Below are positions 1 through 64,000 of a DNA stretch of 64,000 bases, piece after piece. The notes beneath the pieces are model-generated. The model worked only from the letters and a program-made list of their open reading frames with translations, did not search any database and had not been told where the DNA came from. The stretch is from Tubulanus polymorphus (lineage: Eukaryota; Nemertea; Palaeonemertea; Tubulaniformes; Tubulanidae), in contig NC_134027.1 of the NCBI RefSeq assembly GCF_964204645.1, positions 26,896,485 to 26,960,484 on the forward strand, given 5' to 3'. The translations under genes and the position numbers were made by a program. The first letter of the stretch is position 1, and each line of letters opens with the position of its first letter.

Positions 1-1688
1 ATCTATGCTGTGGCAAGTGAGGTGAGTCATTTCCAGAAACAGTTTCACAAGGAATAATTTGACCTGCGCTAAAATTTGGCACCGGCCAAAAGGCACACAT
101 TGATATGAACAATTGGCTTGGACCAGGCCCGAACGCGCGGTATAACAGACAATACCCGAATTTTGCTTCAAATCCTGTGTCATTATGGCTTCGGTGTAGA
201 TTTCGGGGTCACTGAATCTTAATTGCGGAACTGGATGCAGAAAATCGATATTTTGAGTCAAATATAGCCAAATTTTACTTGGATATCATTACGACAATGT
301 TTTCGAACTTTCACAATTCAATACTACCACAACATACCACTGCAGTATATACAACTTCAAAGAATTTCTGAAGAAAAATTTATAGACCTTTAAAGTGCAT
401 CATTAAAGTGACCTTTCGTCTGTAAAAAAAGAAGATAAACCAAGACGAGAAAGAGGAAAAGAAGAGAGAGGAAGAGAGAAAGAGAGAACGATCAGATGAG
501 ACTGATCAATCAGGCTTATATCTCTCCCCTACCCCCAGTGTATACTGACAAGTGCAATGCAGATATCAGGCGATGTACAACTCTTGTGTTATATTTTCTG
601 AACTTCTCATTGGCGAATGCAATTATCTTCTAGTTTTCAGAAGCGAACGTAAGCACATCGTCAAGTGGTTGAATCAGGAACGGGAAAATACGAGCTCTTC
701 TCGCAAACTGCGCCTCATCCTCCGAACATTACAGATTAATCTTCATAAAAAAAACTATTGAGCAACACACGTGTATCCGCATGGGAGCATACGAGTTAAC
801 AAATTACACCCGAAAGCCTCTTAGACAGAAAAACCATCGTCTATTTCAGTTACCGGAGCTTTATCTACGCCTCGCTTTTTTTTTCAATGGAATCGAGAAT
901 AAAAACGTAATCAATATTCAAAACATGATACTTTGATACCGGCTAAGTCTCGGCGGATAGCCCTGAATTCTAGCAGTATTAATAATGCCACCAATCTATC
1001 ATCACAAAAGCACCGGGACGTTAATTATTCCGTAAAGCCCTTCTACTCAACAGCAACACTGCGCGAGCCACAAAAAATATGATTAGTAATGGCGCCAGGT
1101 CAAAGAAATATAATCATCTAGTTTTACCAGTTCCCCGAGGGCCCAGTGATTAATTCTGTTTCCAATTATTGCAATTATGAGTTTCCTGAATATCATTTTT
1201 CCTTTGAAAGAAAAAACTTGCAAAAAACCATTTTTCTAACGAGTGTAGAATGATATAAACTTCAATAGAAGTTCTTTCTTTCTCTTTCTCTCTCTCTTCT
1301 TATTCTCTGTATTTAGTGCGTTCTCTTTTATTATGGCATTTCCAAATAATTATGCACTACAAACACAGTCACCACCAAGCAGCAGCCACAGCTAGCGATA
1401 TCAGGTATACATGTATAAACATACCCCTAAAGCGGAAATTATCCTTTTTTCTGTTCAGCCTAAAAAATGAAATAGTATTATTATGAATACGGGCCCAGTT
1501 GGAATGCAATGATACAAGACCTGTGTGTGTTCGATTCCTTGTTGTTGGATACTTAACGAAATATATTTTTCTGAGTTGAAAATCTTATTTGTTCTATATT
1601 TCCTAGTTTTGCCTAAAAGGCAATATTTGGTGGAACAACATAATGGCTTCGAAAGAAAACCTACAAAGCTATTAGGTCAACCAAACTC

Positions 1689-1758
1689 AGTGGTGTAGTG
1701 GTAAGCACACTATTTCTATGGTTTCTATGCAAGAGGTCCTAGGTTTGAATCCTAGGAG
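1689..1758 (+). repeat. tRNA-like pol III promoter, probable tRNA-derived SINE head
   Basis: A box-A-like stretch (TGGTGTAGTGGTAAGC) is followed about 40 bases later by a box-B-like stretch (GGTTTGAATCC). The latter sits in a perfect 5-bp T-arm (CCTAG/CTAGG), and a 4-bp D-arm (GTGT/ACAC) also forms. The acceptor ends do not pair, so this is not a working tRNA gene. The usual explanation is the head of a tRNA-derived SINE or a decayed tRNA copy. Confidence 0.4.
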
Positions 1759-4126
1759 CGTTAGAGGGTTGTGGTTAAAGTTAATACTTTTAACTACCGT
1801 TAAATTCTATTCTTTATATTTTGTGGTCATTGTTACCGGTATATTAATATTTCTGTTCTAATTCTGCATAAAAGATTAAACTTTTAGCGGAAAAGTTGCT
1901 CTGATTGGAATGAATGACTATCCTTGAATATTTCTTCTCTTATTTATTAAGAGAAGAAATAAAGATTTTTAAGTTGAGTAAGCAACGTTTCCCTCGGGGC
2001 AAATCAGGAGTCAGAGTCACCACAATGAGTCGTTAACAATTACTGTCATAAAGAGACGCGTTTCTCCTGCACAGCTATCAAACATTTAAACCTAGAAATA
2101 TCAAACATCAGAGAGAGACAAGGGAAAGAGTTGAGTGAACGCCTGGCGACCGGTTCAATCTCACTGGAGACACTCGTCTCATACACAACAATGCCTACCG
2201 TGGATTATCCCGACGCGAGATGAAACTTTTCTTTTTGTCGCTCCGTACGGCGGTGTCGTGTTTCATATAATTTTCGTAATGGAAGCTTAATTGGATGGAT
2301 TCGGTTACGGCATCAGATCTTTAGATGTTTTTTTCAAACAGAAGAAACAGTGTTATGATTGTCAAGTGACAGGAGACGTGTCACACCAGTAATTCAATAC
2401 GCGCACTACACGCAGTCAAACTTTATATCTCAAATATATTATGATGAGATGCTCCCTCCTAACAGCGCACACCGTAAAAAACCCCTAGTTGTGACACCGG
2501 TGTTTTGACATTTCATACAGAAGAGCAAAAACTTGACAGAAAAATGCAGGTGCAGAACCCCGACATAACATTTGGCTGTGATATTTCTCCTAATGATTAA
2601 ACAGATTTACTGAGTAAACCGAACATCTGTGTACAAATATAAACGGGATACAACAACAGTAACAGCAGCAGCAGCAGCAGCAACACAGTTTACTGGAGTA
2701 GGATAAAAAATATGAACTCATTAGTGCTGAAGTATATTGAAAATAGACAAATTGTTACCTGATTCCTAATATCAATCCACATACAACAAGACATCCGTGG
2801 TAAATATACACGACTGGATTCATAAAAGTTTAAAGTCCATCAGATAATGAATGATAAGAACTAACCAATCATTGATAGGTTCGGTTTATGATGCTCAAAC
2901 ATCGAGATATTTCACAAATAGAAATTATTTACATATCAATTTACTTCATTAGGTGCCTTCAATAGGTACCTACTGATCAAAACCTTACATTTACCGACCA
3001 TCAACTTGTTACATTGAACAACCTCTCCTACAGTGAACCTCGCCTAACTCGTACACGCTGTGACTGGCAAAATTGGTCCGAGGAATGCTAAGTTTGGGTT
3101 TAGGACAATGCGTCAGAAAGTCAGAAAATGATATTGTCAAAAGTCCGATTTGGCCAGGTTTACTGTAACTTTTTTACGGCTGTTATACTTTCGTTGTAAA
3201 TGATAAAGATATTTGATTACCTGAGCTAAGAGACTGTGTATCCGTGCCACTATAACGCGTCTACGCATATAACGAGCCCACATACAATCAGAGAGAGAGA
3301 GATAGAGAGAGGGAGAGAGAGAGGGAGACACATAATTTCATATAAAAAGTTTACTAAGTAAATATTTACAAAGCCAGTCATAACCAAAACAAACTAAGCT
3401 GTCCCACAAATCCGGTGAAGCTATGATTATATTCATAATAGAAGTAAGATGTTATCAGCATTGACAAGTCAATTCTTTACTGACATCCGAGTCGATCTAG
3501 TTACTATGTACAATACATAGAAAACCCCATCAAATGAATAAATATAGCACCACAGATAACTGTGTGCACTCAATCAAAGAATCAAGTATCCTCGACTTCA
3601 CTGGAGATGACCATTCCTTGCTCTTCCACACCACTGACACATCACACACATATTCACGGTCACATTTATTAGAAGAAAAAAGATGTACACTGTGTAAACA
3701 TAATCTGTTGGGAATAATGAATACCCCTCGGCGATGAAACCCCCATCAACCGTGCTTCAATTATATAGTTGCACTAATATGTTACTTGTCAGCTATATTT
3801 CATTATTGTTGCTTACATTGTGGGGTAAAATTACATCATTTGAAAGCTACTCAACATGCTGGTCTCTCAACAAGTGTCACGTGTCTTATTACAGACACGA
3901 ACGATAATTTGGGCTAAATCTAATCAGTTGATTGCTGCTTGCTGATGTTAATAACATTTTATTCACCAGTCGTTCGTATAATTTTACAGATTCCCCTCGA
4001 CATTTACCGCTCCCCGCAGTCGAGCAATCATTACCCAATCTGTCAACTCTTTAAAATCAAGAGTCCATTCCCAAACTTACAGGCATATCCCTTGTTGTAA
4101 GAATATTCTACAGTAAACTCCCCCTA

Positions 4127-4376
4127 CAGGGCGGCCACTTTCCCACTCATCTACAGATTCCCAGAGCTTTCCAAATGCACTCAGTAAATAAGAGAAATTT
4201 CTTTGTTTAAAATGTAACAATCTATTCATTTCTTCACGGATTATTGACATAAAACGTTTGGTCAATAGTATATCCGAATTCCCTGAGTTTTCCAGGTTTT
4301 TTTGTAAAAGATTTGTCAAGAGTTTTCCCTGGTCTTTCCCAGTTTTTCCAGGTTTTCCAGGTCAATGGCCACCCTG
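4127..4376. mobile_element. CAGGG-ended non-autonomous DNA element (MITE)
   Basis: The left end reads CAGGGCGGCCAC and the right end GGCCACCCTG, inverted relative to each other. The 5-bp direct repeat CCCTA flanks both sides (4122-4126 and 4377-4381), as expected of a target-site duplication. The interior is rich in short TTTCCAG-type motifs and has no coding potential. The element at 31,151 has the same type of ends and also a 5-bp duplication. The ends suggest a hAT-like element, but the short duplication is not the usual 8 bp. Confidence 0.6.
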
Positions 4377-7300
4377 CCCTAGTGTTGGGACTGTTGAGAA
4401 TATTTCACCGAGTTGAGAATCAGGGAACTCACCAGATTGGGACTGTAGTTTGCGAGTTGGATCAGGGAATTGGAAAGTTTCGTGAATGAATGTCTATCAG
4501 CAGAGAGTTAGGTGGGAGATTTCTGTATGTTGTGTGGAGACGACTGCGGAATAAAATGTGCAGGTCACAGATGAAATGTCACGGAGAGTCATCAATCAGA
4601 TTAATTACAGTGAACCACGCAATGAGAAACAACGACAGAATATTAACACATTCAGCGAATGAAACAGAACAACAGAAACAGAATCAACACCACGAGTAAA
4701 CGGGTTTTTCTAGATCTCAATAGCTGTTCTTTAATAGTATTTCAAAATATCTAAAGTTTATCAATGAAATTACAATATCTGAATAGTTCAGTAATGTGCA
4801 ACTGACTGAACTATACTAAAGGCGGGTGTAGGTCGACTTGCGACCGATTGTGATGCGATTGTTTGCAACTGGTCGCAAACTGGCACTTTACATCGCGTGT
4901 GACATAGCTTTGCAACTAGCGTGGCTGGCGGTCGCAAAGGTGCGAAGGTTGACTGGTGATTGTCAGTAACAGTGAATTGCGTCACATTGAGTCGCTGGCT
5001 GTCCTGATCTACGCCTCCTGGCTTTACATAGCTTTCAATGCTGCACATTTTGAACGCATTCAGATAAGGATTTATTCATGACAAACTGTGATATAACAAT
5101 CTAGAACTTACCAACAGTACATTAACGTCACTAGGACGTAATCATAATCCAACAAGATGAAATTATCATCGGCAAGTGAGAGATTAGAGTAATCCATCTG
5201 AGATACAGAAAACTGAAAACGGTTCGACACTCAAGAGTTCAACATGATTAAAGCAAAAACAACATCAAAAGCATCAAACAGATTCTTAAACTTGATGCAA
5301 CATTTTTAAATCCTTCGATACTTTTTTACTGATTTTTTTTAATCAAACTACAACTTTATACGATACATTCATTTCTACTTAGAATCCAGTTGGAACAGAT
5401 GCAAACAATACGATATCGTCAAGTGCCATTATTTCAAAAACGGAACTCGTTGCCTGCTATTTACTGATAGTACCGGATGTATGACACATTGACTTGAGCC
5501 TTCCACCCGAAGAGCGAGATTAAAGATGACCAACTCGAGACAGTAGATCAAGAAGTCAATGATAATAGACGGTACTTAGCAATCCATATTGTAACATAAG
5601 TGCCCAGACATAAGAACTTGGATTTATTATTACGCACAGAATACTAGGGGTCCTCCTCGGTGCTAAATGTAATTACTTTTTTAACATACGCAGGTTAAAT
5701 TCGACCACCCTGGAATACAGGTCGATAAGAAATTAGTCAAATATGACTCATAATATCATTAGAAATGTTAGCATTAGAATATAACATCTTGAAATGAGAT
5801 CCAGCGATCGTGTTGATCAAAAGATATAATGTTTTATCCGTACAATCATCAATCCTAACGGATTGCTTTCTTCGTGTTAGTGCTACTGTTGAAAATAATA
5901 CTATTACAGCAGTTACAATAAAGATAGAATTCCAGATTCCGCGATACGCGAAGAATGAAGAAGAAAATTGTCTCCATGCCAATAGGTATAGTATTGATTG
6001 GGACAGGGATCTATTGTGTGTGTATCGGGGTTTATAAAATACAGAGATCAATAAACGTTCGTCCGTCGTAGGATCGCAGTTAAAGACAACTCGACTCGGA
6101 GCTAGGCGGTGGGTGAAGGGAAGGATTAGTCAATTCTATGTGAGATACAGTGAAATCTATCCTGACAACGCGATGACAATGATGACTCATACCACAAATT
6201 AATCACACAAAAATATGATAAGCTAAAGATGAGAGAAAAACTATCGGTTTGACAACAAGTAGAGCTTCACTATCAGTGCTTACTCCTGTCCATAACGCTG
6301 AAACCTTATTTATACTTGCCGCAAGATTGTATACCCGAACTGAAACCAAAATCTCCAATTATGTAATGAAAAAACGTATATAAGATCTTGTTGGTTTCTT
6401 GTTGGTTTCTCGTGGTTGGGTCAAAATGTCAACTGCTCGTTTAGTTTTTTGATGTATTTCTATAATAGTGATGTGTCACGGTAAGGGGTTGTGTGTGAGT
6501 CGATGTGCACTATCAATACCGGCGTTTCAAAATAAAGATTGACACATCAAATATCTTTCATAAGTCTTATATCTATATTTGATAAATTTTGATAATCATT
6601 TTTGAGAGGATTTTCAACTATCAATTATTGAGTGATACATTTTGTACTTCTGATATCCAGATTCCGCACACCGTATTTCATTGCGGCTAAACTATGTGGT
6701 GAGGGATCGAGAATGAGAGAATATGAATTAGTAACAGAAACAGCTACAACGTCTCTCTCCCTCTTTCTCTCTCTCTCTCTGATTCTTTCTAACAAAAGTT
6801 ATTAGAAAACGGAAATAAAATGACGAGCAAAATCAACAGATATTCCCGCAACAATTTCCCTCGGTAACTACTGCATGTCACACAGTAACGAGTACGTCCT
6901 ACGTGATGTGAGTGAGTACCCTCTATCAGAATTCTAGCAGTGTACGAATATCTAGTATTCTTATCTTATGACTAATTTGTAAAGCAGGAGCTGAATTAGT
7001 GAAAGTATCGATGACACTGTGCATGATTTATCAGGATCTCTGCTGTGACAAAGACATCGCAGCGCGGCTGTAGGCTATTCAGTCAGCATTACAACAACGA
7101 AAAATACCGTCCACTCAACTGATACCCGAGCCGCGGTCCTTTAGACCCATGAATATTTCATGCCTCGTGAGATTGTCAAACTTCTGCCGATAGGGAACTT
7201 AAATAAACCGGCGCGCCGCAGACGCTGCGGTCCTCTAGAGCAGACGGACTATATTCATCAATACACGGTGTCCCGTTGTGTCGACGATAATTAGCGCAAC

Positions 7301-10300
7301 AGTTTCACTTCTATAAACTGTAATTAACGTGCATCTGTTGGCGACTGAGATCGGTAGAATACCGGTGATTACAGACAAACACTGGCGTCAAACCTTCACC
7401 GAACCGAGCGCACGCTCTATTAGAGGTGTAAAGAGAAGAGTGGTTTAACAATGACTGGTCATCCGGTCAATTCAGACGCCAGTTCATTATCCGCAATCAG
7501 AGTCATTTACATGTTGTTAATCGACTTTGAAATCAGACTCCAAAATGAACTTTGATTTTATGAGCCGTCGTCGGCCGAGAGCAGAGTCGTGACTGGGCCC
7601 CAGAGAAGAGAGAGATAAACACCAGTCAGATCACTAACCTCACGACTAGTCTAAAGATTTAAGAGCACCTTTGAAGTCACAACTATGCAACTTGACCCAG
7701 CATCACATCTCTGGGTCATTCCATACATATGTATGGAGATCATTGTCATAATCTAAATGAATTCTAAATATTTCAATAGTTATATGTATACGACTGTAAT
7801 GAGAATATGAATTATTTATAATGTATCACTTTGTATCTTAACACCTCATCCCTTAATTACTCTCTCTGTTCTGGATTGTATATGTGTAACCATGAACTCT
7901 ATTAGAGTCTATGGTACAACTCACCATTTTGTGACAACATCGCTATTCAGCTGAACATGACTATTGGGATATAGTCAACCGACTGTATTAGCTGCTATCA
8001 GCTCGAGGAAACATTTCGGACTCTATTTTATTCTCAGCGTGGGATTTTTCATATTATTATGAATCAGTTCAAACTGGTTTCATTTCATTTTGTTGGACAC
8101 CTTTTGTTAAAATATCATACGTAGTAAACCGGGCCTCGCGTATTACTCATATCAAACCTAATCATGTCAATGTGGAACAAGAAACTTGACTGTGATTTTG
8201 AGGAAAACACGATTGGATTGGAATAATTCAAGCATCCTCCACATATTGTGTATATGAGGGGTGAAAAATGTCTCGTACATGATCTTGAACTATTTATGCT
8301 ATTGTTAGTTTCGATTGTGTGAGCATTGCCCCCCGGAAGAGCGACGCAGCCCTTGAGAATACGACTCGATCTCTCATCTCTACCTGAACGAGTCGTAAAT
8401 TCATTATAGAATTCGATCAATTTCTACAACGTTTTCATCAGCAAAATTCACGGCGAATAATTGAAACAAAGGAATCCATCGCGAAGCAAGGATTTCATTA
8501 GTTTAAATCAATAAACAGCCAGTAGTTTATCAATAAACCATTGACCGATCTAATCATTATACTGATTGTAGCAAATTTAAATTTCTGGTCGAATGATTTC
8601 TGTAAATACGGCTGCAGGCTTTAATTCCCTTCAGGCTTTATACAACGTCTGCTTATTAATAAATTGCATGTTATTTTGCTGTCCAGAAACCATATACAAC
8701 AACTAATGTATCTATTTAATGAAAGCATTTAATCTGATATATTCTATATAAAAGCTATTTGACACAGCTGATTAAGGTTCCTGGTATTCAATGAATTCCT
8801 GGTGCCATTAATGTGTGTTTTATGCGTTTTTAGGTTGGCGTGTCATCATTTTCTTTATCTAGTACAATCTCTACCACTGAGTAAACTCCGCCGCCGCACT
8901 ATCAGTCAAACAGCGATGGTTTTTTCACACAGCTATTTGATGTAACACTTGATGGCGCCATTCGTACATACGTCGCTGGTTTTAATACGGCTGATCACAC
9001 GAGACCGAGGGGGGGGGTATTATCACCTTCACTTACACATTCAGTTGTTTCAACAACCATTGATAAGATTCCCACTCAGTCTGACAAGTTACAGTGTTTA
9101 GAAAAGTAGAAACTTCTAGACACATTCAAGTTTTAGGTTATTCACTACAAGTTTGATCAGTCAAATAATCAGATATCACAATGGGGGTTACGTTAATGAG
9201 ATGGTTTAGAACTTCTGAATTTGACTCTAGAGAAAAAAAGATGTCACTGCAGCTCCCAATTTCACTCACCCGTTTCTCGACAAATTCATGTCAAAAAAAT
9301 GAAAAATCATCGACATCATTTAGTAGAACGACAAATTATAGCGAAATTTAGGAAAATCTTTTTTTACCTGTTCTGTATTTCGATGAAATATTCCGGAGTA
9401 TTCTACTAGATATTTCCGATCATAAACGTGAGCGTGTGTGTATTGGGAAGAGTAGAGAGAACTCTGAAGGGAGAATCATTGATCATAAAGATTACCTTAC
9501 ATCTGCCCAAACAACTGAGATACAGGCGACATAATGTCGGCAATGGGTGGGTCTTACATTGTACGACATATTCAATGACAAAACACAATTTAGAAGATAA
9601 TTACAAGATAATTATAGACTAAAATTTATCAACCAAACGTTCTAAACAATAGATTAATTTCCATAAAAATTCGTACAATGCAAACAAAGAATTTGAATTG
9701 AGTTTTTTTTTTTTTCTAGAAAAAAAGCGACAAAAAAGGTTCTCTCTCGATAGAATAGCGTTTGGTTTATTGGACAAAAAATATGCGATGTCTATGACCA
9801 GAATCGATTCAACAACTTAATCAACATTTATTCAGCATTTTGTGATATACGATCAAAATTATCACCGAATTGAGAAATATTTTTGTATTTTTCTCTATTT
9901 TTCTTTGTATTTGAAATAAAGACTTATCATTATTGATAACAATTTCTAATTTGGTTCCAATAAACTGGAAGCATAGTGATATCAATAGTAGTAATATCGA
10001 TTTTAGTAAATATCGATATGAGATGAAATCATACTGGTTTAGAACTTCTGAAAACTTCTGGCTGCTCATTGGAGTATAGAATGTAGTGGAATGCATGACG
10101 CACAATAAATCATCAACACGAATATAACCAAATTAACTGCACTAACACAACGACTGCGTTTGATAAAATGGTTGAAATAACAAATCTAATCTAATTTCTT
10201 ACCCATTAACTGCTGATTTTCAGCGAATATTGATTTCGTTTATAGATAGCTGCGGTAAAGTAGACTGGCTGTCTCTGTCAAACCCTAAATGTGGAGACAG

Positions 10301-12869
10301 GCTGCTTTCAATAACATAGAAAAAATATTGATTCATGCCAGGGAACCGTGTTGCCCAGAACACTGCGAGCAGAGGAAATAAAAAAGAGTTGTGTTAGAGA
10401 CTACGTCAGGTTAATTCCGCGTTTAATCATCAGACTCTGTCCTCGGCGGCTCAGCGCAAAAAAAATACATCAATCAGGATTTCCTTAAATTGCCTTGAAA
10501 AACAGCGTATTGCGACGCGTGAAAGGATTTACACTAATCCATGAAATAAATCATTACTAAGCGTCGAGCTGTCGACAACAAAAATAACGAATTTGTCATC
10601 TATGACACAAATATTTTTGAAGATACCATTCATTTCAATTTAGCTCAATGTACCACTAATAAATTGACCTTACTTGATATCAATTTTTGTACGAAAACAT
10701 CGCTTTATATTTAACAATGAAAATCAATTGTAGAAATAGCTGGATGGAATTTTTTTAATCAGTTGTGAAGCCCCAAGTGACATAGTGTTTACACAGTCTC
10801 ATAATACCACATTATAATATTTACCTTAATTAAACAATGCAAATATAAGTGTCCGCAATCTGTTTGCTTTGTGTCACCATTATTCCAAAATATCAAATTC
10901 ATGAGAATGATTTTAATTATAACACAAAAAAAAAATTTCGTCGATGTTGACATTTCTCCTAACCCTCGTTAAGTGGTGGAAATTGGATGTCATCGACTTC
11001 ATACAACCAAGTGTAAAGTGGAGAGGGCTTGTCTTATCGGTACAAAAATCAATATACCTTGTCCTTGTCGATTCAGTGTAGTATTCAAAATTCCCCATTT
11101 TTTGCGTCTATTCAGTCCGATACTTATGCTTACCCATACAGTAAGGCGCGAATAAATTAATTAGAATTTTAGAAAATTTACTTACCGGGGGTTAGTCAGT
11201 AATCTGTCTGTTTAGTTTCACGATCGGATATTTTCACAAACCACAATGTTGGTATAAGCCCATCTGATTAGGTACCGTAACTAACTAACCAGGGTTAGGC
11301 CTTACTACCAAGCTGTAAAACAATCACACACCCTCGACAAGCGTCCTGCGAATGCCATGCATTTTTTAGAACGCCAAGGCTTCATCAAGAACCTTAGCAC
11401 ATTGTCTGATGTACCACCTGGGTGGGTGGGTTCACTAGGATCGTAGATCACTGTGGAGACAGCCACACTACAGGACTGGGTGGTGAAGCCCAGGCCTAAC
11501 CAGTATCATTTACTGACAATGATATCGCAACATGAGACTCAAAACTGAAGCTAATTCTGTCATATTCTTTTTTATAAAGGGTGCTATAGGAAGGGAGTGA
11601 CTTTGCTTTGATAGCCCCAGTTATAACGATGGCACTTATCCTGGGCCGATGGCTACATTCTTCGCATGCCGCTGCCGGCGCGAGCCAATTAACTACATTC
11701 GTAGACAACAGGACGTATATTTAGGGTGATCAATCTTTAATTGATTTATTGAATATTTTCAGCATCCTGGATGAGTCAGAGCGGCGGCGGCGGCATCAGT
11801 GTCGTCGGAATGAGTTATATCACCTGTCGTCACTGAACCGTTATACCCACAATTGACTGAGTCTATTGTCCATCAATGTCACGCGTGTTCAAACAAGGAT
11901 ACAACATACATAGAGTCATCGTCGCCCCGGGCTACATTGTTGTATCTGTCATAATTACCCACAGCAGTTTCTAATTAATCAATTCTAAACAAAAGAACCA
12001 GATCAATACGGTCACCTTCCGTATAACCGATATTGCCCGGGCGGCTAGGCGGATGTTAAGATTTCTCATCACGCAGTAGCGCGCGCGATGCGGTCTAATT
12101 TCCTTCACTGTTTCCACGAAGTATCGGTCATTGAGAGTAAAAAGGGTTTATAATTCATTTTCAAAAGAAAACATCGCGCAAACGCGATTCAAACGTCAAA
12201 CATCATCCTCGAGAGTCGAGATTCTTATTCAAGAAATCTCACAATTCACGTATTTCCAAAAAGACTCTGGGATTTATTTCCAAAAGGACAGAAAAACTTC
12301 CTCTCATCTCGCATTACAAAATAGATTGTCAATGAATAAATACATTATATTGTATATCAGTTACATTGCGGTATTGTGTACAATTCTGAATTGCAGAATT
12401 CTATCAGTGGAGTCCGGCCCGCTGCCAGTATAGTAAAATTTCAACCGTTAAGTGCTGCCTCTATATATATGATTAGCGGTGAACCTATGAACTAACTAGA
12501 CTGCTGAATGTTCCTACTGTGGCATGCGAATATAGTGGCTAGCGCAGGGTTCGAACCTAAACGAACTGTCAACCGCTGTAAGTTGTAAACAACTGCACGT
12601 GGCGTCCACAGGGAGTTTTCAATATGGCTACCTATTGATAGCGTTGGAAAAAGATTTTCGTTAGTAAAAAAAGGTCAAAGATTAAAGGTTTGTCCCTTTT
12701 TGTTAGTAGATAAATGAATATTTACTGTTAGGGTACATTGTGACTGTTGATTTAAGCTCTTTACGAGGATGATTTATTATCATATCGTCCATAAAAGTTG
12801 TAGTATATGCTAACATTCTAAATCAATCAAAATTTATTGCTATCAGTACTATATCATTTAGATTTGAAA

Positions 12870-14764
12870 ATGAATGTTCCTTTACCCGCATTTGTGACGA
12901 AGGTCAGAAAGGAAATAGGAGTTCAGGTAAGTAATGCTGCTGCATGATATTAAGTTAATATATTTTAAGTCAATAATAGCCTCCAGGTCTAGGTCATGAA
13001 TAGTCAGTAACCTGGTCTGTGGTTTAGTTTCACGATCGGATATTTTCACAAACCACATGTTATAAGCCCATCTGATTATAAAAAGTTTACCACCAACGAT
13101 TAGGTAACTAACTATGCCCATCTGATTATTAAAAGCTTACCACCAACGATTAGGTAACTAACTAGGTCATGAAGTGGTCTGAATACAACCAGATGAGGTA
13201 CAGGTTCGTTCCCTTACAAAAACTCGATGGGTTTGAGCCGTGAGGGGATACAGACTAATCAGTAATTACTTTGTGACCTAGTCTACTTAATCTATATTGA
13301 AAAAAACTTCAGTTTGTTATCATTTTGTATATTTCAGCCGAAAGGTTCATCCAGTAAAAACTTTATACGAGATTTTTTGCTTCGTCATATCGAGTCATCG
13401 AAAACCAGCGGAGCAAAGTCTGAAATAGATGACGAACAATTCAGATTCAGAACGTTTTACATGGGCAACTATCCGGCGACTAATAAAATACCACCTCTAC
13501 CGCGCAAAAAGAAATCGCTCTCATCTAAGGAGAAAAAGAAACTGAAGATTTATGAAATACCTGCAGATTGTCGAAGGTAAGATCGGAGTCATGAAATGAA
13601 GGCCGTATGATTAATGAAATATTGAGGTATATTTGTATATTTTCATTGTAGATATGAATTATATGAACCGATGAATGGACTGTGGAACGATTATATGTGC
13701 GATCTCGTCAATTTTGATAAGTATGATTCAGAACCCATTTTCAAAGTTGTCCGTTCATTTTCACTTTTGAAATGAAGTTATTTATCACTGTTGAGTAATA
13801 TCTAAACTTAAAACTGTGCAAGCAGCACCCAGTGGCCTGTTGCATAGTCATGGCTTAGATTTGAGACCAGTCTAAGACCAACTTAGTTGTTTAGCTTATA
13901 TAGGCCTAACAAGAATGGTTTAAGACTTTTGAACCTAAGTCACGACTGTGCAACTGTCCCCAGGATACTTGAACTGAATTTTTCTGAAACTAATAAAATC
14001 AGTTATTGTTCATTTCTAGATTCAATCCTCAGAATAGTCAAGTGCTCGAGACATTTCTGAAAGCCGACTATCACGGATGTCATATGAAAGTTACTAAATC
14101 TAAATGTTCATCACTGATCGGAACTGAGGGCATTCTGGTTCAAGAAACTAAAAATACATTTAAACTCATTACGAAAGATGACAAACTCAAAGGTAAGAAT
14201 ATGGACCCAGTCGGGTGTGTTTGATTCCTCCTTATTTGCAACCAGTTAACTCAGTTAACAATTAATATAATAATGTGCGAGTTAAACACTGTTTTGGAAA
14301 GATTCTTTTTCTCTGATCCTCAACTCAGTATCGGGGGTCAACAACATTCGAGGTCCAACCTTAACCGAGTGAGGCACAGTTTACATACATTGGAGTGAAT
14401 CAAACCTAACAGAAAACTGTGGAGCTAGATCCCGAGCCTGGCAGCGCATCTAACTGAAGCTAGATCCCGAGCCTGGCAGCGCATCTAACTGCAGCTAGAT
14501 CCCGAGCCTGGCAGCGCATCTAACTGCAGCTAGATCCCGAGCCTGGCAGCGCATCTAACTGCAGCTAGATCCCGAGCCTGGCAGCGCATCTAACTGTAGA
14601 TTTCTCTTTCAGTTATACCGAAGAAGAATAGTGTTTTCACGTACGAGATAAAAGGATATGAATTCAATATAAATGGAAATCAGTTTCTGTGTCGAACTGC
14701 TGATAGATCAACTCATAAATTTGGCAAATTTATCAAATTTCCTCTAAATTTCAGTCCTTTGTAA
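12870..14764 (+). CDS. POP4: Ribonuclease P/MRP protein subunit p29
   Basis: Five exons: 12870-12926, 13338-13576, 13652-13720, 14020-14192 and 14613-14764 (690 nt, 229 aa; human p29 is 220 aa). The product binds RNase P/MRP RNA in the nucleus and takes part in tRNA 5'-end and rRNA processing. The family signature is the C-terminal Sm-like barrel: KADYHGCHMKVTKSKCSS, then GTEGILVQETKNTFKLITK, then VIPKKNSVFTYEI. The second exon encodes the basic, low-complexity N-terminal part. The first exon (MNVPLPAFVTKVRKEIGVQ) is the least certain, being short and poorly conserved, but it has an in-phase GTAAGT donor. An AATAAA lies at about 14773. The last intron carries a 5 x 35 bp minisatellite. The segment from the exon-4 donor onward, including the last exon, is duplicated 1,518 bp downstream. 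Confidence 0.9.
12988..13284. repeat. inverted-repeat element in POP4 intron 1
   Basis: The segment begins with CTAGGTCATGAA and ends with TTTGTGACCTAG, consistent with short terminal inverted repeats. It contains a 56-bp direct duplication (about 13055-13165, motif ACCAACGATTAGGTAACTAA). It also contains a stretch (TTTCACGATCGGATATTTTC) shared with about 11,215-11,240. No coding potential. Boundaries are approximate. Confidence 0.4.
13832..13961. mobile_element. MITE, family with GTTGCA...TGCAAC ends (copy 1)
   Basis: Ends are TGGCCTGTTGCATAGTCATG and GACTGTGCAACTGTCCC, roughly inverted, with a CTTAAGACC-rich interior. Related copies lie at 24,292-24,420 and 33,961-34,102. All three are in introns of different genes, which supports a mobile origin. 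Confidence 0.6.
14423..14597. repeat. 35-bp minisatellite, five copies
   Basis: Unit of 35 bp beginning AGCTAGATCCCGAGCCTGGC, repeated five times almost perfectly, ending 15 bases before the POP4 exon-5 splice acceptor. An identical array is at 15,941-16,115 because the whole segment is duplicated. Confidence 0.95.
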
Positions 14765-15129
14765 ATGACTACAATAAATCATGGTTTTTTACAAGAAATT
14801 TGTCATGTTCCTTTTTTTCCTCAAGATGTGATCATTCAGACTTCACACCAGTGTCTAAAGGGGTTCCTTCGAAAAAGTGATCATCCAGGGGCTGAGGGGG
14901 CGTTCCGGGTTGCGGATATATAGTAATGGTTTCATCAATCGTCTTTGGTCTTTTTACCTGGCTTCATACCCACAACAATATCTACAACAAGTCGAAGTTA
15001 AAGTCTAAACTATAAAGCATTTTATTGGTGCTTATGGTGAAACTAACAATATTCACATTCATCAGTACAGAACCACGTGGTGGGATATCTGGCGCAGTTG
15101 TCAATCGTACTCAGCTGATTGATACTTAC

Positions 15130-15682
15130 AGCATTAGCCGGGAACGCTCTCAACATTACTGGAGTCAAACCCTTAAATAAAGCAGTTGGTCCTTCCGTTT
15201 TAACGATATCTACGAATACACTACGAACTCCACGTTTATACATTCCTTCAGGAGCTGAAAATGAGAAATAGAGAAATTATTGCCAAATAATAATGAATTA
15301 AACAGTTTTTTATTCAGTTCGGTTTTAGGTATTTTACCAGTTTGTAATCTTGACTTGAGAGTATCGGGAGCAATAGCACCGACCCAATTACACACACCAG
15401 CTCCACCTCCTGCTAACAGTATCTGTAGTGGACCCAGATCTTTACGACTAAAATAGCAACGAAATCATTAATCCAGCATTTTACTATGAACCCAAATTCA
15501 TTCTTTAAACTAAGACAGTTATTAAGAATACAATGCTATGAAATATCACCACGAAACACATGAAGTGGGCGCTGACATTGAAAGGACTGAGTTTATACAC
15601 GATACTTACGTTCCACCTTCAGGAGTTAACTGATCTTGGAAGAATTCATAGGACGCAAAGTATATACCAGTAGCTGGAACAT
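15130..15682 (-). pseudogene. Orphan duplicated exons 6-8 of SLC25A20
   Basis: Three exons (15610-15682, 15338-15447, 15130-15254) identical to exons 6-8 of the intact gene at 18,379-18,451, 18,107-18,216 and 17,899-18,023. They have no exons 1-5 of their own, and the terminal exon ([20 protein letters not shown]) is missing because of the 1,250-bp difference. Read-through past the last donor gives a short unrelated tail. They could only be used if the intact gene's transcript were extended, so they are treated as a non-functional fragment, or as an assembly duplicate. Confidence 0.8.
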
Positions 15683-15709
15683 CTAAATATACGAACAATT
15701 ACGTTAAAA

Positions 15710-18475
15710 GGTAAGAATATGGACCCAGTCGGGTGTGTTTGATTCCTCCTTATTTGCAACCAGTTAACTCAGTTAACAATTAATATAATAATGTGCGAGT
15801 TAAACACTGTTTTGGAAAGATTCTTTTTCTCTGATCCTCAACTCAGTATCGGGGGTCAACAACATTCGAGGTCCAACCTTAACCGAGTGAGGCACAGTTT
15901 ACATACATTGGAGTGAATCAAACCTAACAGAAAACTGTGGAGCTAGATCCCGAGCCTGGCAGCGCATCTAACTGAAGCTAGATCCCGAGCCTGGCAGCGC
16001 ATCTAACTGCAGCTAGATCCCGAGCCTGGCAGCGCATCTAACTGCAGCTAGATCCCGAGCCTGGCAGCGCATCTAACTGCAGCTAGATCCCGAGCCTGGC
16101 AGCGCATCTAACTGTAGATTTCTCTTTCAGTTATACCGAAGAAGAATAGTGTTTTCACGTACGAGATAAAAGGATATGAATTCAATATAAATGGAAATCA
16201 GTTTCTGTGTCGAACTGCTGATAGATCAACTCATAAATTTGGCAAATTTATCAAATTTCCTCTAAATTTCAGTCCTTTGTAAATGACTACAATAAATCAT
16301 GGTTTTTTACAAGAAATTTGTCATGTTCCTTTTTTTCCTCAAGATGTGATCATTCAGACTTCACACCAGTGTCTAAAGGGGTTCCTTCGAAAAAGTGATC
16401 ATCCAGGGGCTGAGGGGGCGTTCCGGGTTGCGGATATATAGTAATGGTTTCATCAATCGTCTTTGGTCTTTTTACCTGGCTTCATACCCACAACAATATC
16501 TACAACAAGTCGAAGTTAAAGTCTAAACTATAAAGCATTTTATTGGTGCTTATGGTGAAACTAACAATATTCACATTCATCAGTACAGAACCACGTTCCA
16601 AATAATGTGAACTTTCATCATCTCAAGATTATTGGAAACCACCGCATAATAATGTTAGAATTTAGAATATTTCTTTACAGTTTCTACAGTAAATGTGCAT
16701 AGGAGAAATAATGGTCCTCCGAATTCAAATTCCCGCTAAATAATCATCTATTTCAGTAGAAATGCTCGTTGTTTCAAATGATACATAAAAGTTGCATGTT
16801 TGTATTAACAACTCAATCAAATACTGCGAAAAGCACCGAAAAGTGCTTCGTTATTTATAAGAATTCAGAGGTAGAGTTTTAAAGATTTACAGCAATATTT
16901 CATACATCTCTCATCGCTCGTCCAGTTAAAGGCCTGTAGCCATTCAGTGATACAGTCTACATTCATCCAGAAAATAATAATATTTTACAAGACAGTTTGT
17001 CTTTATAAATACTTTAATTCGAACTATTAATTAACAGCTACTCTCTGAAGGATAGCCAAGGGGTAGCCCTAGAGGTATACAAATGTACAAACTAACAGCA
17101 TTTATCTTTAATTATGAGTTATATATCATACAAAATGTAAACTGCTTATCCATGAATTAGTCCTAAATTGGCTTTTTCTTCCTGTAAGGATTAAGTTTTT
17201 CAACATCTTTTAGAACTGATAAAATTGAGTAAATAGGACGATGAAAGGTCCTTAAATATGCATTACAATTACATGATATACAACGCAAGATCAGATATTT
17301 TAGGTTTTCTATACCGACTGTACAAGCTTCTTCATTATAGCCCTATGAAAAATTTGGCATAGAAATGAACAAAAATTTTCCGCAAAAAATGTCCCTTTTT
17401 ATCGTAACGAGTGGCCCTGATTATTTCATCAGCTCAGAAATATCAGTTTCACTTATTGCATAAAACTGTGAAAGACATGGATGGCATTTCCATGAATATG
17501 TATTCCAAAAATAAATACAAAAAACATTTGATCATTTCCTCTAAAAACAGTGATTTTTATAGATTTGGGAACACGTAATTGAGAGCTCTCATCGCCATTT
17601 CGTAGCCCAGGAAACATGCCTGAAAATACAGAGAAAATGAAGATCAGTAACGACGACTCAACTGTGGAAAGTGAGGGTTCCACTTGCGGCAAGCAAGGAT
17701 CCACCAGTCGGCGACAATAAGCATTAGGGCGATGCCGCATTTTGACCACAATTTTCTTTGAGTTATTTTTACATAGAAATAAATTCTGTAGTGGGAGGCT
17801 GAATCTAGATAAAAGTTAATTGGTTGATCAAGTAGCGCACGCCATCTGGTGGGATATCTGGCGCAGTTGTCAATCGTACTCAGCTGATTGATACTTACAG
17901 CATTAGCCGGGAACGCTCTCAACATTACTGGAGTCAAACCCTTAAATAAAGCAGTTGGTCCTTCCGTTTTAACGATATCTACGAATACACTACGAACTCC
18001 ACGTTTATACATTCCTTCAGGAGCTGAAAATGAGAAATAGAGAAATTATTGCCAAATAATAATGAATTAAACAGTTTTTTATTCAGTTCGGTTTTAGGTA
18101 TTTTACCAGTTTGTAATCTTGACTTGAGAGTATCGGGAGCAATAGCACCGACCCAATTACACACACCAGCTCCACCTCCTGCTAACAGTATCTGTAGTGG
18201 ACCCAGATCTTTACGACTAAAATAGCAACGAAATCATTAATCCAGCATTTTACTATGAACCCAAATTCATTCTTTAAACTAAGACAGTTATTAAGAATAC
18301 AATGCTATGAAATATCACCACGAAACACATGAAGTGGGCGCTGACATTGAAAGGACTGAGTTTATACACGATACTTACGTTCCACCTTCAGGAGTTAACT
18401 GATCTTGGAAGAATTCATAGGACGCAAAGTATATACCAGTAGCTGGAACATCTAAATATACGAACAATTACGTTA
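15710..18475. repeat. Tandem segmental duplication, copy 2 (longer)
   Basis: Second copy of the POP4/SLC25A20 junction segment, with the 1,250-bp block 16597-17846 retained. The POP4 side (second minisatellite and second terminal exon) is redundant. The SLC25A20 side belongs to the intact gene. Confidence 0.9.
16131..16282 (+). pseudogene. Orphan duplicated last exon of POP4
   Basis: Identical to POP4 exon 5 (14613-14764), with its acceptor, stop codon and AATAAA, but no upstream POP4 exon lies between the two copies. It could serve as an alternative terminal exon for a long POP4 transcript and would encode the same end. Confidence 0.8.
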
Positions 18476-20094
18476 TCATCAGTTCCAATCTACATTGGTG
18501 AAAACATTGGAAATGAACTGATACCTAATTTGAGTCAAATTGAACCAAGGAATTGGATCTAGGTTGAAATGAATACAACCTAAAGGAAACAAAGTTATTT
18601 TTCTTTAATATTGTGTAATTGCATCCAGTTTTTTTACGAATGAAACTGATATTTACCACGTAGTAAAGTTGCACACGTTCCCTTATAAACACTTCTGATG
18701 CCACCCTGCTTGTATAACTGTTTGACTACATCGACTGGACCTTTGTATTTTGGGTTTTTTTCATTTGCTTGAACCTGAAAATGATTCATCAAGCGATGAA
18801 CACGTTTTTCACTTATAACAATGAGTTTGAATGCATCGCGATTATTAATACCTGTAGAAGGCATTTGATACGTTCACCAGGAGCCATAATAGCAGTAGTG
18901 AAACATCCGGCTAATAAACCAGCTTTAAACTGCTGCTGATAACTGTGGAAATAAAATATTCATTTGAAATATGCGTATACAAAAAAAACTTGACCTTATA
19001 TGTTTTGTACCATATAAGAAACTTATACATAGGATTAGACATGCAATGAATTGAGAAAACAAGATATCGACAAATGACATTCAATAAAAGCAATTCAATA
19101 AAAAGTGTTCATTAACCCTTTCAGTGCGTCTACACCGCAATGCGGTGTACGAATCAGTGATGGATTTTGCTAGTACATCGCACTGCGGTGTATTGATTTA
19201 ATTAGTAATTACTAATTATCTCTCCTGAAAGATGGCAGCACCTGTCAAACATAGTGAAATATTAGTAACTAACGATACACCGCGCCATGGTGTAGATGCA
19301 CTATAGTGCTATTCTCGTTATTCAACACACTAAGGTGGAATTTTTCAGAATTTTCAAATTATCTTCAGCACATTAGGGTATTAATTAGCTAGCACTGAAA
19401 GGGTTAAACACAAATGACAATAAAGACGACCAGTTGCTTAGACGCAAATATTTATACGCATATTCGATACGTTGAAATGTAGCTGATTTTAACCCCACTA
19501 CGTAAACATGTAATGAAAGAATTGCGGGTCGCAGTCGACCCACATTGAACGACCCTTTAACTTACGTTAGTTTATCACCTGGTTTATTCTGTTGTAATTG
19601 TTTTCCCAGATTGTAACCAAAGAAACATATTGCGAATATCGGCGCGACCCCGGCTATCGGAGCTGCCATACCTTTATATAATCCTCGAATACCCTGTAAT
19701 CAATTCATAATACAATCAAATATTTCAATACATTCAGTGAGAAAGTTGAGCCGTTGTCAAGCGAATTCTATTTTCTGCGATGTCGTCATGCGTACCTCTA
19801 GTTGAATAGTTTTCTTTGCACAGTCAAAAGTACCGGAATAAACAGGGTTTTCTCCAGCTGCAGGGATTGGCATAGTCTGTAACCTAACCTGAAACCACAA
19901 ATAATAGCAATCACTCAGCAGAGTTATTAGTGCAAACATAGGATACAACATGAATAGCAGAAAACTAAAAAAGACAGCTGTCAAAAACTAACCTTGATTG
20001 TGTCGAGCGGTTGCCCAGTGAAAACCACACAAACACCTCCAAAACCACCAGCAAAAAATGACTTTATCGGACTGACTTTATCTTCTCCTGCCAT
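17557..20094 (-). CDS. SLC25A20: Mitochondrial carnitine/acylcarnitine carrier
   Basis: Nine exons: 19993-20094, 19796-19888, 19566-19693, 18852-18942, 18657-18774, 18379-18451, 18107-18216, 17899-18023, 17557-17619 (903 nt, 300 aa; human 301). The carrier exchanges acylcarnitines for carnitine across the inner mitochondrial membrane for fatty-acid oxidation. It has the three ~100-residue repeats of the family, with [21 protein letters not shown] and [10 protein letters not shown] signature motifs. [11 protein letters not shown] is characteristic of this carrier. The last exon ends FPNL-stop and lies inside the 1,250-bp block missing from duplication copy 1, so this is the complete locus. A piggyBac-like MITE sits in intron 3. 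The gene is head-to-head with the deubiquitinase gene and tail-to-tail with POP4. Confidence 0.95.
19116..19403. mobile_element. piggyBac-like MITE with TTAA duplication
   Basis: Terminal inverted repeats CCCTTTCAGTGC / GCACTGAAAGGG are flanked on both sides by TTAA (19112-19115 and 19404-19407). TTAA duplication with a CCC start is the hallmark of the piggyBac superfamily. The 288-bp interior is non-coding and has short palindromic ACACCGCAATGCGGTGT-type hairpins. It lies in SLC25A20 intron 3. Confidence 0.85.
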
Positions 20095-20561
20095 GGTTGA
20101 AATACTGGGAATAACAACCAAATAATCGAAAACAGTTACAACCGGCTACAGCTGAGTGACATTCAGGGGTTACTACTCAATCGCATGCGGCGCTGATATA
20201 TACAAGTTCAATTCAAAGATAAATTTATTTCTATAGACCTTAATGAATAAAACTGCGTTCCATCCTTGACATCAAAATAATATTATATACACCATCATAT
20301 ACACATCCGCAATAGGAACATAAAACAAAGAAAATTGATAATGCATAAACACTGTGACTTAGGAGAGACTACATGGACGTAAATTAAATAGCAACCCTAG
20401 GCTTTAAAAACTTAATAACCCTACGCTTGGCCTGATGTAAAACGAACTAACCCTAACCCTAGGTTTGGACTGATTGTAGAACGGGGATATATATGGGATT
20501 CGAACCCCACTGGCGCCAAAATGACGTCATTGTGAGTTTCCATTGACGTCTCTCACCCATC
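20095..20561. promoter_or_regulatory. Divergent promoter region SLC25A20 / USP with CRE sites
   Basis: 467 bp separate the two start codons. A perfect palindromic cAMP response element, TGACGTCA, is at 20522-20529, with a half-perfect TGACGTCT at 20544-20551, both within 40 bp of the USP ATG. A box-B-like stretch (reverse strand GGTTCGAATCC, near 20,490) suggests a decayed tRNA-derived repeat. The CRE match is seen; its use by CREB/ATF proteins is inference. Confidence 0.5.
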
Positions 20562-29799
<9,238 letters not shown>

Positions 29800-31660
29800 T
29801 GAAAAATACTATTTATACCGATAGTAAAACATGGATGAAAATGAAGTAGACATTTATACGTGCAATCCTCCTCTAGTGAAGAAGGCATTGAACAGTAATT
29901 CTCTTTTGCGTGATAACTCTTTTATACCTCGATGTTGTTAGTCTCTCTTTCTCGTATTTTCATCGGTTTCTCGTCGTAATTTTATCGGGTGCAGACGACG
30001 TCTGCGTCTGCTGCTATCAACGAATCGGAAACCGATTTATTTTGAAAATGACTACGACACTCAGGGGCTGTAATTTTGTAATCTTGTAGTAAAAACATCG
30101 ATTCGTCGAAGAAAATCGACCAAGGACCAAATAAATGAGGAACCAGTTCCGTTTGACTTTAGGTAACTTGAGAGTCATATTGAAATGAGAACTTTGGAAC
30201 TGGGTCCTGCATGTTTTTGGTCGGTTTTAACAGTGAAGCGTGTTTATTATGAACTAGAATATAACGATAAATGGGATAAAACAAACTTAAGATAACGAGT
30301 GAAGTTAAAGACAATTTAATGAATTTCGTACTGGATATAACAAAAACTAGATCGCTTTTAATGAACAGAGTTTCTGGTTGTCTGAAGTTTGTAATTAACG
30401 AAGTTCTGCGGTATATAGAACTAGTAGTTATAACGAACAGATTTTCAGGTTTCCAGAAGTTTGTTGAGAGGTTTCATTGTATTAAATCAGCCTGAATTGA
30501 TGTTAGCGGAATCAGAGTGTTTCAGATGAAATTATTATGTATCATGTTGATACAACTGTAACACTGAATGCAGTCAAATCTGTGAATTTCTAACATCACA
30601 AAGACTTTCAAAGACTAAGTTTTCAGTTCAGACTGAAAACTGTATAACTGTAGACTGGGTATTTCAGTTGCTCCCATTTGGTTGATATTTTCAGGGAGGT
30701 TCTCTAGCGCCTCCCTGATATATTTTCAAGTAGTGCTGTGAATTTTGTAAATATTAAATTTTATATTTATGAACTGTTTTTGCTGCTTAGTTCGCAGCGA
30801 TAGCAGAAGAACCGGAGATGAATGTCAAGTGAGAACTTGTGTGTACTGACATTGAGAGGACGGCGAGAGGGTCAATCAATACTAATATTCATTATATTAC
30901 ATGTGCGATTCAGTGAAATATTTTTCTGTATATTTTGAAGCATATTTTAATGAGAATTTGAATGTTTAAACGAAAATGAGTAATTCACATTTTTCTGTGC
31001 ATGCCACCTCTGCTTCAAACACTAACACGTGACTGCAGACAGCAGCTTAAGTTCTGCTTTATTTGAGTACAGCATCTATTTGTAAGTTCTTTAATCCTTT
31101 ATCTACTACAAGTCTTGTGCGTAGATTGTCTCTCAGATATTAGAAATAGACAGGGGTGGTCGGATCTAGGAAAATTGCAGGCCCGGGTCCAGAAGAAAAG
31201 AAAAGAATCTGAAAGGTTGCAATTTCCGAGAGGATGAGTTAAATTTTTAGGTTTTAACGATCTCTGTCTGGACAAAAAGGACGACCTCCATGTAAAGGCA
31301 AGGGTGCGGACCCTCGAGACCAGCCCCTAAATCCACCCCCCTGATAGAATTCTCATCAATATATTGAAGCTGTATCGGTTGGAAATTAATTTTAGGTGTG
31401 AATTGGATGTGGTTCGTGTGGTTTAAAATGTTCGTGAAGGATCAACTGAATTTAGATCGAATAAACGTTTTGTCCTAACACTACAATAACCGATTGATGC
31501 CTAGTGATTCGATAAAACACTGTTTCAGAGATCGTCGTAACTATTTGTAATTTTTCGGGCAACTTGTTTTTGTTAAATTATATACTGTATCTACCACACT
31601 GCGATCTCTTGTAATAGATAATACATTAGTTAATAAATTTGTGAGATATTATAAAGTTTA
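29800..31660 (+). other. Probable 3' UTR of the USP gene
   Basis: About 1.85 kb without coding potential between the USP stop and a clear AATAAA at 31632-31637. No earlier strong poly(A) signal was noticed, though one cannot be excluded. A 193-bp MITE lies inside it. Confidence 0.5.
31151..31343. mobile_element. CAGGGG-ended MITE in the USP 3' UTR
   Basis: Ends CAGGGGTGG and CCACCCCCCTG are inverted. The 5-bp direct repeat ATAGA flanks both sides (31146-31150, 31344-31348). Same end type and duplication length as the element at 4127. Confidence 0.7.
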
Positions 31661-32052
31661 TTGTATTGTTGTTCGTTAGGTGTTTTTAGTCTCCTGCTTA
31701 GGAACATTCAAACAATCTCCACCCTAACAGTTGCAGGTAGTACACAACACGGGCTGAACAAGACCCGAGCCCATGGCTTGAGATGGTTTTTCATATAGTA
31801 ACTTATCTTTTTTATCACAATCAAATTGGTACAATGATTAAAGCTGCCCGGGGGGGATGATGGGTGTAGAGAATGGGCAAGTCCAGAACTTTATCAACCT
31901 CTGACCAGCAGTTCCTTTTGGGCATGTTTGCGCAAAACAACAGGACCACATTAAACCAAGCGCGAACATCCAAGACACGAATCTTGAGCCAACAGGAGAA
32001 TTATTGAGAGACGATTTATTTGTTAGATAGGAGCTGCTGCTTCTGTTCCTGT

Positions 32053-35025
32053 TCACAGCGACTGTTCATTAACTTGTATCATGTATAAATGTTTAGCGGT
32101 GAGAATATATATTCTATCATTGGTCGCTTGCATTCCTAGAATCGTATCGGTACATTCTAACGTAACTAACTGTTGCTTAGCGATGGCCGATACGGATTTC
32201 CCCGTTTTACGATTTCTCAAAGGAGTCAAAGTCGGCGACGATTGTCTATAAACGTAAACATGACGAACGCAGTCACATAACACGGCGAACGATAAATCAG
32301 GCGAACACGTCGTGAACTTATTCTGCGTTTTCGAAGCTTTCACGTATCCGAGGGCGTTAAACGTCCCTACGTGTATCCACGGCGATTCAACAATGTCGAC
32401 GTTATCTTGCGGTTGCCATACGATACCGTCGACGTCGTGGCGTAGACATAACGCGCATGTTTTCTGATTGGATAATCTCGTGTTGAACAACCACTGATGA
32501 CTTGCCAGATCAGCCTAGAATATAAGTCAAAGACATTATCGCATTTGACATGATTCAATGAATCTATGGATCCCTGAATCCACAAGAGGATTATCCAGTG
32601 AATCTCTAGATTCCTGAATGTACAAGAGGATGATTCAGTGAATCTATGGATGAATATAGAAGACCCAAAATATTAAATATAAGGTTAAATCTGACTGAAA
32701 TAATAATTACCTGATGAGTTTTAACATGAGTTTCACCATCAATTCTCACTAATGCAGACGATTCATCGGGAAAATTATCACAATCCTCTAATTCTTGTGC
32801 GTTATACGGCTTTTTATCATCATCTTCATTCTCATCATCCTACATAGAAATAAATCACTCGTAATGAACCCTTAAACTACCGGTACCAGGAGGTGAGGGG
32901 AGGTGAGAGGAGGTGAGGGGGGTACCTACCTCTTCCATTCGGTCACTAGTTTCAGTATTTTCTACCAGTTGTCCACGTTCGTCCCCTTCAACTACTGTCG
33001 TCCACAATGTTTCACTTTTCTTTCCCAAAATTAATTCTAACCTGAATTTTAAAGCAAAACAGTTTGTATTCAACACGCAGTAAATTATCGATACACGCCG
33101 TGTAATATTCATGGTTCATTTAAACATAGGTCTGAAAATTATTCTGAGGTCGGCTATAGAACTAAGTTGGACTCAACCTGAGAGGGTTAAATCTAAGGCT
33201 TGACTGAGCAACTGAATCAATAGAATTAAGCCCAAGGTTTTAGCCCGAGATCTCTTCAGAAACAACTCGAATTACAGGTTATTGCGCTAGAAAAAAACAA
33301 ACCTATTGTTTTGAATCGTCCACGTACTAGCTTCCACATCGACACTGTTAAACAGCTTTCCGTTCAACAACGGCTCCATTTCATCATCATCCACTGATAA
33401 CTCTATATAATCAGGCACTAGTTTGAATTTCACCTCGGTTTTTTGGTAAGCTCGAGGTAGATTAAAGTAAACCGTTAAATCCTCCGCAGTTTGATGCCAT
33501 TTATAAACGGAACGTTCTTTTTTATCTAAAAACATAAATTCAGACAGCATTTTATTGAATTTTTAACGATATTCAGCTCAAAATTTCAAACTCAACGATG
33601 AAATTCATACCAGATTTTTCGATGTTTCTTTCTTCGATGGTAATCGGTTTCAGTGAATCGTACGTCATTTTGAACGGTTTCTCAGACGCTACGTAAATCG
33701 CTTTTCCGTTTGTTTGAAGACTGATATAATCGACAGGCGCCGCACCGGTCAGTCTCCGAGTTCGATACAATTCCCAATGATCTTTATCAGCTGTAAATGA
33801 ATTCAAAATGAACTTCAGTAATTCATACGATGGAACTGGATCCGATTCCTCAGGTTTGAGTTAAGATTTGAATAAGAGTTTAACTCATTGAAATTGAACA
33901 TTAACTCGAACTCACTGTGGTCATCCATCCATTAAAGGACGTTCTTAATTCTAAAACTGAGGGGCCAGTTGCATAGTCATGGCTTGGGTTTAAGACCGAT
34001 CTAAGATTAACTCAGTTCTATAGTCAATTAAACAACTTAAGACCAGTCTTAAGATTTAAGATCATTTTTGGACTTAAGTCATGACTGTGTAACTGTGGGT
34101 CCTGATATCCGTGAAGCTGAACTGACCTGAATTCACTACAGATAACCATTCGACAACTGTTTGGAATTTAGAATCGGAATCATTTTTATCAACTTTTTCC
34201 ACGTGTAACAATATGAAATCAACGCAATGATTTCCTCCATTTTCGAACATGATCGATTCCTTCAGTATAAATGACGCTTCGTCCTCAAGCGGACGACAGC
34301 GATAACATACCTAAAAATATTACACATAATAATCATTACCTTACCAAGTCTTAAATGAAGTCAATTATTTAAATAATGTGAATTTTACCTTCCAAGTCAA
34401 TCCATCAGTTCTATTACCGGTCCATACCAGATAGAGGTTACCGACACCGTCAGATAAACTCAACCAATCACGACTCATGAAACAAACGCACGAATGAAGT
34501 CGATTCGTAGACTGTCTCTGATTGGACGATACCGGAAATTCAAATACGATCTCCGCATTACTGATACTGTGACCCTGTAATGAGAAGATTATGCAAATTA
34601 TCATGAATGAATTGATAATAAAGAAGACTTAAGACGCGTAGACTTACATTTTCAACATGAATCTGCATCAGTTTCAAATCAGAAATATAGAACACACAAT
34701 TTGGATTATACGGATCCAGGAAAAGATGATTATGAACCGCAAATGCTTTAACATGTTGATAAGAGAATTGATTCTCTTGTAGCTTCAATTCATCAGGACC
34801 TGAAAATTTGTTCAATAAAGAAAATCGATTTATGTTTGACTTGAATATAATTTGTCGATCGTTTTTCGATATTTTTTAGAACAAGCTTTGAAAAAACTTA
34901 CAAGAGGAAAGTGAGACTTTATAAGATGGGATCGGATCTAAAGATAACTTGTATCCCTCAAAATTGGGATTGACAAGATCTCTATTCAGCTTAAAACCTT
35001 TTTCCACAGCATCAGTCATTTTCAT
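32053..35025 (-). CDS. NUDCD1: NudC domain-containing protein 1 (CML66)
   Basis: Nine exons: 34902-35025, 34648-34799, 34389-34574, 34127-34310, 33611-33790, 33303-33525, 32930-33041, 32711-32839, 32053-32514 (1,752 nt, 583 aa, the same length as human). N-terminal beta-propeller-like half (NFEGYKLSLDPIP...), central CS/p23 domain (YKWHQTAEDLTVYFNLP, STWTIQNN; residues ~275-350), then a conserved C-terminal propeller half (LCLRHDVDGIVWQP, TFNALGYVKASK, AKQQLVTLE, QATNDRIYIL). The CS domain is typical of HSP90-type co-chaperone partners; human NUDCD1 associates with COPI and dynein-related complexes. The start is at MKMTDAVEKG, directly after an in-frame TAG. Only 25 bp upstream of the ATG begins a palindromic repeat block. 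Confidence 0.95.
33961..34102. mobile_element. MITE, family with GTTGCA...TGCAAC ends (copy 3)
   Basis: GGGGCCAGTTGCATAGTCAT at the left and CATGACTGTGTAACTGTGGG at the right, with AACTTAAGACCAGTCTTAAG in the centre. In the NUDCD1 intron before the exon at 33,611-33,790. Confidence 0.7.
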
Positions 35026-35050
35026 CTAGGGCAATCTTAAGACCTGCTGC

Positions 35051-37868
35051 ATATGGCGTCACAAGCCCCGAGGCTTGTCACGCCATATTGGGGCCTGACA
35101 CGCCATGTGGTAAACGTAAAATGAAAATCAAATCCTATGCATGAGATGAAACGTCGACTAAGTCTCGCGGGTTTTTCTTCCGAAGTTGAAATATTCGGTT
35201 GGATATTAATTTGTCTTAGATGATTTACAACGTATTATATATACATAATAAGAACTACATATTACATCGCATTTACACTAAAATGAGTTTAACAGAATAG
35301 AAATTGATCGTTGTTTGTTAATCTAATGCAGTGTACACACATTTTGAAACACAATTTAAACAATCATATATTTCGCCAGCATATGAAAAATACAAAAACA
35401 TTACATATATATCTACTAAATGAGTTTTACACAATAAAGATTTTAATTAACTATCTTACATTTCAATGAATCATTCATCTATTTCACATGATTTGTTGAT
35501 CAATTAGTCTTAGAAGAACATGGATAATGTTAGAAAAACATATATGGTGAGCCAGGCTCCAATCTAGTGTGATCTGCAGTCATATTGCTCCTAAAATCGC
35601 TAAGCCTTCTACATGGCGTGTCAGGCCCCAAATGTTCTGCAGCCAATATGGCGTGTCAAGCCCCAAATTGTCTGCAGAATAGCTTCAATAATTGAAACAT
35701 GGTTTGTCGAACGGTTTTCTATGGAAGCAATTAAATTATATCTTTAGTTTCAATTAGTTATATATTGTTCATGATTTGATAATCACAAAACAAATACTGC
35801 TAGAAAAACCGCGATTTGTCTTCTATATGGCGTGTCAAGCCCCGAATGTTCTGCGGCCAATATGGCGTGTCAGGCCCCAAATGGTCTGCAGAATAGCTTC
35901 AATTGAAACATGGCGTGAGAGGACCCGATCAGTTTTCCTATAATTGTCACTAATTATCATAAATATTCAAAGATTTATCATTCTACATGGTTTGTCAATC
36001 ATTTAGACTTAGAAAGAAAGCAAATATTGTTTCAAAAATAGCTCCTCAAATCACGCTGTCTTCTACATGGCGTGTCAGGCCCCAAACGGTCTGCAGCCAA
36101 TATGGCGTGTCAGGCCCCAAACGGTCTGCAGAATAGCTTCAATTGAGATATGGCGTGAGAGGACCCGAACGATTTTCCGTACAAACAAATGAATAATTGT
36201 CACTAATTATCATAAATATTCAAAGATTTATCATTCTACATGGTTTGTCAATCATTTAGACTTAGAAAAAAGGCAAATATTGTTTCAAAAAGCTCCTAAA
36301 ATCACGCTGTCTTCTACATGGCGTGTCAAGCCCCAAACGGTCTGCAGAATAACTTCAATTGAGACATGGCGTGAGTGAGAGGACCCGATCGATTTTCCGT
36401 ACAAACAAATGAATAATTGTCATTAATTATCATAAATATTCAAAGATTTATCATTCTCCGTGGATTGTCAGTCATTTAGACTCAGAAAAAAGGCAAATAT
36501 TGTTTCAAAAATAGCTCCTCAAATCACGCTGTCTTTCACATGGCGTGTCAGGCCCCAAATGTTCTGCAGCCAATATGGCGTGTCAGGCCCCAAACGGTCT
36601 GCAGAATAGCTTCAATTGAGACATGGCGTGAGAAGACCCGAACGATTTTCCGTACAAACAAATGAATAATTGTCATTGATTATCATAAATATTCAAAGAT
36701 TTATCATTCTACGTGGATTGTCAATCATTTAGACTCAGAACAAAAGGCAAATATTGTTTCAAAAAGCTCCTAAAATCACGCTGTCTTCTACATGGCGTGT
36801 CAAGCCCCAAACGGTCTGCAGTCAATATGGCGTGTCAGGCCCCAAACGGTCTGCAGAATAGCTTCAATTGAGACATGGCGTGAGAAGACCCGAACGATTT
36901 TTCCGTACAAACAAATGAATAATTGTCACTAATTGTCTTAAATGTTCAAAGATTAATCCTTCTATATGATTTGTCAATTATTTAGTCTTAGAAAAAAAAG
37001 CAAATACTGTTACAAAAAGCTCCTAAAACCACGCTGTCTTCTACATGGCGTGTCAGGCCCCAATGGCGTGAGAGTACGCGATCAGTTTTCTATGGAAGCA
37101 ATTAATTGTCACTAATCATATCTTTAGTTTCAATTAGTTATATATTGTTCATAATCATAAAGTCTAAAAAAAAACAAATACTGCTAGAAAAATCGCGATT
37201 TGTCTTCTATATGGCGTGTCAGGCCCCAAACGGTCTACAGAATATAGCTTCAATTTACATGGCGTGAGAGGACCCGATCAGTTTTCCGTAGAAATAAATG
37301 AAAAATTGTGACTGATTATCTTAAATTAGTACAATAATCATTAAGTCTTAGAAATAGGTTTATAAATCGTTGTTTCTATTTTGTTCATATGTAAAAATAT
37401 ACAAAATCGCTTATGTAAATGTAGCTGATGATCTCCTGATCGTCTCGCACCATAACGGAAACCTGTAAAAAACATATTCGAAGAATTTTACATAAAAATC
37501 TTTCGATATATATGCATCTGAATATAGTTATGAAGTAAAAACGGGATATAATTTTCTTTCAAAGTGGTTGCACTGAACGGAATACTACAATATAACGTAT
37601 AAGTACATATTATATTTAGACAATATTTAGTAAGTATATATTTAGACAATAAGTTAAGAAAAAATAGAAATTCATTACACATTGACATACCGGTACTTGA
37701 AATTATCTCATTCAGGTTTTACACGTCGTATCGGACTTAAAAACGTGGTCCGTTCGACGCGAACATATATCTTCGTTCCGCGTGAATTATATATAGTCTG
37801 CATTTTACTCGGGGCTTGTGACGCCATGTCAGATATGGCGTGACAAGCCCCGGGGCTTGTGACGCCAT
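35051..37868. repeat. Palindrome-bracketed satellite block (GGCGTGWCARGCCCC)
   Basis: The left boundary is a 17-bp-arm palindrome (ATATGGCGTCACAAGCC, 4-base loop, GGCTTGTCACGCCATAT; one mismatch). The right boundary is a 34-bp zero-loop palindrome at 37835-37868 (ATGGCGTGACAAGCCCC and its near-complement), with a further inverted copy at 37811-37827. Between them about eight units start near 35606, 35820, 36060, 36311, 36535, 36785, 37038 and 37203, spaced 165-253 bp. Each has CTTCTACATGGCGTGTCAGG, often a second copy about 32 bp later, a CTGCAG linker, GGCGTGAGAGGACCCG, and an AT-rich filler. About 19 core motifs in all. No coding potential. Confidence 0.9.
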
Positions 37869-38367
37869 GTTCTGCTGATTCTTAAGATTGACTTCACTCG
37901 TCATTTTAGCCACGTATCTACCGTCAGGTGCTTCCACACGGTGGCAGATTGTAGAACTATCATTGTCAAACCACCGCTTCGCTTCAAAAACCTGAGTAGT
38001 TTTCAAAGGCAGTGGTCAGGAGCACATTGACTTATCAGTCTTATTTTATTGGGTGGAAAGTTTCGAAACGTTTTTACTGTAACGTGCTGCCCCCAGTGAA
38101 AGTGGTAGATCCTGAAACGATCATTGTCATTAATTGTCACCTCAAGCAATTGAGGATATCCTTCTATAATAAGACAACACGCACACAATTTATCATTTAT
38201 AATAAATTTATTCTTCTACATTGAAATAATCTAGAAAAACAATATATTTACATTTGTCAGTTTGGAAGAAGAATATTTCTATCTCCAAGTTTTATCAAAA
38301 TTTCAATGTTTCAAACAAAACTACAACAATCGTATTACAGAAAAAGTTCACAGTCTCTAAATAGTGA
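37869..38367. other. Gap with no supported gene; NDUFA12 3' end
   Basis: Contains the NDUFA12 3' UTR, with a minus-strand AATAAA at 38207-38212. Two open minus-strand frames (37737-38006 and 38003-38188) show no convincing family match, and the first runs into the palindromic repeat. Confidence 0.5.
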
Positions 38368-39341
38368 TTAGTTCTTTGGAGGAACCCAACTTTCTATTTT
38401 CGGTCTTGTAGTGCTGTAAGGTACATATTCTCCTGAAGTTCCTGACTTGTTTTCTACGTGATCCATCAACCATCTGTGTTTGACAGGAGGAACTACAGTT
38501 GGTGGTTCATCCGCTATATAGTGAAGCCATCTATGCCTAAAAATAAACAAACATAAGTTCAATTCCCAAATCAACTGTGGATAAATAAGTTTCTAAAAAG
38601 GAAATAATTTCTATCAGTGCCAATAGTTGAGAGTCTGACTTGGCATCAAGACATATTGTGTATTGTCTTTTTCATTTTGAATTCAACTGTGCTGGTCCTT
38701 AGTAGAGACCTGCGTGAGGTTTGAACTACTAAAAATGACCCTGAAACCAAGTTGAGGTATTGATAAATATAAACTGGCCGCCCTAAAATCTCATTTAATG
38801 GAACATTTGGTTCTCAGGAACAGTGGAGTCTTTTAACATGCTTTAAAAACAATTTTATTCAAAAAGTCTTATGATTACTAAATGTTTAAAAAGAATACAT
38901 ATTTTCTACAAGGGTTTGAGATTAAAGCGCTTTTGAACAATAAATTATTATCAATATTATTATCAAGAATTCTCACCATTCGGCCGGAACTTGACTTCCA
39001 TCATAATCTGTATTGATCTGATTATTATAATCAACCCAACGACTTCTTCCCATGAAATACGTCTTATTCTGATAATATTTGTTGCCATATTTATCTTCAC
39101 CGACAAAATCTCCCCATTTCAGTTCATCAGTTCTAAAAATAATAATTGCATCAATTACACAGTAAATGTCATTATCAATAAAATACATTTTAATTGAACT
39201 TGATTGAATAAGATTCCTGAAATAAATGAATCTTTCGCTTTGAAATTCATACCTGTAAAGATTCATATAACAGCCAATTAAACCACCATTCTGTTTATAA
39301 ATAGCACGTAAACGGCTAATTTTTTCCAGATATTTAGACAT
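38368..39341 (-). CDS. NDUFA12: NADH:ubiquinone oxidoreductase subunit A12
   Basis: Three exons: 39253-39341, 38977-39132, 38368-38536 (414 nt, 137 aa; human 145). An accessory subunit of mitochondrial complex I (B17.2), on the matrix side. Diagnostic stretches are NGGLIGCYMNLYR, TDELKWGDFVGEDKYGNKYY, GRSRWVDY and PAEWHRWLHYIADEPP, near-identical to the family. The start methionine gives MSKYLEKISRLRAIYKQNGG, the expected N-terminus. It shares a very short divergent promoter with ASZ1. Confidence 0.95.
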
Positions 39342-39404
39342 TTCTATCTAACAATCTTTAGTGAGGATTTGACCTCGAATCGCGATTATAAATATAAGTT
39401 GAAA
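39342..39404. promoter_or_regulatory. 63-bp divergent promoter NDUFA12 / ASZ1
   Basis: Only 63 bp separate the two opposing start codons, so both 5' UTRs and the core promoter must overlap. No clear TATA box; short AT-rich stretch (GATTATAAATATAAG) in the middle. CpGs are present (TCGAATCGCG). Confidence 0.6.
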
Positions 39405-41210
39405 ATGGCGTCGAGACGAAGTGGGAACTTTAGACCGGGAGGTTTTGAAGATAGTTTTGACGATGATTTGGACGGTTTTGATTTCGGTTTTGGAGACGCT
39501 GAAAAATGGAAAGCGACTCTCGAGCCGCAATCAGTAAATCAATCGAATAATCATTGTCAGGTAAGGATAAGAATCGTGATATTTAAAATTAATTCAATTC
39601 AATCTGTAATTTATTATCGCTAGATGGCGTATTAGTACGGTACGTCTTTTTAAATTGCGGGCCGGGTCAATTAGGAATAATTGTAACTTTATAGGTAAAC
39701 GGTACAGAACAAGATGATTCGATAGTTTTTAAATCTCTGAGTAAGCCACAACCTGTACAGGCTCAACCGGTTATAAATGGACTTGTAATAGATGATTTAA
39801 GACAGGCCATCATGAATGGTAATTTAAAGGTGGTCACCAGTTATCTGGAGCAAGGTATATATCTATCTAAAATCTAAATCATCTAAAGTATGGATAGAAA
39901 TTTGAGTAATTTCATCAATTTTTGAAATATTTTGATGTACAGTATTTGAATATTCCAGGGATCAATGCTGATGTAGTATTGAAGTCTGGATGGACGCCAC
40001 TGATGTACGCGGCTAGTTGTGCTAATTATGAATTAGTTTGTCTCTTGCTCACTTGGGGCGCTGATGCTAATTTTCATAAAGGTTATTGTCAAGTCGATTA
40101 TTCGATAGAGTTCGTGATATTAGTGATAATCAGTGCCAATGTTTTATTTACAGATCAATATACATCTCTGATGGCAGTTTGTGGCTGTACGCACAGAGAG
40201 GATACCGTCAATAACTGTGTGCTTAAACTCCTTGAAAGTAACGCTGACATAAATGCCTTTGATAGGTACGTTCATCATCCTATCATTGTCTGTTTTAGGG
40301 GCGGATCCAAGCTATATTCCGTTGTATTCCAGAATATAGTCAGAAAAATGTGAATAACATATTTTCTAGAAGTACCTAATCTAACAGAGGTTCAGAATGC
40401 CTTTGATAGATACAAGGAAAAAGAATCATTTTTGAAATTTTTCATGCAGAGGAACCCCATATCCCCCTTTAATGAGCTTCCCCGCTGGCATATCATTGAG
40501 CAATAATTTTGAGGAGTATATTCAAATCCATTGGCTGTATCCACCCCTGTCTTGTAGGTTGGGATCTGTTCCACCAGATGAGCACTCGGTCTAACGATGT
40601 CAAAATAAGTTTCATTTTGAATGAACTTTGAACTGATTGTCTAGGCCCCTTAATCTCTACATTATCAGTAGTGTTGGAGTTTGTTTATTTCAGGTATCAT
40701 ATGACAGCATTGATGTACGCGTCTAAAGAAGGAAGAATTGATGTAGTAAAAACGTTGTTAGAACACGGCGCTGATGTCAATCAACAGGATAATAGAGGAC
40801 AAACTGTTAGTATTTACAGTAACAACACATTACTGGTGTTATATATAATGCTTAGATCTAGCATAACAAAAATGTGTAATATAACTATTTCTAGGCTTTA
40901 GTATTAGCGACTTATAGGAGACATGTTAAAGTCATTGATTTACTACTGTCTCACAACGCCGATCCTAATGTGAAAACTACAAACAAAGATACAGCTATTG
41001 ACATCGCTTCTTCAAAGTATTTCGATGAGGTAAAAAATAAATGAACGATTTTGTTTTTGCGTAGGAATAAAAATGTGCTGGTTATTTAATGGTAACTTTA
41101 TACTTTTAAGATCTATTTGTGCAAGCGTATGAACTCTAATTCAGTATCACTATCATAAAAGCGCTGGTGGTGAACATTGTTTCAATGAAACAGGTGCTAT
41201 AAAAATGTAC

Positions 41211-41261
<51 letters not shown>

Positions 41262-43108
41262 CTCCTATTTCTATTGGTAGATTACGGAGTTGTTAAGGAA
41301 TGCTGGTTGTCAGTTATCGACTTACAGCGGTCGATTCTCATCTCCGTGGAGTCATTTACCGGTTACGTCGAACCCGACTACAACTGACGATTCCAATATC
41401 ACAAATGGATCGCTGGAAATGTATGTATCTACAAAGAGTGGAGGATTTGTAGAACATGTTGTGCCTTAACAGTGGAACCTTGTGTTAATACAAATCTTGT
41501 AGGCAAAAGTGAAATTTTTGTATTAAACAGGTTTCATATTATCAAAATGCCCATCCTCTAAGGATTGGCTAGGTGCTAAGTTAACTGTGGCTCGGCTCCT
41601 CGTCGAAATCTGATGATGAATCTTGATTGATATAAATATCTAAGCTGGGACATGCTGGAAACCATTGTAAAAGGGAACACTTTAGCGCGCTGTTTTGTGG
41701 ACCTCAAACAGAATCGTTTTAACCATGCTTCTGTCTTGAGTGAATTTCATTTGTTTCATTACACAGATTTTTTATAGGCTTGTGTTTAATTTATTTCAGA
41801 CCTGCTGCGCAATTAGAACACTTCGGAGAATTGGAATTATTTTTATCTGGTTTAGAATTATCTGATTATATTCCTTTATTCCATCAACATCACGTGACTT
41901 TCTCTTCATTTCTACGTATGACAGATAACGACCTCAAACAGGTAATTTACTAGTCGATCTTGAGTTCTCTGACATGTGGGAAATCTGCATACCAGGTGAG
42001 CAACTCTGACCAAACAGAAGTTGGGGGTCAGTGTTAGCTACATGAGCTGGTGTTTACATTAGGGAATCATAGGATCAGAATATGTGGATATTTGATTATT
42101 AGAAAAACCACAGCTGCCACTGATGATATCCTATAATTTAAGGAGGGAATGTTTATTAATAAAGGGTCGGGGAAATATCAGGGAATCTAAGATTCTCTGA
42201 TCTGTAAGAACTTCGACATTAGATCTTCATATAGATTCAATCTTCTTTTAGATTGGAGTTGCAAGACTCGGACAAAGGAAGAAAATTTTAGATGCGATTC
42301 AAGCCGTCCATAAACAAGAATGGGAAGAATCGAGTCTCACTTCTCAACAGTATAATAAACACATCAAGTAAGGATTTCATTCTGAATCATTTTCTTATTT
42401 CTTTTGACCAAAAAAATCAGTTGTTATCAATGGATGTGTATGTTTGTAGTTGCGCGACTGCATTGGCCATGGTTAAAAATATAGCAAAACATGTAGATTA
42501 TATCGGTAGTACAATAGGATACGCGAAAGATCAAATTAAAGCTCATCCCGATGTACTAAAACGTGGTCAGGTCAGTTCATCAAACCGATGCATTTAAAAA
42601 TAGGAGAACATCAACACCTAGTTTTGAATGATGTATTTATGATATGAATTGTAGGATGGAACCGGCGTTAAAAGTCTTTGTAAACAAACTGAAGATTCTT
42701 TACGAAACACGAGAGAATTGTATAAAGAACTGGTTGAATTACGACAGTATTTATCAGAGGTAAGAAAGAAAACCTTCTAAAACTAGAACTAGCACGACAC
42801 GACTGTCTCTGTCGCAAGTGACATATGTTGCACTTGCGATTGACAGCAGCTAGACCCACACTGTCAACCTACATTAGGCTAACAGTTGACTTACATTAAC
42901 CTGATCAGTCAAACTGTGGTCTATATTAGAGTTGTTGTTGTTACAGGTGGCAGATATAGATGACTATAAACCAGCTGATTTAGTCGAATATAAACATCAA
43001 ACACAAGTCAGTAAAACTAAGAAAATGATTCTCTATACTCTAACTGTTGGTGCTATGGTCGCTGGTTTTGGTTATTTTACTTGGAAGAAACAATTAATGA
43101 CAACTTGA
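39405..43108 (+). CDS. ASZ1: GASZ: ankyrin, SAM and C-terminal membrane-anchored piRNA protein
   Basis: Twelve exons: 39405-39560, 39695-39854, 39959-40081, 40154-40265, 40694-40805, 40895-41029, 41281-41420, 41800-41941, 42252-42367, 42450-42570, 42655-42759, 42947-43108 (1,584 nt, 527 aa; human 475). GASZ sits on the mitochondrial outer membrane of germ cells and supports piRNA biogenesis. Order: acidic N-terminus (DSFDDDLDGFDFGFGD), about five to six ankyrin repeats (residues ~85-255; e.g. GWTPLMYAASCANYELVCLL, YHMTALMYASKEGRIDVVK), a SAM domain (LELFLSGLELSDYIPLF...LKQIGVARLGQRKKIL), a coiled region, and a single C-terminal membrane helix (MILYTLTVGAMVAGFGYFTW) with a short basic tail, as in a tail-anchored protein. 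An AATAAA is at 43248. An ATT microsatellite lies next to the exon-7 acceptor. Confidence 0.93.
41211..41262. repeat. (ATT)n microsatellite
   Basis: About 17 uninterrupted ATT units, ending roughly 18 bases before the ASZ1 exon-7 acceptor (TTCTATTGGTAG). Confidence 0.95.
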
Positions 43109-43321
43109 CTGATTTACTACATTTGATGGTGAATCTAGTGAAAGTGAAATCAGGCTTTGAATCCATGCATTTTATTTTTGTAATTTTTTATAGTCTACGA
43201 TTAGAGGGTGACCTCAAATCAGGCATTTGTCTTCCTCATATAACGGTAATAAAGTTATCAAAGTTTAGAAAAATACAAATTGCCTTTATTGAGTTGTTTA
43301 TCATTCATATTTTATTTTACA

Positions 43322-44473
43322 TTATTTTTTTCTTTGTGTCAGGTTTTTTCCCACCTGTGAAATAGCAAACACCCTGCTTAGTTCATTTCGAAATTTCTGA
43401 AAGCTGATAAAATAGACAATAAAGTTAATTGCATTGTTTGATGTTTCAAGTGTCGTTGCTGTCAAGCTTAATAGTTGACGCATGGGTTGACGGGGCCATC
43501 TCAAAATTGATCGATTGTTAATGAGTATTGAAGTGACCACATTATTGGGTGTTGAAAGTATTATATACAAACACGTTATCGCCACCAGATTTTTGATGCA
43601 AGTTTTGTCTTGTTTTGAAAGAGTATTCTGTGAATTCACAGAAGAGGTTTTAGTAGGTCTCGACACTAGTTTTATTGCTATCATAACAATACATGTGATG
43701 TTTATGAAGTACGGAAGGATGTAAAGCGTAACTGTTTTGGACATCGTAATAGACATCGCAAAATTGGCATTTTCCATAGTAATTACGGGAAATAATATGC
43801 AGTTCTGCCATCGATCAATGCCATATATGTTGAACATGGCACCCTCTACACCTATGACAATGATCCATTGAAATAGAATCACAGACCGACGCCGAGGTTT
43901 GGTAAGAATTGTTGCAGCTCTCAGCGGCATCCATATAGCAAACGTCCTTTCTAGACTAAAAATACACAATGTCCAAGAAGAGAGTTTTAATGAAATATTT
44001 ACCGTTACGAGTAAAAACTTGCAAATCGATTCAGAAGACGCGTAAAAGATGTAGATATGAGAGGTGATTCCCGAAGCTAAGCTGATTTTCTCCAGCAATT
44101 TTAGTGACATTATATTCAAATATATGAGATCTGATGTAGCTAATGAGAGCAGATATTGAGCGCTAGGACCGTCTAGTTCATGGCGCAATAGAATGAGTAG
44201 AACTAACGTAGATATGTTGCCTATGCTACCGAAAATCCACACAAAATAAACGATGAAATTGAACGTGTACCAGACGCTTGATTGCCAACGCTCAGATGGC
44301 AATTCAAGTGATGTAAGATTCATAATTCCATCACAAAAAGAAAAATGTACAAATGGTGTAGGATTTCGATGTAAGTTAAACCGCACATGTGCCGGATATA
44401 TATTAATGATGTGTAGCCTTAATTGAAATACTAACTCCACGCAGACGTCGAGCAATATAAAAAATGACGTCAT
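43322..44473 (-). CDS. Rhodopsin-family (class A) peptide-type GPCR, intronless
   Basis: Single-exon frame of 383 codons. The more likely start is the internal methionine at 44321-44323 (MNLTSLELP, about 333 aa), which gives a short extracellular N-terminus with an N-glycosylation site. Seven hydrophobic segments are visible. Class A landmarks: GN in TM1 (GSIGNISTLVLLI), SLATSD in TM2, Cys in SICKF paired with Cys in WQNCIL (extracellular loop 2), SLERTFA in place of DRY, STP for the TM6 proline, and NFIVY in place of NPxxY. A basic tail follows. It resembles lophotrochozoan orphan and FMRFamide-like peptide receptors; the ligand cannot be assigned. Its 3' end lies 214 bp from the end of ASZ1. 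Confidence 0.8.
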   Translation of the reverse strand: MTSFFILLDVCVELVFQLRLHIINIYPAHVRFNLHRNPTPFVHFSFCDGIMNLTSLELPSERWQSSVWYTFNFIVYFVWIFGSIGNISTLVLLILLRHELDGPSAQYLLSLATSDLIYLNIMSLKLLEKISLASGITSHIYIFYASSESICKFLLVTVNISLKLSSWTLCIFSLERTFAIWMPLRAATILTKPRRRSVILFQWIIVIGVEGAMFNIYGIDRWQNCILFPVITMENANFAMSITMSKTVTLYILPYFINITCIVMIAIKLVSRPTKTSSVNSQNTLSKQDKTCIKNLVAITCLYIILSTPNNVVTSILINNRSILRWPRQPMRQLLSLTATTLETSNNAINFIVYFISFQKFRNELSRVFAISQVGKNLTQRKK

Positions 44474-44750
44474 CAGGCGTAGTTACTTACAATTTTGCTC
44501 ACAGTTTTAATAGCCACAAGCTTTCGGGTCGAACTTTATAGTCATATGAATATATGACGGCTCAGTGTCCCTGGACCCGTAGTTAACGTCATTCTTTTCT
44601 TATTGTCACGTTTTATCCACCCGTGTCAATTGTCATTTAGATTCTTTCAATTTCTCTTGTTGCTCAACCATTTTACCAAAATACCAAAAAAACAAGTATA
44701 AACAATGAAAATATTTATTTATGAAAATGGCAACAATTCAAAGAAGGCAG
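44474..44750. other. GPCR 5' flank and RPAP3 3' UTR
   Basis: Contains the RPAP3 poly(A) signal on the minus strand (44714-44719). Nothing else recognisable. Confidence 0.5.
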
Positions 44751-47740
44751 TTATAAACCGTAGAGCTTAGCGAGTTCTTCAATCTCATTTCGACTGTGGC
44801 TTCCAGATTTCAGATGTTCGAATAAAGCACTTATAACTGCAATAAAGAAAACATTCATTTACTCACAGATGACGATAGAAGTTTGAAGCATCGATTCGAT
44901 GAAATACGATACCTTTCTGTTCATTCGGTGACAGGAACAAAACAGTCATTGAAAATCGTTTAACATTCGATAGATATTTCAGATGCTGAAATATATCTTC
45001 ATTATCTCTGTAGAAATAAACGTAATGCATCGAGAGTGTGGTACGTAATAACAATACGACGATATCGAATCAGTGTATTCTAACTTACGGAACGTAGTAA
45101 TCTTTGAGTACGGAAAGTATCTTCAGCAGCACATTAGCGTCTAGAAACTGGCCGAACAATTTCGGGAAAGTTTTCGGATCTATTTTCTAGATGGTATGAA
45201 AATAAATGGATGACAGGTTTTGAAATATGTCTCGATGAATGATGCTGAGAGCGAAGACGGCTATTTTAACATACCTTCATATATTTATAGAATAATTCTG
45301 AATCATTGCTGACGACTTTCCAATCAGTTTGAAACTGAAATGAAGTTGTCGGAGTTTCCGGCGCTGACAATGTTTTTATCCTGTCAGTTTTTTGCGCCAC
45401 ATTTATCTCATCACCTTTCGTTTTACGATCTAGTTTTTTCTCTCGGTTTCCGGGGTCTTTATTTTTAACGGATAAAAACTTGTTTTCGAATTCAACGTTT
45501 TGTTGTTGAGTAACTTTCTGTTTCGCGTCACCGCGACTCGCCTGAGCGTCTGCTATTTTCATTCTAATTTTCTTCTCTTCTTCACTTTCACCGATTTCCT
45601 CGATTTCAATTCGAACTAACGGTTTCTATCAATAGAAAATCAATTAATCATTTCATTTCACGTGCAAAATACAGTGAGACGTGCTGAAGTAACTGTAGTT
45701 GTCAGGATCCCAATTGACTTTAACTTAGTACATGTAAATTGAATCGGAAATATAAAAATATTCCAAAATAGAGATGACTTCAGTAATGTGACCTATTATT
45801 AATATAACAGTCAATGATGACTTAACCAAGTTAACCTAATGGGACCAAGTCCACAAAAGTGTTTAACTCTTAGGAAGATTTAATTTCTTCACTTATTCGG
45901 TTTATCAATTAAAGAGTTACCGGTAATCTTGTTTGTGAAAATGGGAGTTTAGTGTTTTTAAATACCTTTGATCTTTTATCGGGATGTTTATAAATAGCTT
46001 TCACTAATCCACGAGTCCCTTCAGTAATACTTTGTCCTTGTGGTTTCGGATTTAAAATCTACAATATTCACGAATATAACTTTAGAAACATAAGAAATAG
46101 TCACTAACTGGTACGATTGCGTGTGATACACTCACAATTCACGTAACGTTTTTTGTACATACTTTATGAAGTTTAACAGTAAACTCTGATTGTACCTTAT
46201 CAATTTTATCTAATTCTGCTTTTGCTTGTTTATTATTCGGTTCTAGTTCGAGCACCGTTTCGAAATCACTCTTGGCCAATTCGTATTTAGATAATGACAT
46301 CCTAGAGTGCGCTCGTCTCGAGTAGGCCTTCACGTAGGTCGGGTCTAACATTACAGCCTCCGTGCAATCTAACTCTGCAGCTGCAAACCTATAACATCAA
46401 TATCAGTCATATTTGAAATAAGTTTAAATAATTTTTTTTAAAGTTAGATTTCAAACTTGAAATACACATTTAGAGCAAAAGCCCCAGTAAGTTTTTCTAA
46501 ATATGTATATTCTCAACATTTTAAATTTTACTTCTAAATTGGTCAAATTTATTCCATTTTTTCAAAAAACAGTATTTTCTAAGTTCTACGTACTTTTCTT
46601 GTTTAATCAAAGCCATGGCTCGATTTGCTGGTAGAATCGCATTCGTCGGATCACACTGCATTCCTTTAGTGTAACAATCGATAGCTTCATCAAAACAACC
46701 TTCTTTAAACAGCTGATTCCCCTACAATAATTATCAATACGACTGTGTAACAAACATCATCCTCTCTCTCCACAGACCCAGAGTTTGAGCCATGATTTCT
46801 ATGATATATTGAGATTTAGAAGTGCTGATATCAGATGACAGAATCACGGTAGGCCTGAATGAATTCCATCCTTGAAAACGGTCATTGATATAATAGTAAA
46901 ATGACATACCCTGTCTTTTTGTAAAGTTGCTTGTTGTTTTATTCTCTCCATCTCCCATTCTTCATCGGTTTCATATTCCGAGGATTCCGCGTTCTCTTTC
47001 TGTTCATCGATGTCGTTCAATGCTTTATCCTATCGATTATCGATATATCAATAAACTATATCAGACAATTCGATCGTTTAGGTCCAGTTTATATCGATAC
47101 ATACCACATCAAATTTATCCCACGCCCTGAAGTCGAATCCACTGATTTTATCATTTTTCTTCGGATTTTCTTGTTTCTTTTTCTTCTTTTTTCTGACTTT
47201 CTTCTTTTGATCGAGGCTGTTTCGCACCGGAGGTAACTGAATTGTAAGACAACTCATTGAATTAAACAATCTACAAAATCTTAGGAACCATATTTGTCAA
47301 GGGGTTAGGGAACTTTCATAGTGAAATCAATGAAATTACGACATTAGGCTAAAAAAAATTGATACCTTGTTTCTCCGCTCTGCTGAGCTTAAATGTTGAC
47401 CCGGCCGGCCGCCTATCTACCCTATACATTACCTTTTTTTAAATCGTGATCAATTTCACCATAACAGACCCGGCCGCTATAGAAATGAACTGTTGTTTAT
47501 AAATTTTATCATATTTTACAAAAATGACCCGGCCGCTGCGGAGAAACAAGGTATCATTTTTGTTTAGCCTTATCTCACTTTTTCTGTAACGTCGGCAGCA
47601 GTTGTATTTTTCTTTAAAGCTTCATCTTTTTTCTGTATGTCATTTTGCCAGCTGTCCAAGTCTTTCAGAAAATCACCCAATTCTGCTTGATTTTGCCGCA
47701 GATTCTTCTGCAGTTCAATCATTTTGTCGGCTCCAGACAT
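44751..47740 (-). CDS. RPAP3: RNA polymerase II-associated protein 3
   Basis: Ten coding exons: 47579-47740, 47105-47236, 46910-47029, 46594-46721, 46196-46388, 45966-46058, 45275-45625, 45089-45186, 44913-45007, 44751-44836 (1,458 nt, 485 aa; human 665). RPAP3 is the HSP90-binding subunit of the R2TP/PAQosome chaperone that assembles RNA polymerase II, snoRNPs and PIKK complexes. Order: coiled N-terminus (MSGADKMIELQKNLRQNQAE), basic KKKKKK stretch, conserved GFDFRAWDKFDV, one TPR domain (residues ~135-250; GNQLFKEGCFDEAIDCYTKG...LPANRAMALIK...AYSRRAHSRMSLSKYELAK), a linker, and the RPAP3_C helical domain (FQTDWKVVSNDSELFYKYMK to the C-terminal LAKLYGL). Human RPAP3 has two TPR domains; only one is seen here. 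The ATG follows an acceptor by four bases, so a 5' non-coding exon is expected. A MITE abuts the first coding donor. Confidence 0.93.
47347..47569. mobile_element. Harbinger-like MITE at an RPAP3 splice donor
   Basis: Inverted ends of about 30 bp (GGCTAAAAAAAATTGATACC... and ...GGTATCATTTTTGTTTAGCC) with a TTA duplication at 47344-47346 and 47570-47572. TTA duplication with GGC ends fits PIF/Harbinger. The interior has repeated GACCCGGCCG motifs. Confidence 0.75.
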
Positions 47741-48387
47741 CGTCCTGAAAAAAAAGAAACGCAATATGACAACCACGATACAATTATGAATCCAATTTGA
47801 AATGACATACAAGCATGTAAAACTTACCTAACTAGCCTAATATCTATTTATTTCTTGAAAACTTCTTTGCGACATACGGCCCTAAAAATTTATAAATTTC
47901 TTGACTGACGCTGTAATGAATTTCAGTTAATGATTAACCCTATACAACAAAGGTTTACTTCCAATTCAATTTGATTATATTGCCAATATTTGGCGGTTTG
48001 CGGGCCGGCAGCCACCGAACAACAAGACACTGCATTAAGTATACGTTTGTATCCAGTACACTTATCATGCTATTGCTCTCTCAGTTTTTGCGTGTTGAGA
48101 TTAGATTGAGAGGGACACAATCATTTTCAATGGATTATGCCACGCCAGCATTTTGTTTCAATTTGGGCCGCAAGAGAACGTTAACACCAAAGCAATATCT
48201 ATGAAAGACACTGGATTATTTCAGTACTCCTTAATGATGAACTCTTGAATCCTGATACTGGAGGTTTAAATAACTTCAGAATCAATGGCAGGAAACATTA
48301 AAGTGTTGTAAAACCACAGATTTATTCCATCCACAACATAAAATACATTATAATAAATACATATAAATAATATCATCACTTCATTGT
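47741..48387. other. RPAP3 upstream region
   Basis: Holds the poly(Y) tract and acceptor just before the RPAP3 start codon, and presumably its 5' non-coding exon and promoter (about 47.85-48.2 kb, not resolved). The DeSI-PUL poly(A) signal is at 48321-48326 (minus). Confidence 0.4.
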
Positions 48388-50794
48388 TCAATGCTGATTT
48401 GTTGTTAGCTTTTTATTCAGTTCTGCGCAAAGTTTCTCAATCTCTGGATCAGTGGTTGATTTTACAACTATAGGCCTTGATTCACGAGTTGCATCACTAC
48501 CAGACTTCAACTGAAAACAATTGAAACAGACTGACTGTATGACTGGCTGACTGGTTGATTGATTGACTGGTTGATTGATTGACTGACTGACTGACTGACT
48601 GGTTAATTGACTGACTGACTGGTTGATTGACTGACTGGCTGAATGACTGAATGACTTACCTTCTGATCTGGTAAAGTGTTCAATGCCACTAGACAAAGTT
48701 TAACTATAAACAGACAAAAAATATTATCAGTCATGAGATAATATTAGAGATCAGAATAAAATTCATTTGAAATAATTAAGTACCTGCGAACGAGTCTGAT
48801 AATTTAGGAGCTGCTTCAAGTAAACATTTCACTAAACCAGAAGTGAAATCACAAGCATCTTCAGGTATCTAGAATATGAATGTTATCCAATGATTGAAGA
48901 GAAAGTTGAACAGGTCAGAGATAGTGATAAATGAATAATATACGAACAGAATGTTTGATAATATTCACTGCTGCTGCTGCTCCAAACAACTGTTCATCAT
49001 CTGTTCCTTTTAAACACACCGATATTGTAGACAAGGTCACTTTCTGACACGACATTTTGAGACTGGGTGTTAAACTCCATTGAGAACCATCTAACATCCA
49101 ACTACAACAAATTGGACTGGCGCTACAGTTCAATAACTGAAATCATACAAATTGATCAAGTATCACGCATAACCGAGATTTCAATTGTTTTTAATCCAAA
49201 AGATATCTTTATTCTTACCAATTTAGCGAGTCCGGTTTTGATTTCTGCGGTAGATAAAGCGATTGTACCGATCATTTTCATCACAGTTCTATCGGGATCA
49301 GTAATAATAAACGCTTGCATCATATCATCGAGAACACTCTGATGAGCCGTACTCAGCAGAAATGATAAACATCGGCCTCCGTTTTCAACTGTCTCTAATT
49401 CTTGCTTACGTATGAGAAGTTTGCCTGAAACAGAAATAATCATTAATGACGAACCTACTGTGGCAATTGAGGATTTTCAGAAACAAATCAAAACTCACCA
49501 ATGGTTTTTAAATGATCAATACTCATTATATTGGATCCTGGATGGGTGAGACAATGATAGGAACTTTCAACTAAACCAAATTCCTGAATGCTGAGTTTCT
49601 CGACTAAAGTGGATTTTACTGATGAAAATTCTGCTTCTAACTGGAATGAGTTATTTTAAAAAAAAAGTTGAATTGACTTCTGAATAAAGAAGAATTAAGT
49701 TCCACTACATATTCTTAAGAAACAGGATTAGAATTTACTTACATTACTCTGTTTGAAGACTTTAAATCCAGATACATCAGTGAGTCTTCCATCATTGACA
49801 CTGTGGGTTACAGCAGCTGTGGCAGCTGTTGCTGACTGAGAGTTTGATACTGCACCAGTTTCAGGCTGATTCAAATCGGGAAACATCTGATTTCCACCTT
49901 CAGGTGTCACACTCATAGCATCAATCATCGGCCTCAACATGGCACCAAATGAACTGAAAGGGAGAGAGAGAGATCGAGTGCACACTAGACTAGACTGATC
50001 TGTTTTCCTTCATTTTTTCATATTATGAACATCCGACACTTTGAGAGAACATATTTTTGTAATAAGTTTTTTTGTCACTCGATGTTTCACTATGTTCTGT
50101 AGATATCTTTTAATAAGGAATAGGAACTTACGTATTGAGTACCTCTTGCGGTAGACTTGTGATATATGAAGGGATATCGTTACCAGTGAGAAACTTAGCA
50201 ATTTCTGAACTGAATGTGTTACAATTATGATCGAAAAGGTGGTATTTTTCTGGTCTAGAATTAAAGAAAATAAATCCTATTTCATTTTAAAACCCTGAAT
50301 GTGACGAATATAAAAACTGTCAAGGGTTTAGGTTTACCTAAACGTTGAATGAGCCAACTCCGATAAATAATGTATGAATATATCTTTAGGAATTTCAGTT
50401 GGTCCTAGTTCAACGACATTGTCTGGTTGACCCATGATTGTTCCTCCCTGCAAAAAATAACTAATGGAATATAGGCTTACATGAGGTTTTAATCTAAATA
50501 TGCTTCAAATGATTCATTTCATTACTGGACGACAATTTTCAATTCCTCCGCCTCCAAAGAAGTATTCCTGTCCATACACAACTATCCCTGTATGCCAGAT
50601 ACCATCTAACTGTTTACCTGCAATTAAATCAAGACACAAACTACCTGAGTACATCACTCAGAAATCAATTGAATCTACAATTTCAATATACAGAAATGAT
50701 AATTGTGTTACTCACCTAATAAGGAAAGTGACATGGCTCTTGCCATCCCACGTGAAATATCATAAATATAAACTTTCACCACCGACGAACTCAT
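48388..50794 (-). CDS. DeSI-1-type PPPDE isopeptidase fused to a PUL domain
   Basis: Eleven exons: 50716-50794, 50526-50617, 50338-50447, 50132-50254, 49743-49953, 49499-49640, 49219-49424, 48948-49136, 48784-48868, 48660-48703, 48388-48510 (1,404 nt, 467 aa). The first ~150 residues match desumoylating isopeptidase 1: catalytic His near 35 ([20 protein letters not shown]) and Cys near 105 ([20 protein letters not shown]), followed by [15 protein letters not shown] and [12 protein letters not shown]. After a Ser/Ala/Thr-rich linker comes an alpha-helical region (residues ~205-467) that looks like an ARM-type PUL domain, the Cdc48/p97-binding module of PLAA and Ufd3. Human DESI1 is 168 aa and lacks this. 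The PPPDE call is firm; PUL is from pattern and needs a profile search. Confidence 0.85.
48530..48655. repeat. GACT tetranucleotide repeat
   Basis: Imperfect tandem GACTG/GATTG tetranucleotide array in the last intron of the DeSI-PUL gene, ending right at the 5' splice site of exon 10. Confidence 0.9.
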
Positions 50795-51802
50795 TTTTGC
50801 TGATTCGTGTTAATAAGTCACACTGTGACACAGCAGACAAATTCAATTCAATCGATTTACGTACGAGACGACCTGTCACTCGGTCATCAAAACAAAGATT
50901 ACGGGTATTTTCAGAGTAAGACAACCCGAAAGAGAGGAGACGCTGATCTATGTTCTAGAAAATCTAAATCAAGGAGGTTAAAAACTCGTCGTTTTGTTTG
51001 AGAGAACTGTCAAACTCGAATTTTCAAATTTTTGCTGGGGGCTGCCATATTGGATCGACACTACAAGACGTATACGGCATAATTGTATGAGATCGACACT
51101 ACAAGACGTATACGGCATAGTTGGTTCACGGAACCGGCGGCCGGGCGGACGGGGTGAAGACCCGCCAGATCGGCGCGGCAATCAAATACCCATCAAACCA
51201 TTATTTACGTGTTTAACATTTGCCTTTCTTGCTCGTAGTTTTCGTCAATTCTTGGGCCTAATCCGGGCGTCTCCTGTTGCCGATCCTCGGTCCCACCGGC
51301 CACAGAAGATTTGGTGCCAAAATGCCGGGCGGCGCCGCACCACATAGACTGGGCGTTCTTTGCTGGTTCACTGCACTAATGAATGGTCCTTGACAAGATA
51401 TAAAAACTACGGTAAATCTTGAGGGTTTCGAGGGAACCATGAAATCCATTTGACAGCCGCGGCGCTCGCCTGATCCAGAGGGTCGTGACGAATGCACGTA
51501 CAATCCAAGACCGGCCGCGTAAACACGATACTTCAAAGAACTAGCCGTGCGTTTATTTAAACGTACAAATAAAAATACAATTACATGCACTATTGAGTTG
51601 AAGAGTGTACAAACAAATATAGTAATATATCATTCAGTTTTATACTATACACAACAATCGCTACAATTATCGAAACTGTTCTAGCGTTACAATGAAGCCT
51701 GAATACATTTCATTTTCTTCATAACATAGATAAATATTTATACAAACAATCACAAAACTGAAATTGATTCTCATTTTATTCTATCGTTTCTAAATCTTTG
51801 AA
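50795..51802. other. DeSI-PUL promoter side and ankyrin-gene 3' flank
   Basis: A 38-bp unit (GATCGACACTACAAGACGTA...) occurs twice in tandem at 51053 and 51091. A GC- and CpG-rich stretch follows (about 51,125-51,350), unlike its surroundings, with no supported gene. A minus-strand AATAAA for the ankyrin gene may be near 51,551. Confidence 0.4.
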
Positions 51803-53065
51803 TTAATTCATTTCTTTGATCGGTGGTAGTTCATCTGTGGATTCTTTCTGCGCTGTACGACTAGCGATACGTCTACCAGCCGCGCCGGTCAGGACATCGT
51901 CCGCTTTCTTACCCGAACTATTCAACGATTCAGAACTCGAATTAAGACTATCTGATAGGTTACTGATGACTGATCCTTTACGAGTGAGTCTGTGCTGAGC
52001 GGCAGACCGTTTCTGCCCATGAGTAGATTGTTCTTTCGATGAATTATTCAAGAGCCCACGTCGATGCGCGAGAGCCCGTTTTGCACCGCTGATAGTAGCG
52101 AACGAATCACTGTTCCCGTATTCAGATACCGGTCCACCTGATAGAGAGTGCAGGGATTGTGTTTTAGCGAGAACATGTTCAGGAATCTGTCTCCACGAAT
52201 TACTGCATTGAACCTCGTATTGTTTATATAGATGTCTGAAATCATTTCTCCATCCTGTCAGAATAACATCGTTTTGATTTAGTTCATGATTTAGTGAATT
52301 ATTTCCATTCAATCTCTCCTCGACGAAACAGTCAATCGGACGCAGATTAAACATGTATTCCGGGTCGTTCCGTAGATCGTTAGGGAGCGCACATTTGATC
52401 GTCTGCCCCCCTCGTTCGTGACGAATCGATGCTGAACTGATATTTCGTACAGCAGTGCCGTTGCTAGATCTGCGACCATTTCGTTTCGCCGATTGCGAAC
52501 GCAGTCGTCCTTCTACCAGCGACAGAGGCTGCTCTCCCTCTCCACCGTCCTCATCAACACCGGCATTTTTCAGAATTTTAACGCAGTCCATTTGCCCGAT
52601 CCTCAACCCGTGGGATAAAGGCGTTACTCCCTGTTTATTCGCACGATTCAGATCGATGTTATATTTTGTAAATGTTTTAATCAACTCTTTCAAAATGGAA
52701 ACATTTCCAGTATCGACGGCGTAGAATATGGCGGTATTTCCGACTCGATCTCCCTGATTCAAATCATAATCCACCGCTGATAAATAGAGTTTAACTAGCG
52801 ACAACTTTTCCCAAATACACGCGTAATGCAAGGCGTTTAGTCCTAAACGATCGCGATGTCCAACTCGGGCACCTTTTTCTAACAGGGTTTGCGCGATACC
52901 CTGACTGGACGGGGTGTGATGAACCAGAGTGCACAGCATCAACGGTGTTCGACCGTTTACATCGCGTTCATTTATATCCGAACCGAATTCGATTAAATAT
53001 CGAACTTGACCGAAAAATCCTCGCGAAATCGCGGCGCACAAACTTAAATCTATCTTTCTCTCCAT
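51803..53065 (-). CDS. Intronless ankyrin-repeat protein
   Basis: Single-exon frame of 420 aa. Five ankyrin repeats occupy residues ~5-172 (for example NGRTPLMLCTLVHH, GLNALHYACIWEKLSLVKLY, GNTAIFYAVDTGNVSILKEL, GVTPLSHGLRIGQMDCVKIL), followed by a basic/Ser-rich linker, a short conserved-looking segment (PNDLRNDPEYMFNLRPIDCF, WRNDFRHLYKQYEVQCSNSW), and a Ser-rich disordered tail ending DELPPIKEMN. Intronless architecture with N-terminal repeats recalls the ANKRD34/ANKRD63 type, but I do not recognise a clear ortholog. Coding likelihood is high given length and repeat structure. Confidence 0.85.
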   Translation of the reverse strand: MERKIDLSLCAAISRGFFGQVRYLIEFGSDINERDVNGRTPLMLCTLVHHTPSSQGIAQTLLEKGARVGHRDRLGLNALHYACIWEKLSLVKLYLSAVDYDLNQGDRVGNTAIFYAVDTGNVSILKELIKTFTKYNIDLNRANKQGVTPLSHGLRIGQMDCVKILKNAGVDEDGGEGEQPLSLVEGRLRSQSAKRNGRRSSNGTAVRNISSASIRHERGGQTIKCALPNDLRNDPEYMFNLRPIDCFVEERLNGNNSLNHELNQNDVILTGWRNDFRHLYKQYEVQCSNSWRQIPEHVLAKTQSLHSLSGGPVSEYGNSDSFATISGAKRALAHRRGLLNNSSKEQSTHGQKRSAAQHRLTRKGSVISNLSDSLNSSSESLNSSGKKADDVLTGAAGRRIASRTAQKESTDELPPIKEMN

Positions 53066-53864
53066 CGCCCGCGAGTTATAGACTCAGTTCTAGTTCCTAA
53101 CGAGGAAGTTCAACATATACCGCTACTAATAATAACGCGTTAAGGGTTTGAATACGGAAAGTGCAAATCTTCTTCGTGTCACCGCGATTTACAGCTCTAA
53201 CCATAAAACACTAAAACTTATTCATAATCAAACAAATGACGCTCTTTACAGAACCGCGTTTATACAATATACCGACATACATTATAACGATACAAACCCC
53301 GGTAACATTAATAACACTACAATATCGAAACTCATAAAAGATTCAGTAGTGTAATGAGCTAATCCGAACCGCCAGCTCGATACCGAATCGGAACCAATTC
53401 CCACAGCGGTTTCTGTTGATCATAACATAACAGAAATAAAACCTCGTATTTTGTTTTACGTGCTCGTGTTGAATTAGTTCTCTCTTAGATTTCTCGTATG
53501 AAAACTGGCGCCATTGTCTCGCGTATGTTATATATATTTTATTTGCATAAATGATCACGTTCTGTTTAATGCTTCGTCGAGAAAGTTCTTTCATATATGA
53601 ACGGCAAAAATGAAATTGAATGCTTTATGTTAAAACGGTGCAAACTGGTGCCGGCTGTGAATAGAATGAAAACAAAGTCGATGATATCTGAAAACCACCT
53701 GTCTTACTCCAACAGTTCGGGTTATTGAAAAACTGTCGTGAACTAATGATGACTCGTTCCAAAAATAAATAGACTTTAGGTTTTGTTCTATTTTTTTCTG
53801 AAGTTTATTGAAATTTACACACACACAAAAAAAACGAGTAATTCAGGAAGGAAATGTTTGACAA
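53066..53864. other. Intergenic between ankyrin gene and TIMP-like gene
   Basis: No supported gene; the minus-strand AATAAA at 53804-53809 probably ends the TIMP-like transcript. Confidence 0.5.
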
Positions 53865-55272
53865 TTAGAGATTTTTGGTTGATTTTTTTTTGACGAGGTG
53901 ACTGGTGTATAAAAATTGAACGCAATCTGACACGCAGTGTGCACCCATATAAGATCGTTCTCTGGGCGACATCCGTTTCCACATTTTAGCGTACGTGCAT
54001 GCCGTTATGTATGGCTTGTATTTCCCTGCTCGATATTTCTGCATGAATCCTATAAATATTGATATGACATAATTTATGTAATCCCGTAAGCTTTAAGAAC
54101 AGACTTATTGTCATAAATTTCAGAATTTATTAGTCCATTGATAAATGCTCTATAGCGGAAAATCTTCGATGATAATGCAATGTATTTTTTGTAATAGGAT
54201 TAAAACGGTTTTTTGTTGAAGGACCTGATATGAAGTAAATGAATCGGCATCTAAAAAAGGGGATATAGTGCTTATTGAGTCTCTCTGCTGAAACTAGTTG
54301 GGTTGGCATGAAATACGTCCACACGGTGTTGATAAACTGACTATAGATATTGTTTAGAGCCCCTCATTACCAGACTGGACACAACTTCCGACTGGTCAAC
54401 CACCCCTGACTGGTCACCACACCTGACTGGTCACCACATTGACCACTGGAATCACTGCGGTTAAGAATTCTAGTAATTGAGTCCCCTCTGTGCGAACCCC
54501 AGAAGAGGTGCGCAGTTTTTTTGGTAAATTCTTATCCGGAATAAAGAATATCCTGGCTGAAATTATTTTCTGTTGATGTAATTTCAATCTTACCAGTGAT
54601 AACGTATTGTTCACCAAGTTTAAGTCGTCGTCCACAAGAAACTTTCGTTTCTTTAGTGTAAAGTTTACTGATGTTCACCCGATAGATTATATAATATACA
54701 CGAATCTGAAACAACAACTTAAATCACTTGAATATCATCCAGATTATTGATATTGAGATATGGAGTCAGATTACTGTGGAGGAGCCTTGATCGAGCGGAC
54801 CCCTAAACACTGGTTTTCACGCGTGGTTTCTGCAGCAGGAAAAGACTATTGAAGTATTTCTCAGCGGGTATAAATTGCTTGATGCGGAACCCGAGAAAAT
54901 GAAAACCGAAGATATTTTCACGTACAGGAAAAATCTATCCGGAAACCACTCGTGAAAACCAGCTCGGTGTAAATTTTACCCGAAATGTTGTATGAACGTC
55001 GATCGTATAAACTCTCTCATTAGAATTCACCGCTGCTACACTTGTCGGACTTCCTCTCAAAACTTAAAAAACAACAATAATACGTTGATTACTCTACTTT
55101 TCCAATCAGTTATTAGTTTAAATGCTTCGATGATTAGTTGTTATGATTTTTTTCTGTACTGACCGAAGTCAGCCTGACAGTACTGACGCTGTAATGGAAC
55201 TTTTCGACATTTACACGCGTTTGAACTCGTCACCATCAGAGCACAGATTATTATCAATTGTTTCGAAATCAT
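53865..55272 (-). CDS. TIMP-like metalloproteinase inhibitor, N-domain only
   Basis: Four small exons joined in phase: 55164-55272, 54980-55062, 54594-54705, 53865-54049 (489 nt, 162 aa). A signal peptide (MISKQLIIICALMVTSSNA) is followed immediately by CKC, the mature N-terminus that in TIMPs chelates the metalloproteinase zinc. Further family marks are YCQADFVLRGSP, ERVYTIDVHTTF, VSCGRRLKLGEQYVITG, and TACTYAKMWKRMSPRERSYM followed by GAHC. The six cysteines of the TIMP N-terminal (NTR) domain are present (mature positions 1, 3, 13, then VSC, TAC, AHC). There is no C-terminal TIMP domain: the protein ends with a short Lys-rich tail about 21 residues after the sixth cysteine. Secreted inhibitor by family; target unknown. 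A MITE lies in intron 2. Confidence 0.82.
54810..54962. mobile_element. MITE in TIMP-like intron 2
   Basis: Inverted ends CTGGTTTTCACGCGTGGTTT / AAACCACTCGTGAAAACCAG (19 of 20 or so paired), 153 bp long. It ends 17 bp inside the intron from the exon-2 donor (minus strand). No target duplication recognised. Confidence 0.7.
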
Positions 55273-57070
55273 CTCATCAAACTTTCTGTAATAACATAAT
55301 TTACAATAATTCGTTGTAATTCATTACATTTAGCCCCAAACATTCGATATGAATTACGTAAAATTCGTGGATTATTGAAACTGTAAAACTGAGTAAATCT
55401 CTAAATAAAGGAAGTTAAATCCCACGGGACGATTAAAAGATTTACTTGAAGTTTTTGATTGAACGCACGAGGTTTCCATCGTTTGGTGGAATATGAGATT
55501 TCAAAAATGCTTTTGTCGACATTTTTGGGGCAGCTCAGAGATTTTAACCACTTGGTACACCTCGAATCCGCCCTTGTAATATTTGAAAAACTATTTTCAA
55601 AAAAATTATGATCACGAATCAAGAGACAGTATCATCGGCATAAATTCGAAAAAGCTTTCGTCAACATTTTTGGCACATCTCAGAAATTCTAGTCGGGACC
55701 GTTCCCATTGGTCTTCCTTGAATTCTTTTTCAATATTCGAAAACTATTCGTGTGAGTCCTTTATAAGGTTACAGGATGATACTGAATCAAACCATGGATA
55801 TAGTAGTATAGGTATGCATACCAGTATGACATAAACGTTGTTCCTTTTCTTCATCAAAACCTGTTGTTGTTACTTGTGCTTTTATCCGTCGTCACTAATT
55901 ACATTCTCAATGACAGTCAGTTTGAAAAATATGTAACATGTGTTTTAGCAATCGATATATGACAAGTTTTTCTATTTCCTAAGAATTTTCGCGCTGTTTT
56001 CGTGTTCCAGAATTTCCTCTCAGTCCTTTATTAGGCCTTAGTATAGTTTGAATTTACTTTAATTTTGAAATCGTTTTCTTCAACTTTGAAATTAAAACTA
56101 TGATCAGGAACGGTGATGATGGAACGGAAATTAACAGAATTAACAATTTCATGGGGCTAGGTCCCCGGCAGTACTGTGTTCCAGGACTATTTATCATTTC
56201 AACAGCCGAAACTTTATCGGTTTAGTCGAATCATGAACTATAAGTTAAGAGTTTATGGTCTGATAAACTTTCAGAATTTCTTTTCGATAAACGAAACAGC
56301 GAGTAATGTGTAGGTTAACTGATTTTATTAGATATTACCAAAAATACATGAAGAGCTTAGTTCAGAAACTTCTGGTTCAATTGATACCAATATTACGCGT
56401 GAAGCTATTCGGACAATGAAACGCTAACCTATTGAAATACCCCAGTTTTTCAGCAAATAAGTTGTACATTTTCCTCTTTATTACGAGCTTCATTAAGTCG
56501 TTCATTACTTGACTAATCAAGCGGTCACCGTGTTTGTACCCAGTAAAAGTTAACATCCATGTTTGGAGTGATTTTCATTCATTGTTTCTATTGATCAATA
56601 TTATTCAAAATACAAAATAAACATCGGTATGTGATTGATGAATATTCACCGCCGATTAAGATACAGGTTCCGATTGACAGAGTAGAAATGTACTTTGCTA
56701 GTAACACGTGTAACACGGATTGGAAATAATCGTAAATAAATGATTGTAATTTAAAGAACACGTATTGAGTGAAATATTAATAGTAATACAACAAGCTGCT
56801 GCTCTTCACGGTTCAGTTGATCTTGTTTTGTATTAGCACGTGGTGCGCGTAGGATTACCCAGATAATTCCACATGTTTCTACTACACCAAATGGTGAAGG
56901 AAAAGGCAACGCGTGTTGGCAATAATTCAGGTTATTTCATCTATACTGACCCCTACCAGTTTGTATGACATTTAATATGATATATTTCAGTCATAAAGAA
57001 AGTTCCACACTTAGAATGAAAGAGTGATGTCGGAAATGTTTCTTGGGTCTATTAGTTTGTTTCAACGTTT

Positions 57071-57119
57071 CTGATAGTCATCTTCAGGAATCAGTCAATC
57101 ATTCTAAGATGACTATCAG
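57071..57119 (-). other. 14-bp-arm inverted repeat, hammerhead-like core
   Basis: CTGATAGTCATCTT and AAGATGACTATCAG are perfect complements with a 21-base loop. On the minus strand the stretch CTGAAGATGACTATCAGAAAC contains CTGANGA, a potential 3-bp stem and GAAA, the order of a hammerhead core. Similar sequences accompany Penelope-like elements. No ribozyme function is shown. Confidence 0.25.
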
Positions 57120-58012
57120 GACAAAATCGAAAAAATACTTATAGCTCCAGGAAAGGTTTTGGCATTTTATCAACTTTTAGGTGTGGATTTTCTTTATCAC
57201 CACAGACTCAGGGTGTTTCATCAATGGTTTTCAGTTGATATTCATGCATTCACATTCACAATATAGCAATAAAAACAAAACGTAACAAATCAATCGTGAT
57301 TCTCCAAAATTCTAAATCTAAAACGCTAGAAGCTACGCGCTGGATGCTATAATTAGGGAGACCATCATCCCACCGGGATGCGGGTCCAAAGAACGGGTCG
57401 AAAGGCTTCTCTTGGCACCTCAAGTCTGAACAATCGGGTTTAATTTCGTCCCTGTGGACAGACCCGTGCACAATGAAAATTAGTAGTTCTTGAATTTAGG
57501 AATGAATAACCCTTAGAACGAAATTGAAATACGCAAACAGGCTCACACTCTTGAAAACACAAAACACGTTTTGTCGAAGACTGGTTAATGCCAAGTGGAA
57601 GGCGAACTAATTAATTTCGAGACATTTATTTTTGCTATTTTATTTCCTTCGTTCACATGTCATTCCCAACACACACGAAAATGTTATAGATTTCTACTGA
57701 TTTCATCGCGCAATTTTCTACATTGATCCAATCGTCCGCTTGAGAAATACGTAATTTTTACTAACATCGAATATTCAATAATTCATCAACCAAATAATCA
57801 GTTCCTAAAAACTTGTGTATGAAACTTTTTAACTTTTGGATATAAATGAAAAATAATTTCTTTGAAATGATTGTATCAGGAGCGATATTCCAGTTGAGTA
57901 CAGTAAGTAATATATAGACTGGTAGAAATATATGTCGAGGTCAAATACGCGAAATTAACTGCCAGACTTTGCGATTTGTTGTTCTTTGTGCTTTCTTAAA
58001 TCTTTTCACTTC

Positions 58013-58138
58013 ATGCAAATAATTGATGACGTTTAATTACGCAACGTTGTCCAATGGTTGTAGGCGTGTTACGAACCGAACAGCCGCAGGTCAAATAATA
58101 CGGCTGACCATACACTGTTAGGTTGCGTACATTTGCAT
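58013..58138. promoter_or_regulatory. Mirror-arranged octamer and TTACGCAAC sites
   Basis: ATGCAAAT (58013-58020) and TTACGCAAC (about 58037-58045) are mirrored by GTTGCGTA (58122-58129) and ATTTGCAT (58131-58138), with TGACGT and CCAAT in between. TTACGCAA is a C/EBP-PAR-type bZIP site. The block lies about 130 bp upstream of the probable 5' non-coding exon donor of the bZIP gene. Confidence 0.45.
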
Positions 58139-58199
58139 AACACATGGTAACCAATGTGCTAACGAGATGGCCCTATACATCGCGACCATAGGCTTCTGC

Positions 58200-59500
58200 G
58201 TCCAAATTACTTTTTAAGACGTAATCTGAAGGGAAAGGTGCTAAAATCTCATCGATATTTGGAGGTAAGTGCGATCATCTAATTTCGCTGGGTTTTTTTC
58301 GAATAATCTTTCGCAAATCTGTTTAGTTTTATGAATAATCTCAGCGGGTCAGTTTTCTGTCGCGGTCCTTTGTCTTATTGTTTATAGTGTTATCAAATAT
58401 GATCGAATCGTGTAGGACACGTAATATGTAATAACCGTACATAATATTAGCAGTAGATTCAGTCACCGATAATCATCGATGTCCTCAACATTCACCTCCT
58501 CAACATTTACCCTCGAATCCTGATCTTGCACACTTGGCTTCGCGTTCTTTTTATCCCTTATGTTTGTAGATTTATCGAATACAATTTTGGTATATCTTAC
58601 ATTCTTTATATTTCTTTGATCAATTATTATCAGATAATTTATACATGTTCGAGTCTCATTTTTTTCCATTTTCATGTGTGCTTTTATTTCAACGCACATT
58701 TCTGTACAACCCGCTCGTGAAATCAAGCCTACAATTTTCTGTTCTGCATTTCCGTCTCTTGTAGAATTACCAAATACAATTTTAGCATTTTTTCAATATT
58801 TTATTAGATTAATACTATCCTTATTTCATACACATTTCATTCTCTTTTTTGTCTTTGAATCATTACGTTTTTTTAATCCTCACATATTTGTATAGAAACG
58901 GCCAGAAATCCGCCAGTTTTCTGTTCATTTTCTATTCTCCCTTCTTTCCACGTATTTCGTAAATGAAATAGTTACATTTTCAAAATGGCAGTCGTGTATG
59001 CATTGATGCTACCAAAACTATAACACAAAACGCCGTGAATCTCGAGTAATATATAATTTAAACATCGTCTTTTGTTGTGTTTTCTTGATTTTTAATCTAA
59101 CAAACCAAATATAAACGACCATAGGACATCAAAGTGCATCGAGTAAATCCGTAAAATATCTGATTAAAATCTATGATTAAGAACAGGTCGGGACATTGTA
59201 AATAGTCGAATAATACCCCCATGAACCAGGGCTATATAAAATCCAAATCGAATCTTGATGTAACAAGCCTCGTGACGATCAACTTTCAATCTGATAATTC
59301 GGTGTATTGGATTGGATTAAGTTAAATTGTTCATGAATAATCCACTAATAATTGACTGTTACATAGCTGAACAAGGCCCTCTCAAATTAGCATACTATTA
59401 AATGAATTGATCGCGGTTGAAAGTGTAAAGGTTTTGTAAAATTGTATCTTCTGATTCAGATGTTATTTTCGTTCTTTTTTTATCAGGGTTTTATCTTCGA
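58200..59500 (+). other. Probable 5' non-coding exon and intron of the bZIP gene
   Basis: A strong donor (GGAG|GTAAGTGCG) is at 58263-58264, and a strong acceptor (TTTTTTTATCAG) is at about 59487, just upstream of the bZIP ATG. Between them is an AT-rich intron-like stretch with no coding potential. The exon start is unknown. Confidence 0.45.
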
Positions 59501-59511
59501 GCGCTTTCAAG

Positions 59512-60327
59512 ATGATGGACCCGGAGAGACCTTTCAAGAACTTTTCACCATCCTCCGCCATGCCGCCGAACTCGATGAATCACATACCGCCCAGTTACAC
59601 AACAATGACAAACACAGGATACACGCCTTACGTCGGAGCAGGGAACTCGTGCATGCCACCTATTAGTTCTTCTATGACATTACCACTAGCGCCCCCAGGT
59701 GGTGTAAATCATGGTTACGGTAGTTACGCCGACACGGGACATTGCACTCAGAACATGTACAGCGGTCACCATCAACATGGATACAATCTACCCATGCTTC
59801 ACGCGCCACCGATGGCGCCGCCAGAAATCAACTTGAAAAAGGAACACGATGACAATCACATCTGCGTTGATGCAATCTCGCCCGTCGCTATCCCTATAGT
59901 TACATCGTCTAGCGCCTCTTCAAATATGAATGGACCCCCGGCTCTCATACCCCCTCCTACACACGGACCGAGCGGCGATACTCTTAACAGTCCACCAGGG
60001 GGCAGTTTAAACAAAAGCGACGATTCGACGACGGACTCAAATTCGAGCGAATCGTCGATGAAAGATTCAGGCTCGAATAATCACAATATTCCGCCGAAAA
60101 AACGCGCGCGTTCAGTGTCCGACGAGAAGAAAGATCCGAATTATTGGGAAAAACGAAAAAAGAACAACGAATCGGCGAAACGATCGAGGGATTCGCGTCG
60201 CATGAAAGAGGAACAGATTGCGATGCGTGTCGTGTATTTAGAACAGGAGAATTTGCAACTGAGAACGGAAGTGTCTTTATTGCGTAGCGAAATTGAAAAA
60301 TTAAGATGCATGTTATACAACTCATAA
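59512..60327 (+). CDS. bZIP transcription factor, PAR/NFIL3/CES-2/Giant type
   Basis: 271 aa in one coding exon, ATGATGGACCCGG start just after a splice acceptor. The N-terminal 200 residues are Pro/Ser/His/Asn-rich and low complexity (possible activation or repression regions, with an LKKEH SUMO-like site). The C-terminal bZIP spans residues ~206-268: basic region [20 protein letters not shown] then RMKEEQ, then the zipper [20 protein letters not shown]. The KRSRDSRR basic region is diagnostic for the PAR/CES-2 group (DBP, TEF, HLF, NFIL3, Giant). There is no obvious proline/acidic PAR domain, so it is nearer CES-2/Giant/NFIL3 in layout. The protein ends at the zipper. Nuclear DNA-binding dimer. 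Its own promoter has bZIP-type sites. Confidence 0.92.
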
Positions 60328-62050
60328 TAATAATAATATATATATTACTTCTATTACATTGCCGAATGTAGATATAAATATCAGGTTTGTTAAATTATCT
60401 GCACTAATATGGTATAGTTTAATATGAACACCGTGACTTCTATTTGCCTCTGTTCCGGGATCCGCCCTGTAAGATGTATGTATTTGTTACGGGTGACATC
60501 TGTCATGAATGTCAGCCTCCTACTCAAGTGTTATAAACAATAACAGATATTGTCAATCTGTATAATCCCACTGTGAGAATGAACGTGGTTTTGTGTCGTC
60601 TTTGTTTACACAGGTGTCGAGATGTAGCCTTTATCGACGAGAGGTGTCACGACGGGAGGTCGACGACATCGTAGGAGTCATTCATATGTCAGAACGTTAA
60701 TTACTACACGTTCCTGTAATAATACAATAATCATTATACACGGCATGTCTTTCTTTATGGCGCCGTTAAAAAGTCGGTAGAAAATTCTGGAAGATATTTT
60801 GCTGTTGTGGCTGGTCGTCGGTCATAGCCTTGAATGCTGATTTAAAGTAATAACGAGACCACAACGCCGGTTGAAGTTCGTTCTTCTCAGGGCGATCCCA
60901 ACTTTCTGGTTTAGGCTTCAGTTGGGATAATTACTTGTAGGCAAAAAGAATAGCTGATTATATTGCTGTCTATATATCGAGCCATCTAAATCAACCAACT
61001 ATCCTTATGATACATCCTTATGTAACGACAAAAAAGAAAAGTATGTGTTCATTTTGCTTACGGGTATTTTAAGAATTATTCATAATGTATATAATTATGT
61101 ATATATGAGCTATTGTATATAGAATATTCGTCCGCTATTTTTCTAAAGCCATCTTTTCATCATGATCTCTCCCGAGTCGTCGCTATGTTACTGTGCGGTA
61201 TTTAAATTATTAGATTAACTTAATTAAAAATAAATGATACTGAAATGTTTTTATTGTTCCATTAGAAAGAAATATATACATGGTTTATTCTGTGAAGTGT
61301 TGTCTTTGAAATGTCTTTATGTTTGTTCAAAGGTCGCGAGTACGCACGAGCGAGTTGGACCCGCCGGTTTTAGTGCCTCCAGCAAATCATCTATTGGTGA
61401 TACCCGACATCTGGTGTGTGGTCATTTTCAGCCCATGACCCCACGCACAAAATTGTAGCCTACGGCTCAGTCCATTATCCAATTTTATAAATGGTGATCC
61501 AAACACTGAACCAAGTACATTGATCGTATCATGACCATTGTTCCGTCTCTTAACGCAGCAAGCGCAAAAGGAGCTGAAGCTTTGACCCGTCTAAAAACTG
61601 TGGAACTATCGTGATGATTCACGTATTAAAAAACTTATTCAAAAACCAAAACATTTTGTCAATGAGAGGCCGGACTTGATAACTGAAAATATCCGATCTC
61701 TCTAATTGATTTCACAGAATGCTTGTCCAGACATTACGGAGATTGAAGGAAAATAGAATTAAAAAAGGAAAAGAGAAACAATGTAAAGAAGTGTGGGTCA
61801 AGCAAAGCGCCTTGTGGCCATTGTCACAAGCACCCGGTAAAAAGAAAAAGGGACACTGAAATGAGAATTGATAAATTCGTAAGACCCAGCGTCCAACCAC
61901 TGTGCGATCAGGCAAGCTTCGATAATTTACCAGTCTTGGATTTTCTAGGCGAAATATTATTATGGTACGCGATGGGGTGCGATGATGTACTCATCATTAG
62001 GTGGAATTTCCTATATTAATTGATATAAACTGACTCCAGTCTGTGGGCAG
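60328..62050 (+). other. bZIP 3' UTR and intergenic region
   Basis: About 0.9 kb without coding potential up to an AATAAA at 61229, probably the bZIP 3' UTR. Downstream of that no gene is seen until the LDHD start. Confidence 0.5.
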
Positions 62051-62077
62051 CGAAGGGTGCTACTTCATTTTATCGGG

Positions 62078-62232
62078 AGGTGCTGCCGCTATGTCCATCG
62101 TTAGCGGATTTTTTATACACTAACACAAACCGCCTCTGGCAATCAAAGCACATCTAAATACTGTAGATTGCCAGGGTCGATTCCTGTTAGTGTATGAAAA
62201 TCCCGCTAACGATGAGCATAGCGGCAGCACCT
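62078..62232. mobile_element. Long-hairpin MITE before LDHD
   Basis: AGGTGCTGCCGCTATG... and ...CATAGCGGCAGCACCT are inverted, and the pairing continues inward through CATCGTTAGCGG / CCGCTAACGATG and TACACTAACA / TGTTAGTGTA, covering most of the 155 bp. It ends 28 bp before the LDHD start codon. Confidence 0.75.
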
Positions 62233-62260
62233 GACGGTGGATCAGCCAGTCTCCATTATA

Positions 62261-63964
62261 ATGAATAAACTAAGTATTTTGATCAGAAATAATCAGTTAA
62301 AAACATCAATTATCTCTTGTCAACGGAGACTTTACAGCAATCAGGTAAACAGCAGCATTTAGCAACATATGATGATTCAATATGATCGTCCAGATGAGAG
62401 TGTCATCATTCATATCGTGTAATTGAATGGTCCATAAATTGAAATTCTGAAATTCGTTGTTTAGTTTTGTTGATAAACAGATAATGGTTTATTTCTGTAG
62501 ATATGTTCAGAATGTGATGGGGCATTCATACAGAGATTGCGGCATATAATCGGTGATAAGAATGTATCGACTGGATTAGCAATACGTGAACAACATGGCA
62601 AAGATGAATCATTCTCCAGGTTTGCGTCTGTCTGAGGTGACAGCGTGAGATCTTCTCCCTCCTATTCTTCACTGACTGTTCGTGATTCTGTTGTTGTTTC
62701 AGATTGTATCCTCCTGATGTTGTCGTATTCCCGCAATCGACTGAACATGTCAGTCGTTTAATGAAAACCTGCTACGAATCGCGAGTTCCGATAATTCCTT
62801 TCGGTACGGGGACCGGACTGGAAGCTGGTGTTAGTGCAGTTCAGGTGCGTCGATCTATTTCAATCCAATCAAGAGAAATATTCACTCGTTTAAACGGAAT
62901 GTTAATAATGTAGTTCTATTTGTTGAATATAGGGCGGAGTTTGTTTCGATTTGATGAGGATGAATAAGATTAATGCGTTGTACGCTGAGGATTTCATGTG
63001 TACAGTTGAACCAGGTGTTACTAGAAAAACACTGAATTCTTATCTACGAGATACAGGACTCTGGTTCCCAGTTGGTTAGTATACATTTCTCTCTGTCTGT
63101 CCCATTCTGTCCAAGAAGCCGATATTAGGGGCACTATCGCACCGAAATGCACCAATTGAATTATCTTTGTTGACAAAATGAAAAATGGCGCCTAAAAAAA
63201 TGTTACAGATTTGTCTCACAAATCCCCCTGGATCTGTGGAGAACACTGACCAAATAACATAATATTCACTGGTCATTAAACTTATAACCTCTCAGTTGTG
63301 AGTCGTCCAACACCTTCCCGAAAACTGTTGGGATTCAGACTACTTACTTACCAAACCATGAAGATAGGAATATTCATTTAATCATTAACTATATTTGATA
63401 GTTCACGGAATGAAGAATGTGTGATGAACTGATTGATTTTCTAGATCCGGGAGCTGATGCTTCATTATGTGGTATGGCAGCGACGAGTGCGTCGGGAACT
63501 AATGCAGTACGTTATGGAACAATGAAAGATAATGTGATTAATTTAGAGGTGGTTTTAGCTGACGGAACCATCATTCACACACAGGGACAAAATAGAAGAT
63601 CAAAGTAAGTATTATTATTCATAAGCCAATTTCATCTAAACTTTAAAACATTTTTTATGTTTGTTATTTTTGTTTTCCTAGGAAATCAGCAGCTGGTTAC
63701 AATTTGACTAATTTATTTGTCGGATCTGAAGGAACTTTAGGGATGATAACTCAGGCCACGTTGAAACTTCACGCGATGCCAGAAACTGTGAGTTTCCTGT
63801 TACACATTTTAATTTCAAGTCAATTTCTCGTTTATATGAAAACTATTTAAGTGTTTTACTTAATATTTAGATGGTATCAGCGGTTTGTCAGTTTCAATCC
63901 GTACAAGAAGCTATCGATACTGCAGTTCAGTGTTTACAAGTATCTCTTCCTATTGCGAGAATAG
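62261..63964 (+). CDS. LDHD: Mitochondrial D-lactate dehydrogenase (5' part)
   Basis: Seven exons seen before the window ends: 62261-62344, 62501-62619, 62703-62844, 62933-63074, 63445-63604, 63682-63787, 63871-63964 (847 nt, 282 aa; human about 500). FAD flavoenzyme that oxidises D-lactate in mitochondria. The first exon reads as a mitochondrial presequence ([14 protein letters not shown]..., basic, no acidic residues). The FAD-binding (PCMH-type) domain is clear: [91 protein letters not shown]. The remaining C-terminal domain is outside the window. It begins 28 bp after a hairpin MITE. Confidence 0.92.
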
Positions 63965-64000
63965 GTAATCTATTCTATTCTACAGTCAGATTTCTCCATT

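Follow-up and report, generated by a model that had tools for sequence, protein, structure and literature searches.

The window analyzed here is a stretch of 64,000 nucleotides from the nemertean Tubulanus polymorphus (contig NC_134027.1), in which a satellite-like array lies beside a protein-coding gene. The minus-strand first exon frame of this gene, which we take to be NUDCD1 by resemblance, spans 34876–35025 and reads (MK)MTDAVEKGFKLNRDLVNPNFEGYKLSLDPIPSYKVSLSS, where the extra MK would begin in the transposon end described below. A downstream exon encodes a CS domain, which supports a NUDCD1-like identity, and the upstream neighbor is NDUFA12. Adjoining the exon is a whole non-autonomous transposon copy of 2877 bp (35023–37899, plus strand from family left to right end, subfamily A), enclosed by matching left (35015–35022) and right (37900–37907) copies of the target-site duplication GTCATTTT. 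Elsewhere in the window, a 383-aa receptor frame (43322–44473, minus strand; 7tm_1, E 2e-18) lies outside the element, about 5.4 kb from its right end, and an 890-bp direct repeat (14189–15078 and 15707–16596) is present as two identical copies 628 bp apart, with five 35-bp units each, at which we saw no clear end motif and no target duplication.

Searching the window for the core GGCGTGWCARGCCCC at ≤3 mismatches gave 25 matches, 24 of them within 35055–37866, whereas shuffled sequences gave a mean of 0.76 and a maximum of 3. These 24 comprise 19 core-like copies, in agreement with the roughly 19 reported in an earlier note on this DNA, and five copies of a diverged variant, GGCGTGAGARGACCC (b-variant or b-core). 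The tandem array proper (35615–37275, plus strand) is built of core doublets 35 bp apart together with the b-variant, with a period of about 216–253 bp; Tandem Repeats Finder gave units of 220–253 bp, and spacings between cores cluster at 35 and 216–218 bp. As had been claimed, all array copies lie on the plus strand and inverted copies occur at the two borders only, and the same layout was found in the other full copies examined. At each border, two cores form a palindrome (left, 35053–35086; right, 37836–37869) with an extra inverted core on the minus strand beside it (35090–35104 and 37811–37825, respectively), as the core search and the layout in copies indicate. The palindromes had been called perfect or near-perfect; near-perfect is the right description, as 16 of 17 arm positions pair in the one at 37836, and both form hairpins far more stable than those of shuffled sequences, with z values of −3.8 (left) and −5.6 (right). 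They had also been taken as the borders of the unit, but this extends 30 bp beyond each of them, reaching 35023 on the left and 37899 on the right, which rules them out as the true element ends.

Reading nine core loci revealed that sequence outside the palindromes is common to all. Genome searches with the outer 20-mers, namely the left terminus CATCTAGGGCAATCTTAAGA (35023–35042, plus strand) and the reverse complement of the right terminus, GAGTGAAGTCAATCTTAAGA (37880–37899, minus strand), returned 30 exact left and 29 exact right ends and a few near-exact ones of each, with 34 left and about 35 right ends in the genome judged good. At least 28 copies, the window element and 27 others fetched, could be paired with identical ends, 5′-CATCTAGGGC...TTCACTC-3′. 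Directly outside these ends, a perfect 8-bp target duplication was present in 21 of the 28 paired copies and absent in seven; the duplicated sequences are rich in A and T and share a weak pattern. The empty site that the earlier note had proposed to look for was found for one copy (L034), whose joined-flank 32-mer occurs once, at C10:5697484, with one mismatch, whereas no control matched. Thus, the genome holds what characterizes a DNA transposon, short identical target duplications and dispersed copies with common ends, and the suggestion of a structured mobile unit is borne out by a palindrome–array–palindrome order that recurs genome-wide. We conclude with high confidence that the window element belongs to a young, dispersed, and recently active family of non-autonomous DNA transposons. 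Members of this family have their ends and subterminal palindromes in common and usually also carry the core as a tandem array in between. The two ends are not terminal inverted repeats in the strict sense: the right terminus matches the left at positions 10–20, whereas only three of the outer nine positions agree, so that inverted similarity begins at position 10 rather than at the outermost bases. The CTTAAG beside the palindromes had raised the possibility of a TTAA target, as for piggyBac/Kolobok-like elements, but this was rejected, as CTTAAG is internal and the duplicated 8 bp lie outside the ends.

The middle of the element is a real tandem array with a period of about 216–253 bp, and the earlier note had named a plain satellite without terminal palindromes as the result that would overturn its view; the genome search instead returned copies with fixed ends and duplications. 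An ordinary satellite array that ends in palindromes by chance is practically untenable, since 336 of the 432 exact cores across the genome fall within the 28 fetched copies, which all agree in ends and layout and mostly have target duplications; the common ends with 8-bp duplications, together with the empty site, refute it. For rolling-circle elements, target duplication is not expected. The perfect 8-bp duplications in 21 of the 28 copies accordingly refute a Helentron or HINE-type element with central tandem repeats, against which the symmetric subterminal palindromes also speak, and we consider it extremely improbable despite the same plan, unique flanks around a satellite-like center at dispersed sites, in oyster Cg_HINE (PMC7492417).

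A third reading makes the array a regulatory device of the host, a multimerized protein-binding site kept for regulation of NUDCD1; it draws on the position of the array directly before the start codon and on the low variability of the core. We regard this reading as very unlikely because dozens of near-identical copies are found in unrelated sequence contexts and because the neighboring filler is not clearly less conserved than the core. Mean variability was 0.033 in the b-core and 0.056 in the AT-rich filler, although 18% of 15-bp filler windows were equally low; the comparison was made with the b-core, as the main core served as the criterion for picking units and offers no fair test. These values lend weak support to the earlier proposal that selection conserves the GC-rich core. 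Moreover, the arrays look inherited whole, so core conservation may simply reflect youth.

Given the transposon reading, the boundary with NUDCD1 can be described to the base. The pre-insertion minus strand reads ...GGCTAAAATGACTGATGC..., and the duplicated 8 bp, AAAATGAC on this strand, contain the ATG, which in the left copy is the one in use. Because the target duplication holds this ATG, the insertion appears to have cut through the 5′ leader right at the start codon. The satellite had been said to end 25 bp from the start codon, but the element reaches the start codon itself, with the ATG within the target duplication; the overlap with the 5′ leader that had been suggested therefore stands in a sharper form. 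On the minus strand, the first bases of the left terminus give TAG-ATG, which immediately precedes AAA-ATG-AC and is in the NUDCD1 frame, so the protein would gain at most two residues, its native start codon having been saved by the duplicated target. The element carries 69 ATGs on the NUDCD1 strand, none of which opens a frame past the native start except this one at the boundary. With the leader split, NUDCD1 would either use a promoter that lies within the element or near it, or be read through 2.9 kb that contain these 69 upstream ATGs.

Sequence identities within the family are high. Over the left 540 bp, unrearranged copies of subfamily A, which includes the window element, are 98.7–99.6% identical to their own consensus, and the right 600 bp of the window element aligns without a difference to the right ends of two other copies; subfamily B shows 98.2–99.7% identity within itself and about 75% to subfamily A. 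Array units had their best match in another copy in 81 cases and in their own copy in 7, with 15 ties, which suggests that the arrays travel with the element and are not homogenized in place. The number of cores per copy ranges from almost none (0) to 30. One 10.8-kb copy (L018+19) has no array yet shows a perfect target duplication, so the array is dispensable for insertion. The interiors of this copy and of a second array-less one (L023+24) contain no long frames; the exceptions, both in the latter, are a minisatellite and a receptor fragment. The interior of the array-less 10.8-kb element has a third copy, 87–94% identical, at C1:4567954–4574444, with no listed family ends nearby. Frames resembling reverse transcriptases (Penelope-like and RTE/jockey-like, by eye) were seen in L025 and L027+28, suggesting that the transposon family is itself a target of other elements.

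A candidate transposase was found in a 10.6-kb copy on C11 (L021+22) with the family ends and a perfect duplication, AAAACTTT. Its minus-strand frames encode a zinc-finger/SWIM segment of 487 aa, in which SWIM was recognized by eye, along with a 242-aa segment that is putatively catalytic and an OTU-like segment; the transposase is thus split over several frames, and it is the sole one found with exactly these family ends. Relatives occur on C12, several beside variant right ends (GAGTGTAGTCAATCTTAAGA) and cores, and more distant ones on C1, C4, C6, and C11. The five close relatives are all on C12 (7.25, 9.06, 10.06, 10.72, and 11.16 Mb), an 11.5-Mb contig that makes up about 4% of the genome. 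Pfam searches gave only weak zinc-finger matches for the two main segments, with the catalytic part recognized by no family, and neither a KDZ nor a THAP match among the frames of this copy. By eye, the catalytic segment has D.FH...EQ-like motifs resembling those of KDZ transposases, whereas hhalign against KDZ sequences of the same genome gave a non-significant P = 0.1 (20 shuffles, 0.15–1). A KDZ/Zisupton affinity of the putative zinc-finger/SWIM transposase is suspected.

The core palindromes lie at a nearly constant place, beginning 31 bp in from the left end in 27 of 28 copies and, on the right, at the same distance of 31 bp, with 30 bp left outside, in 25 of 28. This fixed distance makes them probable transposase-binding sites, and it is plausible, from the same position of the core near both ends, that the array is a multimerized form of a putative binding site. 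Under such a scheme, copies such as that on C11 would provide the putative transposase in trans; it would bind the paired cores near each end, bring the ends together, and insert the element at short, AT-rich target sites through a cut-and-paste mechanism. Extra binding sites would be offered by the array, whose length could change through unequal exchange or slippage.

One sister copy carries host gene sequence. L020 (C8:10803400–10813010), a 9.4-kb copy with the duplication CAGAAATT, holds 7.2 kb (element positions 908–8129) that was not in the other fetched copies. This cargo matches C6:7939632–7941621 and C6:6775521–6780775, both at 99% and with a 2-bp overlap where they meet, and no listed family ends were found at either donor locus. 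It comprises parts of two related receptor (GPCR) genes and two exon-like frames resembling a whole third gene, and a frame that is open across the left junction continues from the array into receptor sequence. With host sequence between the transposon ends and donor copies elsewhere on C6, L020 has, as judged from these alignments, captured host genes in the manner of Pack-TIR elements. A single capture and two captures are equally possible, because the order and orientation of the cargo also fit a donor chromosome with an inversion of 1.16 Mb. Receptor sequence is also found in L023+24, another copy with family ends. At C12:9056500–9066450 (L073), an open 351-aa receptor frame (65–1117, minus strand) and a fragment (3411–3722, minus strand) share a stretch with a sister transposase; this stretch ends short of the left end of the element, inside which the receptor frames may lie. 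The receptor repertoire of the genome is large (149 strong matches; 147 scored of 2674 loose candidates), so chance capture is possible, and given this repertoire we do not claim receptor cargo as a family hallmark. That the family is a putative new animal DNA transposon superfamily, in which the central array, built of the core that also sits at both ends, helps to take up several kilobases of host sequence and to disperse receptor genes, is a speculative idea that we consider unlikely.

Several known systems share parts of this architecture. In Galileo/Foldback elements (P superfamily) of Drosophila, internal tandem repeats hold several transposase-binding sites, and binding by the Galileo THAP domain has been measured (PMC3688188). 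The internal repeats of the window family may play a similar, putative role, but the family has one directional central array, only short palindromes are inverted, the duplications are 8 bp long, and the L021 frames gave no THAP match; the long inverted ends of tandem repeats typical of Galileo/Foldback are absent, with inverted cores confined to roughly the outermost 100 bp. Tetris/DAIBAM of Drosophila virilis, apparently non-autonomous, has internal tandem repeats of about 220 bp and has been linked to satellite formation (PMC4079207), although its repeats are in the inverted ends, whereas those of the window family form one central one-way block. The dispersed Cg_HINE elements of the Pacific oyster also carry satellite-like central repeats (PMC7492417), but are classed as Helentrons, whereas the window family makes 8-bp target duplications. 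Duplications of 8 bp are shared with Zisupton, and Kyakuja has CA..TG termini and no inverted repeats (PMC12730594). As for gene capture, animal Pack-TIR elements, including Ssk-FB4, hold copies of host gene sequence between DNA transposon ends (PMC8277862), and Turmoil-1 of C. elegans is an earlier DNA transposon with host gene sequence (PMC2572040); L020 differs in belonging to another family and in its 7.2-kb cargo, which matches two loci and contains both exons of a receptor gene.

These results explain a puzzling satellite as a mobile element and indicate that satellite-like arrays can scatter one copy at a time. NUDCD1 offers a natural experiment in which the leader of a gene has been cut at the start codon, and L020 adds a young animal example of what appears to be a whole receptor gene carried by a DNA transposon.
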